Positions 1-64,000 of a DNA stretch of 64,000 bases are shown one piece after another. The stretch lies in NCBI RefSeq assembly GCF_001685355.1, contig NZ_CP016438.1, forward strand, positions 2,232,001 through 2,296,000, written 5' to 3'. Position 1 is the first letter of the stretch. The number at the start of each line of letters is the position of its first letter. The notes below the pieces were generated by a model that did not search any database, was not told where the DNA came from, and was given only the letters and a program-made list of their open reading frames with translations. Both the position numbers and the translations under genes were made by a program. The DNA comes from Streptomyces lincolnensis. Lineage in GTDB: Bacteria; Actinomycetota; Actinomycetes; Streptomycetales; Streptomycetaceae.

Positions 1-1715
1 GCGCCCTGCTTTCCGGTGATCAGGGTACGGATGTAGACGATCCGCTCGCCCTTCTTTCCGGAGATACGGGCCCAGTCGTCCGGGTTGGTGGTGTTCGGCA
101 GGTCCTCGTTCTCCTTGAACTCGTCCACGCAGGCCTGGAGGAGGTGGGAGACGCGCAGACCCTTCTGGCTGTGGTCGAGGAAGTCCTTGATCGCCATCTT
201 CTTGGCGCGGCCCACGATGTTCTCGATCATGGCGCCGGAGTTGAAGTCCTTGAAGTAGAGGACTTCCTTGTCGCCGTTGGCGTAGGTGACTTCCAGGAAG
301 CGGTTCTCCTCGGACTCGGCGTACATGTGTTCCACGGCCGTCTGGATCATGCTCTGGACGGTGGTGGTCCTGCTGCCGCTGTGCTCGCCGAGGTCGTCGG
401 AGTGCAGCGGGAGGCGCTCGGTCAGGTACTTGCCGAAGATGTCCTTGGCGGCCTCGGCGTCGGGACGCTCGATCTTGATCTTCACGTCCAGGCGGCCGGG
501 GCGCAGGATGGCGGGGTCGATCATGTCCTCGCGGTTGGAGGCACCGATCACGACCACGTTCTGGAGGCCTTCCACACCGTCGATCTCGGCGAGCAGCTGC
601 GGGACGATGGTGTTCTCCACGTCCGAGCTGACACCGGAGCCACGGGTGCGGAACAGGGACTCCATCTCGTCGAAGAAGACGATGACGGGAGTGCCCTCGG
701 AGGCCTTCTCACGTGCACGCTGGAAGACGAGGCGGATCTGCCGCTCGGTCTCGCCGACGTACTTGTTGAGGAGCTCCGGGCCCTTGATGTTGAGGAAGAA
801 GCTCTTGCCGGTGGCCTGGCCGGTGACCTCGGCGACCTTCTTGGCCAGCGAGTTGGCGACGGCCTTGGCGATGAGCGTCTTGCCGCATCCGGGGGGCCCG
901 TACAGCAGCACGCCCTTGGGCGGCCGCAGTTCGTGCTCCTTGAACAGGTCGGGGTAGAGGTACGGAAGCTCGACGGCGTCGCGGATGGCCTCGATCTGGC
1001 CACCGAGTCCACCGATCTGCTCGTAGCCGATGTCGGGGACCTCTTCGAGGACGAGCTCCTCGACCTCGCTCTTGGGAACGACCTCGTAGACGTAACCGGA
1101 GCGGGGTTCGAGCAGCAGGGCGTCGCCGGGGCGGATGGTGACGTCCATCAGCGGCTCGGCGAGCCGTACCACCCGTTCCTCGTCGGTGTGCCCCTGTACG
1201 AGGGCGCGCTCGCCGTCCTCGAGGATCTCCTTGAGGGTGACGATGTCGCCGACGCTCTCGTACTCCATGGCCTCGACCACGTTGAGAGCTTCGTTGAGCA
1301 TCACTTCCTGGCCGCGCCTGAGCTCTTCGAGCTCGACGCTCGGGCTGACGTTCACCCGCAGCTTGCGGCCGCCGGTGAAGATGTCGGCCGTGCCGTCCTC
1401 GTTCGCTTCGAGGAAGACACCGAAGCCGGCCGGCGGCTGTGCGAGCCGGTCGACCTCCTCCTTGAGGGCCACGATCTGGTCGCGGGCCTCACGGAGCGTG
1501 TTCGCCAGCCGCTCGTTCTGCGCGGACACGCCGGCCAGATTGGTCTGCAGCTCGACGATCCGCTCTTCGAGAATCCTCGTGTGTCGCGGAGAGTCGGCGA
1601 GCTTGCGTCGCAGGACGGCGATCTCCTGCTCAAGGTAGGCAATCTGCCCGGCAGGGTCGTCGGACCCTCGTCCCGGGCGGATGCCGCGGTTCATGTCGTC
1701 GTCGTGGGCTGCCAC
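1..1715 (-). CDS. arc: Proteasome-associated AAA ATPase ARC/Mpa (3' end off-window)
   Basis: This is the ring-forming ATPase that unfolds pupylated proteins for the 20S proteasome in the cytoplasm. An N-terminal coiled coil (about residues 18-70) is followed by OB-type interdomains and one AAA module. Walker A GPPGCGKT lies near residue 272 and Walker [11 protein letters not shown] near 343. The frame starts at a GTG preceded by GGAGGTGAGG and runs off the left edge after about 571 codons; the family is usually about 588 residues, so roughly the last 17 residues, including the C-terminal proteasome-docking tail, are missing. In other actinobacteria dop, pup, prcB and prcA follow downstream, which here would be left of the window. 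The identification is firm. Confidence 0.96.
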
Positions 1716-1959
1716 GGTCCTCACCTCCTCCAAGGGGAGCTGGACGCTTCCAGACCCTACCTGGGTGGGTGTCGATTGAAACCCCTAGATCACAAAGACG
1801 GTCGGGGTGTGTCCGATCTTCACCCTTGCGCTCTCCCTCACGCCAGGGGAATACCCACCGAACATGATTGGAAAGCCGTCGGAGGTAGGGTCACAGTGTT
1901 CAACACCCGTCAGAGCTGGCCGGATTCCCGGAACGCTCTGTACTTAAACGGCAGGAGAG

Positions 1960-2265
1960 ATGAGCGTGCAGCAGGAGGCCGAGGCCGGCGGCGAGGCACT
2001 GGAGGTCTGGATCGACCAGGACCTCTGCACCGGCGACGGCATCTGCGCCCAGTACGCGCCAGAGGTGTTCGAGCTGGACATCGACGGCCTCGCCTACGTG
2101 AAGGGATCCGACGACGAGTTGCTCCAGGACAAGGGCGCCACAACGCCCGTACCCCTGCCGCTTCTCACGGATGTGGTGGACTCGGCCAAGGAGTGTCCGG
2201 GGGACTGCATCCACGTGCGTCGGGTTTCGGACAGGGTCGAGGTCTACGGCCCCGACGTCGAGTGA
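1960..2265 (+). CDS. Small ferredoxin, [3Fe-4S]/[4Fe-4S] type
   Basis: This 101-residue protein has the cysteine pattern of a single-cluster actinobacterial ferredoxin: CTGDGIC at about residues 23-29 and a distal CPGDC near residue 80. The spacing, with an Asp in place of one cysteine of the first group, resembles [3Fe-4S] ferredoxins that pass electrons to cytochromes P450 and similar oxidoreductases. The acidic composition fits a soluble electron carrier. The ATG follows an AGGAGAG ribosome site. It is transcribed divergently from the ARC ATPase, and no P450 or reductase partner lies next to it, so the redox partner is unknown. Confidence 0.85.
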   Translation: MSVQQEAEAGGEALEVWIDQDLCTGDGICAQYAPEVFELDIDGLAYVKGSDDELLQDKGATTPVPLPLLTDVVDSAKECPGDCIHVRRVSDRVEVYGPDVE

Positions 2266-2323
2266 CCATATCGGCACACGGCGTCACTACTGTCTGATTT
2301 CTCACAGATGCCGGTGACCCGGC

Positions 2324-2908
2324 TCACACGTTCCCCGTGCCGGCCGGTGTCGAGCGGATGAACGAGCCGTTCTTCCAGCGCCACTTCGCGCTCTGCTTCA
2401 CATCCGGGCAGCAACTGGGCACGTCGGACGTCGAGTAGCCGAGGAGCGTCGCGAGGACGGCGCCGTCCCGCAGCGCGAAGTCCGTGACCGTACGGCGGTC
2501 CTTGGGGTCGACGAGCGTGGCGACCACCCGGGGGGCGCCGGTCTCCTTGGCCCGGGTCAGGACGTACACACCGTCGGGCGGGGTGCCCATCGCCGCGTCG
2601 CAGTGCACCACCGCCACCGTCTCCGGCCGGCCGTCGCCGTCGAGGTCTCCGGTGGCCTTCTTCACGACGATGGCTTTCACCGGGCCGCACTCGATCGGGA
2701 ACTCGACGCTCGCGGGATCCGGGGGCGTGGTGAAGGCCGGGGCGGGAGCCGTTCTGCTCTGCGGGCCGGCCGCCTGCGCCGCCGTCGCCGGGTCGGGCTG
2801 GAGCACCGAGGACAGGGCCACCACGCCGGCGATGGCCGTCGCGGTGGCGACCCAGTGGATCGGACGGGGGTGCGTGTGTGCCAGTTCCGGGACGGCGGAG
2901 TGCTGCAC
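2324..2908 (-). CDS. Secreted or membrane-anchored hypothetical protein
   Basis: The protein has 194 residues with no recognised enzyme family. The GTG start was chosen because AGGAGA lies 10 bases upstream; an ATG 54 bases further out has no good ribosome site. An N-terminal hydrophobic stretch (WVATATAIAGVVALSS) suggests a signal peptide or anchor. The segment DLDGDGRPETVAVVHC resembles an FG-GAP/VCBS-type calcium-loop repeat, and a CC pair precedes a Trp-rich C-terminus (KWRWKNGSFI). Such proteins are common as exported hypotheticals in Streptomyces. It is separated from the upstream trmI gene by a strong hairpin, so it is probably transcribed alone. Confidence 0.7.
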   Translation of the reverse strand: MQHSAVPELAHTHPRPIHWVATATAIAGVVALSSVLQPDPATAAQAAGPQSRTAPAPAFTTPPDPASVEFPIECGPVKAIVVKKATGDLDGDGRPETVAVVHCDAAMGTPPDGVYVLTRAKETGAPRVVATLVDPKDRRTVTDFALRDGAVLATLLGYSTSDVPSCCPDVKQSAKWRWKNGSFIRSTPAGTGNV

Positions 2909-3059
2909 TAGGAAGTGTCTCCTGAGGGCTGTGCCGGTGGGATGGCCTGCATGGTGCCACACGTCACAGCCGGTACGGAACGGCGGGGTGGGGTTCCGGG
3001 GACGGAGGCTTACGGACTCCGGCGGGATGTCAAGAGGCGTCGGGCGGTACCAACACGAG

Positions 3060-3108
3060 GGCGCCGTGGCCGAGTTCCGGGTGATGACGGGAACTCGGCC
3101 ACGGCGCC
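3060..3108 (-). terminator. Strong hairpin terminator downstream of trmI
   Basis: A perfect 19-bp inverted repeat (arms 3060-3078 and 3090-3108, core GTGGCCGAGTTCC) closes an 11-base loop. It lies just past the trmI stop codon. There is no U tract, as is usual for Streptomyces terminators. Confidence 0.8.
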
Positions 3109-3136
3109 GCCGCGTTGAGCAGTTGGAGAGCCGGCC

Positions 3137-4039
3137 TCAGCGGCCGTTGCCTCCGTCGGCGTTGGGGCCGGTGTAGTCCTCGCCGTAGGCGCCCTTGGCG
3201 GGGCGGCGGCGGCGCATGGGCGGCTCGACGCCGTCGGCGAGGCGACGGGCGGTGAGCAGGAAGCCGGTGTGGCCGATCATCCGGTGGTCCGGGCGGACGG
3301 CCAGGCCCTCGACGTGCCAGTTGCGGATCATCGACTCCCAGGAGGTCGGCTCGTTGAAGGAGCCGATCTCGCGGATGGACTCCACGGTCCGCGCGAGCTG
3401 GGTGGTGGTGGCGACGTAGCAGCACAGGATGCCGCCGGGCACGAGCGCCTTGGAGACGGCCTCCAGGCACTCCCAGGGGGCGAGCATGTCGAGGATGACG
3501 CGGTCGACGTCGGCGTCGGACAGGTTGTCCTGGAGGTCGCCGACGGTGAGCTGCCAGGCGGGGTGCGGGCCGCCGAAGTAGCGCTCCACGTTCTGCCGCG
3601 CGATGTCCGCGAAGTCCTCGCGGCGCTCGTAGCTGTGCAGCATGCCCTGGTCGCCGATGGCCCGCAGCAGAAAGCTGCTGAGCGAGCCGGAGCCGACACC
3701 GGCTTCGACCACGCGTGCGCCGGGAAAGATGTCGGCGAAGGCGAGGATCTGCCCCGCGTCCTTCGGGTACACGACGGCTGCCCCGCGGGGCATGGACAGG
3801 ACGTAGTCGGGGAGCAGGGGGCGCAGCGCGAGGTAGGCGACGTTCCCGGTGGTGCGGACAACGCTGCCCTCGGGAGCACCGATCAGTTCGTCGTGCGGGA
3901 AGGAACCCTTGTGGGTGTGGAAGTTCTTCCCGGCCTCGAGCGTGAACGTGTAGTGGCGGCCCTTGGGGTCGGTCAGCTGAACCTGGTCCCCGACCTTGAA
4001 GGGCCCGCGCCTGCGGGCGGCACCGGTCGGTTCGGACAT
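3137..4039 (-). CDS. trmI: tRNA (adenine-58-N1)-methyltransferase TrmI
   Basis: This 300-residue SAM-dependent enzyme makes m1A58 in the T loop of tRNAs and works as a homotetramer. A small N-terminal beta domain (FKVGDQVQLTDPKGRHYTF) precedes the Rossmann methyltransferase core. The SAM-binding motif I is VVEAGVGSGSLSSFLLRAIG near residue 110, and the catalytic-loop motif is DRVILDMLAPWE near residue 180. Length and motifs match actinobacterial TrmI (Rv2118c type) throughout. It lies just downstream, by 38 bases, of the site-2 protease on the same strand, so the two may be cotranscribed. Confidence 0.95.
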   Translation of the reverse strand: MSEPTGAARRRGPFKVGDQVQLTDPKGRHYTFTLEAGKNFHTHKGSFPHDELIGAPEGSVVRTTGNVAYLALRPLLPDYVLSMPRGAAVVYPKDAGQILAFADIFPGARVVEAGVGSGSLSSFLLRAIGDQGMLHSYERREDFADIARQNVERYFGGPHPAWQLTVGDLQDNLSDADVDRVILDMLAPWECLEAVSKALVPGGILCCYVATTTQLARTVESIREIGSFNEPTSWESMIRNWHVEGLAVRPDHRMIGHTGFLLTARRLADGVEPPMRRRRPAKGAYGEDYTGPNADGGNGR

Positions 4040-4077
4040 GTGAACAGCCTACCGGTCCCGGCGGGGGCCGCCGACCA

Positions 4078-5679
4078 CTAGGAGGGCCTGGCCATGGCCT
4101 TCACGAAGGCGCGTTCCACGTCGGCCGCGGACAGGACGCCGTAGATCTCGCCGGTGTCCTCCACCACCAGGTACTCGGTGGCCGGGGTGGCGCGCAGGGC
4201 GTCCAGCAGGTCCTCCCCCGCCAGTTCCGCCGAGACGCGCATGCCGTCCGTCAGGTCCTGGGCGAGGCCGCTGACGGCGACCCAGGGGCGGCGGTGTTCG
4301 GGTACGCCGACGATGGCGGCCTCGCGGACGAGGGAGAGGGGATGGCCGTCGGCGTCCACGACGACCAGGGCGCGGGCTCCGGCGGCGTTGGCGCGGCGCA
4401 GGGCCTCCGAGAGGGGGGTGTCGGTCTCGACGGGGACCGCGCGGCGGGTCAGGGTGCGGGCGCGCAGCTCGGGCAGGTGTTCGCGCAGGCGGGCCATGCG
4501 CAGGCTGTTCCCGGCGCCGGTCCAGATGATCGCGGCGAGGATCGCGGCGAGCAGGGCGTCCATGACGGTGTCCATGCCGACGTTGTCCTCGGCGTTGGAG
4601 CCGAGCGCCCCGGACTGGGTGAGCAGGGGCAGGCCGATCAGGACGGAGACGGCGAGGGCGCGGCCGACCCAGGCGGCGGCGACGGTGCCGCTCATGGGCT
4701 TGCCGGTGATCTTCCAGATGACCGCGCGGAGCATGCGGCCGCCGTCGAGGGGCAGGCCGGGCAGCAGGTTGAAGGCGGCGACGATCAGGTTGGAGACCAT
4801 CAGGCCGGCCAGCAGGACGCCGGGGACCGTGCCGGGCTCGACCGGCTGCATGGCCAGGTAGAAGAGGCCGGAGAGGGCGAGGGAGAGCAGCGGGCCGACG
4901 AAGGCCAGCCAGAACTCCCGGCCCGGGGTCTCGGCCTCCTTCTCGATCTCGGAGACGCCGCCGAAGAACTGGAGCTGGATGCGGCGGACCGGGAGCTTGA
5001 AGCGGAGGGCGGCGACCGTGTGGGCCAGTTCGTGGACCAGGACGGAGGCGTAGAAGGCGACAGCGAAGAAGAGGGAGACGAGATAGCGGGCGGCGCCGAG
5101 CTCGGGCAGGACCCGGTCGAGCTGGCCGCCGAACACCCAGGTGATCAGGGCCGCGACGAGGAACCAGCTGGGCGCCACGTACACGGGCACGCCGAACGGC
5201 CGGCCCATCAGCAGCCCGCCCCCGGGGCCCCGCTCCCGCCGGGGAGGACGGCCCTTGGCGAGACCGCTGTGGGCGAGGGTCCGGTCACCGGCGGGCTGGG
5301 GGTGCTCAGGGTGACCCGTGTGCGCTTCGTGCCGGTGCTGTTCGGTGCCGGCGGGCTGCTCGCCGGCCTTGCCCTCGGGGGCGGCGGGCTCGGGGGCCGC
5401 GTGCTCGGGGGTGGTCTTCTCCTCGGAGGGTCCCTGGTCGCTCGGCCCTCCGCCGCTCGATCCGTGGCCGGCGCCGGCATCCGGGGTCTCCGGCGGGACG
5501 TCCACCTTCCGTACGACCATGGTCGGTTCGTCGACGGGAGGGGCCTCGCCGGTGTCGGTGCCCTGCGGGGGCGGACCGGGGCGTGCGGGGCCGGTGGCCG
5601 GGGTCGCAGGTGCTGCGTGGCGCTCGGTCGGCTCGTCGTTGCCGGACCGCGGCTGCCCGCTCCCGCCGCTCTCGTCCAC
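4078..5679 (-). CDS. Site-2 protease (M50 family) with C-terminal CBS domains
   Basis: This 533-residue integral-membrane zinc metalloprotease belongs to the intramembrane S2P/RIP family. The zinc motif HELAH is near residue 214 and the second motif NLLPGLPLDGGRM near residue 308, both within a hydrophobic core of about six transmembrane segments. Two CBS domains, about residues 400-530, probably sense nucleotides or energy state. The first 150 residues are Pro/Gly/Glu-rich and look disordered, which is long for the family. The GTG start follows GAGGGGAAACC. Its substrate cannot be read from the sequence; anti-sigma factors are typical targets of related proteases. Confidence 0.9.
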   Translation of the reverse strand: MDESGGSGQPRSGNDEPTERHAAPATPATGPARPGPPPQGTDTGEAPPVDEPTMVVRKVDVPPETPDAGAGHGSSGGGPSDQGPSEEKTTPEHAAPEPAAPEGKAGEQPAGTEQHRHEAHTGHPEHPQPAGDRTLAHSGLAKGRPPRRERGPGGGLLMGRPFGVPVYVAPSWFLVAALITWVFGGQLDRVLPELGAARYLVSLFFAVAFYASVLVHELAHTVAALRFKLPVRRIQLQFFGGVSEIEKEAETPGREFWLAFVGPLLSLALSGLFYLAMQPVEPGTVPGVLLAGLMVSNLIVAAFNLLPGLPLDGGRMLRAVIWKITGKPMSGTVAAAWVGRALAVSVLIGLPLLTQSGALGSNAEDNVGMDTVMDALLAAILAAIIWTGAGNSLRMARLREHLPELRARTLTRRAVPVETDTPLSEALRRANAAGARALVVVDADGHPLSLVREAAIVGVPEHRRPWVAVSGLAQDLTDGMRVSAELAGEDLLDALRATPATEYLVVEDTGEIYGVLSAADVERAFVKAMARPS

Positions 5680-5854
5680 GGTTTCCCCTCGTTCGAAGCG
5701 TCTTCCGCGCCTGCCGGGCGGAAGGGTCTCGGGTCGATGGTATGCGGCCGTCGCGACGCGTTCCGCCCCGGCACCCCCTGTGTTTCCACAGCCGTCGCAC
5801 CGGTCACGGCGGCGGCTGGGTCACTGTCAGTGGCGGGCCGTATGGTCTGGGGTC

Positions 5855-6952
5855 ATGGAGACGAGCACCGAGGGCGTCGCGGACACCGCCGACGAGGGCA
5901 CCACGCAGGCGGACGAGCCGGCGCCGGACCCGACGGCCCCGCCCACACGCGTGGACACGGCGGACATCCCGGGACCAGCAGCCACCACCGAGGCCGAGAC
6001 CGAGACCGAAGCCGAGGTGCAGCGCCCCGTCGCCATACCGCCCGCCTCCCTGTCCCCCTCCCGTGCGGGCGACTTCATGCAGTGCCCGTTGCTGTACCGG
6101 TTCCGGGTGATCGACCGGCTGCCGGAGAAGCCGAGCGAGGCGGCGACGCGGGGCACGCTGGTGCACGCGGTGCTGGAGCGGATGTTCGACGCCCCGGCCG
6201 CCGAGCGGACCGCGCCCCGCGCCAAGTCGCTCGTCCCCGGCCAGTGGGACCGGCTCCGGGAGTCGCGGCCCGAGGTCGTCGAACTGTTCGCGGACGATCC
6301 GGAGGGCGAGCGGCTGGCGCGCTGGCTGGGTGAGGCGGAGCAGCTCGTGGAGCGCTGGTTCACGCTGGAGGACCCGACCCGGCTGGAGCCGGTCGAGCGC
6401 GAGCTGTTCGTCGAGGCGGTGCTGGACTCGGGGCTGAAGCTGCGCGGGATCATCGACCGCGTCGACGTGGCGCCGACCGGCGAGGTGCGGATCGTCGACT
6501 ACAAGACGGGCAAGGCGCCCCGCCCCGAGTACGCCGAGGGCGCCCTGTTCCAGATGAAGTTCTACGCCCTGGTCGTGTGGCGCCTGAAGAACGTGGTCCC
6601 GCGCCGGCTCCAGCTCGTCTATCTCGGCAGCGGTGACGTCGTGACCTACGACCCCGTCCTCGCTGACCTGGAGCGTGTCGAGCGCAAGCTGCACGCGCTG
6701 TGGGAGGCGATCCGGGAGGCCACCGAGACCGGGGAGTGGCGGCCGCGGCCCACCAAGCTGTGCGGCTGGTGCGACCACCAGGCGCACTGCCCGGAGTTCG
6801 GCGGCACTCCCCCGCCGTATCCGCTGCCCGTGCGGGGCGCCGTGCCGGACGCGGCCGGGGGTCCGGGAGTCGTCCCCCGTGCGGAACAGGCGGTTCCCGT
6901 GAGGGCGGCCGAGTCCGGCGGCGCGCCGCAGGGCAGAATGGGGCCGGACTAG
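5855..6952 (+). CDS. RecB-like PD-(D/E)XK nuclease with Fe-S cysteines
   Basis: This 365-residue protein has the nuclease module found in RecB, AddB and Cas4. The active-site segment runs GIIDRVD ... IVDYKTGK, the Asp and Lys being metal and catalytic residues. The C-terminal cysteines CGWCDHQAHC, with an early FMQCP cysteine, match the four-Cys Fe-S staple of AddB/Cas4 nucleases. No helicase domain is present. The first 60 residues are Thr/Pro/Glu-rich and poorly conserved in type. The ATG sits 9 bases after TATGGT, so the mRNA may be leaderless. It resembles Rv2119 of M. tuberculosis in both type and position. It is coupled to the downstream regulator. Confidence 0.88.
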   Translation: METSTEGVADTADEGTTQADEPAPDPTAPPTRVDTADIPGPAATTEAETETEAEVQRPVAIPPASLSPSRAGDFMQCPLLYRFRVIDRLPEKPSEAATRGTLVHAVLERMFDAPAAERTAPRAKSLVPGQWDRLRESRPEVVELFADDPEGERLARWLGEAEQLVERWFTLEDPTRLEPVERELFVEAVLDSGLKLRGIIDRVDVAPTGEVRIVDYKTGKAPRPEYAEGALFQMKFYALVVWRLKNVVPRRLQLVYLGSGDVVTYDPVLADLERVERKLHALWEAIREATETGEWRPRPTKLCGWCDHQAHCPEFGGTPPPYPLPVRGAVPDAAGGPGVVPRAEQAVPVRAAESGGAPQGRMGPD

Positions 6953-6966
6953 CGAAGGAGACTTAC

Positions 6967-7638
6967 GTGGCCATCCGCGTCCTACTGGTCGACGACCAGC
7001 CGCTGCTGCGCACCGGCTTCCGGATGATTCTGGAGGCCGAGCAGGACATCGCGGTCGTGGGCGAGGCCGGAGACGGCCTTCAGGCTCTCGACCAGGTGCG
7101 GGCTCTTCAGCCCGATGTGGTTCTGATGGACATCCGTATGCCGCGGATGGACGGTGTGGAGGCGACCCGGCAGATCACCGGTCCCGGGCGGGACGGCCCG
7201 GCCAAGGTGCTGGTGCTGACCACCTTCGACCTCGACGAGTACGTGGTGGAGGCGCTGCGGGCGGGCGCCAGCGGCTTCCTGCTCAAGGACGCCCCGGCCA
7301 ACGAGCTGGTGCAGGCGATCCGGGTGGTGGCGGCGGGCGAGGCGATGCTCGCGCCGAGCATCACGCGCCGGCTGCTGGACAAGTACGCCACGCATCTGCC
7401 GTCCGGCGACGAACCGGTCCCGGACACCCTGCACACGCTCACCGACCGTGAGGTCGAGGTGCTGAAGCTGGTGGCGCGCGGGCTGTCCAACGCCGAGATC
7501 GCCGCCGACCTCTTCGTCAGCGAGACCACGGTCAAGACGCACGTGGGCCATGTGCTGACCAAGCTGGGGCTGCGCGACCGGGTGCAGGCCGCGGTGTACG
7601 CGTACGAGAGCGGCCTGGTGCGTCCCGGCGCCCAGTGA
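6967..7638 (+). CDS. NarL/FixJ-type response regulator, orphan
   Basis: This 223-residue two-domain transcription factor has a receiver domain with the acidic pair VDDQ at residues 9-10, the phosphoacceptor Asp55 in LMDIRMP, and Lys in FLLKDAP. A LuxR-type helix-turn-helix follows (LTDREVEVLKLVARGLSNAEIA, continuing to TTVKTHVGHVLTKLGL). The GTG start has AAGGAG 6 bases upstream and lies only 14 bases after the nuclease stop, so the two genes form an operon. No sensor kinase is adjacent, so its partner must be encoded elsewhere or the protein acts as an orphan. Confidence 0.93.
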   Translation: MAIRVLLVDDQPLLRTGFRMILEAEQDIAVVGEAGDGLQALDQVRALQPDVVLMDIRMPRMDGVEATRQITGPGRDGPAKVLVLTTFDLDEYVVEALRAGASGFLLKDAPANELVQAIRVVAAGEAMLAPSITRRLLDKYATHLPSGDEPVPDTLHTLTDREVEVLKLVARGLSNAEIAADLFVSETTVKTHVGHVLTKLGLRDRVQAAVYAYESGLVRPGAQ

Positions 7639-7656
7639 CCGCACGCGGTACTACGA

Positions 7657-7696
7657 CGAGGAGGGCGTCCCCTGCCTTCGGGGGGCGCCCTCCTCG
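7657..7696. terminator. Bidirectional hairpin between convergent genes
   Basis: The inverted repeat CGAGGAGGGCGTCCCC / GGGGGCGCCCTCCTCG has 16 pairs with one G-U and an 8-base loop. It separates the response regulator from the converging solute-binding protein gene. Confidence 0.75.
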
Positions 7697-7713
7697 CGTG
7701 TGCGGGTTCTCGC

Positions 7714-9294
7714 TCAGGCCTTGCTGAGCTCCCAGAACCGGAACACGGTCGAGGCGTCCAGGCAGTACTCGAGGCCGTAGACGCCCTCGCGGGTGACCGC
7801 GTACTGCTTGGCCTGCCAGACCGGGAGGACGGGCAGGTCGTCGGCGACGATGTCCTGGAGCTTGCCGTAGTCCTCGTCGGTGGCCGAGCGGTCGGACTGG
7901 GCGGCGGTCTGCGGGATCAGCGTGCCGGTGATCGCGCTGTTGGTGTAGTTGTTGCCCAGCACGTTGCCCTTGCCGAAGAAGGGGGCCGTGAAGTTGTCGG
8001 CGTCCGGGTAGTCGGGCACCCAGCCCTTGACGTAGACGCCGTACTTGCCGGCGGCGATGTCCTTCTCGTACTCGGGGAAGGCGACGGACTTGACGTCGGC
8101 GTCGAACAGGCCGCTGTCGTTGAGCTGCTGGGCTATCCCCTTGAGCAGGGCGTCGGTGGCCGGGCCGTAGCGGGCCGGGGTCGACCAGAGGGTCAGCTTC
8201 ACCTTGTCGGTGATGCCGTCGGACCGGAGGGCCTCGGCGGCCTTGGCCTTGGAGGGGCGGGCGCCGTAGGTGTCGAAGAAGGCCGTGTTGTGGCCGGAGA
8301 TGCCGGCCGGGATGATCGAGTACAGCGCGGTGGCCGTGCCCTGGTAGACCTCGTGGATCAGCGCGTCGCGGTCGATCAGGTAGGCCATGGCCTGGCGGAC
8401 GCCGAGCTGTCCGGCGACCGGGTCCTTCATGTTGAAGACGAGGTGCTGGACCTCGGCGCTGCTGCCCTCGACGAGTTCGACGCCGGTGCTGGCTCCGCCC
8501 TTCTCGATCTCGGCGATGTCGTTCGCGCCGAGACCGCGGTAGGCGATGTCGACCTGCTCGTCGACCAGGGCCTTCTTGAGGGCGCTCTGGTCGCCGTGGA
8601 AGAACTTCAGCGTCACGCCGGAGTTGCGTACGTCGGCGGTGCCCTTGTAGTTCTCGTTGACCGAGAAGACGGCCTCGTCGTCGCCGAAGGAGTCCAGCTT
8701 GTAGGGGCCGGAGCCGATCGCCTTGCCGTCCTCGCGCAGCCCCTTCTCGTCGTACTGGGTGTGGTCGACGATGGAGCCGGCGCCGGAGGCGATCTTGCTC
8801 GGGAAGGTCGCGTCGGGCGTGTTGAGGCGGAAGACGACCGTCTTCGCGTCCGGCGTCTCGACCTCGTCGAGCATGGGGAACATGATCGCGGGGCCGGCGT
8901 CGTCGTTGATGTTCAGCATGCGGTCGAAGGAGAACTTGACGTCCTTCGAGGTGAGCGCGTCACCGTTGCTGAACTTGAGGCCGTCGTTCAGGGTGCACTG
9001 GTAGACCTGGGTCCGCGCGTCCGTGAAGGAGCACTTCTTCGCCAGCTCGGGCTGCGGTTCGGTGCTCCCCTTGGGAAAGCTGAGCAGGGACTGGAAGACG
9101 TTGTTGAACAACAGCCAGGAGCCGGGGTCGTAGCCGGACGCGGGATCGGTGGCCAGGACGTCGTCGGACATCCCCATCACCACCGAGGAGCCGGTCCCCC
9201 CGGACCCCCCTGACTCCGTTCCGCAGGCGGTCAACAGGCCGGAGGCCAGTCCTGCCATGATCGGCAGGACCGGCCACTGGGTGCGCATGTTCAC
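7714..9294 (-). CDS. Family-5 (peptide/nickel type) ABC solute-binding lipoprotein
   Basis: The protein has about 526 residues and is an extracellular substrate-binding lipoprotein of the DppA/OppA family. It starts with a lipoprotein signal (LPIMAGLASGLLTAC) and the mature part begins with a Gly/Ser-rich linker. The body shows family-5 signatures such as LNDGLKFSNGDALTSKDVKF and, near the C-terminus, VLPVWQAKQYAVTR. The GTG start is preferred over an ATG two codons later because AAGG lies 9 bases ahead of it. It is a close paralogue of the gene upstream (70 bases apart, same strand). No permease or ATPase genes are next to it. Confidence 0.9.
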   Translation of the reverse strand: MNMRTQWPVLPIMAGLASGLLTACGTESGGSGGTGSSVVMGMSDDVLATDPASGYDPGSWLLFNNVFQSLLSFPKGSTEPQPELAKKCSFTDARTQVYQCTLNDGLKFSNGDALTSKDVKFSFDRMLNINDDAGPAIMFPMLDEVETPDAKTVVFRLNTPDATFPSKIASGAGSIVDHTQYDEKGLREDGKAIGSGPYKLDSFGDDEAVFSVNENYKGTADVRNSGVTLKFFHGDQSALKKALVDEQVDIAYRGLGANDIAEIEKGGASTGVELVEGSSAEVQHLVFNMKDPVAGQLGVRQAMAYLIDRDALIHEVYQGTATALYSIIPAGISGHNTAFFDTYGARPSKAKAAEALRSDGITDKVKLTLWSTPARYGPATDALLKGIAQQLNDSGLFDADVKSVAFPEYEKDIAAGKYGVYVKGWVPDYPDADNFTAPFFGKGNVLGNNYTNSAITGTLIPQTAAQSDRSATDEDYGKLQDIVADDLPVLPVWQAKQYAVTREGVYGLEYCLDASTVFRFWELSKA

Positions 9295-9364
9295 GTAGGA
9301 ATGCCTTGTCGTCGGTGTGCGGGACCCCGGGGCCACCCTCCCCGGCCCCGGGCACGGGAGACTG

Positions 9365-10969
9365 TCAGCCGCTCACACCGCGGCCGAGCTCCCACAGCTG
9401 AAGCGTCGAGGAGGAGTTGAGCGCGTACGCGGTCCCCGTGATGTCGTCGCGTGCGGCCACGTACTGCTTGCCCTGCCACAGCGGGAGGACGGGAACGTCG
9501 GAGGCGACGATGTCCTGAATGTTCGTCAGGCTGGCGGCGGCGGACAGCCGGTCCGACTCGCGGCGGGACTCCGGGATCAGCGTGTTGCGGATCTGGCTGT
9601 TCACGTACGGCGAACCGATGGTGTTGTCCTTGTCCAGGAACGGCGCGAGGTAGTTGTCGGCGTCCGGGAAGTCGGGGAACCAGCCCATGCCGTAGACGTC
9701 GTACTCGCCCTTCTTCTCGGCGGGACGGAAGGTCGACCAGGGGGCGCCCTCGATGCCGACGCGGAACAGGCCGGTGTCGTTGAGCTGCTTCTTGAGCACC
9801 TCGAACTCCTGCTTGGTGGCCGGGCCGTAGTGGTCGGTCGTGTAGTGCAGGGTGAGCTTCACCGGGGTGGAGATGCCGGCCTTGGTCAGCAGGGACTTGG
9901 CCTTGGTGACGCTCGGCTCGCCGTACTCGTTGAAGAACGAGTTGGAGTGGCCGGTGATGCTGGCCGGGACCATCGAGTACAGCGGCTCGGCCTGCGAGCC
10001 GTAGACCTTGGCGACGAGTTCGCTGCGGTTGACGACCTGGGCCATCGCCTCACGGACCGCCCTGGACTTCACGGACGGCGCGTCGGTGTTGAAGCCGAGG
10101 TAGCGGATCTCCAGGCCGGGCAGTTCGACGAGGTCCACGTCACCGCCGGTCTCGTTGCCGAGCTTGGTGATCTGCTCGGGCGACATGGTGCGGGTCATGA
10201 GGTCGATGTCCCCCTTCTCCAGCGCGGCGCCCATGGCGTCCGCGTCCTCGAAGGAGCGCAGGTCGACCTCGTCGTTGTTCACCTTGAGCGTCCCCTTGTA
10301 GTCGGGGTTCTTGGTGAAGACGGCGTCGGCCAGCTCGTCGTTCTTGACGTCGGCCTTCATGGTGTACGGGCCGGAGCCGTTGACGTCGAAGCCGTCGCGC
10401 AGCTTGTTCTTCTCGTAGTCGTCGGGGTTGACGATGCCGGCGACCGGGGTCGACAGCTTGTACGGGAAGGTGGCGTCGGCGGTCTTGAGGTGGAAGATGA
10501 CCTCGCGGTCGCCCTGGGTCTCGACGGTGTCGATGGTGGACAGCAGGGCGAAGACACCGCTGTCGGCCTTCAGGGCCAGGGCGCGCTCGATGGAGAACTT
10601 CACGTCCTCGGCGGTGATGGCCTTGCCGTTCGAGAACTTCAGGCCCTCGCGCAGGGTGCAGGCGTAGCGCTCGTTGCCGGTGTCGGTGAAGCCGCACTTC
10701 TCGGCGGCCTCGGGGACCGGGTCGCCGTCGCCCTTCGGCAGGATCATCAGGGTCTGCACGGTCTGGCGCAGGATGTTCCAGGAGCCGACGTCGTAGGCGT
10801 AGGCCGGGTCGAGGGGGGCGGGGGCGTCGCTCGTGGCGCTGAACCGGTCGGTCGTGCCGACGACGATCGCACCGTCGCTGCCGCTCCCGCCGTCGGACCC
10901 ACCGCAGGCTGCGAGCACCGGTGCGAGCAGACCGATCACGGCCGGCAGCACCAAAGACTTGCGGTTCAT
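9365..10969 (-). CDS. Family-5 ABC solute-binding lipoprotein, tandem paralogue
   Basis: The protein has 534 residues with the lipoprotein signal VLPAVIGLLAPVLAACGGS and a Gly/Ser-rich linker. It aligns along its whole length with the next gene downstream: TLREGLKFSNGKAITAEDVKF near residue 105, and VLPLWQGKQYVAARDD near the end. It probably binds oligopeptides or a similar ligand at the cell surface and hands it to a transporter encoded elsewhere. The ATG follows CTGGAG. This gene is first in the transcript and has a 456-bp non-coding region upstream, so regulation of the pair probably lies there. Confidence 0.9.
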   Translation of the reverse strand: MNRKSLVLPAVIGLLAPVLAACGGSDGGSGSDGAIVVGTTDRFSATSDAPAPLDPAYAYDVGSWNILRQTVQTLMILPKGDGDPVPEAAEKCGFTDTGNERYACTLREGLKFSNGKAITAEDVKFSIERALALKADSGVFALLSTIDTVETQGDREVIFHLKTADATFPYKLSTPVAGIVNPDDYEKNKLRDGFDVNGSGPYTMKADVKNDELADAVFTKNPDYKGTLKVNNDEVDLRSFEDADAMGAALEKGDIDLMTRTMSPEQITKLGNETGGDVDLVELPGLEIRYLGFNTDAPSVKSRAVREAMAQVVNRSELVAKVYGSQAEPLYSMVPASITGHSNSFFNEYGEPSVTKAKSLLTKAGISTPVKLTLHYTTDHYGPATKQEFEVLKKQLNDTGLFRVGIEGAPWSTFRPAEKKGEYDVYGMGWFPDFPDADNYLAPFLDKDNTIGSPYVNSQIRNTLIPESRRESDRLSAAASLTNIQDIVASDVPVLPLWQGKQYVAARDDITGTAYALNSSSTLQLWELGRGVSG

Positions 10970-11425
10970 GCTCGACGTTCTCCAGAGCTAGAGTCCGTGT
11001 ACCCGGCATGCATGGGTGGAGATGCCGGTCACGGGGTAAGGGCGATGTTCTCAGCAGGAGGTTAGTCCGCACCTGCACGAGGGTTCGCAACGGCCGGAGT
11101 TGAGGGCCCATCACGCAGCGGAATCAGGCGTGGACGGACCGAACACCCGAGGGCGGAAGGATTGGTGCAGGCTTTCACCAACCGGGACACAAGGGTCTGT
11201 CCGAATGTCCCGAACGGGGGTCTCCAGCACACCTGTCCGACCCTGTCGATCCCGCGGGGCGTGGGGAACCTCACATACTCAACGGTGTGGAGTCACACCG
11301 GAATTCGGCCATCCTGTGCGGTTGGAATTACCCACGGACACACCCTTCGGAATTCCCCGCTATCGGCTCCGTACGCTGAGTGAACGCCCGGTGCATTTCC
11401 GTCGGCAAGGGGCTGCTCCTCGCCG
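10970..11425. other. 456-bp gap: promoter region of the solute-binding pair, no gene seen
   Basis: No frame here shows Streptomyces codon bias, so I call no gene. It holds a near-palindrome ACCCGGCATGCATGGGT around 11000, close to the start of the upstream lipoprotein gene, and a small hairpin CGGTGTG-GAGT-CACACCG at 11283-11300. The right end must carry the 3' end of the HAD phosphatase transcript. The region is less GC-rich than its surroundings. Confidence 0.5.
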
Positions 11426-12121
11426 TCAGAGCGTCATCAGACCGCGCAGAAAAGTCAGGTCCACCTCTTCGAGCGAGGTCACGACCGTCCGCCGCGGGGC
11501 CGGGGCGATGGGCGCGACGGAGGGCACCGCCACCACCTGGCAGCCCGCCGCCTCGGCCGCGGCGACCCCGGTCGCGGTGTCCTCGACGACCGCGCAGCGG
11601 GCCGGATCGGCGCCGAGTCCGGCGGCGGCGACCAGGTAGGGGTCGGGGTGCGGCTTGGTGCGCGGCACCTCGTCGCCGGCCACGGTCAACGCGAAGTACT
11701 GCGGGCCGAGCGAGGCGAGGACCCGGTCGATGATCCGCCGGTGCGAGGCGGAGACCAGCGCCGTGGGGATGTCGTGCGCGGCGAGTTCGGCCAGCAGCCG
11801 GGTGGCCCCGGGCATCAGCGGCAGCGCGCGGTCGATGCGGGCCTCGAAGCCCTGGTTGAGGAGCACCGTGAGTTCGGGAAGGGCGATGTCGGCGCCGGTG
11901 GCCTCGATGAGGAATCCGGCGCTGCGGGTCATCGGTCCGCCGACCACGACATGGCGCCAGGAGTCGTCGAGCGTGTGTCCGAGACCGGCGAAGACCTCGA
12001 CCTCCACGTCCCACCAGAAACCCTCGGTGTCCACCAGGGTTCCGTCCATGTCGAGGAGCACGGCCTGGAGCGCGGAGCCTTCGGCCGTACGGGTTGCGGG
12101 TGCGGGAACCGTGCTGGTCAT
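11426..12121 (-). CDS. HAD-superfamily hydrolase (phosphoglucomutase/phosphatase-like)
   Basis: This 231-residue protein belongs to the haloacid dehalogenase superfamily, subfamily IA. The nucleophile motif is VLLDMDGTLVDTE near residue 22, the Thr/Ser motif is ALVSAS, and the Lys/acidic motifs are KPHPDPYL and CAVVEDTATGV. Such enzymes remove phosphate from small sugars or nucleotides, or isomerise sugar phosphates; the substrate cannot be told here. The ATG was chosen because AGGAGG lies 7 bases upstream; the frame stays open a further 20 codons without a better start. It lies downstream of metH, across a hairpin. Confidence 0.88.
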   Translation of the reverse strand: MTSTVPAPATRTAEGSALQAVLLDMDGTLVDTEGFWWDVEVEVFAGLGHTLDDSWRHVVVGGPMTRSAGFLIEATGADIALPELTVLLNQGFEARIDRALPLMPGATRLLAELAAHDIPTALVSASHRRIIDRVLASLGPQYFALTVAGDEVPRTKPHPDPYLVAAAGLGADPARCAVVEDTATGVAAAEAAGCQVVAVPSVAPIAPAPRRTVVTSLEEVDLTFLRGLMTL

Positions 12122-12144
12122 CCACGTACCTCCTGGAGGGACGA

Positions 12145-12190
12145 GCAGGCCGGTCGCCTCCCCTTTCACACAGAGAGGCAACCGGCCTGC
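12145..12190 (-). terminator. Hairpin between metH and the HAD gene
   Basis: Arms 12145-12159 and 12176-12190 (GCAGGCCGGTCGCCT / AGGCAACCGGCCTGC) pair at 14 of 15 positions. The hairpin probably ends the metH transcript or reduces readthrough into the phosphatase gene. Confidence 0.7.
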
Positions 12191-12220
12191 AGTGGACCGA
12201 CCAGTGTACGACTGATCCGA

Positions 12221-15200
12221 TCAGCGTGCGTTGAAGTACTTCGCCTCGGGGTGATGGATCACGATGGCGTCGGTGGACTGCTCCGGGTGCAGCTGGAACT
12301 CCTCCGACAGCTGGACTCCGATGCGCTCGGGCCGCAGCAGGTCGGCGATCTTGGCGCGGTCCTCCAGGTTCGGGCAGGCGCCGTAGCCGAGGGAGAAACG
12401 GGCGCCGCGGTACTTCAGGGCGAACATGTCCTCGATCTCGTTCGGGTCCTCGCCCGCGTAGCCGAGCTCCGACCGCACACGGGCGTGCCAGTACTCGGCG
12501 AGCGCCTCGGCCAACTGCACGGACAGGCCGTGCAGTTCGAGGTAGTCGCGGTAGGCGTTGGACTCGAAGAGCTTCGCGGTCTCCTCGCCGATCCGGGAGC
12601 CGACGGTGACGACCTGGAGGCCGACGACGTCCGTCTGGCCCGACTCCTCCGGGCGGAAGAAGTCGGCCAGACACAGCCGGCGGCCACGGCGCTGGCGCGG
12701 GAAGGTGAAGCGGGTGCGCTCGTTGCCCTCCTCGTCCAGGATGATCAGGTCGTCGTCCTTGGACACGCACGGGAAGTAGCCGTAGACGACGGCCGCCTCC
12801 AGCAGGTTCTCGGTCTGGAGCTTGTCCAGCAGACCGCGCAGCCGCGGCCGGCCCTCGGTCTCGACGAGTTCCTCGTACGACGGTCCCTCGCCGGTTCGGG
12901 CCTGCTTGAGGCCCCACTGGCCCTTGAACAGGGCGCCCTCGTCGAGCCAGGAGGCGTACTCCTTGAGCTGGATGCCCTTGATGACGCGGGTGTCCCAGAA
13001 CGGCGGGGTGGGCACCGGGTTGTCGACGGAGACGTCGGAGCGGACCGCGCCCTCCTCCGGCACGGACTCCTCGACCTGTACGGCGGACGCCCGCACCCGG
13101 CGCTGCTTGAGCTCCGGCAGCTTGGCCCCGGGCACGCCCCGCTTGACGCCGATGAGGGCGTCCATCAGACGCAGGCCCTCGAAGGCGTCGCGGGCGTAGC
13201 GGACCTCGCCCTCGTAGATCTCGTGCAGGTCCTGTTCGACGTAGGCCCTGGTCAGGGCGGCGCCGCCGAGGATGACCGGGAAGTCGGCGGCCAGGCCGCG
13301 CTGGTTGAGCTCCTCCAGGTTCTCCTTCATGATCACCGTGGACTTGACCAGGAGCCCGGACATGCCGATGACGTCGGCGCGGTGCTCGGCGGCGGCGTCC
13401 AGGATCGCGGAGACCGGCTGCTTGATGCCGAGGTTGACGACGTTGTAGCCGTTGTTGGACAGGATGATGTCGACGAGGTTCTTGCCGATGTCGTGGACGT
13501 CGCCGCGGACCGTGGCGAGCACGATGGTGCCCTTGCCCGCCTCGTCGCCCTCGACCTTCTCCATGTGCGGTTCGAGGTAGGCGACCGCGGTCTTCATGAC
13601 CTCGGCGGACTGCAGCACGAACGGCAGCTGCATCTGACCGGAGCCGAACAACTCGCCGACGACCTTCATGCCGTCCAGGAGGGTCGCGTTGACGATGTCC
13701 AGGGCGGGGCGCTCCTGGAGCGCCGCGTCGAGGTCGGCCTCCAGTCCGTTCTTCTCGCCGTCGATGATGCGGCGCTTGAGGCGCTCGTCCAGCGGGAGGG
13801 CCGCGAGCTCCTCGGCCCGGCCGGCCTTGAGGGACTTGGCGGTGGCGCCCTCGAAGAGCTGCATGAGCTTCTGGAGCGGGTCGTAGCCCTCGGCGCGGCG
13901 GTCGTGGATGAGGTCGAGGGCCGTCTGGACCTCTTCCTCGGTGAAGCGGGCGATCGGCAGGATCTTGGACGCGTGCACGATCGCCGAGTCCAGGCCCGCC
14001 TTGACGCACTCGTCCAAGAACACCGAGTTGAGCAGGATGCGGGCGGCCGGGTTGAGGCCGAAGGAGATGTTGGACAGACCGAGGGTGGTCTGGACGTCCG
14101 GGTGGCGGCGCTTGAGTTCGCGGATCGCCTCGATGGTGGCGATGCCGTCCTTGCGGGACTCCTCCTGACCGGTGCAGATGGTGAAGGTCAGGGTGTCGAT
14201 GAGGATGTCGGACTCGTGGATGCCCCAGTTGCCGGTGAGGTCGTCGATCAGCCGCTCGGCGATGGCGACCTTGTTCTCGACGGTGCGGGCCTGGCCCTCC
14301 TCGTCGATGGTCAGCGCGATCAGCGCGGCGCCGTGCTCCTGCGCGAGCTTGGTGACCTTCGCGAAGCGGGACTCGGGGCCGTCGCCGTCCTCGTAGTTGA
14401 CCGAGTTGATGACCGCGCGGCCGCCGAGCTTCTCCAGACCGGCGCGGATGACGGGAACCTCGGTGGAGTCCAGGACGATCGGCAGGGTGGAGGCGGTGGC
14501 GAAGCGGCCGGCCAGCTCCTCCATGTCGGCGACGCCGTCGCGGCCCACGTAGTCCACGCACAGGTCGAGCATGTGCGCGCCCTCGCGGATCTGCTCGCGC
14601 GCCATCTCCACGCAGTCGTCCCAGCGGGCCTCCAGCATGGCCTCGCGGAACTTCTTCGAGCCGTTGGCGTTGGTGCGCTCGCCGATGGCCAGGTACGAGG
14701 TGTCCTGGCGGAACGGGACCGTCTGGTAGAGCGAGGCGGCACCGGGCTCGGGGCGCGGGTCGCGGGCGGTGGGGGTGAGGTCCCGGACGCGCTCGACGAC
14801 CTGGCGCAGGTGCTCGGGGGTGGTGCCGCAGCAGCCGCCGATGAGGGAGAGGCCGTACTCGTGGACGAACGTCTCCTGGGCGTCGGCGAGTTCCGGGGCC
14901 GACAGCGGGTAGTGGGCGCCGTCCTTGCCCAGGACGGGCAGACCGGCGTTCGGCATGCACGACAGCGGGATGCGGGAGTGGCGGGCCAGATAGCGCAGGT
15001 GCTCGCTCATCTCGGCCGGGCCGGTGGCGCAGTTCAGGCCGATCAGGTCGATGCCGAGCGGCTCCAGTGCGGTGAGCGCGGCGCCGATCTCCGAGCCGAG
15101 CAGCATCGTGCCGGTCGTCTCCACCGTCACGGACACGATCAGCGGGACCTCGTACCCGGCCGTCTCCATGGCCCGGCGCGCGGCCAGCACGGACGCCTTG

Positions 15201-15742
15201 GTCTGCAACAGGTCCTGGGTGGTCTCCACCAGCAGGGCGTCGGCGCCGCCGGCGAGCAGCCCCTCGGCGTTCTGCTGGTAGGCGTCGCGGATGGCGCCGA
15301 AGGTGGTGTGGCCGAGCGTGGGCAGCTTGGTGCCGGGGCCCATCGAGCCCAGCACCCAGCGCTGCCGGCCGTCACGGGCGGCGAACTCGTCGGCCGTGTC
15401 CCGGGCGATGCGGGCGCCGGCCTCGGACAGCTCGGTGACGCGCTCGGGGATGTCGTACTCGCCCAGCGCGGTGAGGTTGGCGCCGAAGGTGTTGGTCTCC
15501 ACGCAGTCGACGCCTGCGGCGAAGTACTCGGAGTGCACGGAGCGCACGATGTCGGGGCGGGTGACGTTCAGGACCTCGTTGCAGCCCTCGAGCTGCTGGA
15601 AGTCGTCGAGCGTGGGCTCCTGGGCCTGGAGCATGGTGCCCATCGCCCCGTCGGCGACCACCACGCGGGTGGCGAGTGCCTCACGGAGGGCGGACGCACG
15701 GGTCCGGCTGTCGGCGGAAGGGGTCGGTGGCAACGAGGCCAT
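12221..15742 (-). CDS. metH: Cobalamin-dependent methionine synthase MetH
   Basis: This 1173-residue enzyme transfers a methyl group from methyltetrahydrofolate through cobalamin to homocysteine. Domains in order: homocysteine-binding barrel with zinc cysteines in GGCCGTTPEHLR (near 302); folate-binding barrel with GERTNANGSKKF (near 355); B12 cap; B12-binding domain with the His ligand in DVHDIGKN (near 747); and a SAM-dependent reactivation domain ending at the C-terminus. All modules are present and the length is typical. The gene is divergent from gylR. I saw no cobalamin or SAM riboswitch in the leader. It may cooperate with the methionine-salvage genes 6 kb away. Confidence 0.98.
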   Translation of the reverse strand: MASLPPTPSADSRTRASALREALATRVVVADGAMGTMLQAQEPTLDDFQQLEGCNEVLNVTRPDIVRSVHSEYFAAGVDCVETNTFGANLTALGEYDIPERVTELSEAGARIARDTADEFAARDGRQRWVLGSMGPGTKLPTLGHTTFGAIRDAYQQNAEGLLAGGADALLVETTQDLLQTKASVLAARRAMETAGYEVPLIVSVTVETTGTMLLGSEIGAALTALEPLGIDLIGLNCATGPAEMSEHLRYLARHSRIPLSCMPNAGLPVLGKDGAHYPLSAPELADAQETFVHEYGLSLIGGCCGTTPEHLRQVVERVRDLTPTARDPRPEPGAASLYQTVPFRQDTSYLAIGERTNANGSKKFREAMLEARWDDCVEMAREQIREGAHMLDLCVDYVGRDGVADMEELAGRFATASTLPIVLDSTEVPVIRAGLEKLGGRAVINSVNYEDGDGPESRFAKVTKLAQEHGAALIALTIDEEGQARTVENKVAIAERLIDDLTGNWGIHESDILIDTLTFTICTGQEESRKDGIATIEAIRELKRRHPDVQTTLGLSNISFGLNPAARILLNSVFLDECVKAGLDSAIVHASKILPIARFTEEEVQTALDLIHDRRAEGYDPLQKLMQLFEGATAKSLKAGRAEELAALPLDERLKRRIIDGEKNGLEADLDAALQERPALDIVNATLLDGMKVVGELFGSGQMQLPFVLQSAEVMKTAVAYLEPHMEKVEGDEAGKGTIVLATVRGDVHDIGKNLVDIILSNNGYNVVNLGIKQPVSAILDAAAEHRADVIGMSGLLVKSTVIMKENLEELNQRGLAADFPVILGGAALTRAYVEQDLHEIYEGEVRYARDAFEGLRLMDALIGVKRGVPGAKLPELKQRRVRASAVQVEESVPEEGAVRSDVSVDNPVPTPPFWDTRVIKGIQLKEYASWLDEGALFKGQWGLKQARTGEGPSYEELVETEGRPRLRGLLDKLQTENLLEAAVVYGYFPCVSKDDDLIILDEEGNERTRFTFPRQRRGRRLCLADFFRPEESGQTDVVGLQVVTVGSRIGEETAKLFESNAYRDYLELHGLSVQLAEALAEYWHARVRSELGYAGEDPNEIEDMFALKYRGARFSLGYGACPNLEDRAKIADLLRPERIGVQLSEEFQLHPEQSTDAIVIHHPEAKYFNAR

Positions 15743-15955
15743 GAAAGGGCTCCCTCAGGTGCGACGGCTGTCGGCTTTCCGGTGCCCGGGCGACGTCCCG
15801 CGGTGGGCACACGCCGCCAGGGTAGCCGGGTCCCGGCCCGGATGGTCAGGCGGTCCACGGGACGGACCAGGATGGCGCGCGCGTCACCATCGGCGTACGA
15901 GTGACGCAACAGTTGGGGACCGACCATTGGCAGGAGGTCGGCATGGACCGGTAGT

Positions 15956-15972
15956 GTTCGACATTGCCGAAC
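15956..15972. promoter_or_regulatory. Predicted GylR operator upstream of gylR
   Basis: The 17-bp near-perfect palindrome GTTCGACATTGCCGAAC has one mismatch from GTTCGACA-T-TGTCGAAC. It lies 64 bases before the gylR ATG, and a sister site stands before glpF. IclR-type regulators bind such palindromes. That GylR binds here is an inference. Confidence 0.65.
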
Positions 15973-16035
15973 GATGGCAGCGGCGGCGGTGACGCCAAGG
16001 GCACGGTCGTCGAAGGGGACGGAGGCAGGACGGCG

Positions 16036-16809
16036 ATGGCACGGAACATCCAGTCGCTCGAACGGGCGGCCGCGATGCTGCGGCTCCTCGCGGGCGGCGA
16101 ACGGAGACTCGGCCTGTCGGACATCGCCTCGTCGCTGGGCCTGGCCAAGGGCACTGCGCACGGCATCCTGCGCACCCTCCAGCAGGAGGGCTTCGTGGAG
16201 CAGGACGACGCCTCCGGGCGCTATCAGCTCGGCGCCGAACTGCTGCGCCTGGGCACCACCTACCTGGATGTGCACGAACTGCGGGCGCGCGCCCTGGTGT
16301 GGACCGACGACCTGGCCCGTTCCAGCGGCGAGAGCGTCCATCTGGGCGTTCTGCACCAGCAGGGCGTGCTGATCGTGCACCACGTCTTCCGGCCCGACGA
16401 CAGCCGGCAGGTCCTGGAGATCGGGGCCATGCAGCCGCTGCACTCCACGGCGCTGGGCAAGGTGCTGTCGGCCTACGACCCGGTCGCGCACAGCGAGGCG
16501 GTGGAGAGCGACCGCAAGCCGTACACCGACCGCACGATCTGCGACCTGGACAGCTTCGAGCAGCTCCTGGACGTCACGCGCGCGCGGGGGTACGCGGCCG
16601 ACGTCGAGGAGACCTGGGAGGGCGTCGCGTCCGTCGCCGCGCCGATCCACGACCGGCGGCGCATGCCGGTGGGCGCGGTCGGCATCACCGGAGCGGTGGA
16701 GCGGCTGTGCCGGGACGACGACAAGGGCGCGCTGCGGCCCGAGCTGATCGCGGCGGTGCGGGACTGCGCCCGCGCGGTCTCGCGGGATCTGGGCGCCGGG
16801 CGGTTCTGA
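16036..16809 (+). CDS. gylR: Glycerol operon regulator GylR (IclR family)
   Basis: This 257-residue regulator has an N-terminal winged helix-turn-helix (LGLSDIASSLGLAKGTAHGI, about residues 29-50) and a C-terminal IclR effector domain (about 85-250). It represses glycerol use until glycerol or glycerol-3-phosphate is present, as known for S. coelicolor gylR. The start MARNIQSLERAA matches that protein and has GGAGG upstream; an in-frame ATG 72 bases earlier would overlap the operator and lacks support. It stands directly upstream of glpF-glpK-glpD. A palindrome in its own promoter suggests autoregulation. Confidence 0.95.
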   Translation: MARNIQSLERAAAMLRLLAGGERRLGLSDIASSLGLAKGTAHGILRTLQQEGFVEQDDASGRYQLGAELLRLGTTYLDVHELRARALVWTDDLARSSGESVHLGVLHQQGVLIVHHVFRPDDSRQVLEIGAMQPLHSTALGKVLSAYDPVAHSEAVESDRKPYTDRTICDLDSFEQLLDVTRARGYAADVEETWEGVASVAAPIHDRRRMPVGAVGITGAVERLCRDDDKGALRPELIAAVRDCARAVSRDLGAGRF

Positions 16810-16961
16810 GGCCCGTACCACCAGGCAGGACGCGAGAAGAGCCGGGACGCCGCGGGCGTTCCGGCCCTCGTTGTGCGCCGGACATGCCGAAGCCGGCCGG
16901 TCGGCGGAAGATCGACAACACGGGGCAATCAGTAACGATCGTGTTTTCGACAACAGAACTC

Positions 16962-17018
16962 TTGACGTGCCTGTAACGCCGGAGCAAGACTCCCGTCCAT
17001 CGGTCGACATTGTCGAAC
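16962..17018 (+). promoter_or_regulatory. glpF promoter region with predicted GylR operator
   Basis: The palindrome GGTCGACATTGTCGAAC at 17002-17018 has one mismatch from the consensus shared with the gylR-upstream site. A possible promoter precedes it (TTGACG at 16962, AAGACT at 16986, 18-bp spacer), which would place the operator at about +4 to +20. Operator confidence is higher than promoter confidence. Confidence 0.6.
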
Positions 17019-17100
17019 ACCGACCGGCAATAGGCGTTACAGTGGTACGACGCCAAGGGCCGGCAGCTCTCCCCCTGGACGAAGGACAAAGGAGTCGCGG

Positions 17101-17901
17101 GTGTCCAGCTCCGACATCTTCATCGGCGAGACCATCGGTACCGCCATACTCATCCTGCTCGGCGGCGGCGTGTGCGCGGCCGTCACGCTGAAGGCCTCCA
17201 AGGCACGCAACGCCGGCTGGCTCGCCATCACCTTCGGGTGGGGTTTCGCCGTTCTGACGGCCGTCTACACCTCCGCGCCGCTCTCCGGCGCCCACCTCAA
17301 CCCGGCCGTGACGCTCGCGCTCGCGCTCAAGAAGGACGGGATCCCCTGGGGCGACGTCCCGATCTACTGGGGTGGGCAACTGCTCGGCGCCATGATCGGT
17401 GCCGCCCTGGTCTGGGTCGCCTACTACGGCCAGTTCCACGCGCACCTCACTGACAAGGAGATCGTCGGTGCCCCGGGCGCGCAGGCCACCAAGGCCAAGG
17501 CCGTCGAGGCGCAGGAGAAGGGCGCGGGACCCGTCCTGGGCATCTTCTCCACCGGTCCCGAGGTCCGGGTCGCCTGGCAGAACGTCGCCACCGAGGTCAT
17601 CGGCACCATCGTGCTGGTGCTCGCCGTCCTCACGCAGGGCCTGAACGGCGACGGCAAGGGCCTGGGCACCCTGGGTGCCCTGATCACCGCCCTCGTGGTC
17701 GTCTCGATCGGTCTGTCCCTGGGCGGTCCGACGGGCTACGCGATCAACCCGGCCCGTGACCTCGGTCCGCGTATCGTGCACGCCCTCCTGCCCCTGCCCA
17801 ACAAGGGCGGCTCCGACTGGGGCTACGCCTGGGTCCCGGTGGTCGGTCCGCTGCTCGGCGGCGCCATCGCTGCGGGCATCTACAACGTCGCCTTCGCCTA
17901 G
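17101..17901 (+). CDS. glpF: Glycerol uptake facilitator GlpF
   Basis: This 266-residue aquaglyceroporin has six transmembrane segments and two pore NPA motifs, HLNPAVT (near residue 65) and YAINPARD (near residue 217). The following Arg of the second motif forms the selectivity filter. An Ala/Lys-rich extramembrane insert around residues 120-140 is longer than in E. coli GlpF. It admits glycerol by facilitated diffusion for trapping by GlpK. The GTG start follows AAGGAGTCGCGG. It is the first gene of the glpFKD operon, and glpK begins 66 bases downstream. Confidence 0.96.
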
Positions 17902-17967
17902 AGCGACCGAAACAGTCGTAGAACAGTCGTGGACAGACCCTCACTCACGGAACCCCAGGAGCACACA

Positions 17968-19506
<1,539 letters not shown>

Positions 19507-19561
19507 CGAGAGAGCGCCTCAACGCTCATCTCGCGGCTCTGACGAGGAGTAAGAACCCGAC

Positions 19562-21178
19562 ATGACCAGTCAGTCCACCCTGCAGTCCGTGCCTGCCCTC
19601 GGTACGCGCCCGGCCTCCGGCTCCAACCCGAGCCGCGCCGAGACCCGGGAGCAGCTCTCCAAGGCGTCGTACGACCTTCTCGTGATCGGCGGCGGCATCC
19701 TGGGCATCTCCACCGCCTGGCACGCCGCGCAGTCCGGTCTGCGGGTGGCCCTGGTCGACGCCGGCGACTTCGCCGGCGCCACCTCCTCCGCCTCCTCCAA
19801 GCTTCTCCACGGCGGTCTGCGCTATCTCCAGACCGGCGCGGTGAAGCTGGTCGCGGAGAACCACTTCGAACGGCGTGCGGTCTCCCGCCAGGTGGCTCCC
19901 CACCTGGCGAACCCGCTCACGTTCTACCTGCCCGTGTACAAGGGCGGGCCGCACGGCGCGGCCAAGCTCGGCGCGGGTGTGTTCGCGTACTCGATGCTGT
20001 CGGCCTTCGGCGACGGTGTGGGTCACCTGCTGAGCCCGGCGAAGGCCGCGCGGGACGTGCCCGAGCTGCGCACCGAGAACCTCAAGGCCGTGGCCGTGTA
20101 CGGCGACGACCAGATGAACGACGCCCGGATGGCGCTGATGACGGTCCGCGGGGCCGTCGAGGCGGGCGCGGTCGTGCTCAACCACGCCGAGGTGAGCGGG
20201 CTGCGCTTCACCAACGGCCGGGTGACGGGCGCGGACCTGCGCGACCGTCTCACCGGTGACGAGTTCGGCGTCGACGCGCGACTGGTGCTGAACGCGACCG
20301 GCCCGTGGGTCGACCACCTGCGCCGCATGGAGGACCCGAACGCGGCGCCGTCCATCCGGCTGTCGAAGGGCGCGCACCTGGTCCTGAAGCGGACGTCCCC
20401 GTGGAAGGCCGCCCTCGCGACCCCGATCGACAAGTACCGCATCACCTTCGCCCTCCCCTGGGAGGACATGCTCCTGCTCGGCACCACGGACGAGGAGTTC
20501 GAGGGCGACCCGGCGGATGTCTCGGTGACCGAGAAGGACATATCCCAGATCCTGGACGAAGCCGCGTTCTCCGTCCGGGACCAGCAGCTGTCCCGCGATC
20601 TGATCACATACTCCTTCGCCGGTCTGCGCGTGCTGCCGGGCGGCCCCGGAAGCACCGCCAAGGCCAAGCGCGAGACGGTGGTGACCGAGGGCAAGGGCGG
20701 CATGCTGTCCGTCGCGGGCGGCAAGTGGACCACGTTCCGGCACATCGGCCGCACCATCATGCAGAAGCTGGAGGCCCTCCCGGGCCGGCCCCTGGGCGAC
20801 GACTTCGAGCCGGTCTCCGCGCTGCCGAGGAAGCTGCCTCTGCCCGGTGTCGCCAACCCGCGCGCGGTCGCGCACCGGTTGCTCGTGGACAACCCGGCGC
20901 CCGGTCCGCGGATGGCCGCCGACACGGCGAAGCACCTCGCCACGCATTACGGGTCGCTGGCCTTCGACATCGCTCGGCTGGCGAACGAGAACCCGGAGCT
21001 GGGTGAGCGGGTGCATGCGGATGCGCCGGAGATCTGGGCGCAGGTTGTGTATGCGCGGGACAACGAGTGGGCGGAGACGGCGGATGACGTGCTGCGGCGT
21101 CGGACCACGCTGACGATTCGTGGGCTGGCGTCGGATGATGTCCGCGCGAAGGTTCAGGATCTGCTCGACAAGAAGTGA
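19562..21178 (+). CDS. glpD: FAD-dependent glycerol-3-phosphate dehydrogenase GlpD
   Basis: This 538-residue membrane-associated flavoprotein oxidises glycerol-3-phosphate to dihydroxyacetone phosphate and passes electrons to quinone. The FAD-binding dinucleotide fold is DLLVIGGGILGISTAWHAAQ, about residues 39-58, and the substrate-side motif is SSKLLHGGLRYL. A typical GlpD C-terminal helical domain follows. The ATG has GAGGAGTAAG upstream. It is the last gene of the operon, followed by a U-rich-ended hairpin. Confidence 0.96.
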   Translation: MTSQSTLQSVPALGTRPASGSNPSRAETREQLSKASYDLLVIGGGILGISTAWHAAQSGLRVALVDAGDFAGATSSASSKLLHGGLRYLQTGAVKLVAENHFERRAVSRQVAPHLANPLTFYLPVYKGGPHGAAKLGAGVFAYSMLSAFGDGVGHLLSPAKAARDVPELRTENLKAVAVYGDDQMNDARMALMTVRGAVEAGAVVLNHAEVSGLRFTNGRVTGADLRDRLTGDEFGVDARLVLNATGPWVDHLRRMEDPNAAPSIRLSKGAHLVLKRTSPWKAALATPIDKYRITFALPWEDMLLLGTTDEEFEGDPADVSVTEKDISQILDEAAFSVRDQQLSRDLITYSFAGLRVLPGGPGSTAKAKRETVVTEGKGGMLSVAGGKWTTFRHIGRTIMQKLEALPGRPLGDDFEPVSALPRKLPLPGVANPRAVAHRLLVDNPAPGPRMAADTAKHLATHYGSLAFDIARLANENPELGERVHADAPEIWAQVVYARDNEWAETADDVLRRRTTLTIRGLASDDVRAKVQDLLDKK

Positions 21179-21193
21179 GCGCGGTTGTGTGAC

Positions 21194-21227
21194 AAGGGGC
21201 GGCTCCTCGTCGTGGGGGCCGCCCCTT
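21194..21227 (+). terminator. Terminator of the glycerol operon
   Basis: The hairpin AAGGGGCGGC / GCCGCCCCTT starts 15 bases after the glpD stop and is followed by a short T run (TTTTG), giving it the look of an intrinsic terminator. Confidence 0.8.
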
Positions 21228-21239
21228 TTGCCGTCTGCG

Positions 21240-21303
21240 GGTGCGTGGGGGCTGGTCGCGCCCACGCGGCGGAGCCGCAAATCGATACAGCCCCGCGCCC
21301 CTA
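21240..21303. repeat. Dispersed Streptomyces intergenic repeat
   Basis: The stretch GGGGGCTGGTCGCGCCCACG ... AATCGATACAGCCCCGCGCC matches, from memory, an intergenic sequence found in many copies in Streptomyces genomes. It contains nested inverted repeats (GGGGCTG/CAGCCCC and GCGG-CGGA-CCGC) and abuts the mtnK stop codon. No second copy is visible in this window. Confidence 0.6.
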
Positions 21304-22470
21304 GGTGGGGTGCACTACCGCCCTTACCGAGTTCACGTCGGGCAGCTTCTCGCGGCCTACGATCAGTTCACGGCCGATCAGTAGTGACCGCCTTGACGCC
21401 TCGACCGGGTCCTCCAGCGTCGTCAGGTCCGTCAAGTGGGCGAAGCCGATGATTCTGCGGATGATTTCCGTGCCCGCGTAGCCCAGGGACTCGGTCCAGA
21501 CGCGACGCAGGAAACGTTCCAGATACGCGTCGTCGAAGAAGGTGTCGACGCGGGTGGGCCACAGGCGGCGGAACTCCGTCTCGAACGCCTCCCAGGACAG
21601 CCGGAGTTGATCGGCGTGGTCCGTCAGGCGGCCCAGGGCGCGGGCACGTTGCTCCGAGACCAGGGTGTTGGCCCAGTACAGGCCGAGGTCGAAGCCGATG
21701 GGGCCGACGAAGGAGAACTCGGGGTCGAAGACGCGGACCACGGGGGTGCCTTCGCGGTCGCCGACCATGATGCTGCCGGTGTGGAGGTCGCCGTGCAGCA
21801 GCGCTTGGGCACTCGTCATGAAGGTGTGGCGGAGGTCGGCCACCTCCGTGCGGAGCCGGGTGTCCGCGCGGAAGGCCTTCGCCAGATCGTCCACGCCGTC
21901 GTGCCAGTGGTTGTGCTCGTGCTCGACGTACGGCTCCGACAGCACCACGTCTTCGGTGATCTTGCACAGCTCGGGGCTGACGGAGGCCGCGATCAGGGCC
22001 TTGCGCTCGGCGGAGGGCATACCGAAGTCGCTGGTGGCGAAGGAGAGCCGGGCGAGCAGTTCGCCGATGCGCGCCGAGGTGTGGGGACCGTACGACGCGC
22101 CCTCGTTGAGGAGGGTGCGCAGGACCTCCAGGTCGGACATGTCCTCCATGACGAGGGCGTGGTTCTCGGGGTCGTAGCCGTGGATCGCGGGGATCTCGTC
22201 GGGGGCCACCTTGGCGAGCTGCGCGTAGGCGCGGGCCTCGGCGTCGGCGCGGTCGGGGCTCATCGGCCAGGAGGGGCCGGCGACGCGGACCCAGGGCAGG
22301 GCCTGCTTGACGGCGAGGCTGCGGGTGCCGTCGGCGGAGGACGCGAGGAAGACCCGGTTCATGTTGCCGTCGGACACCTCGCGGACGTGGATGTCGGCCA
22401 CGTCCTCCCAGTGGCCCCGCTCGTGCAGGTGGCCGGGGATGTCGTCGGTCTCCAGGATGCGGTAGCCCAT
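21301..22470 (-). CDS. mtnK: S-methyl-5-thioribose kinase MtnK
   Basis: This 389-residue kinase phosphorylates 5-methylthioribose with ATP to give methylthioribose-1-phosphate, the substrate of MtnA. It has the aminoglycoside-phosphotransferase fold: the Gly-loop segment VSDGNMNRVFLA, the catalytic loop LLHGDLHTGSIMVG, and the metal-binding DPEFSFVGPIGFDLG, all characteristic of MtnK. It is the last gene of an operon whose other members are a sugar-type ABC transporter; the permease stop is only 14 bases upstream. That pairing suggests the transporter imports methylthioribose. Confidence 0.93.
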   Translation of the reverse strand: MGYRILETDDIPGHLHERGHWEDVADIHVREVSDGNMNRVFLASSADGTRSLAVKQALPWVRVAGPSWPMSPDRADAEARAYAQLAKVAPDEIPAIHGYDPENHALVMEDMSDLEVLRTLLNEGASYGPHTSARIGELLARLSFATSDFGMPSAERKALIAASVSPELCKITEDVVLSEPYVEHEHNHWHDGVDDLAKAFRADTRLRTEVADLRHTFMTSAQALLHGDLHTGSIMVGDREGTPVVRVFDPEFSFVGPIGFDLGLYWANTLVSEQRARALGRLTDHADQLRLSWEAFETEFRRLWPTRVDTFFDDAYLERFLRRVWTESLGYAGTEIIRRIIGFAHLTDLTTLEDPVEASRRSLLIGRELIVGREKLPDVNSVRAVVHPT

Positions 22471-22484
22471 CGGTCTCGATCTCC

Positions 22485-23531
22485 TTAAGACGTACGGCGC
22501 TTGGACAGGGTGAAGCTGAAGACCAGGGCGAGGATGAGGACCGCGCCCTCGACGACGTCCTGGGTGTAGTACGGCAGGCCCTTGATGGTCAGGCCGGTGG
22601 TGATGATGCCGATGAGCACCGCGCCGAGGGCGGTGCCCCAGACGTTCGGGCGCCCCCGGCCCAGGACCGAGGTGCCGACCAGGGCGACGGCCACCGCCTC
22701 CAGGAGCTGCGAGGTCCCGGCGCTCACATCGCCCTGGCCGATGCGGGACGCCAGGATCAGGCCGCCGATCGAGGCGAGGACGCCGGACAGGACGTAGGCC
22801 AGCGCCCGGTAGGCCCCGACGCGGATGCCCGCCAGGCGCGAGGCCTCGGGGTTGGCGCCGATCGCGTAGAGGACCCGGCCCCAGCGGGTGCGGGCGAGGA
22901 AGACCCAGGCGGCGATCGTCAGGCCGCCGAAGATCAGCACGGAGACGGGGATGCCGAGGACCGTCCCGCGGTCGATGCGCAGGAAGCCGTCGGTGAACCT
23001 GCCGGGCGCGGTCGTGCCGTCGTCCAGGGTCATGCCCGGGGTGATCGACTGGCCGTCGACCAGGATCAGCTTGCTGCCCTGGATCACGAACATGGTGCCG
23101 AGGGTGGCGAGCATGTCGGGGATCTTCAGTACGACGATCAGGAGCGCGTTGAGGAGGCCGGCGAGGGCGCCCGCGGCCAGGACCGCGACGATCGCGACCG
23201 TGCCGACCTGGTTGTGGACGACCATGGTCTGGGCGGCGACCGAGACGCCGAGGCCGGCCACCGCGCCGACGGACATGTCCATACCGCCGACGGCCATGGT
23301 GAGGGTGACCCCGAGGCCGAGGATGGCGGCCACCGAGACGTATCGGAGCGTGTCCAGGAGGGTCGCCGACTCCCGGAAGGAGCCCTCGCTCAGCGCGAAG
23401 TACAGGAAGAGCGCGACCGTCACGAAGATGAAGCCGTACTTGATGACGGCGTTCTGGACGCGGACGGCGGTGGTGGTGGCGGGTGGGAGCGCCGTCTTCG
23501 AGGGGACCTCGGTGCTCTGGGTGGTGGTCAT
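22485..23531 (-). CDS. ABC sugar-type permease (RbsC family), probable methylthioribose uptake
   Basis: The protein has 348 residues and about ten hydrophobic segments, of the BPD_transp_2/RbsC family. The family signature GLGVTLTMAVGGMDMSVGAV is near residue 75, and GRGRPNVWGTALGAVLIGII lies near the C-terminus. The Ser/Thr-rich N-terminus is cytosolic. It forms the membrane channel with the ATPase and binding protein encoded upstream, and mtnK follows by 14 bases. The ligand is inferred from context only; ribose or another nucleoside sugar is the alternative. Confidence 0.9.
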   Translation of the reverse strand: MTTTQSTEVPSKTALPPATTTAVRVQNAVIKYGFIFVTVALFLYFALSEGSFRESATLLDTLRYVSVAAILGLGVTLTMAVGGMDMSVGAVAGLGVSVAAQTMVVHNQVGTVAIVAVLAAGALAGLLNALLIVVLKIPDMLATLGTMFVIQGSKLILVDGQSITPGMTLDDGTTAPGRFTDGFLRIDRGTVLGIPVSVLIFGGLTIAAWVFLARTRWGRVLYAIGANPEASRLAGIRVGAYRALAYVLSGVLASIGGLILASRIGQGDVSAGTSQLLEAVAVALVGTSVLGRGRPNVWGTALGAVLIGIITTGLTIKGLPYYTQDVVEGAVLILALVFSFTLSKRRTS

Positions 23532-23570
23532 GGCGTAGTTCCTCAGGGAGCCGGGGTCAGGGAGCCGGGG

Positions 23571-25130
23571 TCACACGGACGCCGAGATGGTCTGGATCAC
23601 GCGGTCGCGTTCGGCGTCCTCGCCGTGGGCGTCGAGGTGGATCTCCCCGGCCGCGAGGACGACGACCCGGTCGGCCACTTCCAGGACCTCGTCGACGTCG
23701 GCGGACAGGACGAGTACGGCGGCGCCCTCGGCGGCGAGGGCGCGGGCACGGCGGCCGATGTCCCGACGGGCACCGATGTCCACACCTCGGAACGGCTCGT
23801 CCAGGATGAGGACGCGGGGGGTCTCGGCGAGCCAGCGGCCGACGACGACCTTCTGCTGGTTGCCGCCGGAGAGCTCCTCGACGGTGCTGTGCTCGTCGCG
23901 GGCGACGACCCCGAGGGCGTCGATGGTGGCGCGGCCGAGCGCGTCCTCCTTGGACCGCTGCACGAGACCCGCCTTAGACAGCGACTTCAGGAACGGCAGC
24001 GAGATGTTCTGCGCGACCGACCAGCCGGGGACCAGGGCGTCGGCGTGGCGGTCCTCGGGGACCAGGTGGACGCCGGCCCGGATCGCGTCGGCGGGGCGGC
24101 GGGGCGCGTACGGCCTGCCGTCCAGCGTGACCGCGCCCGTCCCGAAGGGCTCCGCGCCGAACAGGCCGCGCGCCAGTTCGGTCTTGCCCGCGCCCAACAG
24201 GCCCACGACGCCGGTGACTTCGCCGGTGCGGAGGTCGAGGTCCAGAGGGGCGCGGCCCTCGAAGAGGCGTACCCCGCGCAAGGACACCACGACGTCGCCG
24301 GAGGCCTTCTCCCGGACCGGACGGGCCGTCGTCGCCTCCTGGGCCTGCGCGAGCATCGCGCGCAGGGCGGCGCCCCAGTCGAAGGGCTTGGTCTGGTCCT
24401 CGGTGAGACGGCCGTCCCGCAGGACGACCAGCCGGTCGGCCAGGGCATCGATCTCGCCGAGGCGGTGGGAGACGTAGAGGACGGCGATGCCGTCGTCCCG
24501 CATCCGCTCGACGAGCGCGAAGAGGCGTTCCGCCTCGGCGGCCGACAGGGCCGAGGTCGGCTCGTCGAGGATCAGCAGCCGGGGGCGGGTGGCCAGGGCC
24601 CGGGCGAGGATCAGCAACTGGCGGTCGGAGATGTCGAGTTCGGTGACATCCCGCCTCAGGACGGTGTCGCTCCAGTCCAGCCCCAGGCCCGCCTGGATCT
24701 CGCGGGCGCGGGCCAGCAGCCTGCCACCGTTGAGGAACGGGTTGCCGCGGCGCTGCGCCAGCTCCTCGAAGACGAGGTTCTCGGCGACCGAGAGGCCGGG
24801 CACGATGCCCTCGGAGATGCGCTGATGCACCGTCTGGATGCCCAACTGGCGCGCGGCCAGCGGCGAGTTGAGGGAGACCGGCACGCCGTCCACCCGGACC
24901 TGTCCCCCGTGGTCGGTGTGCACGCCCGACAGGATCTTGATCAGGGTGGACTTGCCGGCGCCGTTCGCGCCGAGCAGCGCGACGACGCTGCCCGGGGCGA
25001 TGTCGAGGGAGACGGAGGCGAGGACCGTCTTGCCGCCGAACGCCATGCTGACGTCGGTCAGTGAGACCGCCGGGCCCGCCTCACCGGTCTTACCGCTCTC
25101 GCCGCTCTCGCCGGTCTCAGTGGGCGACAT
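23571..25130 (-). CDS. Duplicated ABC ATPase (RbsA family), probable methylthioribose uptake
   Basis: This 519-residue protein has two nucleotide-binding domains in one chain, as in sugar importers of the CUT2 class. The first has Walker A LLGANGAGKST (near residue 54), a degenerate signature ELDISDRQ and Walker B LLILDEPTSA. The second has Walker A-like VGLLGAGKTELARG, signature LSGGNQQKVVVGRWL and Walker B VLILDEPFRGVD. Unequal sites of this kind are normal for the family. The ATG overlaps the end of the binding-protein gene by 14 bases, so translation is probably coupled. Confidence 0.93.
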   Translation of the reverse strand: MSPTETGESGESGKTGEAGPAVSLTDVSMAFGGKTVLASVSLDIAPGSVVALLGANGAGKSTLIKILSGVHTDHGGQVRVDGVPVSLNSPLAARQLGIQTVHQRISEGIVPGLSVAENLVFEELAQRRGNPFLNGGRLLARAREIQAGLGLDWSDTVLRRDVTELDISDRQLLILARALATRPRLLILDEPTSALSAAEAERLFALVERMRDDGIAVLYVSHRLGEIDALADRLVVLRDGRLTEDQTKPFDWGAALRAMLAQAQEATTARPVREKASGDVVVSLRGVRLFEGRAPLDLDLRTGEVTGVVGLLGAGKTELARGLFGAEPFGTGAVTLDGRPYAPRRPADAIRAGVHLVPEDRHADALVPGWSVAQNISLPFLKSLSKAGLVQRSKEDALGRATIDALGVVARDEHSTVEELSGGNQQKVVVGRWLAETPRVLILDEPFRGVDIGARRDIGRRARALAAEGAAVLVLSADVDEVLEVADRVVVLAAGEIHLDAHGEDAERDRVIQTISASV

Positions 25131-26214
25131 TCGCGATCCAGTCCGCGGTCGAGACCTGTGCCAGGTTCAGCGCGGGCAGCGCCTGGCGCAGCTGGTTCAT
25201 GTTCTCGATCTTCTTCTCGCGCAGGAAGTCCTGTGTGATGGCGACGGCCGGGAACTGCACCGAGCTCTTGTCGAGTTGCCCGGCCAGCTCCAGGGCGGTC
25301 GTGCGGACGACGGCGGCGCCGACGGCGGAGGGGTCGGTGCCGGCCGTCGCGACCCACGGGCTGCCGGCCGCGGTCATCTGCTGGATGTCGGCGTTGGAGA
25401 CGTCCGCGCCGAAGACCTTCACCTTGTCCTGGAGCTTCTTGTTCTGGACGGCGAGGACGGTGCCCTTGGCGAGCTCGTCGTACGGGGCGAAGATGCCGGC
25501 CACGTCGGAGTGCTGGGTGAGCGCGGCGGAGACCAGGGGCACGTTGTCGGTGGCGGTGGAGTCGGTGACCTTGCCGACCTTGAACTCCTGCTTCCAGCCG
25601 CTCGCGGCCGCGGCTTCCTTCCAGACCGAGTCCCGCTTGTCGAGGGCGGCGTAACCGGCGACGTTGACGTAGCCGACCTTGGCGTTCTGGCCGAGGTCCT
25701 TGGCCATCACGTCGAGGACGGCCTTGGCCATGCTGGCGTCGTCCTGCTCGGTGGAGACGACGCCCTTGGTGGCGGTCTCCACGTCGTAGACGACGACCTT
25801 GATGCCCTTCTTCACGGCCTTGTCGATCTCGGGCTGGATGGTCGCCGGGAAGCCGTGGTCGATGATGATCGCCTTGGCGCCGGAGTTGATCGCCGAGGAC
25901 AGGTCGGTGGCCTGCTTGGCGTTGTCGGCCTGGGCGTCGTACACCGTCAGGTCGATACCGAGGGCCTTGGCCTGGGCCTTGGCGCCGTTGCCCCACTGCT
26001 CGAAGTAGTCGCCGGCGCCGCTCTGCCGGACCAGGGCGACCTTGACCGCGCCCCCGCTGAAGGGGGCGGGCTTCTTGCCGGTGGCGGCCGAGGCGGAGGC
26101 CGCGGTGTCGCCGGTGTCCTTGGACGCGTCGGTGGACTGCGAGCAGCCGGAGAGCACGAGGGCCGAGACGGAGGCCAGCGAGAGCGCGGCGAGCGGAAGA
26201 CGGATGCGGGACAT
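25117..26214 (-). CDS. Sugar-type ABC binding lipoprotein (RbsB family)
   Basis: This 365-residue lipoprotein has signal ALSLASVSALVLSGC and a type I periplasmic-binding fold. Signatures include VALVRQSGAGDYFEQWGNGA at the start of domain 1 and GIFAPYDELAKG in the hinge region. It would capture the ligand at the cell surface for the downstream ATPase and permease. The ATG was chosen 30 codons into the open frame because the signal peptide begins there and GGAG lies upstream. Being first in the operon, it faces the divergent mtnD operon over a 524-bp control region. Confidence 0.9.
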   Translation of the reverse strand: MSRIRLPLAALSLASVSALVLSGCSQSTDASKDTGDTAASASAATGKKPAPFSGGAVKVALVRQSGAGDYFEQWGNGAKAQAKALGIDLTVYDAQADNAKQATDLSSAINSGAKAIIIDHGFPATIQPEIDKAVKKGIKVVVYDVETATKGVVSTEQDDASMAKAVLDVMAKDLGQNAKVGYVNVAGYAALDKRDSVWKEAAAASGWKQEFKVGKVTDSTATDNVPLVSAALTQHSDVAGIFAPYDELAKGTVLAVQNKKLQDKVKVFGADVSNADIQQMTAAGSPWVATAGTDPSAVGAAVVRTTALELAGQLDKSSVQFPAVAITQDFLREKKIENMNQLRQALPALNLAQVSTADWIANVAH

Positions 26215-26738
26215 GTACGGCTCCAGGTGCGGGTGGTGCAGACGGGGAGAGGGGAGACAGGAAGGGATGTGCTGGGCCCGGAGCGAGGAAAAGAAACGCG
26301 CCATCGCGCGCCCGGTCGAATGGGGGCGCCAGGGAACTCCGGGAGCGGTCAGCGACAGCTGGCTGTGGTCGACCGGAGCAAGTCCACGTACAGCCGCCGC
26401 ACGAGCAGCAGCGTCTTCATACGCAGATCATGAGAACGATTTCAGCCACACGTCAAATGGTGTGGAAGCGGTTTCTCACCAGGTGAGACAACGACTTCGT
26501 CACACACGGTCGTCGTCTCACCTGGAGTTACCATCACAAGACCGGCACCCGACCCGGCACAGTGAGGCCCGAATGACGACCGCTGGCGCGAAAGCGACGT
26601 GCATGCCCCGCATGCGTCGCTGTCCCGGCGCGCCGTGTCGCGGCTGACGTACGGCTCGCCGCCGCCCTCTTTCCGCCCCGCCCGTCCGGTACTTGTCTCG
26701 GTATCCGGACATTCCTTCCAGACTCCCGGAGTTGCCCC
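26215..26738. promoter_or_regulatory. Divergent control region with nested palindromes
   Basis: This 524-bp gap separates the ABC-mtnK operon from mtnDCB. It holds the perfect 15-bp palindrome TCTCACC-A-GGTGAGA (26474-26488), and its right half also pairs with a third copy of TCTCACC: arms 26479-26495 and 26509-26525 match at 16 of 17 positions around a 13-base loop. A second hairpin lies at about 26594-26622, in the mtnD leader. This fits repressor binding or an RNA switch. I recognise no known SAM riboswitch class and see no gene. Confidence 0.55.
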
Positions 26739-27338
26739 ATGACCCTCCTGACCACCTGGTCCGAGTCCGGTCCCGAGACCCTGGTCCGCCGCACCGCGGA
26801 CCCCGCCGAGATCGCCGAGGCCCTCAAGCCGCTCGGTGTCCGCTACGAGCAGTGGCCGGTCCGCGAGGACGTCCCCTTCGACGCCGACAGCGAGACCGTC
26901 TTCGCCGCGTACGGCCCGGAGATCGAGAAGCTGAACGCCGAGGAGGGCTTCACCACCGTCGACGTCCTCGGCCTGCACCCCAGCGACGACCCGGAGTTCC
27001 CGGCGAAGGCCAGGGCCGCCCGCGAGAAGTTCCTCCAGGAGCACACGCACGACGACGATGACGAGGTCCGCTTCTTCGTCTCCGGCTCCGGCATCTTCTA
27101 TCTGCACGTGAACGGCGAGGTGCACGCCGTCTTCTGCGAGAAGGGCGACCTGCTGGGCGTGCCGCGCGGCACCACCCACTGGTTCGACATGGGCACCGAG
27201 CCCTCCTTCACCGCGATCCGCTTCTTCCACGAGGAGGACGGCTGGATCGGCAACTTCACCGGCTCGACGATCGCCTCCCGCTTCCCGGACTACGACACGA
27301 TCGCGGCCGGCTACGCGGCGGACCGGGCAGCCGCGTGA
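26739..27338 (+). CDS. mtnD: Acireductone dioxygenase MtnD
   Basis: This 199-residue cupin enzyme of methionine salvage oxidises the acireductone to 4-methylthio-2-oxobutanoate plus formate (iron form). Metal ligands appear in [15 protein letters not shown] (the HxH and Glu) near residues 102-115, and the third His in GTTHWFDMG. Length is typical of the family. It is the first gene of mtnD-mtnC-mtnB; its stop overlaps the next start as GTGA. The ATG follows CGGAG. Confidence 0.95.
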
Positions 27339-28063
27339 GCCTCGCGGGCCTGTCGTACGACGTGGACGCCGTGGTGCTCGACATCGAGGGCACCACGAGC
27401 GCCACGGGCTTCGTCGTCGACGTGCTGTACCCCTACTCGCGCTCCCGTTTCGCGGCGCTGCTGTCCGAGCGCGGCGACGACCCCGAGGTGGCGCGGGCCG
27501 TCGCGCAGGTGCGGGCGGAGATCGGCGACCCGGACGCCGACGCCGTACGCGTCGAGAAGGCGCTGAACGCCTGGCTCGACGAGGACCGCAAGGCGACCCC
27601 GCTCAAGACCCTCCAGGGGATCGTCTGGTCCGAGGGCTTCGCCCGCGGCGACCTCGTCTCGCACTTCTACGACGACGTCGTCCCGGTGCTGCGGGGGTGG
27701 CACGCGGCGGGCCTCCGGCTGTACGTCTACTCGTCCGGGTCGGTGGCCGCGCAGCGCGCCTGGTTCACCCACAGCCCGGAGGGCGACCTGACCCCGCTGG
27801 TCTCCGGTCTGTACGACACCGAGAACGCGGGACCCAAGCAGGAGCCGGAGTCCTACCGCCGTATCGCGGAGTCGGCCGGTGTCACACCCGCGCGGCTCCT
27901 TTTCCTCTCCGACCGGCCCGGCGAGCTGGACGCGGCCCGTGCGGCCGGCTGGCACGCGGTGGGGATCCGGCGGCCCGGGGAGCCGTACTTCGAGCAAGGC
28001 GTCGGCGACCACGCGCAGGCGGGGACGTTCGACGAGATCACCGTCTCAAGGAGCACTTCGTGA
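27335..28063 (+). CDS. mtnC: Enolase-phosphatase MtnC
   Basis: This 242-residue HAD-family bifunctional enzyme converts 2,3-diketo-5-methylthiopentyl-1-phosphate to the acireductone by enolisation and dephosphorylation. The nucleophile motif is [15 protein letters not shown] with the Glu typical of MtnC. Motif II is [13 protein letters not shown] and motif III/IV is [13 protein letters not shown] followed by [14 protein letters not shown]. The GTG start overlaps the mtnD stop (GTGA), and the end overlaps the mtnB start the same way, so the three proteins are translationally coupled. Confidence 0.95.
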
Positions 28064-28668
28064 CCGCCGACATCAGCGCACTCGACCTGGAGGAGGCGGG
28101 GGCGGTGCTCGCCGCGGAGTCCGCCCGGTTCGCCTCCTTCGGCTGGATGCGGGGCACCTCCGGCAACCTGTCCGTGGTGCTCTCGCGTGACCCGCTGCGG
28201 CTCGCGGTCACCGCCAGCGGCCACGACAAGGGTGAACTGACGCCCGCGGACGTGGTGCTGGTCGACGGAGGAGGTGCCGCGGTCAACGGCGGCAAGCCGT
28301 CCGCCGAGGCCGAACTGCACGCCCGGGTCGCCGCGCTGACGGGAGCGGGGGCGGTGGTGCACGTGCACACGGTCGCCTCGGTCGCGATGGGGCGCCGGGA
28401 ACCCGGCGGGATCGTCTTCAGCGACCTGGAGATGCTCAAGGGCGTCGGACAGCCCGCCCATGGCGTCGAGGTGACCCTGCCGGTCATCGCCAACAGCCAG
28501 GACATGAAGGTCCTCGGGGACCGTCTGGAGGCGGCGCGGGATCCCCGGATGCCGGCGGTGGTCGTGGCGGGGCACGGACTGTACGTGTGGGGCGCCGATC
28601 CGCGGCAGGCGCGGCATCACACCGAAGTGGTGGAGTGGCTGCTGGAGTTGGAGCTCTCGCAGCGCTGA
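28060..28668 (+). CDS. mtnB: Methylthioribulose-1-phosphate dehydratase MtnB
   Basis: This 202-residue class II aldolase-fold zinc enzyme dehydrates methylthioribulose-1-phosphate in methionine salvage. The N-terminal RGTSGNLSV motif binds phosphate, the catalytic Glu lies in AEAELHARV, and zinc ligands are HVHTVASV and the late His in VVVAGHGLYVWG. The GTG start has AAGGAG 6 bases upstream and overlaps the mtnC stop. A 16-bp hairpin follows. Confidence 0.93.
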   Translation: MTADISALDLEEAGAVLAAESARFASFGWMRGTSGNLSVVLSRDPLRLAVTASGHDKGELTPADVVLVDGGGAAVNGGKPSAEAELHARVAALTGAGAVVHVHTVASVAMGRREPGGIVFSDLEMLKGVGQPAHGVEVTLPVIANSQDMKVLGDRLEAARDPRMPAVVVAGHGLYVWGADPRQARHHTEVVEWLLELELSQR

Positions 28669-28679
28669 CGGTACGTCAA

Positions 28680-28712
28680 GAGGGGGCCCGGTCACGGTGA
28701 CCGGGGCCCCTC
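28680..28712. terminator. Hairpin between mtnB and converging mtnA
   Basis: Arms 28680-28695 and 28697-28712 (GAGGGGGCCCGGTCAC / GTGACCGGGGCCCCTC) pair at 15 of 16 positions. It lies between two converging genes and can serve both. Confidence 0.75.
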
Positions 28713-28724
28713 TTCGTCGCATCC

Positions 28725-29756
28725 CTAGCGCAGGTACTCCCCCGGCACCTGTCCCGCCGCCACCTCCAGCACGCCCCGCTCCGTGACCAGCGCCGTCACC
28801 AGGCGACCCGGGGTGACGTCGAACGCCGGGTTGTGGCCGCGCGAGGCGGCGGGAGCCGTCCGTACGCCGCCCCACTCCAACACCTCGTCCTCGCCGCGGA
28901 GTTCGATGTGGATGTCGTCGCCGGTCTTGGTGGACAGGTCGACCGTGGTCGTGGGCGCCGCGACCAGGAAGGGGATCCCGGCGTCGGCACACGCGAGAGC
29001 CACACCGACCGTGCCGACCTTGTTCGCCGTGTCGCCGTTGGCGGCGATACGGTCCGCGCCGACGATCGCCGCGTCGATCTCGCCGCGCAGGATGGTGCCC
29101 GCGGCTGCGCCGTCCACCTGGACGTAGTGCGGGATGCCCTCCTGGACCAGCTCCCAGGCGGTCAGGCGGGACCCCTGGAGCAGGGGGCGGGTCTCGTCGG
29201 CGTACACGACCTCCAGCAGGCCGCGGGCGTGCAGTTCGCGGATCACGCCGAGGGCCGTGCCCCAGCCGGCCGTGGCGAGCGCACCGGTGTTGCAGTGGGT
29301 CAGGACGCGCAACGGCCGGTCCAGGCGCACCTTGTCGAGCAGCCAGTCGGCGCCGAACACGCCCATGGCCCGGTTGGCCTCGACGTCCTCGCGCTGGATG
29401 GCGGCGGCCTCCTCCAGGACCGCCTCGACGCCCTCGGGCAGACGGCTCGTGGCGCGGTCGACGCAGACCATGAGGTTGACGGCCGTGGGCCGGGCCCCCC
29501 GGACGCGGGAGACTGCGGCGAGGATCTCGCCGTCCGTCCAGCCCTCCCGCTCCCCCTGGATCAGCGCGAGCGCGACACCGTACGCTCCCGCCGCCCCGAT
29601 CGCGGGCGCGCCGCGCACCACGAGCCGCTGGATCGCGTCCACCAGAGTGTCCACATCGCGGACGTCCACCGTCTCGGTGCGATGCGGCAGCACGGTCTGG
29701 TCGATCAGCGCGAGACCTGTTCCGGTCCACTCGACCGCGCGCAGTTCCTGGGGCAT
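28725..29756 (-). CDS. mtnA: Methylthioribose-1-phosphate isomerase MtnA
   Basis: This 343-residue enzyme converts methylthioribose-1-phosphate to methylthioribulose-1-phosphate, between MtnK and MtnB. Family signatures are RGAPAIGAAGAYGVAL (near residue 48), the Cys-containing LTHCNTGALAT (about 155), ETRPLLQGSRLTAWEL, and GADRIAANGDTANKVGT with the catalytic Asp. The ATG follows AGGAGTATCCCGAT. It converges on mtnDCB and diverges from the nucleoside phosphorylase, so it has its own promoter. Confidence 0.96.
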   Translation of the reverse strand: MPQELRAVEWTGTGLALIDQTVLPHRTETVDVRDVDTLVDAIQRLVVRGAPAIGAAGAYGVALALIQGEREGWTDGEILAAVSRVRGARPTAVNLMVCVDRATSRLPEGVEAVLEEAAAIQREDVEANRAMGVFGADWLLDKVRLDRPLRVLTHCNTGALATAGWGTALGVIRELHARGLLEVVYADETRPLLQGSRLTAWELVQEGIPHYVQVDGAAAGTILRGEIDAAIVGADRIAANGDTANKVGTVGVALACADAGIPFLVAAPTTTVDLSTKTGDDIHIELRGEDEVLEWGGVRTAPAASRGHNPAFDVTPGRLVTALVTERGVLEVAAGQVPGEYLR

Positions 29757-29885
29757 ATCGGGATACTCCTGATGTTCCGGTGATTGCCGCCACCGTACAT
29801 GACCTGGGAGAACCACAGTTCGATAGATTCGAGCGGCAGTCCGGGGCCGACGGGTCCGCGTCGACACCGAGCCGGGAGCCGCCCC

Positions 29886-30659
29886 ATGACCCACGACCCT
29901 CCCCAGGACCCGCTGCCCGTCACCCGCGTACCCCGCACCGGGCTGCCCGTGCACGCGGTCGTCGTCGGTGACCCGGCGCGTGCCGCGGCCGTCGCCGCGC
30001 TCCTGGACGGCGCCGAGGAGGTCTCCCACCACCGCGAGTACCGGGTGTTCAGCGGCCGCTGGAAGGGCCTGCCGGTCACCGTGGCCTCGCACGGGGTGGG
30101 TGCGCCGGGCGCGATCCTGCTGTTCCAGGAGCTGGCGGACGCCGGGATCCGCACGATCCTGCGGTTCGGTACGGCGGGCGCGCTCAGGCCCGGCATCGGC
30201 GACGGCGATCTCGTCATCGCCGAGGCGGCCGTACGGGACGACGGTGTCACCCAGCAGCTGCTGCCGCCCGAGTACCCGGCGGTCTCCGCACCCGAGGCGG
30301 TCCTCGCGCTCCAGCGCGCGGCCCGCGAGACGGGCGCCCCGCACCACCGGGGCATCGTCTGGACCCGCGCGGCCTTCCAGCCGGGCCTGCTGCCCCTCTT
30401 CTCCTACGACGGTGCCGGGCTCGCGGCGATCGAGATGGAACTGTCGGCGCTGCTGGTGACGGCCTCGCTGCGCGGACTCGTCGCGGGCGGGGTCGTCGTC
30501 GTGGACGGGGTGAACGCGGACGAGCTGGTGGACGAGGAGGGCACCAGCGTCTACGACCCGCACCGCGAGGTCGTCGCGGCCGGCGTCGAACGGGGTGCCG
30601 TCGTGTCCCTGGAGGCGCTGCGGCTGCTCGCCGAGGGGGCAGCGGGAGGCACCCTGTGA
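29886..30659 (+). CDS. Nucleoside phosphorylase (PNP/UDP family)
   Basis: This 257-residue protein of the purine/uridine phosphorylase superfamily has phosphate-site HAVVVGDPARAAAVA near the N-terminus, TILRFGTAGALRPGIGDGDL in the core, and AAIEMELSALLVTA, the segment whose Glu contacts ribose. Closest in type to uridine phosphorylases, but the same superfamily contains MTA/SAH nucleosidases and MTA phosphorylases. Its place between mtnA and a GntR regulator hints that it could release methylthioribose or its phosphate from methylthioadenosine. The ATG was chosen for its CGGGAG site; substrate remains open. Confidence 0.85.
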   Translation: MTHDPPQDPLPVTRVPRTGLPVHAVVVGDPARAAAVAALLDGAEEVSHHREYRVFSGRWKGLPVTVASHGVGAPGAILLFQELADAGIRTILRFGTAGALRPGIGDGDLVIAEAAVRDDGVTQQLLPPEYPAVSAPEAVLALQRAARETGAPHHRGIVWTRAAFQPGLLPLFSYDGAGLAAIEMELSALLVTASLRGLVAGGVVVVDGVNADELVDEEGTSVYDPHREVVAAGVERGAVVSLEALRLLAEGAAGGTL

Positions 30660-30726
30660 CCGGCGCCCACCACGCCGGATGAGGCCGAGGTGATCGCCGA
30701 TCTGGAGCCGCTCGTCCGCGCGGCGC

Positions 30727-30759
30727 CATAATGAGGGCCGAGACATCGGATGTCTCGGC
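30727..30759 (+). promoter_or_regulatory. Promoter with overlapping palindromic operator for the GntR gene
   Basis: CATAAT (30727-30732) is a likely -10 box. The perfect inverted repeat GCCGAGACAT-CGG-ATGTCTCGGC (30737-30759) would span the transcription start and precedes the regulator by 27 bases. This arrangement suggests autorepression by the GntR protein. Confidence 0.55.
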
Positions 30760-30786
30760 ACAGCACGGGGCGACAGGGAGGCCGGC

Positions 30787-31458
30787 ATGGCAGTCACCGA
30801 CGAGGCGATCGAGAAGATCAAGGGCATGATCGTCTCCGGCGCGCTGCGCCCGGGGGACCGGCTGCCCAAGGAGAGCGAGCTCGCGGCCGACCTGGGGCTG
30901 TCCCGCAACTCCCTGCGCGAGGCCGTGCGCGCCCTGTCGCTGATCCGGATCCTGGACGTGCGCCAGGGCGACGGCACCTATGTGACGAGCCTCGACCCGC
31001 AGCTCCTGCTGGAGGCGCTGAGCTTCGTCGTCGACTTCCACCGTGACGACACCGTCCTGGAGTTCCTGGCCGTGCGGCGCATCCTGGAACCGGCCGCCAC
31101 GGCGATGGCGGCCCTGCGGATCAGCGAGCAGCAACTCGACGCCCTCTCCGCCCAGTTGGCCAAGCTGGGCGACGCCCCCTCGGTGGAGGAACTCGTCGCC
31201 TGCGACCTGGACTTCCACCGCGGCATCGTGCAGAGCTCCGGCAACTCGGTGCTCTGTTCCCTCCTGGACGGACTCTCCGGTCCCACCACCCGGGCCCGCA
31301 TCTGGCGCGGCCTCACCCAGGAGGACGCCGTCAGCCGCACCCTGCACGAACACCGCGCCATCCTGGCCGCCCTCCGCGACCGCGACGCGGAGGCGGCCCG
31401 CTCCTGGGCGACCGTCCACATCGCGAGCGTGGAGCAGTGGCTGCGGTCCACGCTGTGA
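30787..31458 (+). CDS. GntR/FadR-subfamily transcriptional regulator
   Basis: The protein has 223 residues. An N-terminal winged helix (GALRPGDRLPKESELAADLG, then LSRNSLREAVRALS) occupies about residues 17-65. A C-terminal all-helical FCD ligand domain has acidic/His metal ligands in DLDFHRGI and EHRAILAAL. It follows the nucleoside phosphorylase on the same strand after 127 bases, but with its own promoter. It may control the methionine-salvage genes or the phosphorylase; the sequence does not settle which. A palindrome over its own promoter suggests autoregulation. Confidence 0.9.
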   Translation: MAVTDEAIEKIKGMIVSGALRPGDRLPKESELAADLGLSRNSLREAVRALSLIRILDVRQGDGTYVTSLDPQLLLEALSFVVDFHRDDTVLEFLAVRRILEPAATAMAALRISEQQLDALSAQLAKLGDAPSVEELVACDLDFHRGIVQSSGNSVLCSLLDGLSGPTTRARIWRGLTQEDAVSRTLHEHRAILAALRDRDAEAARSWATVHIASVEQWLRSTL

Positions 31459-31626
31459 GCGGGTGAAACCGGGCGCTCCAGGACAGCTCCGATCACGCTG
31501 GGGTGTTCCGGGGTGGCTATCGGGGCAGTGATCCGTTCACTCCCCCGTGCAAGGGGGCTGCGGGCGCCCCCGCGGGACGCCGTAAGGTTGGGTGGTCAAG
31601 CGAGGGCACGTCGGAAGGAGGCCTGG

Positions 31627-32613
31627 GTGATCGAGCTCGAGGGGGTTCCCGAGCTGATCGACCCGGTCATGGTGGCCGCGTTCGAGGGCTGGAACGATGC
31701 CGGCGACGCCGCCTCCACCGCGGTCGCGCATCTGGACAGGGAGTGGAAGGGCGAGGTGTTCGCGGCGCTGGACGCCGAGGACTACTACGACTTCCAGGTG
31801 AACCGCCCCACGGTGTGGCTGGACGGCGGCGTACGCAAGATCACATGGCCGACGACAAGGTTGTCGGTCGTCCGGGTCGGCGGTGACAAGCCCCGCGATC
31901 TCGTCCTCGTCCGCGGCATCGAACCGTCGATGCGGTGGCGCTCGTTCTGCAACGAGCTGCTCGGCTTCGCCCACGAACTGGGCGTGGAGCTGGTGGTGGT
32001 GCTGGGCGCCCTGCTCGGTGACACCCCGCACACCCGTCCGGTCCCGGTCAGCGGCGTCACGTCCGACCCGGATCTCGCCCAGCGGATGGATCTGGAGGAG
32101 ACCAAGTACGAGGGCCCCACGGGCATCGTCGGCATCCTCCAGGAGGCCTGCACGCACGCGGGCGTACCGGCCGTGTCGCTGTGGGCAGCCGTACCGCACT
32201 ACGTGTCGCAGCCGCCGAACCCGAAGGCGACGCTGGCCCTCCTGAACCGCCTGGAGGACCTGATCGACGTACGCATCCCGCTGGGCGAGCTGCCCGAGGA
32301 CGCGCGCGCCTGGCAGGTGGGCGTGGACCAGCTGGCCGCCGAGGACAGCGAGGTCGCGGAGTACGTCCAGACGCTGGAGGAGGCCCGGGACACCGCGGAG
32401 CTGCCGGAGGCGTCGGGCGAGGCGATCGCCCGCGAGTTCGAGCGGTATCTGCGGCGCCGGGACGGGGGCCAGCCGGGGCCGCCGGGCGGTCACGCGACGG
32501 CGGACGGCAGTGACAGCACGTCGTATCTGCGGGACAACCCCAGCGGTCGTACGAAGCCGCCGAAGCCCCCGAAGCCGGGGGCGGACGACGAGGACTCGTC
32601 GTCCGAGGACTGA
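31627..32613 (+). CDS. PAC2-family protein (possible ParJ orthologue)
   Basis: This 328-residue protein belongs to the PAC2 family, named for a fungal proteasome assembly chaperone. Typical features are VMVAAFEGWNDAGDAA near residue 17 and GVPAVSLWAAVPHYVSQPP near 180. The C-terminus is a charged, disordered tail. By position (between the glp operon and mshC), it probably corresponds to S. coelicolor SCO1662, which I recall as ParJ, a ParA-interacting protein of aerial-hypha chromosome segregation; that link is from memory. The GTG start has AAGGAGG upstream. A neighbouring proteasome ATPase makes an assembly role the other idea. Confidence 0.85.
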   Translation: MIELEGVPELIDPVMVAAFEGWNDAGDAASTAVAHLDREWKGEVFAALDAEDYYDFQVNRPTVWLDGGVRKITWPTTRLSVVRVGGDKPRDLVLVRGIEPSMRWRSFCNELLGFAHELGVELVVVLGALLGDTPHTRPVPVSGVTSDPDLAQRMDLEETKYEGPTGIVGILQEACTHAGVPAVSLWAAVPHYVSQPPNPKATLALLNRLEDLIDVRIPLGELPEDARAWQVGVDQLAAEDSEVAEYVQTLEEARDTAELPEASGEAIAREFERYLRRRDGGQPGPPGGHATADGSDSTSYLRDNPSGRTKPPKPPKPGADDEDSSSED

Positions 32614-32654
32614 CAGGGGCTGAACAAGCTGGACCAGCCGGACAGGCCGGACAA

Positions 32655-32689
32655 GTGGGGGCGGTGCGCGTGACGCGTACCGCCCCCAC
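32655..32689. terminator. Hairpin between PAC2 gene and converging propeller gene
   Basis: An 11-bp stem GTGGGGGCGGT / ACCGCCCCCAC encloses a smaller GCGCG/CGCGT pairing. Located between two converging genes. Confidence 0.7.
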
Positions 32690-32722
32690 CCGTTCCCAGA
32701 GATGTCAGGCCTGTCAGACCCG

Positions 32723-33652
32723 TCAGACCTGGTCCACGGCCACCGCGTCGTACTCCGTCTGAGGCGTCGGTTCCACGTCGAAGCGCGCGTTGGGCAGATA
32801 CAGCCGCCCGCCCCACGCGGCGGCCGTCGTCGGGATGCGGAAGCGCGGGTCGGTGATGCGGGCGATCGCGGTGCCCCGGGTGCCGGAGTCGTTCAGCCGG
32901 AAGACGTCGATCGCGTTCTGCCGCTGCTGGACGGCGTAGAGGATCCGGCCGAGCAGCAACAGTCCGTCGCCGTTGGGGAGTTTCGCCGTACCGAGGTCGA
33001 CGGTCCGGGCCACGCCGGTGCGCGGGTCGACCCGGGCGAGGCCACCGCCGTCGGCGAAGGCGTTCACCACGAGCAGGGCGCGGCCGTCGGGTGTGCGCTC
33101 GATGCCGTTGGCGGTGAAGTCCGTCCCCTGCTGCCAGTCCCCGGTCAGCGGTACGGTCTCCACCGCGCCCCGGGTCAGCTTGTAGAGCACCGGTTCGAAG
33201 GAGTCGGTGAACCAGGCGGCGCCCGGAGTGAGGACGACGTCGTTCACGAAGGTGCCGCCGGTGGCGTACACCTTCTCGATCCGGCCCGTGCGGGCGTCGG
33301 CGGTCCGGATCTCGCCGCTGTCGCCGCCGGCCAGGAACAGCCGGCCGTGCCGGTCGATCTTCAGGCCCACGGTCGGGCCGCCGGTGCCCTTGACGACGAC
33401 CGAGCCACGGCCGGTGGCGAGACTCGCCCGGTAGATGTCGCCGTCGGCGAGCGAACCGAAGTAGGCGAAGGGCTTCGCGCCGATGGTGATGCCCTCGGGC
33501 TGGAAGCCGTCGGGCAGCGGGAACTGTGCGGGCCATGCGGTGCGCTCGCTTCCGGCCGCGTGCGCCGTGCCGGACAGCAGGGCCGCGCCGGACAGGGCGG
33601 CGGCCGTGGTGAGAAGTCTTCGACGTGCGAAGGAGCGGTCCGTGGGAGCCAC
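32723..33652 (-). CDS. Exported SMP-30/NHL-type beta-propeller protein
   Basis: The 309-residue protein carries a twin-arginine signal peptide (FARRRLLTTAAALSGAALLSG, ending AHA). The mature part is a chain of short beta-rich repeats, for example GLKIDRHGRLFLAGGDSGEI, typical of SMP-30/gluconolactonase-like six-bladed propellers. It is likely secreted and folded before export. Lactonase activity is possible but no catalytic metal set can be assigned by eye. It is divergent from the subtilase gene. Confidence 0.82.
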   Translation of the reverse strand: MAPTDRSFARRRLLTTAAALSGAALLSGTAHAAGSERTAWPAQFPLPDGFQPEGITIGAKPFAYFGSLADGDIYRASLATGRGSVVVKGTGGPTVGLKIDRHGRLFLAGGDSGEIRTADARTGRIEKVYATGGTFVNDVVLTPGAAWFTDSFEPVLYKLTRGAVETVPLTGDWQQGTDFTANGIERTPDGRALLVVNAFADGGGLARVDPRTGVARTVDLGTAKLPNGDGLLLLGRILYAVQQRQNAIDVFRLNDSGTRGTAIARITDPRFRIPTTAAAWGGRLYLPNARFDVEPTPQTEYDAVAVDQV

Positions 33653-33911
33653 TGTGCGTCCTTCCGCGGAAGGGCCGGCCCGTGGCCGACCGTACGGTCA
33701 ACAGACGCTCCCACCCCATCACATGACCGTCACCACCGCAGCCTATGGCCGGATTGTGGCGTGACATCTGTTTCAGGACGGAATGCACACGTTACCCAAT
33801 TCAACTTGTTTTCAAACCCAGTTGGGCACGACGGGGTGGACGAGTCGCCGTCCTGGTGCTTGGTTGTCCCACGGAAGGCGCACCCGCACGGACCGAAGGG
33901 AGCGGTATCCG

Positions 33912-35645
33912 ATGACCGAACAGGCACAGCCGGCACAGAACCCGGGAGCATCCGGGCCGGGGCCCGACGGAACGGGATTCACCTATCGCGGAGCCGAGCA
34001 GGAGCTGATCGTCGTCGCACGCCCCGAGGCCAGGCTGCGCGCCCAGGCCGAGGGCGTCCGGTCGGCGGCGGGCGCCGACGTGTCGGCTCTCAACATGTTC
34101 CTCGGTGACGAACAGCTGGCCCTGGAGCCGCTGTTCGGCAGCGAGGAACGACTTCAGCAGTCCGCCGGGCAGCAGGGCACCGAGGACGCGCCCGACCTGG
34201 CACTCTTCTACCGGGTGCGCGGCGGGGAGGACCGGGCCCAGGAACTGCGGGCACGGATCGCCGCGTTGCCCGGCGTCGACACGGCGTACGTCAAGCCGCC
34301 CGCCGTGCCGGCCACCCTCGGACAGGTCGGGGAGGACACCCGGCGGCTGAAGGAGGGGGCGCCCGCCACCCCCGACTTCACCGGCCGTCAGGGCTATCTG
34401 CGCCCCGCCCCCGAGGGCATAGACGCCCACTGGGCCTGGCAGCGGCCCGGTGGGACGGGTCACGGGGTGACGGTGATCGACGTCGAGGGCGCCTGGCAGT
34501 TGGGCCACGAGGACCTGGCCGCCAAGCTGGCCGGAGTGGTCGTCGGCACCCCGCTGACCGATGTGGCGTGGCGCAACCACGGCACCGCCGTGATCGGTGT
34601 GATCAGCGGCGACCAGGGCGGGCACGGGGTCACCGGCATCGTGCCGGAGGCGGTGACCGCGGCCGCGTCCTTCCACGGCATCGGCACCGCGGCCGCGATC
34701 CACGCGGCGGCCGACCGCCTCGCGCCCGGCGACATCGTGCTGATCGAACTCCACCGCCCCGGGCCGCGGTTCGACCACGAGGAGCGGGACGACCAGCGCG
34801 GTTACATCGCCCTGGAGTGGTGGCCGGACGACTTCGCGGCCATCCGGCACGCGACCGCCCGGGGCATCCTCGTGGTGGCCGCCGCGGGCAACGGCGGCGA
34901 GTCGCTCGACGACGGGGTCTACGAGCGGCGCCCGGACGAGTTCCCGCAGTGGTGGCGCGGTCCGTTCAACCCGTCCAACCCGTCCTCCGGGTCGGTCCTG
35001 GTCGGCGCGGGCGCCCCGCCGCCCGGCACGCACGGCCGCGACCACGGCCCGGACCGCTCACGGCTGGAGTTCTCCAACTACGGCGCCCGCGTGGACGCGC
35101 AGGGCTGGGGCCGCGAGGTCACGACCACCGGCGGCACCTGGGACCGGCCCGGCGATCTTCAGGGCGGGCCCGAGGAGATCGCCTGGTACACGGACACGTT
35201 CTCCGGGACCTCCTCCGCCTCCCCGGTGGTGGTCGGCGCGCTGGCCGCGCTCCAGGGCATGCTCAGGGCGGCGGGCCGACCGCCGATGTCCCCGGAACGC
35301 GCCCGTGAGGTACTGCGCGCTACGGGCTCCCCGCAGCAGGACGCGCCGGGCCGTCCCGCCTCGCAGCGGATCGGCAGCCGGCCCGACATCCGGGCGGCCG
35401 TGACCCGGCTGCTGCCCGAGGCGGTCGGCTCGGGCCGGGCGGAGCGGTACTGGGACGAGCTCCTGCCCTATCCCCGTGAACTCCCACCCCGGCTCCGGCT
35501 GTTCGTCTCCGGTGCCTGGCGCAACCTCAACCACCCGTCCCCCGAGATCCGCCAGGCGGTCCAGACCGCTTTCGCGGGGGGACGGCCGGACGTCCGTGTC
35601 TGGTTCTCGGACGACGAGATCGTCGGCCTGGTGATCACGGGCTGA
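33912..35645 (+). CDS. S8 subtilase without signal peptide
   Basis: This 577-residue serine protease retains the complete subtilisin triad: Asp in VIDVEGAW (near 189), His in RNHGTAVIGVI (near 222), oxyanion Asn in VVAAAGNGG, and Ser in FSGTSSASPV (near 434). There is no signal peptide or transmembrane segment, so it probably acts inside the cell or leaves by another route. Residues 25-150 form an unrecognised N-terminal domain. The last 55 residues (LFVSGAWRNLNHPSPEI and on) resemble the C-terminus of the Q-rich protein encoded 36 bases downstream, which suggests partnership. The ATG start was chosen because the longer open frame shows no coding bias. Confidence 0.88.
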   Translation: MTEQAQPAQNPGASGPGPDGTGFTYRGAEQELIVVARPEARLRAQAEGVRSAAGADVSALNMFLGDEQLALEPLFGSEERLQQSAGQQGTEDAPDLALFYRVRGGEDRAQELRARIAALPGVDTAYVKPPAVPATLGQVGEDTRRLKEGAPATPDFTGRQGYLRPAPEGIDAHWAWQRPGGTGHGVTVIDVEGAWQLGHEDLAAKLAGVVVGTPLTDVAWRNHGTAVIGVISGDQGGHGVTGIVPEAVTAAASFHGIGTAAAIHAAADRLAPGDIVLIELHRPGPRFDHEERDDQRGYIALEWWPDDFAAIRHATARGILVVAAAGNGGESLDDGVYERRPDEFPQWWRGPFNPSNPSSGSVLVGAGAPPPGTHGRDHGPDRSRLEFSNYGARVDAQGWGREVTTTGGTWDRPGDLQGGPEEIAWYTDTFSGTSSASPVVVGALAALQGMLRAAGRPPMSPERAREVLRATGSPQQDAPGRPASQRIGSRPDIRAAVTRLLPEAVGSGRAERYWDELLPYPRELPPRLRLFVSGAWRNLNHPSPEIRQAVQTAFAGGRPDVRVWFSDDEIVGLVITG

Positions 35646-35681
35646 CGGTTCCTCATTCCATCCAGGGAAGGTGGCACCCTC

Positions 35682-36326
35682 ATGAGCATCCAACCGCAGA
35701 TGAGCCAACCGGGCCAGCAGGGCCAGCAGGGCCAGTACGGCCAGCAAGGCCAGCAGCAGGGCCAGCAGTTCCCGAGCACGTCGCCGTACCAGCAGCAGGG
35801 CTTCGGCGGCGGCATGGGTGGCAGCACCGGCGGCGGCATGGGCGGCGGCTCGCTGGAGCAGCTCCAGCAGCTCAGCCAGCAGCAGCCGTTCCAGCAGCTG
35901 CTCCAGCAGCTCGGCCAGCAGTACGGCCAGCAACAAGGCCAGCAACAAGGCCAGCAGCAGGGCGGCTTCGGCCAGGGTCAGCAGCAGGACCAGCAGGACC
36001 AGCAGGCGCAGCAGCAGGAGCGCCAGGTGCAGCAGGATCTGACGCAGCTCGCGCAGCAGGTGATCCAGCAGATCGTCCAGCAGGTGCAGGCTCAGGCCCT
36101 CGCCTCGGGTGTGGCGGACGGCTTCATCGACATCGCGCACCCGCTCCAGGGACAGCCGCAGCAGATCTTCCTGCGGGTCAACGGCCAGTTCCGGGTCCTC
36201 AACAACCCGGCCCCGCACGTCCACCAGCAGATCCAGGAGGCCTTCGCCTTCGGCCACCAGGTCATCGGCGTCTGGGACGCACAGTCGCCGAACGTGCTGC
36301 GCAGCGTCCGGATCCAGCGGATCTGA
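35682..36326 (+). CDS. Gln-rich low-complexity protein sharing the subtilase C-terminal module
   Basis: The 214-residue protein has a first part (about 1-130) almost entirely Gln, Gly and Ser with GQQ repeats and a Gly/Met stretch, resembling a prion-like disordered region. A Gln-rich amphipathic helix (VQQDLTQLAQQVIQQIVQQV) follows. The last 60 residues form a compact domain (IFLRVNGQFRVLNNPAPHV) similar to the end of the neighbouring protease. No signal peptide is present. The ATG follows GGGAAGG. Its function is unknown. It may be a substrate, scaffold or regulator of the subtilase. Confidence 0.8.
   Translation: MSIQPQMSQPGQQGQQGQYGQQGQQQGQQFPSTSPYQQQGFGGGMGGSTGGGMGGGSLEQLQQLSQQQPFQQLLQQLGQQYGQQQGQQQGQQQGGFGQGQQQDQQDQQAQQQERQVQQDLTQLAQQVIQQIVQQVQAQALASGVADGFIDIAHPLQGQPQQIFLRVNGQFRVLNNPAPHVHQQIQEAFAFGHQVIGVWDAQSPNVLRSVRIQRI
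35711..35968 (+). repeat. Short in-frame tandem repeats coding for GQQ units
   Basis: Nine-base units GGCCAGCAG recur from 35711 to 35768, and twelve-base units (GGCCAGCAACAA) around 35930-35968. Both encode Gly-Gln-Gln runs and make this stretch prone to slippage, so copy number may differ between strains. Confidence 0.75.
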
Positions 36327-36355
36327 CGAACTGAGCGGCTAGAAGCAGCAAAAAG

Positions 36356-36408
36356 AGGGGCGCTTCCCTCCGCGAGATCCGCGAGATCCGCGAGGAGGAA
36401 GCGCCCCT
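36356..36408 (+). terminator. Hairpin after the subtilase/Q-rich pair
   Basis: Arms AGGGGCGCTTCCCTCC and GGAGGAAGCGCCCCT pair with one bulge around a loop holding the direct repeat GCGAGATCC. It can also end the converging mshC transcript. Confidence 0.72.
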
Positions 36409-36438
36409 TCCGTACGCCTGCTCAGTCCGTACGCCTGC

Positions 36439-37668
36439 TCACAGGGCCACGCCCAACAGCGCGTCCACCGCTCGTGTCACCACGCCCGGCGCGCCGATGT
36501 CGGTGCCGCCGTGCTCCTCCTGCGAGGCGGCCCAGCGGTCGACCGCGGCCAGGGCGGCCGGGGCGTCCAGGTCGTCGGCGAGCGCCTTGCGGATCTCCTC
36601 GACGAGGGCCTCGGCGGACGGGCCGTCGGGCCGGGAGACCGCGGCACGCCAGCGGCCGAGGCGGTCGACGGCGTCCCGCAGCACCTGGTCGGTCCACTCC
36701 CAGTCGGCCCGGTAGTGGTGGGCGAGCAGCGCGAGCCGTATGGCGGCGGGGTCGACGCCCTCGCGGCGCAGCTGCGACACGAAGACCAGGTTGCCCTTGG
36801 ACTTGGACATCTTCTCGCCGTGGAGGGCGACCATGCCGGCGTGGACGTACGCCGTGGCCATGGGGAACTCGCCGGTCAGCGCCTGGGCGTGCGAGGCGCC
36901 CATCTCGTGGTGCGGGAAGGCGAGGTCGGAGCCGCCGCCCTGGACGTCGAAGCCCATCCCGAGGTGGTCGAGGGCGATCGCGACGCACTCGATGTGCCAG
37001 CCCGGCCGGCCGCGCCCCAGCGAGGCGCCGTCCCAGCTGGGCTCGCCCTCGCGGGCGGCCATCCACAGCATCGGGTCGAGCGGGTTCTTCTTGCCGGGCC
37101 GCTCGGGGTCGCCGCCGCGCTCGGCGGACAGCAGCCGCATGGCGGCGGCGTCGAGGCCGGAGACCTCGCCGAAGTGCGGATCGGACTCGACGGAGAAGTA
37201 CACGTCCCCTTCGAGTTCGTACGCGGCGCCCGCGTCCCGCAGCCGCTCGACGAGCGGCACGATGCCGGGTATCGCCTCGACCGCGCCGATGTAGTGCCGC
37301 GGGGGCAGCATCCGCAGGGCGGTCATGTCCTCGCGGAAGAGGGCGGTCTCCTTCTCGGCGAGGGCGACCCAGTCGATGGCGTCGCGCTGTGCCCGCTCCA
37401 GGAGCGGATCGTCGACGTCGGTGACGTTCTGGACGTAGTGGACCTGCCGCTTGGTGTCGAGCCACACGCGCTGCACGAGGTCGAACGCGTTGTAGGTCGC
37501 CGCGTGACCGATGTGGGTCGCGTCGTACGGCGTGATGCCGCAGACGTAGATACGGGCGACGGGACCGGGGGTGAGGGTGACGAGGCCGCCGGTCGCGGTG
37601 TCGTGGATCCTCAGGTCGCGGCCCTGACCAGGCAGGGCGGGGACCTCGGAAGCGGGCCAGGCATGCAT
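36439..37668 (-). CDS. mshC: Cysteine:GlcN-Ins ligase MshC (mycothiol biosynthesis)
   Basis: This 409-residue enzyme joins cysteine to GlcN-inositol with ATP, the third step to mycothiol. It is a class I aminoacyl-tRNA-synthetase homologue related to CysRS: the HIGH motif is in [17 protein letters not shown] near residue 44, and the KMSKS motif is KMSKSKGN near 290. It is shorter than CysRS and lacks the tRNA-binding C-terminus, as expected for MshC. It is the last gene of a same-strand group with three conserved unknowns (37769-39937), an arrangement kept in mycobacteria. Confidence 0.96.
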
Positions 37669-37768
37669 GTCATGAGCCTAACCGGACGGATGTTCCGTAT
37701 ACGAACCGGACGGGCCGGATGGCCGGTAAGGCCTCCTTGCGCGGTGCTGCCCTGTGTGCAGTGTGCTC

Positions 37769-38587
37769 CTAGACGGGCGGCCAGGGAATGGCCGGCCACT
37801 CACCGCTCGGCTCCGGGTGCTTGCCCGACGCCAGGAGCGCGTCCACACGCGCGCGTGTGGCGTCGAGTTCGGCGGCGGTGATCAGGCCGGTCAGCCGCTC
37901 GGTCAGCGCCCCCGAGGCCGTCAGGTCCTGCTGGAGTGACGTGAGGACGGCGACCGCCTCGTCCGTGAGCGGCTCCCCCGCCCACCCCCACAGCAGCGTC
38001 CGCAGCTTGTTCTCGGTGTTGAAGGTCACTCCGTGGTCGATCCCGTACAGCCGGTCCTGTGCCGCGGGCAGCAGATGGCCGCCCTTGCGGTCCGCGTTGT
38101 TGATCACGGCGTCCAGCACGGCGAGCCGGCGCAGCCGCTCGTCGTCGGCGTGCACGAGCAGCGCCGTCCTGCCCTCACCGACCTCGGCGAAGCCGATCGC
38201 CCGCCAGCCCGGCTCGGGCTCCTCGCCGTCGACCAGGGCCAGCAGGTCGGCACCGGGCACGCCCTCGATCCACAGCTGGCACATGCCCTCGCCGTAGGGC
38301 CCGTCGCGCAGCACGGTCGGCGGCACCAGGCCCCAGCCGGTCGCCTCGGACACCTCGTACGCGGCGACCTCGCGCTGGGCGAGGGTGCCGTCGGGAAAGT
38401 CCCAGAGGGGACGCTCGCCGCGGACGGGCTTGTAGACGCAGAAGGCCTCCTGCCCCTCGTGGGAGACGGAGCAGTGCAGCACCGCGTTGGAGGCTTCCCG
38501 GATCTGCCCGCGGACGGTGAGCTCACCGCGGGCCAGCAGTTCGGCCGTGGTCACGCTCCGCGGCGGTATCCGTTCTGGCGCGGACAT
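37769..38587 (-). CDS. PI3/PI4-kinase-fold protein, SCO1664 family
   Basis: The 272-residue protein belongs to a conserved actinobacterial family always linked to mshC (Rv2133c/SCO1664 type as I recall). Kinase-like landmarks are the Lys in FCVYKPVRGE near residue 50, the catalytic-loop-like DAVINNADRKGGH near 172 and YGIDHGVTF, which resemble phosphatidylinositol-kinase/HipA motifs. Its substrate is unknown. The ATG lies inside the end of the DUF3090 gene (37-base overlap), indicating coupled translation. A role tied to mycothiol or to its inositol precursor is an inference from context. Confidence 0.82.
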   Translation of the reverse strand: MSAPERIPPRSVTTAELLARGELTVRGQIREASNAVLHCSVSHEGQEAFCVYKPVRGERPLWDFPDGTLAQREVAAYEVSEATGWGLVPPTVLRDGPYGEGMCQLWIEGVPGADLLALVDGEEPEPGWRAIGFAEVGEGRTALLVHADDERLRRLAVLDAVINNADRKGGHLLPAAQDRLYGIDHGVTFNTENKLRTLLWGWAGEPLTDEAVAVLTSLQQDLTASGALTERLTGLITAAELDATRARVDALLASGKHPEPSGEWPAIPWPPV

Positions 38588-39141
38588 ACGTGTCCTTCCG
38601 GGTCCAGCGGGAGGCTGCACAGCGGGCACGGCGGCCGCCCGGCGTTGACGACGTCCAGGGCGCGCTTGGCGAAGGCTCTCGCCTGCGCGCCGGTGAGCCG
38701 GACCCGCAGCATCGGGGGGCCGTTCTCCTCGTCCTGAAGCAACTTCTCCTCGGCCTCGGCGAGATCCTCCTCGGAGTCCGCCTCCAGCTCCACGAGGGCC
38801 TGCGCCTCGACGATCATGCGCTGCTCGTCGCCGTCCCAGGCGAGGGCCATGGTGCCGACCCGGAACTCCTCCTCGACCGGGGTGTCCAGGGGGCGGGTGT
38901 CGGCGACCTCGGTGGGCGCCACCGCCGGGACGGCCGCGCTGCCACCGCTGCGGCGTACGACCTCGTCCAGCAGTTCGTCCATGCGCTCGGCGAGCGCGGC
39001 GACCTGGGTCTTCTCCAGGGCCACGCTGGTCACCCGGGCGCCGGCTGTGGCCTGGAGGAAGAACGTACGGCGTCCGGGCAGTCCGACCGTACCGGCCACG
39101 AAGCGGTCCGGGGGATCGTAGAGGAACACCTGACGGGACAC
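38551..39141 (-). CDS. DUF3090 family protein with C-terminal zinc-ribbon-like motif
   Basis: The 196-residue protein is of the DUF3090 family, function unknown. The N-terminal part starts QVFLYDPPDRFVAGTVG, and FFLQATAGARVTSVALEK is a family hallmark. An acidic middle region follows. At the C-terminus CPLCSLPLDPEGHVCPR has three Cys and a His suited to bind zinc. The GTG start has GGAGACAG upstream. It is cotranscribed with the kinase-like gene (overlapping) and sits downstream of the phosphatase; its presence with mshC in mycobacteria suggests a shared process. Confidence 0.85.
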   Translation of the reverse strand: MSRQVFLYDPPDRFVAGTVGLPGRRTFFLQATAGARVTSVALEKTQVAALAERMDELLDEVVRRSGGSAAVPAVAPTEVADTRPLDTPVEEEFRVGTMALAWDGDEQRMIVEAQALVELEADSEEDLAEAEEKLLQDEENGPPMLRVRLTGAQARAFAKRALDVVNAGRPPCPLCSLPLDPEGHVCPRQNGYRRGA

Positions 39142-39250
39142 GTCCTGTCTCCATTGGAATCGTGAGTACGTGCGTGTGTGCGTGGCTGTGCGGGGAGGTC
39201 CATGGGTGAACGCGCTTGCGCGAACCGCTTCACCCTACTGCGCCCGACGA

Positions 39251-39937
39251 TCACGGTGCGCCCGCACCGCCCCCGACCGGGGCGTCGTCGGCCGGGGGCT
39301 CCTCGCGGGGCACCAGGGACGCGAAGTCACCGGTGTCACCGAGGCGGACGAGAAACGGCCTGAGACGGGTGTAACGGATCGCGGTGATGGAACACGGTTC
39401 GACAGAAATCCTCTGGAAGAGGTCGAGATGAAGTCCGAGTGCGTCGGCCACGAGCGACTTGATGACGTCGCCGTGCGAGCACATGAGATAGACGGCGTCG
39501 GCCCCGTGGTCGCGCTCCACCCGCGCGTTCCACTCGCGTACCGCCTCGGCGGCGCGGGTCTGCATCGCGCGCATCGACTCGCCGCCGGGGAACGCGGCCG
39601 CGGAGGGGTGTGCCTGCACGACCTGCATCAGCGGCTCGTCCATGAGCTCGGCGAGCTTGCGGCCGGACCAGTCGCCGTAGTGGCACTCCCCGATCCGGTC
39701 GTCGGTGTGCGCGGTGAGGCCGGGACGGGCCTGGAGCAGCGGCCGCAGCGTCTCCTGGCAGCGCTGGAGCGGGCTGGTGACGACCTCGGAGATCGGCAGC
39801 CCGTCGAGCCGCCCGGGCAGCGCGGCGGCCTGCTCGGCGCCCCGCTCGTCGAGGGCGACGCCGGGCGTCCACCCGGCGAGCAGGCCCTCGGTGTTGGCGG
39901 TGGATCGTCCGTGCCGGACGAGGATCAACGTGGGCAT
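39251..39937 (-). CDS. Histidine-phosphatase superfamily protein
   Basis: This 228-residue phosphoglycerate-mutase-like phosphatase has the catalytic His in LILVRHGRSTANTEG at the N-terminus, an acid/base Glu in GECHYGDWSG, and the second His in MCSHGDVIKSLV. It belongs to the mshC-linked subgroup (Rv2135c type, from memory). The substrate is unknown. It is first in the group phosphatase - DUF3090 - kinase-like - mshC, 109 bases from the next gene. Kinase and phosphatase side by side suggest opposing action on one metabolite, though this is only inference. Confidence 0.88.
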   Translation of the reverse strand: MPTLILVRHGRSTANTEGLLAGWTPGVALDERGAEQAAALPGRLDGLPISEVVTSPLQRCQETLRPLLQARPGLTAHTDDRIGECHYGDWSGRKLAELMDEPLMQVVQAHPSAAAFPGGESMRAMQTRAAEAVREWNARVERDHGADAVYLMCSHGDVIKSLVADALGLHLDLFQRISVEPCSITAIRYTRLRPFLVRLGDTGDFASLVPREEPPADDAPVGGGAGAP

Positions 39938-39999
39938 GCGGCCCAGCGTAGGCGTAGGCCCACATGCGGCGGCCCCCGGGCGACGGGAGAATACGCTCC

Positions 40000-40995
40000 G
40001 TGATCGTCGACTGTGCCATCTACCGTGACGGACACCGCAGCGAGGGCCCCGAGGACCTGTCCGACGCGCTCGCCGAGGCCCGGGCGGCGCACGGCTTCGT
40101 GTGGATCGGACTGCACGAGCCGTCCGAGAAGGAGTTCGATCACGTCACCCAGGAGTTCGGGCTGCACCCGCTGGCGGTCGAGGACGCCCTCAAGGCCCAT
40201 CAGCGGCCCAAGCTGGAGGTCTACGACGACTCGCTCTTCCTCGTCCTCAAGCCGGTCCTCTACGAGCCGAAGAGCGACGAGGTCTCCACCGGCGAGGTCA
40301 TGCTCTTCCTCGGCGACTCCTTCGTGGTCACCGTCCGCCACGGCGAGGGCGCCCCGCTCAGTGCCGTACGACGGCGTCTGGAGCACGAGCCCGAGCTGCT
40401 GGGCAAGGGACCCACCGCCGTGATGTACGCGATCGCCGACGCCGTGGTCGACCACTATCTGGACGTGGCGACCGAGCTCCAGACCGACTTGGAGGAGCTG
40501 GAGGCGGAGGTGTTCTCGCCGGACGACGGCGGTTCGCGCCACACCGCGTCCCGTATCTACAACTTCAAGCGGCAGATCCTGGAGTTCCGCCGCGCGACCG
40601 GTCCGCTGGCCCTGCCGCTGACCCGGCTGGCGGGCCCGGAGGTCTACAGCGGGACGGTGCCGTTCGTGGACGAGCGGGCCCGGCCCTTCTTCCGTGACGT
40701 GAGCGACCACCTCACGCGCGTGAACGAGTCCGTGGAGGGTCTGGACCGGCTGGTCTCCGACATCCTCTCCGCGCATCTCGCGCAGATGAGCGTCCGGCAG
40801 AACGACGACATGCGGAAGATCTCCGCGTGGGCGGCCATGGCCGCGGTCCCCACGATGATCGCGGGGATCTACGGCATGAACTTCGACCACATGCCGGAGC
40901 TGCGCTGGGTGTGGTCGTACCCGGCCGTGATCGGGCTCATGGCCGCCCTGGAGGTGCTGCTCTACCGGCTGTTCAAGAGCCGCGGCTGGCTGTGA
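40000..40995 (+). CDS. corA: CorA-family magnesium/cobalt transporter
   Basis: The 331-residue protein forms a pentameric divalent-cation channel. The long N-terminal cytoplasmic domain ends in a stalk helix, then two transmembrane helices carry the selectivity motif GIYGMNFDHMPEL between them near residue 288. The very C-terminus is basic (RLFKSRGWL), as usual. The GTG start with GGGAGA 9 bases upstream gives MIVDCAIYRDGH; an in-frame ATG 36 bases earlier is the alternative. It is divergent from the phosphatase operon. Confidence 0.93.
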   Translation: MIVDCAIYRDGHRSEGPEDLSDALAEARAAHGFVWIGLHEPSEKEFDHVTQEFGLHPLAVEDALKAHQRPKLEVYDDSLFLVLKPVLYEPKSDEVSTGEVMLFLGDSFVVTVRHGEGAPLSAVRRRLEHEPELLGKGPTAVMYAIADAVVDHYLDVATELQTDLEELEAEVFSPDDGGSRHTASRIYNFKRQILEFRRATGPLALPLTRLAGPEVYSGTVPFVDERARPFFRDVSDHLTRVNESVEGLDRLVSDILSAHLAQMSVRQNDDMRKISAWAAMAAVPTMIAGIYGMNFDHMPELRWVWSYPAVIGLMAALEVLLYRLFKSRGWL

Positions 40996-41041
40996 GGGGC
41001 CGGTAGGGCCTGGGATCTGAGGTCTGGGATCTCGCTCCGGC

Positions 41042-41830
41042 TCAGGCGAACTCGGGGGCGGAGGTCGCCGGGCCGCCGAGCGCGTTGCGCCGCTCGGGCA
41101 TCTTCAGGGCGACCATGCGGCGCCAGCCGCCGAGCCGCTCGTAGAGGTACATGGCGTGGATACCCGCGAGCAGGACCGCCGACTTGGCCCTCGACCAGCC
41201 CAGGATGCGTCCCATGTGGCCCATCACCGCGAGGCTGACGTCCCGGTAGACGCGGATCTCGGCGAGCGCGCACGCGCGCAGTGTGCTCTGGATGAGCCGG
41301 CCGTGCCCGGCGGCGGCGAAGCGCAGCAACTCCTCGTGGGTGTACGCGAGGTGGTTGTCCTCGTCGTTGGAGATCATCCGGACCGCCTTGCCGACCTCGG
41401 GGTGGTCCGCGAAGAACTTCCGCAGCATCACCATCTGGTCGGCGGCCCGCTGTTCGGTCACCCGGCTGTGCGCCAGGTACGTGATGATGTCCCGCACCGT
41501 CAGCGGCTGGTCGGCCTTGAGCTTCTCGTGGGCCAGACCGATGCCGTGCCGCTCCAGGAGCACCGTGTAGTCGGTCTCGGGCGGGACGGGGACGGGTTCG
41601 ACGCCGCGCTTCTTCATCAGCGCGTTGAAGATCCGCCCGTGCTTGTCCTCGTCCGCGCCGTGCCGGGTGATCTTGGGCGCCATGGCCCGCTCGCTCTCGG
41701 GTACGAGCGCCGCGATGCGCGCGTTCTCCCAGCCGCCCTGCGTCTCCCCGCTGGCCGCGATGGAGCAGAAGAGCTGGTACGACTCGTCGTTGTCGACAAT
41801 CTCCTGGAACAGACTCTTGGCCGTCAGCAT
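41042..41830 (-). CDS. Ferritin-like di-iron-fold protein
   Basis: The 262-residue protein is helical with carboxylate/histidine pairs suited to a di-iron site: RHGADEDKHGRIFNAL near residue 62 and ISNDEDNHLAYTHEELL near residue 148. Streptomyces annotate such proteins as ferritin-like domain proteins; enzymatic function is not known. The last 70 residues may form a separate helical region. The ATG has AGAGGTG upstream, and the longer open frame lacks a better start. It converges on corA and follows the F420-type oxidoreductase gene after a hairpin. Confidence 0.8.
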   Translation of the reverse strand: MLTAKSLFQEIVDNDESYQLFCSIAASGETQGGWENARIAALVPESERAMAPKITRHGADEDKHGRIFNALMKKRGVEPVPVPPETDYTVLLERHGIGLAHEKLKADQPLTVRDIITYLAHSRVTEQRAADQMVMLRKFFADHPEVGKAVRMISNDEDNHLAYTHEELLRFAAAGHGRLIQSTLRACALAEIRVYRDVSLAVMGHMGRILGWSRAKSAVLLAGIHAMYLYERLGGWRRMVALKMPERRNALGGPATSAPEFA

Positions 41831-41992
41831 CGATGGCACCTCTCTGCGTTCCGCAGGGTTCCGTAAAGAACGAGTCAAGTGCGATGCGAGGGGCGCGGCA
41901 ACAGCTGTGTCGGACAACTCCGCCAAAAGGAGGACGACCGAGGTCCCGACGGAGGCGTAACCGGACGCCCCCGGGCGCGTTGATCCACCTGA

Positions 41993-42033
41993 CGGCCGTG
42001 GCGGGGAAGACCCCCGAGCCCCCACCACGGCCG
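41993..42033 (-). terminator. Hairpin after the F420-type oxidoreductase gene
   Basis: Arms CGGCCGTGG / CCACGGCCG are perfect, with inner pairing CGGGG/CCCCG. It lies 17 bases after the stop codon at 42050. Confidence 0.7.
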
Positions 42034-42049
42034 CTGACACTTACCGGGC

Positions 42050-43105
42050 TCAGGCGAGGCCCGCGCGCTCCAGCGCCTCACTGCCGGCCCGCAGCGAGGC
42101 GAGCCGCTCCTCCAGCGTGAAGCCCGCGGGCGCCAGGCTCAGCGTGGTCACCCCGGCCGCCGCGTACTGCTTCATCCGGTCCGCGATGCGGTCCACGGAA
42201 CCCAGCAGCGTCGTCTTGTCGATCAGATCGTGCGGTACGGCGGCCGCGGCGCCCTGCTTGTCGCCGGACAGGTACTTCTCCTGGACCTCGGCGGCGGCCT
42301 GCTCGTACCCCATGCGACGGGCGAGCTGGTTGTAGAAGTTCTGCTTGGCGCTGCCCATGCCGCCGACGTAGAGCGCGGTGTAGGGGCGGAAGGTGTCGGC
42401 GAGCGTGGCCACGTCCTTGTCGTCGCCCACGGCGAGCGGCAGCGTCGGGCAGACGTCGAAGCCGTCGAGGGTCTTGCCCGCCTTCTCGCGGCCGGCCCGC
42501 AGATACGTGATCGCGGTGTCCTCCAGGTGCTCGGCGGACGGGAAGATGAGCAGCGCCCCGTCGGCGATCTCCCCGGTCTGCTCCAGGTTCTTGGGGCCGA
42601 TCGCGGCGATGTAGAGCGGGATGTGCTCGCGCTCCGGGTGCACGGTCAGCTTGATCGGCTTGCCGGGGCCGCCGGGCAGCGGCAGGGTCCAGTGCTCGCC
42701 CTCGAACGAGAGCCGCTCGCGGGTCATCGCCTTGCGGACGATCTCCACGTACTCGCGGGTGCGGGAGAGCGGCTTGTCGAACTTGACGCCGTACCAGCCC
42801 TCGGAGACCTGGGGTCCGGAGACGCCGAGGCCGAGGCGGAACCGGCCGCCGGAGAGCGAGTCGAGGGTGGCCGCGGTCATCGCGGTCATCGCCGGCTGGC
42901 GGGCCGGGATCTGGAAGATGGCCGAGCCCACGTCGATCCGCTCGGTCTGGGCGGCGACCCAGCTCAGTACGGTGGCCGCGTCGGAGCCGTAGGCCTCGGC
43001 GGCCCAGCAGACGGCGTATCCGAGCCGGTCGGCCTCCTGGGCGACGGCCAGATTGTCCGCGTCCATGCCGGCACCCCAATAGCCGAGGTTGATCCCGAGC
43101 TGCAT
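42050..43105 (-). CDS. LLM-class F420-dependent oxidoreductase
   Basis: The 351-residue TIM-barrel protein belongs to the luciferase-like, F420-using family common in actinobacteria. Signatures are GINLGYWGAG at the start, GSAIFQIPARQPAMTAMTAA near residue 60, and GRFRLGLGVSGPQVSEGWYG near residue 87. It likely transfers hydride between F420 and an unknown organic substrate. The C-terminal residues (GVTTLSLAPAGFTLEERLA) are typical. The GTG-free start is ATG, preceded by AAGGGGAAT. Confidence 0.9.
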   Translation of the reverse strand: MQLGINLGYWGAGMDADNLAVAQEADRLGYAVCWAAEAYGSDAATVLSWVAAQTERIDVGSAIFQIPARQPAMTAMTAATLDSLSGGRFRLGLGVSGPQVSEGWYGVKFDKPLSRTREYVEIVRKAMTRERLSFEGEHWTLPLPGGPGKPIKLTVHPEREHIPLYIAAIGPKNLEQTGEIADGALLIFPSAEHLEDTAITYLRAGREKAGKTLDGFDVCPTLPLAVGDDKDVATLADTFRPYTALYVGGMGSAKQNFYNQLARRMGYEQAAAEVQEKYLSGDKQGAAAAVPHDLIDKTTLLGSVDRIADRMKQYAAAGVTTLSLAPAGFTLEERLASLRAGSEALERAGLA

Positions 43106-43293
43106 GCCGCATTCCCCTTACCGATCAGTAACGTCCCTTGTCCGCAGACCTTAGCGCGGGCGGGCGGATCGGGGCAGGTCGCGGTCGGTGTTCGTGGGGC
43201 GCGCCGGGCCCGGCGCCAACTCCCGTGTTCCCAGGGAAACTGGTTGTCCACAGGCCCCCACACGGCAGGTTCTGGCCAGTAATCTCGGCGTTC

Positions 43294-44277
43294 ATGGAGC
43301 AGAGGCATCTCGGCCGCACCGGCCTTCGTGTGTCCCGGATCGGGCTCGGCACCCTCACCTGGGGGCGGGACACCGACGAGCACGACGCCGCGGACCTCTT
43401 GAAGACGTTCTGGGAGGCGGGCGGGTCCCTCGTCGACACCGCGGACGTGTACGGCGACGGGGAGTCCGAGTATCTGCTCGGGCGCCTCATGGAAGGGCTC
43501 GTGCCGCGCCGGGACCTGGTCATCTCCACGAAGGCGGGCAGCGTTCCCGACCCCGACCGCCGCTTCGACGGCTCGCGCGGCCACCTGCTCTCCGCGCTCG
43601 ACGCCTCGCTGTCCCGGCTCGGCACGGACTACGTCGACGTGTGGCACGTCCACGCCTACGACCCGGACACACCGTTGGAGGAGACCCTCCAGGCCCTGGA
43701 CCTGGCCGTCAGCAGCGGGCGGGCCCGCTATGCCGGTGTCTCCAACTTCTGCGGCTGGCAGCTCGCCAAGGCGGCCACCTGGCAGCTCGCGGCGCCCGGT
43801 CTGCGGACGCGGCTGGCGAGCACGCAGATGGAGTACTCGCTGCTGCAACGGGGGGTGGAGCGGGAGGTGCTGCCGGCCGCCCTGGACGCGGGGATCGGGA
43901 TGCTGCCCTCCTCGCCGCTCGGGCGCGGGGTGCTCACCGGCAAGTACCGCGACGCCACGCCGGCCGACTCGCGGGGCGCCTCGGACCATCTGGCGCCGTT
44001 CGTCGCGCCGTACCTCGACGACACGGCGAGCAGGATCGTGGACGCCGTCACCACGGCCGCGGACGGGCTCGCGGTGACGCCGCTCCAGGTCGCCCTCGCC
44101 TGGGTCCGGGACCGGCCGGGCGTGGCCGCGCCGGTGGTCGGCGCGCGCAACGCGCAGCAGCTCGCGGCGGCATTGTCAGTGGAGGCCCTTAGTCTTCCTG
44201 ACGAGATCTGCCGGGCGCTCGACGACGTGTCGGCGCCCGTGCACCGCTATCCCGATCACGACTGGAGCACGCTGTGA
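43294..44277 (+). CDS. Aldo/keto reductase
   Basis: This 327-residue NAD(P)H-dependent reductase folds as a TIM barrel. The family signatures are DTADVYGDGESEYLLG with the catalytic Asp/Tyr, the Lys in VISTKAG, and the His in VDVWHVHAYDPD. The C-terminal NADP-binding region is PVVGARNAQQLAAAL. The substrate is unknown. The ATG is preceded by TAATCT at the -10 distance, so the transcript may be leaderless. It overlaps the next gene by a GTGA, so the RecD2-like protein is co-expressed. Confidence 0.9.
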   Translation: MEQRHLGRTGLRVSRIGLGTLTWGRDTDEHDAADLLKTFWEAGGSLVDTADVYGDGESEYLLGRLMEGLVPRRDLVISTKAGSVPDPDRRFDGSRGHLLSALDASLSRLGTDYVDVWHVHAYDPDTPLEETLQALDLAVSSGRARYAGVSNFCGWQLAKAATWQLAAPGLRTRLASTQMEYSLLQRGVEREVLPAALDAGIGMLPSSPLGRGVLTGKYRDATPADSRGASDHLAPFVAPYLDDTASRIVDAVTTAADGLAVTPLQVALAWVRDRPGVAAPVVGARNAQQLAAALSVEALSLPDEICRALDDVSAPVHRYPDHDWSTL

Positions 44278-46451
44278 GCACGGAGCCGGAGCCCGCCGGG
44301 GACGCCGAGGAGACCGAGTCGGGGACGCCGGACACCACGGACGCGACGGACGCCGTGGCGGAGGCCGGCAGCCCCGCCGCCGGCGAAGGCGCGAAGCAGT
44401 TGACGGAGGCGGAGGCCGAGCTCGCCGCCCAGCGGATCGAGCGCGAGCGGATCGAGAAGCGGAAGGCCGAGAAGAAGGCGGCGGTCGCCGCCGGGGCCAA
44501 GCTCAGCGGGAAGGCGGCCGATCTGCTCGCGGCCGTCCGGGCCGTGGAGAGCGGCGAGAAGCCCGCGGCCGCCGTCTTCCGCGAGCCGGAACCGCCGCGG
44601 CGCCCCGCTCCGGAGCCGGTGCGGCAGCCGCAGCCCGTGTCGGCACCGGCCGAGGCCGTCGGCGTGACCGCTGCCGCCGCGCCGGAGACCGTCGAAGCCG
44701 TGCGGCGGGTGCTGGCCGAGGGCGGTGCCCCGGAGTCCCTGGCGGCGCAGGCCGTCACGACTCTCGGCGAAGGGGCCGAGGAGCAACTGCGGGCGGATCC
44801 CTGGCAGTTGCTGCGCATCGGCGGAGTACGGCCCGAGCAGGCCGACGGTTTCGCGCGGGCGCTGCTCGGCGCGGAGTGCGGTCCCGAGGACGAGCGACGC
44901 GGCCGCGCGCTCATCGTCTGGCTGCTGGAGCAGGCGGCCGTCGCCGGGCACACCGCGCTGGAGATGTCGACACTCACCGCCGCGCTGACCCGGCAGAGCG
45001 TGCCGGATCCCGACGCGGCCGTCCAGGACGCCCTCGCGGAGGGCGAGGCCCTGGTGTTCCAGGACGCCCTGGACGAACCGGGGGTGCCGGTCCGGGAACC
45101 CTCACAGGACGAGGACGACGAGGCGGAGCGGCCGGTCCGTGTCCTGGTCGGGCTGGAGCGGTACGCCCTCGCGGAGGAGAGCCTCGCCGACGGACTGGCC
45201 CGGTTGATCAACTCCGTGCCGAAGGAGGACGGTTCGGCCGCGCAGTGGGAGGAGGCCGCCGCCTCGGCCCCGGGCTCCGCGGCCGAGCTGATCCGCGCGG
45301 TCGCGGGCCAGGGCCTGGTCCTGCACACCGGCGGCGAGGCCTCCCTGACGGAACCGGCGGCCCTGCTGCGCGCGGCCCGCGACCTGGGCCTGCGCGCGTG
45401 GGCCGCCACCCACAGCCCGATCGGCCGGGCCCGCTTCACGACCCTGACCGGCGGTTCCGCGGGAGCGGACGACGTTCCGGCCGGGCCGGAGGAGGCCGGT
45501 GTCACCACCGTCGCCGGGCTGCTCGCCGGTGCCGAGGGCCCCGGGCGGGACGCCGAGGGGGCGTTCGCCCTCGATCTGCTCGTCGTGCTCGACGCCCCGG
45601 CGCTGGACGTGGAGACGGCGGCGCTGCTCGTGGAGTCGCTGCCGGACGGGGCCCGGCTGGTGCTGGCCGGGGATCCGGCGGTGCTGTGGTCCGCGGGTCC
45701 GGGGCGGGTCTTCGCGGATCTGCTGGCCGCGCGGATCTGCCCTCAGGTCGCCTCCCGCCGGCCGGATCCCGGGCCGCTGGGCGAGCTGGTGTCCGGTATC
45801 GGCATCGGTGAGCTGAACCAGGTCGAGGCGCCCGGCAAGGAGGTCGTGATCGTGCCGGTGCGGGACGCGGGCGAGGCCGTCCACCGGACCGTGCAGCTCG
45901 TCGCGGACTCGGTGCCGCGGGCGCTCGGTGTCCCCGCCGAGGAGACCCAGGTGATCACCCCGGGCCACGGCGGCGCGGCCGGTACCCGGGTGCTGAACGC
46001 GGCACTGAAGGAGCGGCTCAACCCGGGCCCCGGCCGCTTCGGCGGCTTCGACCCCGGTGACCGCGTCGCCTACTCCTCCGCCCCGGGCCGCACCGTGCCG
46101 GGCCGGGTGGTCGGGGCCGACGCGGACGGGCTGCACCTGTCGTGCGCCGACGAGGCCGTCGTCGTACCGAAGGAGCGGGTGGAGCAGTCCGTGCGGCACG
46201 GGTGGGCGCTGACCGCGCACCAGGCGGTGGGCGGCAGATGGCCGGCCGTGGTCGCGGTGCTGCCCGGGGACGCGGCGCAGGCCCTCAGCCGGCCGTGGGT
46301 CTACACGGCGTTCGGACGGGCCGACCGGCATCTGTCCGTGGTCCACGGCGTGGAGCAGGCGCTGCCCCGAGCCGTGGCCGAGATCGCGGCCAAGCCGCGC
46401 ACCACCCGGCTGCCCGTGCTGCTGGCCCCGCAGGTCCCGACGGCCGACTGA
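44274..46451 (+). CDS. RecD2-like helicase-related protein with degenerate ATPase motifs
   Basis: The 725-residue protein keeps the outline of RecD2-type helicases: helix-hairpin-helix-like repeats about residues 140-200, then a two-domain motor fold. The segments LDLLVVLDAPALD, RLVLAGDPAVLW, ITPGHGGAAGTRVLNAALKE, LTAHQAVGG and YTAFGRADRHLSVV line up with RecD2 motifs. But the Walker A position reads VLHTGGEASLTEP (no GKT), the Walker B Glu is Ala, and the HKSQG motif is HQAVG. It therefore probably cannot hydrolyse ATP. The first 120 residues are Glu/Ala/Pro-rich, coiled or disordered. GTG start overlaps the aldo/keto reductase stop. Confidence 0.78.
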   Translation: MSTEPEPAGDAEETESGTPDTTDATDAVAEAGSPAAGEGAKQLTEAEAELAAQRIERERIEKRKAEKKAAVAAGAKLSGKAADLLAAVRAVESGEKPAAAVFREPEPPRRPAPEPVRQPQPVSAPAEAVGVTAAAAPETVEAVRRVLAEGGAPESLAAQAVTTLGEGAEEQLRADPWQLLRIGGVRPEQADGFARALLGAECGPEDERRGRALIVWLLEQAAVAGHTALEMSTLTAALTRQSVPDPDAAVQDALAEGEALVFQDALDEPGVPVREPSQDEDDEAERPVRVLVGLERYALAEESLADGLARLINSVPKEDGSAAQWEEAAASAPGSAAELIRAVAGQGLVLHTGGEASLTEPAALLRAARDLGLRAWAATHSPIGRARFTTLTGGSAGADDVPAGPEEAGVTTVAGLLAGAEGPGRDAEGAFALDLLVVLDAPALDVETAALLVESLPDGARLVLAGDPAVLWSAGPGRVFADLLAARICPQVASRRPDPGPLGELVSGIGIGELNQVEAPGKEVVIVPVRDAGEAVHRTVQLVADSVPRALGVPAEETQVITPGHGGAAGTRVLNAALKERLNPGPGRFGGFDPGDRVAYSSAPGRTVPGRVVGADADGLHLSCADEAVVVPKERVEQSVRHGWALTAHQAVGGRWPAVVAVLPGDAAQALSRPWVYTAFGRADRHLSVVHGVEQALPRAVAEIAAKPRTTRLPVLLAPQVPTAD

Positions 46452-46487
46452 ACAGGCGCAGGCCCTCCTCACGGGGGGGCCGTACGG

Positions 46488-46533
46488 CAGCGGCGGCGTC
46501 ACCGGAGGTGGATCTCCGGTGACGCCGCCGCTG
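46488..46533. terminator. Perfect hairpin between converging genes
   Basis: A perfect 19-bp repeat, arms 46488-46506 and 46515-46533 (core GCGGCGTCACCGGA), plus one inner pair. It ends both the RecD2-like transcript and that of the acidic protein. Confidence 0.82.
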
Positions 46534-46554
46534 TCGTCGAGCCCGGCCGCGGGA

Positions 46555-47277
46555 TCAGCGATCCGCGTCCAGTGGCTCCAGGTCCTCGTCCTCGTCCAGT
46601 TCCGCTTCGAGGTCGTCGGGGTCCTCGACGTCGTCGCCGTCGTCGCCCTCGTCCACATCGTCGATCGCGTCGATCTCGTCGTCGAAGACCGCGCTGACGT
46701 CGAAGCGGCAGATCACCCGCTGCTCGTCGACCTGCTCGAACGGGGCTTCCAGCCACTCGCCGGGATCGGCCGCTTCGTCCGAGGCCGTGACCCAGAGCGT
46801 GGAGTCGCCCTCCTCCAGACCGAACTCCTTGTGCCGGGAGGCGATCTCGTCCGGTTCGAACTCGCCGAACAACAGGCCCAACGCGCCATGGACCGTGCCG
46901 GACGCGACACCGGCCGCGGCCTCGTCGTCCGCCGCCTCCACCCGCTGGGACTGTGCCAGCAGCCGCTGCGGCTCCACCACGGCGTAGTCGCGGCGGATCA
47001 GCACGCTCAGCGCGTTCGGCTCCTCCGGGCCGGTGTACGGGGGCAGCGATTCCTCCGCCGCGGGGATCTCGAAGGGCGTGACCTCGTCGTATCGGTCGTA
47101 GAGCAGTTCGTCGTACGTCTCGGCGGCCGCGGCCAGCTCGTTGAACGCTTCGTAGACGGCCGGGTCGTCCTCGCCCGACCTGCGCTCGACCGCCGCCAGG
47201 TGGCGGTCCAGCGCGGTCTTGACCGCCTCGGCGGCGGCGCGTACCTCGGCAGCGGTGGGCTGCACAGCATCAGACAT
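46555..47277 (-). CDS. Acidic hypothetical protein
   Basis: The 240-residue protein is of a family known only from actinobacteria as far as I recall. Most of it is predicted globular (VIRRDYAVVEPQRLLAQS, LGLLFGEFEPDEIASRHKEF). The last 40 residues are nearly all Asp, Glu and hydrophobics, giving a very acidic tail. No signal peptide, membrane segment or catalytic motif is visible. It is transcribed divergently from the short DUF5703-like gene. Acidic tails of this kind often mediate protein or nucleic-acid-mimic interactions, but that is speculation here. Confidence 0.8.
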   Translation of the reverse strand: MSDAVQPTAAEVRAAAEAVKTALDRHLAAVERRSGEDDPAVYEAFNELAAAAETYDELLYDRYDEVTPFEIPAAEESLPPYTGPEEPNALSVLIRRDYAVVEPQRLLAQSQRVEAADDEAAAGVASGTVHGALGLLFGEFEPDEIASRHKEFGLEEGDSTLWVTASDEAADPGEWLEAPFEQVDEQRVICRFDVSAVFDDEIDAIDDVDEGDDGDDVEDPDDLEAELDEDEDLEPLDADR

Positions 47278-47324
47278 AGTGCAGACGCTATCCGTAGCGG
47301 GCCTCTGCCCGCACAATAGATGCG

Positions 47325-47513
47325 ATGCCGGAATACGAATTTGTCGACGTGTACGTACCGCGCGGGGTTTCCCGCAAGGACGCCACACGTCTGCTGACGG
47401 ACCATGCCGAGTACGGTCACTGGGAGTTGGACCGCCTGAGCCTGCTGCGCGACGGCAGCCGCCGGGTGCGGCTGCGACGGCGGATCATCCGCCAGCTACG
47501 CGCCACGTGGTGA
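47325..47513 (+). CDS. Small basic DUF5703-like protein
   Basis: The 62-residue protein has sequence MPEYEFVDVYVPRGVSRKDA followed by a compact domain and a strongly basic end (RRVRLRRRIIRQLR). It resembles the DUF5703 family of short actinobacterial proteins. Function is unknown; the basic C-terminus could bind nucleic acid or membrane. Divergent from the acidic protein gene, whose product has a complementary acidic tail. Confidence 0.75.
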   Translation: MPEYEFVDVYVPRGVSRKDATRLLTDHAEYGHWELDRLSLLRDGSRRVRLRRRIIRQLRATW

Positions 47514-47530
47514 GCTGAGGCGCCGGAGAA

Positions 47531-47564
47531 CGGGGCGGGCCCCACCGAGGCAGGGCCCGCTCCG
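47531..47564. terminator. Hairpin between DUF5703-like gene and chpC
   Basis: CGGGGCGGGCCC / GGGCCCGCTCCG pairs with one G-U and a 10-base loop, between two converging genes. Confidence 0.7.
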
Positions 47565-47618
47565 TCGCGTGCGCACCGCCGGGGAGATTCGCGGTGCTTC
47601 GATCATTCCTGCCCCGCT

Positions 47619-48365
47619 TCACGCAGAAGCGCGTGCCTTGCGGTAGAGCACGACTCCCGCCAGCAGCGCCCCCGCACCCACCGGAAGCGTGAGGCCCACC
47701 GGCAGGTCGCTGCCGGTGCGGGCGAGCTGCGCCGAGCCGCCGTCGGGCTGGGTGACGGTCTGGGTTCCGGGCTGGTTGCCGCCCGGCTTGCCGCCCTCCG
47801 GCGCGGACGGGCCGGCGGGGTCACCCGGGCTGCCGGGAGGGCCCGCCGGGTCGACCGGTCCGCCGGGCTGCTCCGGAGTGCCGGGGCCACCCGGGTGCTG
47901 GCCACCGGGAGGCGTGCTGGAGTGCCCGCCGCCGCCGTCGCAGTCGTTGCCGGTGGTGCTGTTGCCGACACCGATGACGTCGACGCTGTTGCCGCAGACG
48001 TTCACCGGGGCGTCGACCGGCACCTCGACGTGGTTGCCGGAGCCGACGCCCGGGGAGTCGCCGGTGTGTCCGCCGGAGTGCGAGCCCCCGGAGCCGCCGC
48101 CGTAGCCGTCATCGGTCTCGACGCCGGAGTTGACGCACTTGTTGCCCATCGCCGGGTTGAGCACCCCGATGACGTTGACCGTGTTGCCGCAGACGTTCAC
48201 CGGCGCGTGCACCGGCGCCTGCACCGAGTTGCCCGACAGCACACCGGGCGAGTTCGTGCTGGAACCGTGCGCGCCCGAGTCGGCGTGCGCGGCACCTCCC
48301 GTAGCGGCGATCACGCCGGTCGCGGCAGCCACGGTCATCAGGCCTTTGCGGGTGACCTGTCGCAT
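47619..48365 (-). CDS. chpC: Long chaplin ChpC with sortase signal
   Basis: This 248-residue cell-wall-anchored chaplin coats aerial hyphae and spores and helps them leave the aqueous surface. After a signal peptide there are two chaplin domains (GNSVQAPVHAPVNVCGNTVN and GNHVEVPVDAPVNVCGNSVD, each with two Cys), a Gly/Pro-rich spacer, the sortase E motif LARTG, a hydrophobic helix and basic tail (YRKARAS). The ATG is preferred to the TTG one codon earlier. The order chpC after chpH on one strand is that of SCO1674-SCO1675. Confidence 0.95.
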   Translation of the reverse strand: MRQVTRKGLMTVAAATGVIAATGGAAHADSGAHGSSTNSPGVLSGNSVQAPVHAPVNVCGNTVNVIGVLNPAMGNKCVNSGVETDDGYGGGSGGSHSGGHTGDSPGVGSGNHVEVPVDAPVNVCGNSVDVIGVGNSTTGNDCDGGGGHSSTPPGGQHPGGPGTPEQPGGPVDPAGPPGSPGDPAGPSAPEGGKPGGNQPGTQTVTQPDGGSAQLARTGSDLPVGLTLPVGAGALLAGVVLYRKARASA

Positions 48366-48463
48366 CAATCAATCCCTGCCTTTCGACGTTGTCCCTGAGA
48401 TTTCCGAACACCTATCGAGATCACAAACGTTCTCGGTGCTCGAAAAGAAACCGTTCCGAAAAG

Positions 48464-48510
48464 GCCGGTCGGCCCCGGAGCACATGGCGTGCGCTCCGGG
48501 GCCGACCGGC
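48464..48510 (-). terminator. Strong hairpin after chpH
   Basis: A perfect 18-bp stem, arms 48464-48481 and 48493-48510 (GCCGGTCGGCCCCGGAGC), around an 11-base loop. It separates the chpH and chpC transcripts. Confidence 0.8.
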
Positions 48511-48538
48511 TCAGCCCCTCAGGGGGCGAGGCACAACG

Positions 48539-48772
48539 TCACTTGTTGATGCAGGTGTTGCCGAAGGCGGGGTTCAGCAGCCCGATCACGGAGACCGTGT
48601 TGCCGCAGACGTTCACCGGGACGTGAACGGGAACCTGGACCACGTTGCCGGACAGGACGCCCGGGGAGTGCACCGCGGCACCCTGGGCACCCGAGTCGGC
48701 GACGGCCATGCCCGCACCCGCGAGAACCAGACCACCAGTGGCAGCGGCAGCGGCGACGATCTTCTTGATCAT
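48539..48772 (-). CDS. chpH: Short chaplin ChpH
   Basis: The 77-residue secreted chaplin has a signal peptide (KKIVAAAAATGGLVLAGAG) followed by one chaplin domain (GNVVQVPVHVPVNVCGNTVS ... GNTCINK) with the two conserved Cys. Secreted monomers form amyloid fibrils on aerial hyphae. Length equals ChpH of S. coelicolor. The ATG has AAGGAGAGAATA upstream; the open frame extends 16 codons further but the promoter and a hairpin lie there. A candidate sigma-BldN promoter precedes it. Confidence 0.95.
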   Translation of the reverse strand: MIKKIVAAAAATGGLVLAGAGMAVADSGAQGAAVHSPGVLSGNVVQVPVHVPVNVCGNTVSVIGLLNPAFGNTCINK

Positions 48773-48791
48773 TATTCTCTCCTTGTTGGCA

Positions 48792-48850
48792 ATGCGATCC
48801 CAAGTAGCGGATCGCATCACCTGTAACGAGGAGGGAGTAATGGAGCTACG
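48792..48850 (-). promoter_or_regulatory. Candidate sigma-BldN promoter and 5'-UTR hairpin of chpH
   Basis: On the minus strand CGTAGC (48850-48845) and CGTTAC (48828-48823) are 16 bases apart. From memory the sigma-BldN consensus is CGTAAC-N16-CGTTGA, so nine of twelve bases match. Just downstream a perfect 9-bp hairpin ATGCGATCC/GGATCGCAT lies in the leader, about 20 bases before the chpH start. Confidence 0.6.
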
Positions 48851-48929
48851 AGCTTATCGTCGCATTCACTCTTCCCAGTCGGTTTCGTACATCCGGACGA
48901 ATAGTGAAGTGTCGTTTCAGTGACGCAAT

Positions 48930-50255
48930 TCAGGACGCGTCGATGAACCGGTCCAGCACCCGCACGCCGAATTGCAGTCCGTCCACCGGCACCCGCTCGT
49001 CGACGCCGTGGAACATCCCGGCGAAGTCCAGCTCCGGCGGCAGCTTCAGCGGCGCGAAACCGAAGCCGCGGATGCCGAGGTCGTCGAAGGACTTGGCGTC
49101 GGTGCCGCCGGAGAGCATGTAGGGGATCGCCTTCGCGGTCGGGTCCTCGGCGAGCAGCGAGGACTGCATCGCCTCGACCAGCGCGCCGTCGAAGGTGGTC
49201 TCCAGGGCCTTGTCGGAGTGCACGTCCTCGCGCCGCACGTTCGGGCCGAGGATCCGGTCGAGGTCGGCGAGGAACTCCTCCTCGTGCCCCGGCAGGAAGC
49301 GCCCGTCGACGTTGGCGGTGGCCTCGCCGGGGATGACGTTGACCTTGTAGCCGGCGTTCAGCTGGGTGGGGTTGGCGGTGTTGCCGAGGGTGGCGCCGAT
49401 CAGCTTGGCGATGCCGCCGAGCCGGGCGAGGGTCGACTCCATGTCCTCCGGGTCGAGCTCGGTGCCGAGCGCGTCGCCGAGTTCGTCGAGGAAGGCCCGC
49501 GTGGTCTTGGTGACGCGCACCGGGAAGGTGTGCCGGCCGAGCCGGGCGACCGCCTCCGACAGCTCGGTGATGGCGTTGTCCCGGTGGATCATCGACCCGT
49601 GCCCGGCGGTCCCGGCCACGGTCAGCTTCATCCAGTGCATGCCCTTCTCGGCCGTCTGGATCAGATAGAGCCGCCGCTCCTCGCTGACGGTGAAGGAGAA
49701 GCCGCCCACCTCGCTGATCGCCTCGGTGACGCCCTCGAAGAGATCGGGATGGTTCCTGACGAGGTGCTTGGCGCCGTACGTGCCGCCCGCCTCCTCGTCC
49801 GCCAGGAAGGCCAGGACGATGTCCCGGGGCGGCTTGCGCCCGCTGCGCATCCGGTCGCGGACGACCGCCAGGGTCATCGCGTCCATGTCCTTCATGTCGA
49901 CCGCGCCCCGGCCCCACACGCACCCGTCCGCGACCTCGCCGGAGAAGGGGTGGTGGGTCCAGTCGACCGCGTTGGCCGGTACGACGTCGAGGTGGCCGTG
50001 GATGAGCAGGGCAGGCCGGGACGGGTCCTCGCCCTCGATGCGGGCCACGGTGGAGGCCCGGCCGGGGTGCGACTCGAAGATCTTCGGCTCCAGGCCGACC
50101 TCGGCGAGCTTCCCGGCGACCCACTCGGCCGCCTTGCGCTCACCCGGGCCCGAGTGGTCGCCGTAGTTGCTGGTGTCGATCTGGATCAGCTCGCGGCAGA
50201 GGTCCACGACCTCGTCCTGACCGGTGACGCCCCTGGCCGTGTCCGTCTCGCTCAC
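48930..50255 (-). CDS. M20-family zinc metallopeptidase
   Basis: This 441-residue cytosolic di-zinc peptidase/deacylase has metal ligands in LLIHGHLDVVPA (His/Asp), GRGAVDMKDMD (bridging Asp), LADEEAGG (catalytic Glu pair) and a late His in GMFHGVDE. A dimerisation domain (AGTAGHGSMIHRD) is inserted. Such enzymes act as dipeptidases, aminoacylases or succinyl-diaminopimelate desuccinylase relatives; here a general M20 carboxypeptidase-type is likely. The GTG start follows a GGGAGGCAGC region. It diverges from the tRNA-Leu gene. Confidence 0.9.
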   Translation of the reverse strand: MSETDTARGVTGQDEVVDLCRELIQIDTSNYGDHSGPGERKAAEWVAGKLAEVGLEPKIFESHPGRASTVARIEGEDPSRPALLIHGHLDVVPANAVDWTHHPFSGEVADGCVWGRGAVDMKDMDAMTLAVVRDRMRSGRKPPRDIVLAFLADEEAGGTYGAKHLVRNHPDLFEGVTEAISEVGGFSFTVSEERRLYLIQTAEKGMHWMKLTVAGTAGHGSMIHRDNAITELSEAVARLGRHTFPVRVTKTTRAFLDELGDALGTELDPEDMESTLARLGGIAKLIGATLGNTANPTQLNAGYKVNVIPGEATANVDGRFLPGHEEEFLADLDRILGPNVRREDVHSDKALETTFDGALVEAMQSSLLAEDPTAKAIPYMLSGGTDAKSFDDLGIRGFGFAPLKLPPELDFAGMFHGVDERVPVDGLQFGVRVLDRFIDAS

Positions 50256-50442
50256 GCTGCCTCCCGCGCTGTCGCTGCTGGTGGTTCCCCCTCATCCTCT
50301 CTCTCCACGGCACCCGGCCCAAGACCGGTCCCGGCCCGTCACAAGCCGTTCACGCGTGGGCGGGGGGTTGATCGGGCGCTCTCGAAAGCCTGGTAATGTT
50401 TCCTTCGTCGCCGCGAGGGAAACCCCGCACGACAGACACCTT

Positions 50443-50527
50443 GTCCGGGTGGCGGAATGGCAGACGCGCTAGCTTGAGGTGCTAGTGCCCTTTATCGGGC
50501 GTGGGGGTTCAAGTCCCCCCTCGGACA
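50443..50527 (+). tRNA. tRNA-Leu (anticodon GAG)
   Basis: A complete 85-base class II tRNA without encoded CCA. Acceptor arms GTCCGGG/CTCGGAC pair with one G-U. The anticodon stem CTAGC/GCTAG closes loop TTGAGGT, with GAG at 50476-50478, reading CUC and CUU. A long variable arm and T-arm (GGGGG-TTCAAGT-CCCCC) are present. It is not bldA, which reads UUA. Confidence 0.95.
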
Positions 50528-50532
50528 CAGAC

Positions 50533-50568
50533 GGCGAAGGCCGCGACCCCCGGGTCGCGGCCTTCGCC
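50533..50568 (+). terminator. Terminator of tRNA-Leu
   Basis: Perfect 16-bp stem GGCGAAGGCCGCGACC / GGTCGCGGCCTTCGCC with a four-base loop, starting 6 bases after the tRNA. Confidence 0.85.
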
Positions 50569-50789
50569 CGTTGTGTGGGGCATCTCTCGTCCGTACGAAG
50601 ATCACCAGGTCAGCCGGGGTGCCGCGGCCCCCGTGCAGGCCTTCCCGGTGGCGGAGTGACCGGCCCGAACCTAGCGTCGTACTAAAATTTCCGGCTTGTT
50701 ACGGAACGGAGCTGGACCCGGACAACCCCAGGCAGACCTGAGGGCCCCGCCAGCGCCCCGGGCTTCCGGGATCGAGACGCGAGGACCCG

Positions 50790-53700
50790 ATGGCAGCCAC
50801 ACACGAGAGCAGCGCTCTCGGTCTGCTCGACGACGAGCTGCGCGAGCGGTTCGGCGACACGGCACGTTTCTCCGGGGGGCCGGCGGCTTCCGCGCGCACG
50901 CTCGTGGACATCTTCGACGCCTCGGTGCGGTCGTATCCGAACGAACTCGCCCTGGACGACGGGACGGCACAGCTCACCTACCGGCAGCTCGCCGTCGAGG
51001 TGGACGACCTGCGGCGCGCGCTGGCCGGTGCCGGGGTCGGTCTCGGGGACCGGGTGGGGGTCCGGGTGCCGTCCGGGACCAACGAGCTGTACGTCGCGAT
51101 CCTGGCCGTGCTGGCCGCGGGGGCCGCGTACGTGCCCGTGGACGCCGAGGACCCCGACGAGCGGGCCGAGTTGGTGTTCGGGGAGGCCCAGGTGCGGGCG
51201 GTGATCGGGGCCGGGTACGAGCTGACCCCGAACGGGCGCTCCGAGGTCCCCGCCGCCCGGCCCGGTGCCGAGCACGACGCGTGGATCATTTTCACCTCCG
51301 GGTCGACCGGGAAGCCCAAGGGTGTCGCCGTCAGCCATCGCAGTGCGGCGGCGTTCGTGGACGCCGAGGCGGCCCTGTTCCTCGCCGAGGAGCCGATCGG
51401 GCCCGGTGACCGGGTCATGGCGGGGCTGTCGGTGGCGTTCGACGCGTCCTGCGAGGAGATGTGGCTGGCGTGGCGGTACGGGGCCTGTCTGGTGCCGGTG
51501 CCGCGCTCGCAGGTCAGGAGCGGGGCCGATCTCGGGCCCTGGCTGGCCGATCAGGAGATCAGCGTGGTGTCGACCGTCCCGACGCTGGCCTCGCTGTGGG
51601 AGCCCGAGCACCTGAACGACGTACGACTGCTGATCTTCGGCGGTGAGGCCTGCCCGCCCGAGCTGGTGCAGCGGCTGGTGACGGAGGGGCGCGAGGTCTG
51701 GAACACCTACGGGCCGACCGAGGCGACCGTCGTGGCCTGCGCGTCGCTGATGAGCGGCGAGGAGCCGATCCGGATCGGTCTGCCGCTGGACGGCTGGGAG
51801 CTGGCCGTCGTCGACGAGGCCGGGGAGCCGGTGCCGATGGGCGGCACCGGGCAGCTGGTGATCGGCGGTGTGGGGCTGGCCCGGTACCTGGACGCCGAGA
51901 AGGACGCGGAGAAGTACGCGCCGCTGAAGTCGCTGGGCTGGGAGCGGGCGTACCGCAGCGGCGACCTGGTCAAGGCGGAGCCCGAGGGGCTGGTGTTCCT
52001 CGGCCGGGCGGACGAGCAGATCAAGCTGGGCGGGCGGCGCATCGAACTCGGTGAGGTCGACACCGCTCTCCAGGCGCTGCCCGGCGTGGCGGGGGCCGCG
52101 GCCGCCGTACGGACCGCGCGCAGCGGCAATCAGCTGCTGGTCGGGTATGTCGTCACCCAGGACGGGTGGGACCACGCGACGGCCGTCGAGAAGCTGCGGG
52201 CCGAGCTGCCCGCCGCGCTCGTCCCGCTGCTCGCACCGGTCGAGGACCTGCCGACCCGCACCAGCGGAAAGGTGGACCGGGCCGCCCTGCCCTGGCCGCT
52301 GAAGGAACTGGAGAACACCGGTCCCGTCGAGCAGCTCTACGGCACCGAGGCCTGGCTCGCCGAGCAGTGGAGCGAGGTGCTCGGCATCCCCGTGTCGAGC
52401 GCGCGGGAGGACTTCTTCGCGATCGGCGGCGGCAGCCTGGCCGCCGCCCAGCTGACCACGCGGCTGCGGACCCGCTACCCGAGCGCCGCCGTCCTGGACA
52501 TCTACCAGCAGCCCGTGCTGCGCAAGCTGGCCCGGCACCTGGAGGAGTCCGCGCAGGGCGACGGGGCCGAGCGGGTCGTGGCGCCGGTTCCGGTGCGCGC
52601 CCAGGTGCTCCAGCTCCTGCTGCTGGTCCCGCTGTTCACGGTGATGGGGCTGCGCTGGAGCGTGGCGCTGGCCGCGCTGGGGAACCTGCTGCCCGGGTAC
52701 GCCTGGCTGCCGACCGCCCCCTGGTGGCTGGTCGCGGCCGGAGCGGTACTGCTGTTCAGTCCGCCCGGCCGGCTCGCGCTCGCCGCGGGCGGGGCGCGGC
52801 TGCTGCTGCGCGGGGTGCGGCCGGGACGGTACGCGCGCGGTGGCGGTGTGCACCTGCGGCTGTGGACCGCCGAGCGGCTGGCCGAGTTCACCGGTGCGAC
52901 CTCGCTGACCGGATCGTGGCTGGAGCGGTACGCGCGGGCGCTGGGCGCCAAGGTCGGTCCCGACGTGGACCTGCACTCGCTGCCGCCGGTCACCGGCATG
53001 CTCAGGCTGGGGCGGGGCGCGGCCGTCGAGTCCGAGGTGGACCTGTCGGGCTGGTGGCTGGACGGCGACCGGCTGGAGATCGGCGCGGTCAGGGTCGGTG
53101 CGCACGCCGTGGTCGGCACGCGCAGCATGCTCTTCCCGGGGGCCCGGGTCGGCAAGCGGGCCGAGGTGGCACCGGGTTCGGCCGTGACCGGCCAGATCCC
53201 GACCGGGCAGCGGTGGGCGGGCGCTCCCGCGGTCAAGCTCGGCAAGGCCAAGCGGAACTGGCCCAAGGAGCGACCGGTGCGGGGCACGTACTGGCGTGTC
53301 ATGTACGGCATCGCGGGCTTCGCGCTCACCGCGCTGCCCGTGCTGGCGGGAGCGGCCGCGTTCCTCGTGGCCCGGGTCCTCTTCACTCCGGACGCACCGC
53401 TGACGGGCGCCGCCCTGGCGCTCGTCCCGGCGACGCTCACCTTCGGGCTGGCGTACGCGCTGCTGCTCCTGGTCGCCGTACGGCTGCTGAGCCTGGGGCT
53501 GCGCGAGGGCACGTATCCCACGCACAGCCGGGTGGGCTGGCAGGCCTGGACGGTCACGCAGCTGATGGACCGCTCGCGCGAGACGCTGTTCCCGCTGTAC
53601 GCGGGCCTGGTCACGCCGGTGTGGCTGCGGCTGCTCGGGATGCGGATCGGGCGGGGCGCGGAGGTGTCGACGGTGCTCGCGCTGCCGAGTCTGACGACGG

Positions 53701-54653
53701 TCGGCGAGGGCGCGTTCCTGGCCGACGACACGCTGACCGCGCCGTACGAGCTGGGCGGCGGCTGGATGCGGATCGGGCGGGCGGAGATCGGGCGGCGGGC
53801 CTTCCTCGGGAACTCGGGGATGACCGCTCCGGGGCGGTCCGTGCCGGACGGCGGGCTGGTCGGGGTGCTGTCGGCGACGCCGAAGAAGGCCAAGAAGGGC
53901 ACGTCGTACCTGGGGCTGCCGCCGGTCAAGCTGCCGCGCAGCACCAGTGGCGGGGACCAGAGCCGGACGTACGACCCGCCGGCGCGGCTGCTGTGGGCGC
54001 GCGCGCTGGTGGAGCTGTGCCGGATCCTGCCGGTGTTCTGCTCGGCGTGGCTTGCGGTGCTGACGGTGGCGGCGCTGTGCGCGCTGGGGTCGCTGTGGGC
54101 CTGGGCACCGCTGCTGTCGGGGCTCGTGCTGTTCGGCGCGGGGATCACGGCCGGTCTGGTGTCGGTGGTGGCCAAGTGGGCGCTCGTCGGCCGGCATCGC
54201 GCCGGGGAGCATCCGCTGTGGAGCGGGTTCGTGTGGCGCAACGAGCTGGCGGACACCTTCGTCGAGGTGCTGGCCGTGCCCTGGCTGGCCGGTGCGGTGC
54301 CGGGGACGCCGGTGATGACGGCGTGGCTGCGCGGGCTCGGCGCGCGGATCGGCAGGGGCGTGTGGGTGGAGAGTTACTGGCTGCCCGAGACCGACCTGGT
54401 GACCCTGGGCGACGCGGCGACGGTGAACCGGGGCTGTGTGCTCCAGACACACCTCTTCCACGACCGGATCTTGCGAACGGATACTGTGGTCCTCCGTGAG
54501 GGCGCGACGCTGGGTCCTGGCGGTATCGTCCTGCCCGGCAGTTCGGTGGGGGCCCGTACGACATTGGGCCCCGCGTCGCTGGTCATGGCCGCGGAGTCCG
54601 TCCCCGACGACACCCGCTGGCTGGGCAATCCGATCGAGGCATGGCGACCCTGA
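50790..54653 (+). CDS. pls: Pls/PosA-type single-module nonribosomal peptide synthetase (epsilon-poly-lysine synthetase-like)
   Basis: The 1287-residue protein has an adenylation domain (FTSGSTGKPKG near 168, NTYGPTEATV near 305, RTSGKVDR near 493) and a carrier domain (FFAIGGGSL near 548). These are followed by about six transmembrane segments interleaved with three tandem soluble domains bearing left-handed-helix hexapeptide features (LFPGARVGKRAEVAPGSAV; VLPGSSVGARTTLG). There is no condensation or thioesterase domain. This is the layout and length (about 1320) of Pls, the membrane enzyme that polymerises lysine through its epsilon-amino group. Specificity residues read by eye give DAESIGTVVK, like lysine codes. 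The ATG has GAGG upstream. The product remains unproven. Confidence 0.85.
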   Translation: MAATHESSALGLLDDELRERFGDTARFSGGPAASARTLVDIFDASVRSYPNELALDDGTAQLTYRQLAVEVDDLRRALAGAGVGLGDRVGVRVPSGTNELYVAILAVLAAGAAYVPVDAEDPDERAELVFGEAQVRAVIGAGYELTPNGRSEVPAARPGAEHDAWIIFTSGSTGKPKGVAVSHRSAAAFVDAEAALFLAEEPIGPGDRVMAGLSVAFDASCEEMWLAWRYGACLVPVPRSQVRSGADLGPWLADQEISVVSTVPTLASLWEPEHLNDVRLLIFGGEACPPELVQRLVTEGREVWNTYGPTEATVVACASLMSGEEPIRIGLPLDGWELAVVDEAGEPVPMGGTGQLVIGGVGLARYLDAEKDAEKYAPLKSLGWERAYRSGDLVKAEPEGLVFLGRADEQIKLGGRRIELGEVDTALQALPGVAGAAAAVRTARSGNQLLVGYVVTQDGWDHATAVEKLRAELPAALVPLLAPVEDLPTRTSGKVDRAALPWPLKELENTGPVEQLYGTEAWLAEQWSEVLGIPVSSAREDFFAIGGGSLAAAQLTTRLRTRYPSAAVLDIYQQPVLRKLARHLEESAQGDGAERVVAPVPVRAQVLQLLLLVPLFTVMGLRWSVALAALGNLLPGYAWLPTAPWWLVAAGAVLLFSPPGRLALAAGGARLLLRGVRPGRYARGGGVHLRLWTAERLAEFTGATSLTGSWLERYARALGAKVGPDVDLHSLPPVTGMLRLGRGAAVESEVDLSGWWLDGDRLEIGAVRVGAHAVVGTRSMLFPGARVGKRAEVAPGSAVTGQIPTGQRWAGAPAVKLGKAKRNWPKERPVRGTYWRVMYGIAGFALTALPVLAGAAAFLVARVLFTPDAPLTGAALALVPATLTFGLAYALLLLVAVRLLSLGLREGTYPTHSRVGWQAWTVTQLMDRSRETLFPLYAGLVTPVWLRLLGMRIGRGAEVSTVLALPSLTTVGEGAFLADDTLTAPYELGGGWMRIGRAEIGRRAFLGNSGMTAPGRSVPDGGLVGVLSATPKKAKKGTSYLGLPPVKLPRSTSGGDQSRTYDPPARLLWARALVELCRILPVFCSAWLAVLTVAALCALGSLWAWAPLLSGLVLFGAGITAGLVSVVAKWALVGRHRAGEHPLWSGFVWRNELADTFVEVLAVPWLAGAVPGTPVMTAWLRGLGARIGRGVWVESYWLPETDLVTLGDAATVNRGCVLQTHLFHDRILRTDTVVLREGATLGPGGIVLPGSSVGARTTLGPASLVMAAESVPDDTRWLGNPIEAWRP

Positions 54654-56068
54654 GCACGGGCCACTCGGAACGGGAGGGCGGTGCACCGAGTCCGAGCGCA
54701 GTGCAGGGAGCAGACGCAGCAGTGACGGTTCAGCAGGCAGTGGGTCCGGATCCGTACTTCCCGGCCAACGGCGACCCCCGTTACCGGGTCCATCGGTACG
54801 AGCTGGCGCTGGACTACCGTCCTGGCCCCAACCGGCTGTCGGGGACGGGCCGGATCAACGCCATCGCGGGACGGTCGCCGCTCGCCGAGTTCGTGCTGAA
54901 CCTCGCCGACTTCAAGGTCGGCCGGGTGCGGGTGGACGGCCGGCAGGCGCACTACACGCACCGGGGCGGGCGGTTGCGGGTGCGCCCGGCCAAGCCGCTG
55001 CGGGCCGGGGCCGCGTTCACCGTCGAGGTGCACTGGGCGGGCAATCCCAAGCCGGTCAACAGCCCCTGGGGCGGCCTTGGTTGGGAGGAGCTGGAGGACG
55101 GGGCGCTGGTGGCGAGCCAGCCCGTCGGGGCGCCGTCCTGGTACCCGTGCAACGACCGGCCCGCCGACAAGGCCTCCTACCAGATCTCCATCACCACGCC
55201 GTCGGCGTACGCGGTGGTGGCGGGCGGGCGCCTGCTGACCCGGACCACGAAGGCGTCGACGACGACCTGGGTGTACGAGCAGTCGGCGCCGACGTCCAGC
55301 TATCTGGTGGGGCTGGCGATCGGCAAGTACCAGACGGTGGTGCTGGCCGACCCGGGTCTGGGCGGGGTGCCGCAGCACGGGCACATTCCGGCGCAGCTGC
55401 TGCCGGAGTTCTCGCGGGACTTCGCGCGGCAGCCGCAGATGATGCATGTCTTCCAGCAGCTGTTCGGGCCCTACCCGTTCGCCGAGTACGCGGTCGTGGT
55501 GACCGAGGAGGCGCTCGATGTCCCCGTCGAGGCCCAGGGGTTGTCGCTGTTCGGCGCCAACCACGTGGACGGGGCGCGGGGTTCGGAGCGGCTGGTCGCG
55601 CACGAGCTGGCCCACCAGTGGTTCGGCAACAGCGTGTCCATCGCGGACTGGCGGCACATCTGGCTGAACGAGGGGTTCGCGAAGTACGCGGAGTGGCTGT
55701 GGTCGGAGCGCTCGGGCGGGCGTCCGGCGCACCAGCACGCGGCCGCCGCGCACCGGTTGCTGTCCTCGCTCCCCCAGGACCTGCGGCTGGCCGACCCCGG
55801 GCGCAAGTCGATGTTCGACGACCGGCTCTACGAGCGGGGCGGGCTGACCCTGCACGCGCTGCGGTGTGCGATGGGCGAGGACGACTTCTTCCGGATGCTG
55901 CGCGGCTGGGCCGGGCTGCACCGGGGTGGGGCGGTGAGCACGACGACGTTCACCGCGCATGTGAACCGGTTCGCGTCCGAGCCGCTGGACGAGGTGTTCC
56001 AGGCGTGGGTGTACGGGGCTGCGCTGCCGCCCCTGCCCCGCCTGCCGGAGACCCGCCGGGCGGGATAG
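54641..56068 (+). CDS. M1-family zinc metallopeptidase coupled to the synthetase
   Basis: This 475-residue metallopeptidase of the aminopeptidase N family has the zinc motif HELAHQWFGN near residue 320 with the third ligand Glu in WLNEGFAKYAEW. The N-terminal beta domain starts about residue 50 (YRVHRYELALDYRPG). The usual GAMEN exopeptidase motif appears changed to DVPVEAQG, so N-terminal binding may differ. It lacks the large C-terminal domain, so it is half-length for M1. Its start lies 13 bases inside the synthetase gene, giving coupled translation; a poly-lysine-trimming role is inferred. No signal peptide is evident. Confidence 0.88.
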   Translation: MATLSTGHSEREGGAPSPSAVQGADAAVTVQQAVGPDPYFPANGDPRYRVHRYELALDYRPGPNRLSGTGRINAIAGRSPLAEFVLNLADFKVGRVRVDGRQAHYTHRGGRLRVRPAKPLRAGAAFTVEVHWAGNPKPVNSPWGGLGWEELEDGALVASQPVGAPSWYPCNDRPADKASYQISITTPSAYAVVAGGRLLTRTTKASTTTWVYEQSAPTSSYLVGLAIGKYQTVVLADPGLGGVPQHGHIPAQLLPEFSRDFARQPQMMHVFQQLFGPYPFAEYAVVVTEEALDVPVEAQGLSLFGANHVDGARGSERLVAHELAHQWFGNSVSIADWRHIWLNEGFAKYAEWLWSERSGGRPAHQHAAAAHRLLSSLPQDLRLADPGRKSMFDDRLYERGGLTLHALRCAMGEDDFFRMLRGWAGLHRGGAVSTTTFTAHVNRFASEPLDEVFQAWVYGAALPPLPRLPETRRAG

Positions 56069-56214
56069 GAGCGTTCGGCGCGGTTCGGGAACCGCTGTCC
56101 GAACAGCCCCCTTGAGCTGGGCTTACGTGTTCGGCGTCGGACTGGTTCGATGCTGCGCCGGACACGGCTTCCTCCGGGCCAGTCTGGTGTCACCGACCAG
56201 TCCAGGAGGACGCC

Positions 56215-56407
56215 ATGAAGAAGGTCATCACGCTGCGAACCGCGGTCATCATGGGGGCGGCGATCGCAGCCGGTTCCGCGGCGGGCGGTGTCGTGGAGAC
56301 GATGTCCGACCTCGCGGAGGCGGGGCCCGTGGTCACCGGGGCGGTGACGCTCTGGTTCGCGAAGGGCACGGCGGTCGGCCGGACCCCCTCCCGGCACAAT
56401 GGTGTCC
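56215..56407 (+). other. Possible small membrane ORF without a nearby stop
   Basis: An ATG with a perfect AGGAGG site 6 bases upstream begins MKKVITLRTAVIMGAAIAAG, with Streptomyces-type third-position GC for about 60 codons and a hydrophobic helix. The frame has no stop before 57375 and would run through the YchJ-like gene and antisense to the GntR gene. I infer a real small protein of about 60 residues whose stop was lost or misread, but this is uncertain. Confidence 0.35.
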
Positions 56408-56797
56408 ATGTCCCGACGTGCCGCCCTCTCCGCAGCCTGCCCCTGTGGCCTTTCCGAGCCGTACGCCACCTGCTGCGGCCGCTACCACTCCGGTGCCGCG
56501 GCGCCGACCGCGGAAGCGCTCATGCGGTCGCGGTACAGCGCCTTCGTGAAGGGGAACGCGGGGTATCTGCTGCGGACCTGGCATCCGCGGACGCGTCCGG
56601 CGCGGCTCGACCTCGATCCGGGGACGCGGTGGAGCGGGCTGGAGATCCTCGGCACGGCCGACGGTTCCGCGTTCCACACCACGGGGGTCGTGGAGTTCCG
56701 GGCCTCGTTCAAGGGCGGCGCGCTGCACGAGCGCAGCCGCTTCGAGCGGGTCGACGGTGCCTGGGTGTACGTCGACGGGGAGTTCCCCGACGCGTAG
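56408..56797 (+). CDS. YchJ/UPF0225 SEC-C-motif protein
   Basis: The 129-residue protein is of the YchJ family. The N-terminal CPCGLSEPYATCCGRYHSG is a SEC-C-like zinc motif (CxC...CC). The rest is the conserved family domain with an NTF2-like fold (ALMRSRYSAFVKGNAGYLL, ending YVDGEFPDA). Function is unknown. Three in-frame starts lie close together; I chose ATG 56408, which sits 9 bases after CACAAT and suggests a leaderless transcript. The stop is only 2 bases from the end of the converging GntR gene. Confidence 0.85.
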   Translation: MSRRAALSAACPCGLSEPYATCCGRYHSGAAAPTAEALMRSRYSAFVKGNAGYLLRTWHPRTRPARLDLDPGTRWSGLEILGTADGSAFHTTGVVEFRASFKGGALHERSRFERVDGAWVYVDGEFPDA

Positions 56798-56799
56798 GG

Positions 56800-57501
56800 C
56801 TACGGCGCCAGGATGTCCAGCTCCTGGAGTGCGCCGACGGTGATCTCGCGGGTCAGTGCCTCCGCGCGCATCGCGTCGCCCCCGCGGACCGCCTCCGCGA
56901 CCTGGACGTGCAGGGTGACGGCGGCCGGGTCGGGGTCCTCGAACATGACCTCGTGATGGGTGCGGCCGGCGAGGACCTCGGCGACGACATCGCCGAGGCG
57001 GGCGAACATCTCGTTGCCGGAGGCGTTGAGGATCACCCGGTGGAAGGCCACGTCGTGGATCAGATAGCCCTCCAGCTGGTGGCCGCGCGAGTGGGCGACC
57101 ATGCCGAGGGCGCACTCGGTGAGCTCGGCGCACTGCTCGGCCGTGGCGTTCTTGGCGGCCAGGCCCGCGGCGACCGGCTCGATCGCGGAGCGCAGCACGG
57201 TCAGGGAGCGCAGCTGGCGGGGGCGGTCGGCGCCGGCCAGGCGCCAGCGGATGACCTGGGGGTCGTAGACGTTCCACTCGGCCGTGGGGCGCACCGTCAC
57301 GCCCACGCGGCGGCGGGACTCGACCAGGTGCATGGACTCCAGGACCCGGACCGCCTCGCGCATCACCGAGCGTGAGACCTCGAAGCGCTGCGCCAGTTCG
57401 TCGGTGCGCAGAACGCTGCCCGGCGGGTACTCGCCCGCGGTGATCGCGGGGCCGAGGATCTCCAGTACCTGGCCGTGCAGCCCCCGGCCCGATGTGCTCA
57501 T
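56800..57501 (-). CDS. gntR: GntR/FadR-type regulator of gluconate genes
   Basis: The 233-residue regulator has a winged helix (GEYPPGSVLRTDELAQRFEV, then SRSVMREAVRVLESM) and a C-terminal FCD domain with His-metal ligands (HDVAFHRVIL, TLHVQVAEA). It is divergent from gntK-gntP-SDR-idnD and so probably represses them until gluconate or its phosphate binds. S. coelicolor has the same arrangement (SCO1678-1681, from memory). A palindrome in the intergenic region is a candidate operator. ATG start with no strong ribosome site. Confidence 0.92.
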   Translation of the reverse strand: MSTSGRGLHGQVLEILGPAITAGEYPPGSVLRTDELAQRFEVSRSVMREAVRVLESMHLVESRRRVGVTVRPTAEWNVYDPQVIRWRLAGADRPRQLRSLTVLRSAIEPVAAGLAAKNATAEQCAELTECALGMVAHSRGHQLEGYLIHDVAFHRVILNASGNEMFARLGDVVAEVLAGRTHHEVMFEDPDPAAVTLHVQVAEAVRGGDAMRAEALTREITVGALQELDILAP

Positions 57502-57535
57502 GCACTCAGCGTACGGGGCACGTCACGGGAAGAAA

Positions 57536-57546
57536 AAGTCAGACTT
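57536..57546. promoter_or_regulatory. Candidate GntR operator
   Basis: The 11-bp palindrome AAGTC-A-GACTT lies in the AT-rich stretch between gntR and gntK, 35 bases from the gntR start. It suits a FadR-type regulator site but is short, so chance is possible. Confidence 0.4.
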
Positions 57547-57644
57547 ATTTATGTCGGGGTCTTGAATTCGTCGTACCTAATGGGTTTCAGTGTGGCCGAC
57601 GTCAGATGTCGACGTCGGATGTCGAGGAAGACAGCGAGGCAGTG

Positions 57645-58163
57645 ATGAGTACCCCTCACGTCGTCGTGGTGATGGGCGTCGCCGGCACGGGCAAGACCAC
57701 GATCGGTCCCCTGCTGGCGGGCCGGCTGGGCGTCCCGTACGCCGAGGGCGACGACTTCCACCCGCAGGCCAACATCGACAAGATGTCGGCCGGCACGCCG
57801 CTTCAGGACGCGGACCGGTGGCCGTGGCTCGACGCCATCGGTGACTGGGCGCACGGGCGGGCCGGGCTGGGCGGGGTGGTCAGCTGCTCGGCACTGAAGC
57901 GGTCGTACCGCGACCGGCTCAGGGCCGCCGCTCCCGGAGTGACGTTCGTGCACCTCACGGGCGACCGGAAGCTCATCGAGGACCGGATGGCGCACCGCAA
58001 GGGCCACTTCATGCCGACGGCCCTGCTGGACTCGCAGTTCGCCACGCTCCAGCCGCTCGGGCCGGACGAGGCCGGGGTCGCCGTGGACGTCTCCGGAACC
58101 CCCGAGGAGATCACCGAGCGCGCGACGAGGGCGCTGGACGCCCTTCCCGACGCATCCGAGTAA
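57645..58163 (+). CDS. gntK: Gluconokinase
   Basis: This 172-residue P-loop kinase converts D-gluconate and ATP to 6-phosphogluconate, feeding the pentose phosphate pathway. Walker A is MGVAGTGKTT near residue 11, with substrate-binding EGDDFHPQANIDKMSAG and the Arg/Lys lid DRMAHRKGHFMP. Length is typical. The ATG with GAGG nearby was chosen over longer in-frame starts lying in the operator region. It is first in a catabolic operon. Confidence 0.95.
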   Translation: MSTPHVVVVMGVAGTGKTTIGPLLAGRLGVPYAEGDDFHPQANIDKMSAGTPLQDADRWPWLDAIGDWAHGRAGLGGVVSCSALKRSYRDRLRAAAPGVTFVHLTGDRKLIEDRMAHRKGHFMPTALLDSQFATLQPLGPDEAGVAVDVSGTPEEITERATRALDALPDASE

Positions 58164-58190
58164 CACCCGGCAGTACCGAGCAGCATCGCG

Positions 58191-58220
58191 CTGCACGGAG
58201 CTGCACGGAGCTGCACCGAG
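58191..58220. repeat. Three tandem 10-bp repeats between gntK and gntP
   Basis: CTGCACGGAG, CTGCACGGAG and CTGCACCGAG follow in a row, and CCGAGTAAC occurs on both sides. No stem is formed. Probably neutral spacing DNA. Confidence 0.6.
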
Positions 58221-58281
58221 TAACGCCACCCCCCTCAGCAGCACCCCCTCCCCCATCCCCGTACTTGCAAGGGAACCTCCC

Positions 58282-59679
58282 GTGACCAGACTCAGCGTCG
58301 AGATGCTGGCAGCGGACGCACCCGAGCCGATCACCTCGGCCGGTCACGCTCAGCTGGGCATCGCCGTCCTGGCGGGCATCGCCGTCATCGTCCTGCTCAT
58401 CACCAAGTCCAAGCTCCACGCGTTCCTGTCGCTGACCATCGGGTCGCTGGCGCTGGGCGCGTTCGCCGGGGCGCCGCTCGACAAGGTCATCACCAGCTTC
58501 ACCGGCGGTCTCGGCACCACCGTCGCGGGTGTGGGCGTGCTGATCGCGCTGGGCGCGATCCTCGGCAAGATGCTCGCCGACTCCGGCGGCGCCGACCAGA
58601 TCGTCGACACGATCCTCGCGCGGGCGAACGGGCGGACGATGCCCTGGGCGATGGTCCTGATCGCCTCCGTGATCGGTCTGCCGCTGTTCTTCGAGGTCGG
58701 CGTCGTCCTGCTGATCCCGGTCGTGCTGATGGTCGCCAAGCGGGGCAACTACTCGCTGATGCGGATCGGCATCCCGGCGCTCGCGGGCCTGTCCGTGATG
58801 CACGGCCTGGTGCCGCCGCACCCCGGCCCGCTGGTCGCGATCGACGCGGTCAAGGCCGACCTCGGTGTCACCCTCGCGCTCGGTGTGCTCGTCGCGATCC
58901 CGACGGTGATCATCGCCGGTCCGCTGTTCTCGCGGTACGCGGCCCGCTGGGTGGACGTCCCGGCCCCGGACCGCATGATTCCGCAGCGCGTCTCGGAGGA
59001 CCTGGACAAGCGCCCCGGCTTCGGCGCCACGCTGATCACGATCCTGCTCCCGGTCGTCCTGATGCTCGCCAAGGCGCTGGTCGACATCGTGATCGACGAC
59101 CCCGAGAACACCGTCCAGCGGGTCTTCGACGTCGTGGGCTCCCCGCTGATCGCCCTGCTCGCCGCCGTGCTCGTGGGCATCTTCACCCTGCTGCGGCCCG
59201 CCGGGTTCGGCCGGGACCGGCTCACCCCGCTCGTCGAGAAGGGCCTCGCCCCGATCGCGGGCATCCTGCTGATCGTCGGCGCGGGCGGCGGCTTCAAGCA
59301 GACGCTGATCGACACCGGTGTGGGCCGGATGATCCTGGACATCTCCGAGGACTGGTCGATCCCGGCGCTGCTGCTGGCCTGGCTGATCGCGGTGGCGATC
59401 CGTCTGGCGACCGGTTCGGCGACGGTGGCGACGGTCTCCGCGGCCGGTCTGGTCGCCCCGCTGGCCGCCGACATGTCGACGACCCACGCGGCCCTGCTGG
59501 TCCTGGCCATCGGCGCCGGCTCGCTGTTCTTCAGCCACGTCAACGACGCCGGCTTCTGGATGGTGAAGGAGTACTTCGGCCTCAGCGTCGGCCAGAACAT
59601 CAAGACCTGGTCCGTCATGGAGACGATCATCTCGGTGGTCGCGGGCGGCATCGTCCTGCTCCTGTCGCTGATCATCTAG
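58282..59679 (+). CDS. gntP: Gluconate permease GntP family
   Basis: The 465-residue membrane protein of the Gnt family of proton-coupled gluconate/idonate transporters has about twelve hydrophobic segments. Signatures: FTGGLGTTVAGVGVLIALGA near residue 72, GLPLFFEVGVVLLIPVV near 133, and HGLVPPHPGPL near 174. The C-terminal half contains GSLFFSHVNDAGFWMVKEYF. It brings in gluconate for GntK. The GTG start follows AAGGGAACCTCCC. It is in the operon with gntK and two dehydrogenases. Confidence 0.95.
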   Translation: MTRLSVEMLAADAPEPITSAGHAQLGIAVLAGIAVIVLLITKSKLHAFLSLTIGSLALGAFAGAPLDKVITSFTGGLGTTVAGVGVLIALGAILGKMLADSGGADQIVDTILARANGRTMPWAMVLIASVIGLPLFFEVGVVLLIPVVLMVAKRGNYSLMRIGIPALAGLSVMHGLVPPHPGPLVAIDAVKADLGVTLALGVLVAIPTVIIAGPLFSRYAARWVDVPAPDRMIPQRVSEDLDKRPGFGATLITILLPVVLMLAKALVDIVIDDPENTVQRVFDVVGSPLIALLAAVLVGIFTLLRPAGFGRDRLTPLVEKGLAPIAGILLIVGAGGGFKQTLIDTGVGRMILDISEDWSIPALLLAWLIAVAIRLATGSATVATVSAAGLVAPLAADMSTTHAALLVLAIGAGSLFFSHVNDAGFWMVKEYFGLSVGQNIKTWSVMETIISVVAGGIVLLLSLII

Positions 59680-59689
59680 GGGTACGAGG

Positions 59690-60448
59690 ATGAGTCACCC
59701 TCTGTTCGACATCACCGGTCGGACCGCCCTGGTCACCGGGTCCAGCCGGGGCATCGGCCTCGCGCTGGCCCGGGGCCTGGCCGAGGCGGGCTGCCGGGTC
59801 GTCCTCAACGGACGTGACGGCGACCGGCTCACCAAGGCGGCCGCGGAGCTGCCCGGCGAGGTCCACACCGCGGTGTTCGACGTGACCGACGGCCCGTCCG
59901 TGGCCGCCGGGATCGCGGACGTCGAGGACCGGGTCGGCCCGCTCGACATCCTGGTCAACAACGCGGGCATGCAACTGCGCGCCCCGCTCCTCGAATTCGC
60001 CGACTCCGACTGGCACCGCATCCTGGACACCAACCTCACCAGCGCGTTCCTGGTGGGGCGTGAGGCGGCCCGACGGATGACGGAACGCGGCCACGGAAAG
60101 ATCGTCAACATCTGCTCGTTGCAGAGCGAGGTGGTCCGCCCCGGCATCGCGCCCTACGCCGCCACCAAGGGCGCGCTGAAGATGCTCACCAAGGGCATGT
60201 GCGCGGACTGGGGGCCGTACGGCGTCCAGGTCAACGGCCTCGGGCCGGGTTACATCGAGACCGAGCTGACCCGGCCCCTGGTCCAGGACGAGGAGTTCAG
60301 CGCCTGGGTGCGAAAGCGCACTCCGGCCGGGCGCTGGGGCCGCACCGAGGACCTGGTGGGCGGGGTGCTGTTCCTGGCCTCGCCGGCCGCGGACTTCGTC
60401 GGCGGACAGATCCTGTACGTCGACGGCGGCATGACGAGCGTGCTGTGA
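59690..60448 (+). CDS. SDR dehydrogenase, gluconate 5-dehydrogenase type (IdnO)
   Basis: The 252-residue short-chain dehydrogenase has NAD(P) motif TGSSRGIGLALARG near residue 18, the NNAG motif, and catalytic Ser/Tyr/Lys in SLQSEV and YAATKGAL. Its likely reaction is reversible oxidation of D-gluconate to 5-ketogluconate, from its place beside gntP and an idonate-type dehydrogenase. It begins 10 bases after gntP with GGGGTACGAGG upstream. Substrate specificity is inferred from context. Confidence 0.88.
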   Translation: MSHPLFDITGRTALVTGSSRGIGLALARGLAEAGCRVVLNGRDGDRLTKAAAELPGEVHTAVFDVTDGPSVAAGIADVEDRVGPLDILVNNAGMQLRAPLLEFADSDWHRILDTNLTSAFLVGREAARRMTERGHGKIVNICSLQSEVVRPGIAPYAATKGALKMLTKGMCADWGPYGVQVNGLGPGYIETELTRPLVQDEEFSAWVRKRTPAGRWGRTEDLVGGVLFLASPAADFVGGQILYVDGGMTSVL

Positions 60449-60462
60449 AGGGGGCCGTGCGG

Positions 60463-61488
60463 ATGCTCGGTTGTGTGATCCACGGTCAGGACGACCTGCG
60501 CGTCGAGGAGCTGACGGCCCCGGAGCCCGGCCCCAGCCAGGCTCTCGTCGCCGTCCGCTACGGCGGGGTCTGCGGCTCCGACCTGCACTACTGGCGGCAC
60601 GGCGGGGTCGGCGACTTCCGCCTGAAGGAGCCGATGCTGCTGGGCCACGAGGTGGTCGGCACGGTCGTCTCCTACGGTGACGGGGCATCGGGTCCGGTCG
60701 CCGGTACGGCCGTCGCGGTGCACCCGGCGACCCCGTGCGGGGTGTGCCCGGAGTGCGCCGACGGGCGCCGGAACGTGTGCCGGGACACCCGCTACCTCGG
60801 CAGCGCGGCCCGCTTCCCGCACGTCCAGGGCGGATTCGCGGCCCAAGTGGCCGTGCCCGCCGAGCAGTTGCGGCCGCTGCCGCCCGGTCTGGAGCTGCGT
60901 CGGGCGGCGCTCGCCGAGCCGCTGTCGGTGGCCCTGCACGCGGTCCGGCGGGCCGGCGACGTCCGGGGCCGGCACGTCCTGGTCACCGGCGCCGGGCCGA
61001 TCGGCTGTCTGGTGGTCGCGGCGGCCAAGGCCGCGGGCGCCGCCCACGTGACGGTGACGGACCTGCTCCCGGCGGCCCTGGCGTACGCCTCGGCCGCGGG
61101 CGCCGACACCCTCGTACACGCGGACGATCCGTCGGATCCGGGGTGGCCCGCCGAGGCCGATGTCGCCGTGGAGGCGTCCGGGGTGGCCGCGGGCCTCGAC
61201 ACCTGCCTCCGCCTGCTCCGGCGCGGCGGGGTTCTCGTCCAGCTCGGCATGCTGCCGCCCGGGCCGAGCCCCTTCGCGGGGAACCTGGTGGTCAGCCGCG
61301 AGATCGAGCTGCGGGGCGCGTTCCGCTTCGACGGGGAGTTCGACGAGGCGCTGGCGCTGCTCGCGGCGGAGCCGGCGTTCGACGAGCTGATCAGCGCGGT
61401 GGTGCCCGTCGCGGCGGCCGAGTCGGCGTTCGCGCTGGCGGCGGACCGGAGCCGGTCGTGCAAGGTGCTGCTGGACTTCGCGCCCTGA
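60463..61488 (+). CDS. Zinc alcohol dehydrogenase, L-idonate 5-dehydrogenase type
   Basis: The 341-residue medium-chain dehydrogenase has catalytic zinc ligands in GGVCGSDLHYW and LLGHEVVGTV, structural zinc cysteines in PCGVCPECADGRRNVC, and coenzyme motif GAGPIGCLVV near residue 176. Together with the SDR it would convert L-idonate via 5-ketogluconate to gluconate. The ATG has AAGGGGG 8 bases upstream and was preferred to GTG codons at 60445 and 60457; the first would overlap the SDR stop as GTGA. It ends the operon. Confidence 0.87.
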   Translation: MLGCVIHGQDDLRVEELTAPEPGPSQALVAVRYGGVCGSDLHYWRHGGVGDFRLKEPMLLGHEVVGTVVSYGDGASGPVAGTAVAVHPATPCGVCPECADGRRNVCRDTRYLGSAARFPHVQGGFAAQVAVPAEQLRPLPPGLELRRAALAEPLSVALHAVRRAGDVRGRHVLVTGAGPIGCLVVAAAKAAGAAHVTVTDLLPAALAYASAAGADTLVHADDPSDPGWPAEADVAVEASGVAAGLDTCLRLLRRGGVLVQLGMLPPGPSPFAGNLVVSREIELRGAFRFDGEFDEALALLAAEPAFDELISAVVPVAAAESAFALAADRSRSCKVLLDFAP

Positions 61489-61658
61489 CGCCGGCCGGAC
61501 CGCGCCCCCCGAGCATCGATTCGCCCCAGCTTTCGCAGCCTGGGTGAAGCCGCTTCCCGGAGGCGGGGGCGCGTTCCATCATGGGAGCACTCCGGGGCGC
61601 CGCCCGGCGGCCACCGGCCTGCCGTGCGCCACCCCGGACCTATGACTTCGGGGGCGTC

Positions 61659-62834
61659 ATGGCGGTTTCGCTCGGGGTGCGCATATCGGGGCTCCTGCTC
61701 GCGGGAGCACTGGCGATCGGCACGGCCGCGGCGTGCGGCGGGGACGGTGACGACACGGGTGGCGGTCCCGGCGGCGGAGACGCGAGCGTCTCGGCGGGCG
61801 GCACCGGCGGGGACGACCCTGGGGCGAGCGGTACGGGCGGCTCCGGCGAGGGGACACCGACCTGGCGGCCGGACGACGGGACCGGCGGCGGTACCGGCGG
61901 CGGTACCGGGGGCGGTACCGGGGGCAGTGGCAGCAGTGGCAGTGGCAGCAACGGGTCCGGTGGCGGCGGGAGTTCGAGCGGCGCGGGCGGGTCCGGAGGC
62001 TCAGGTGGGTCCGGGCAGCCGGGCGGTTCAGGAGGTTCCGGAGGCTCGGGGAACGGCGGGAGTCCGGGCGGTGGGGGCGGACGTATCGAGGGACCCTCGT
62101 GGCTGCCGCCGGGGCCGAAGTCGCCCAACACCAATGGCGAGATCGACCCGGAGACCGTCTACGACCGGCTCGGTGCGTCCCCGCAGAGCTGCGCCGACAC
62201 CGCCGGACTGATCCCGGCGAACCCGTCGTCCGACGAGTGGCGGGTGCTGCGCGGGCTGGCCGAGGCCTGTCAGGCCGTACAGGGCAAGAAGGGCAGCTGG
62301 GACACGGCCGCGGCCGACCACGCCGCTCTCCAGGGCCGGCTCACCGGCTGCAAGGCGCGCGCGGCCCACTCCGTGCTCGGCGGAATCCTCCGTTTCCACC
62401 AGCGGCATCCCTCCAGCACCGCGCGGTTGACGCCGTCCTCGGCGAACGGGAGTGCCGTCTGCTCCTTCCGGATCGTCTCCGTGGACGTCGGCGGCGACGG
62501 CAAGGCCGAGCCGGGCGAGACGATCAAGGTCAAGCTCGGCGGCATCTTCTTCGACAAGGCGGAGCTGCCGGGCGGAGCCAGCGTCCTGACCATCGCCAAG
62601 GTCGGTGTCGACCTTCCGGAACTGACCGATCCGAAGGCCGAGCCGCCCGACCAGTGGACCTTCGAGGTGGCCGCCCCAGTAGTGAGCGATTATCCACAGA
62701 AGGCCACCGTGCGCCTCGATCACAACGGCGGCTACGCGACGGCGACCCTGGAGAACGCGTTCACCCTCGTCTCCCCCGGCCCCTCGCCGGCCGAGTCGCC
62801 GCAGGACACCCCCTCGACCACCGTCTCCCCGTGA
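61659..62834 (+). CDS. Gly/Ser-rich lipoprotein of unknown function
   Basis: The 391-residue protein has an N-terminal lipoprotein-like signal (GLLLAGALAIGTAAAC). Residues about 30-140 are almost entirely Gly, Ser and Thr repeats (GGGTGGGTGG), giving a long flexible arm. A C-terminal globular part (YDRLGASPQSCADTAGLIPA to VRLDHNGGYATATLENAF) has four Cys and an Ig-like beta region. Not a family I recognise. Its stop overlaps the next start as GTGA, so the pair is co-translated. The start codon is not certain: an ATG 26 codons earlier is possible. Confidence 0.75.
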   Translation: MAVSLGVRISGLLLAGALAIGTAAACGGDGDDTGGGPGGGDASVSAGGTGGDDPGASGTGGSGEGTPTWRPDDGTGGGTGGGTGGGTGGSGSSGSGSNGSGGGGSSSGAGGSGGSGGSGQPGGSGGSGGSGNGGSPGGGGGRIEGPSWLPPGPKSPNTNGEIDPETVYDRLGASPQSCADTAGLIPANPSSDEWRVLRGLAEACQAVQGKKGSWDTAAADHAALQGRLTGCKARAAHSVLGGILRFHQRHPSSTARLTPSSANGSAVCSFRIVSVDVGGDGKAEPGETIKVKLGGIFFDKAELPGGASVLTIAKVGVDLPELTDPKAEPPDQWTFEVAAPVVSDYPQKATVRLDHNGGYATATLENAFTLVSPGPSPAESPQDTPSTTVSP

Positions 62835-63856
62835 GCGGCGGCACCCCCCTGCGCCACCTCCGTACGGCGGTGACCCGCGCCGGTGCCGCGCTCCGCCGCA
62901 CACCGCCACCCGCACCCGACCCGGACCCGGGGCCCACCCCGAGACCCACCCCGACACCACCCCCTCCGCCGCCGCCCGACCCCGAACCTCAGCCCCCGCC
63001 CCCGGAGCCCTCCCCCGTCACCGCCCCCCGATGGCTCGAACTCCTCGGCACCGCGGGCTCGTTCCTCTCCCTCTTCACCGCCGTGCTCTTCTACTTCGGC
63101 TGGGCCAGCACGGACGCCGAGACCCGGGCGCTGGGCCTGCGGGACACCCTCTTCCGGTTCTCCACGGCCGACTATCTGCTGCGCAGTGTGGACGCGCTGT
63201 ATCTCCCCGTCCTCGTGGCGGCGGCCGTCTCGATCGCGGCGACGGCGCTGCACCAGCGGGTCCTGCGCGACCCGGCACGCGCGGCGCCCGCGCTGCGCGT
63301 GCTGCGGCACGCATGGGTGCCGTCGGTGCTCCTCCTGCCGGTCTACTACGTGGCCCGGGACATCCTCGAACTCGTCCTCCCGCTGCTGATCCTGGCCGGC
63401 GTGCTGGTCGGCGCCTACGCGCGCACCCGGACGGATGCCGACGCGACGGCGCCCCGGCCCCGGGGCGCGCGGATCTGGGCCCCGGCCCTGCTGGTCGCCG
63501 TCATCGCGCTGTTCTGGGCCGTGTACGCGTACGCCGGGATCGTCGGCCGGGGCCGCGCCGCCACGACGGCGGCCACGGTCGAGGAGGGTTTCCCGGCCGT
63601 CGTGGTGTTCAGCGAGCGGGACCTGCTGATCCGGGGCGACGGCAGTTGCTTCGCCGTCGTCGACGCGAAGGGCAGCCCCTACCGCTACCGGTACGCCGGG
63701 CTGCGGCTGTTCCATGTCGCCGGTGACCGGCTGTTCCTCGTGCCCCGGCACTGGGCGCCCTGGAAGGGCAGGCTGTACGTCCTGCGGGAACAGGACGAGA
63801 GCCTGCGGGTGGAGTACGTCAGCGGCGCCGCGTACCGCGCGAGCGAGTGCCCCTGA
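62831..63856 (+). CDS. Pro-rich polytopic membrane protein of unknown function
   Basis: The 341-residue protein begins with a basic segment, then a long proline run (PTPTPPPPPPPDPEPQPPPP) of the cytoplasmic or wall-spanning kind. About five transmembrane segments follow (LGTAGSFLSLFTAVLFYFGW, LPVLVAAAVSIAATAL, and three others). The C-terminal 90 residues are soluble (GFPAVVVFSERDLLIRGDGS), ending in SECP. No known family is recognised. Cotranscribed with the lipoprotein upstream. Confidence 0.75.
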   Translation: MSGGTPLRHLRTAVTRAGAALRRTPPPAPDPDPGPTPRPTPTPPPPPPPDPEPQPPPPEPSPVTAPRWLELLGTAGSFLSLFTAVLFYFGWASTDAETRALGLRDTLFRFSTADYLLRSVDALYLPVLVAAAVSIAATALHQRVLRDPARAAPALRVLRHAWVPSVLLLPVYYVARDILELVLPLLILAGVLVGAYARTRTDADATAPRPRGARIWAPALLVAVIALFWAVYAYAGIVGRGRAATTAATVEEGFPAVVVFSERDLLIRGDGSCFAVVDAKGSPYRYRYAGLRLFHVAGDRLFLVPRHWAPWKGRLYVLREQDESLRVEYVSGAAYRASECP

Positions 63857-63862
63857 CCCCGG

Positions 63863-64000
63863 TCACGGCCGCCACAGCGGATGTTCCCGCTCCGCCCACT
63901 CCCGGCTCACCGAGCCGGTGCGCAGGCCGCGGCGGGCCTCCGGGTCCGCGAGGGCCATGCCGATGTGGCCGGCGAGGACGATGCCGAGGGTGAGGGCGAG
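63863..64000 (-). CDS. C-terminal end of a converging gene (partial)
   Basis: The last 45 codons of a minus-strand gene whose start lies off the right edge. They encode a hydrophobic helix (LALTLGIVLAGHIGMAL) then a charged tail ending HPLWRP. The stop is 6 bases from the stop of the Pro-rich protein. Codon bias supports a real gene. It looks like a membrane protein but cannot be identified further. Confidence 0.6.
   Translation of the reverse strand, partial: LALTLGIVLAGHIGMALADPEARRGLRTGSVSREWAEREHPLWRP

Follow-up and report, generated by a model that had tools for sequence, protein, structure and literature searches.

What does an adenylation-type synthetase produce when its gene runs directly into that of an M1 metallopeptidase, and on which side of the membrane does the peptidase work? 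Using a combination of profile searches, pocket alignment, trees and comparison of gene neighbourhoods, our analysis of a 64,000-nucleotide stretch of Streptomyces lincolnensis DNA (the window) points to an operon of the pls–pldII type, in which the synthetase, Pls, would make and export epsilon-poly-L-lysine and the M1 enzyme would hydrolyse epsilon-polylysine, most likely in the cytoplasm; we put the probability of this reading at roughly 0.85. The original prediction, that a Pls-type synthetase of a lysine polymer shares an operon with an M1 peptidase, thereby gains support from the profile score, the identity of the substrate pocket, the conserved pairing of the two genes and published pls–pldII operons.

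The synthetase has the length first ascribed to it and consists of an adenylation (A) domain and a carrier domain followed by a membrane-associated terminal domain (Table 1), with no condensation or thioesterase domain among its Pfam matches at E ≤ 0.001. Its score of 841.5 bits against TIGR02353, where the cut-off is 423.1, marks a full-length Pls/PosA-type synthetase, and its best match in the PDB is 7WEW, the S. albulus epsilon-polylysine synthase (E 4e-192). The match to the C-terminal part of the AMP-binding family (residues 422-494) falls slightly below its own cut-off. A plain hydropathy scan places hydrophobic clusters at residues 596-630, 837-867, 873-905 and 1072-1133, and is crude, since it also flags residues 99-120 within the soluble A domain. 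Alignment to PheA (1amu) and to 7WEW sets the ten pocket residues as D218, A219, E222, S261, I282, G284, T306, V314, V315 and K494, reproducing the code DAESIGTVVK that had earlier been read by eye; the reference code quoted alongside it, DAESIGSVCK, differs from the S. albulus structure sequence, which likewise has DAESIGTVVK. The window enzyme thus carries the same lysine-type pocket as S. albulus Pls, and so do 95 of the 100 loci aligned, the exceptions being four of a distant branch that read DFE... and one that was unreadable. K494 sits beyond the A-domain core, in the C-terminal subdomain.

Table 1. Features of the pls–M1 locus and its surroundings, in window positions
Feature	Position	Strand	Remarks
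Long chaplin gene	47619..48368	-	presumed chpC position
Short chaplin gene	48539..48820	-	presumed chpH position
M20 peptidase gene	48930..50255	-	conserved left flank
tRNA-Leu (GAG)	50443..50528	+	left border of variable slot
Conserved element TAGCGTCGTACTAAAATTTCCGGCTTGTTACGG	50672..50704	+	upstream of pls
pls	50790..54653	+	1287 aa; predicted epsilon-poly-L-lysine synthetase; A domain, carrier domain, membrane terminal domain
Adenylation domain core	50913..51884	+	residues 42-365 of Pls; AMP-binding match
Carrier domain	52353..52541	+	residues 522-584; GGGSL at residues 546-550, expected phosphopantetheine serine present
TIGR02353 terminal domain	52605..54635	+	residues 606-1282; hydrophobic clusters
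pls/M1 gene overlap	54641..54653	+	exactly 13 bases
M1 metallopeptidase, PldII-type	54641..56068	+	475 aa; Pfam M1 91 bits; no export signal seen
M1 zinc site HELAH-x18-E (HExxH-x18-E intact)	55601..55672	+	residues 321-344
YchJ-like gene	56399..56797	+	right of operon
GntR-family regulator	56800..57501	-	conserved right flank
Gluconokinase gntK	57492..58163	+	conserved right flank

Our Pls tree has two branches, with the window enzyme on the larger and 7WEW, whose A domain is 65.5% identical to it, on the other. Within its branch the window Pls groups with Kitasatospora Pls (23 rows, 100% SH-aLRT), the nearest relatives beyond its own Streptomyces subclade, which likewise have an M1 neighbour but lie at a different chromosomal position. 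Its identity to the Pls of locus L011 is 97%, in line with a genome close to S. lincolnensis. Confirmed Pls is nearer to it than PDAB/PDAP-type synthetases are, in a tree whose sole confirmed Pls row is the 7WEW A domain and whose outgroup (L097-L100) was identified as PDAB/PDAP-like solely by its pocket and sequence identity. For a complete bracketing of the window Pls by confirmed enzymes, those of C. variabile and K. aureofaciens (AZL89021) included, PMC8117764 is the source. By that paper's description, to which our comparison with it is confined, C. variabile, a host of another family, likewise has Pls and a peptidase gene in one operon; its Pls is 51% identical to that of S. albulus and in S. 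coelicolor yields epsilon-polylysine of 26-35 residues. The same source reports no epsilon-polylysine in cultures of C. variabile itself and none from its gene in C. glutamicum, and many pls genes may be silent.

The pairing of synthetase and peptidase is widespread yet not universal. In the window the M1 gene follows pls immediately, its start lying within the end of pls, and the 13-base overlap first noted stands exactly. An M1 gene lies directly 3' of pls in all 80 named loci (its first matched base between -45 and +200 relative to the end of pls) and adjoins it in 76 of the 79 Streptomyces genomes in our sample that have a Pls match, the remainder being one contig break and two genomes without it; the association persists across several actinomycete families, often with overlapping starts. 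No M1 neighbour accompanies the plasmid-borne pls of R. opacus, or the pls of G048 and of a Streptantibioticus locus within the stretches fetched. The S. albulus pls–pldII operon (Pls BAG68864) shares with the window its domain order, its pocket and an M1 gene directly downstream with an overlapping start, but PMC4361855 describes a 4-bp overlap there, against 13 bases here. Because the pocket equals that of 7WEW, the M1 pairing is conserved, a pls–pldII operon is published and the more distant C. variabile Pls makes the polymer, the window pair is, as judged from its sequence, most likely an epsilon-polylysine operon of an ordinary and widespread kind and not a new polymer system.

The surroundings of the pair bear on how it came to lie there. 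The chaplin genes, which we take to be chpH (short) and chpC (long), the tRNA-Leu(GAG) and the gluconate genes all lie where they had been named. Comparison of flanks finds the same left flank beside the pls–M1 pair in 30 of the 80 named loci, with the M20, GntR and gntK flanks conserved, and the pair occupies a variable slot 3' of the tRNA. Eight ORFs sampled from this slot in three pls-free genomes comprise a GH95 glycosidase, an amino acid permease, a zinc dehydrogenase, a PGA_cap protein, a carbohydrate kinase and three without a Pfam match, and none of the eight is an integrase; nor does the 9.5 kb downstream of the tRNA hold a repeat of its 3' end (≥12 bases) or a 14-base match to it. 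What stands of the proposed insertion beside tRNA-Leu is therefore the variable slot, whereas a recent insertion, by a mobile element or otherwise, is unlikely given the 30 loci with the same left flank and the missing repeat. The accompanying statement that S. coelicolor has no such pair there agrees with PMC8117764, our only source for it, which describes strain M145 as lacking pls. Two ORFs used as probes, 48972-50396 (+) and 56215-57375 (+), gave no Pfam match, and we take them as wrong readings; family matches in these stretches belong to the genes for the M20 peptidase (-), a YchJ-like protein (+) and GntR (-). For the last 27 bases of the conserved upstream element the genome has a single copy, even when three mismatches are allowed, which speaks against a regulon sharing it, and the element has no match in S. 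albulus-type loci.

Where, then, does the peptidase act? Its zinc site is intact, as in all 98 operon M1 sequences including its own, and in the M1 tree it falls in the sister group of the S. albulus-type enzymes. This kinship, together with reports that S. albulus PldII lies outside the membrane (PMC9223678, PMC9205021), speaks for an exported enzyme that trims the product or protects the cell, as described for PldII. On the S. albulus branch, in which loci L087 and L088 represent S. albulus pldII, all eight operon M1 enzymes do carry a twin-arginine motif, but it is absent from the window enzyme and the other 89 outside that branch. Likewise, the strongest 12-residue hydropathy of the N-terminus is 0.91 in the window enzyme and at most 1.47 across the 90, against 1.73-2.43 in the eight. 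Both comparisons, confined to the motif and to hydropathy and made on start codons that had to be chosen, would miss non-classical export. Since the window enzyme has neither the motif nor a comparable hydrophobic stretch, it is probably cytoplasmic, and export as in S. albulus seems unlikely. The originally proposed role in trimming, which presumes access to exported polymer, becomes doubtful as well, and the S. albulus papers conflict on chain length: a review (PMC8506220) describes production and chain length as unchanged when both degrading enzymes were deleted, while PMC9223678 reports longer chains upon CRISPRi repression. The matches listed in a literature search on intracellular degrading enzymes showed nothing about the location of PldII.

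It is considerably less probable that the peptidase is a general aminopeptidase beside pls by chance. M1 enzymes are broad, and the genome holds five further M1 genes at 32-40% identity plus two weaker matches; an acidic surface, sought as a sign of a polycationic substrate, was not seen, as the core of the window enzyme has a net charge of +2 and operon M1 enzymes are on median less acidic than the paralogues, so that net charge does not point to a surface adapted to a polycation. Against chance, 46 operon M1 enzymes cluster together, separate from 21 paralogues (99% SH-aLRT, with a warning from the tool of long branches), and the gene's retention with pls across families argues the same way. 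The nearest solved structures, 6A8Z and 6IFF, are of a short M1 zinc metalloprotease, presumably M1dr of Deinococcus radiodurans, which to our knowledge has no link to a polymer synthetase.

Slightly less probable still is another cationic homopolymer (poly-diaminobutyrate, poly-diaminopropionate, poly-ornithine or poly-beta-lysine), for although the window Pls shares with PosA (delta-poly-L-ornithine synthetase) and the PDAB/PDAP synthetases its A, carrier and membrane terminal domains, and some members of this broad family may make unreported polymers (PMC10522769), Ala219 at pocket position 2 is Pls-type by the rule in that paper (Phe in PDAP/PDAB synthetases, Met in PosA, Ala in Pls), the distant DFE-type homologues L097-L100 are 34-37% identical to the window enzyme and show no M1 match in the stretches fetched (the L097 contig ends ~0.5 kb past the gene), PDAP/PDAB genes lie in another gene context than pls according to PMC8117764, and the lysine 2,3-aminomutase gene that adjoins an epsilon-poly-beta-lysine synthetase in PMC10522769 is not among the neighbouring genes scanned, which were part of the window ORFs.

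We propose that the pls–pldII-type operon would work as follows. In the cytoplasm, Pls would activate L-lysine with ATP in its DAESIGTVVK pocket and load it onto the carrier domain, whereupon the membrane-bound terminal domain would link the lysines by epsilon-amide bonds and let the chain out of the cell as epsilon-poly-L-lysine. Translated from the overlapping start, the M1 peptidase most likely cleaves epsilon-polylysine, and because it lacks the export signal of S. albulus-type enzymes it most likely does so in the cytoplasm, on chains that were not exported or have re-entered, serving self-protection and lysine recovery as opposed to trimming of the secreted product.

More broadly, we lean towards the view that in most actinomycete pls operons, among them the one in the window, the degrading enzyme no longer has its export signal and acts as a cytoplasmic guard against, and recycler of, epsilon-polylysine, with S. 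albulus PldII as the exception. A listing-level survey of the literature found no product data for the window strain or its subclade. Related Pls matches occur in 79 of 199 sampled Streptomyces genomes, the window genome counted, which makes this strain and about 4 in 10 of these genomes possible producers of epsilon-polylysine. If our view of the peptidase is true, S. albulus PldII, on which current ideas of trimming and self-protection are built, would be atypical. The split in export signals reduces a disputed question, product trimming or protection of the cell, to a simple comparison between two types of enzyme, of which one has an export signal and the other seems to lack it.

Using domain and structure matches, a pocket alignment, phylogenies and genome neighbourhoods, our work here identifies the pls–M1 pair of Streptomyces lincolnensis as an intact, widespread epsilon-polylysine-type operon of a kind already known. 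We place the probability of the combined explanation, such an operon with a cytoplasmic M1 enzyme lacking an export signal, at roughly 0.85, with caution because the missing-signal part depends on which start codons were taken and on where the M1 tree is rooted. The terminal domain of the synthetase is a complete TIGR02353 ‘Pls/PosA family’ domain (841.5 bits against a cut-off of 423.1), and the closest solved structure is the adenylation (A) domain of S. albulus epsilon-poly-L-lysine synthase (7WEW; E 4e-192). Aligning the window with 7WEW, 100 related loci and a PheA piece, whose numbering from position 235 on was checked against 1amu, gives the window pocket as DAESIGTVVK, the same ten residues that the original prediction had read by eye. 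All ten letters recur in 7WEW and in 95 of the 100 related loci; the lysine code given for comparison in that prediction was slightly off. Four distant homologues have other codes (DFECLSVVTK in two, DFECLSAVTK and DFEYFGTVTK in one each), and in one locus with a split gene (L096) only the C-terminal part was used, so that its pocket is not readable. At pocket position 2, according to PMC10522769, Ala goes with lysine, Met with ornithine and Phe with diaminobutyrate or diaminopropionate.

Features of the pls–M1 region (window positions)
Feature	Position	Strand	Description
Variable slot	50529-56398		Stretch after tRNA-Leu(GAG)
Conserved element	50672-50704		TAGCGTCGTACTAAAATTTCCGGCTTGTTACGG, in front of pls
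Pls-type synthetase	50790-54653	+	1287 aa; AMP-binding domain, carrier domain, full TIGR02353 terminal domain
M1 peptidase	54641-56068	+	475 aa; directly after synthetase gene, 13-base overlap

Elsewhere in the organism's own genome (locus L081, 7918000-7932000; 4703-9489 of the locus, minus strand) lies a second, split Pls-like system. One of its proteins, of 884 aa, lacks an A domain and combines a full TIGR02353 domain with a weak carrier-like match; an A domain with the pocket DIWQSTADDK sits with a carrier domain on a separate protein. An SbnB-type diaminopropionate gene lies beside them, as does an ORF whose dioxygenase-type matches are weak; this system possibly makes a diaminopropionate-containing cationic polymer in trans.

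In a maximum-likelihood Pls tree of 63 rows, built by a quick method with SH-aLRT support only and rooted on the four distant homologues, the S. albulus branch comprises 11 rows (10 full sequences and 7WEW, which covers 37% of the columns; support 90), or 10 rows at support 100 without the Streptantibioticus sequence. A larger branch of 48 rows (support 98) holds the window, Kitasatospora and other actinomycetes, the row closest to the window being Streptomyces lincolnensis L4. PMC8117764 places a Kitasatospora Pls among the confirmed enzymes and reports epsilon-polylysine production in S. coelicolor M145 by the Pls of C. variabile, which shares 51% identity with that of S. albulus; the bracketing of the window Pls between confirmed enzymes rests partly on this source.

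The closest solved structures to the M1 peptidase are the short zinc metalloproteases 6A8Z and 6IFF. An M1 gene immediately follows pls in all 80 named loci (the best 80 of at least 595), its first matched base lying at -45 to +200 counted from where the pls match ends. A Pls match at E<=1e-100 occurs in 79 of 199 sampled Streptomyces genomes, that of the window included, and 76 of the 79 carry an adjacent M1 gene on the same strand; a contig end cuts the locus in one of the remaining three (G150), and no M1 gene lies beside the Pls match in the other two, namely G048 (L093), with a Pls-type match, and G121 (C28:4144-6186), where the terminal-domain part alone is matched (query residues 609-1283). 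Six more matches in these genomes, at 33–37% identity, belong to the distant branch, and the four fetched (L097-L100) show no M1 match in the fetched stretches, three of them informatively, since the L097 contig ends ~0.5 kb past the gene. In other genera the two genes are not always together: pls has no M1 neighbour on a Rhodococcus opacus plasmid, and a Streptantibioticus locus has no M1 match in the fetched stretch.

Start codons, whose presence does not prove their use, stand at the 13-base overlap in 35 of 96 readable sequences (of 101), at a 4-base overlap in 32, at zero offset in three and in other arrangements in 26. S. albulus itself is reported to have a 4-base pls–pldII overlap (PMC4361855) and a pldII of 1404 bp (PMC9223678); both features recur in L087 and L088 (467 codons plus stop), two S. 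albulus-like loci whose A domains are 93.6% and 89.3% identical to that of 7WEW. In L096 (G180) and at G140:C1:8264171-8268032 the halves of the Pls gene lie in different open frames, which may be sequencing errors.

The pair sits between tRNA-Leu(GAG), with chaplin genes and an M20 peptidase gene to its left, and a YchJ-like/GntR/gntK block. Of the same best 80 of at least 595 loci, some on cut contigs, 30 share the left flank of chaplin genes, M20 peptidase gene and tRNA-Leu (with 0.25–4.5 kb between the tRNA and the pls match), 25 have gntR downstream and 24 have both flanks. We searched 15 genomes below the Pls threshold for gntK and fetched 12; tRNA and gntK fall within one stretch in 10, where the tRNA–gntR gap is ~0.45 kb in two and 2.8–11.5 kb in six, the last two lacking a gntR match. 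Because these gaps vary while the pair occupies the same flank in 30 of 80 loci, the site after tRNA-Leu(GAG) is a variable slot; no repeat of the tRNA end was found in the window. Slot contents differ between Streptomyces (window and L117-L128): some have pls–M1, others a gene for a GH95 glycosidase, an amino acid permease, a carbohydrate kinase or a PGA_cap protein, or nearly nothing.

Of 101 rows, 12, the window among them, carry the whole element in front of pls, and 26 score at least 22 of 33; in 200 random window stretches the score never exceeds 19. These counts are too low because the scan was placed by open-frame start, missing L008 and L010, which have the element in the alignment. 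Even when up to 3 mismatches are allowed, a 27-base part is single-copy in the genome. Scores in the S. albulus-type loci (L085-L092) are 15–16, not above background. Since the native promoter is critical for S. albulus production (PMC8117764), we suggest the element as a candidate control site. A TAAAAT box inside it could be a -10 site.

For export signals we examined the first 45 residues of 98 operon M1 enzymes: those of all 101 Pls rows except five that lack an M1 match, with two plasmid loci added. Each was read from its first start codon no further upstream than -45 from the pls end. A twin-arginine motif is present in all eight enzymes of the S. albulus branch, together with a hydrophobic stretch whose strongest 12-residue mean is 1.73–2.43; from the chosen starts, the remaining 90 have no such motif and means of at most 1.47 (window 0.91). 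Twenty-one M1 paralogues from elsewhere in Streptomyces genomes, five from the window genome, all reach at least 1.70 by a looser measure, which takes in as many as 75 residues ahead of the core. A tree of 67 rows combines these 21 with 46 of the 98 operon enzymes. The latter group together with 99% SH-aLRT support, and within their group the eight S. albulus-type rows lie on one side of a branch and the remaining 38 on the other; the tree carries a long-branch warning, and its chosen outgroup is not one side of any branch. The simplest reading, dependent on the root, is that an exported M1 enzyme is ancestral and the signal was lost in the large branch that includes the window. Among 10 of 18 papers on twin-arginine or signal peptides and poly-L-lysine, none mentions PldII, and ‘signal peptide’, ‘twin’ and ‘Tat’ are absent as whole words from the main text of the CRISPRi study of PldII (PMC9223678); the signal may already have been described in papers beyond these, such as the original PldII paper (PMC2935060).

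Published accounts of the S. albulus degrading enzymes are in conflict: a review (PMC8506220) states that loss of both leaves production and chain length unaltered, whereas the CRISPRi study reports longer chains and lower tolerance upon repression (PMC9223678). The M1 partner without an export signal is the single point that a specialist may not expect. If cytoplasmic, the window enzyme could reach internal chains only, and for this reason we prefer a role in internal protection or lysine recovery, which it would serve rather than trimming.
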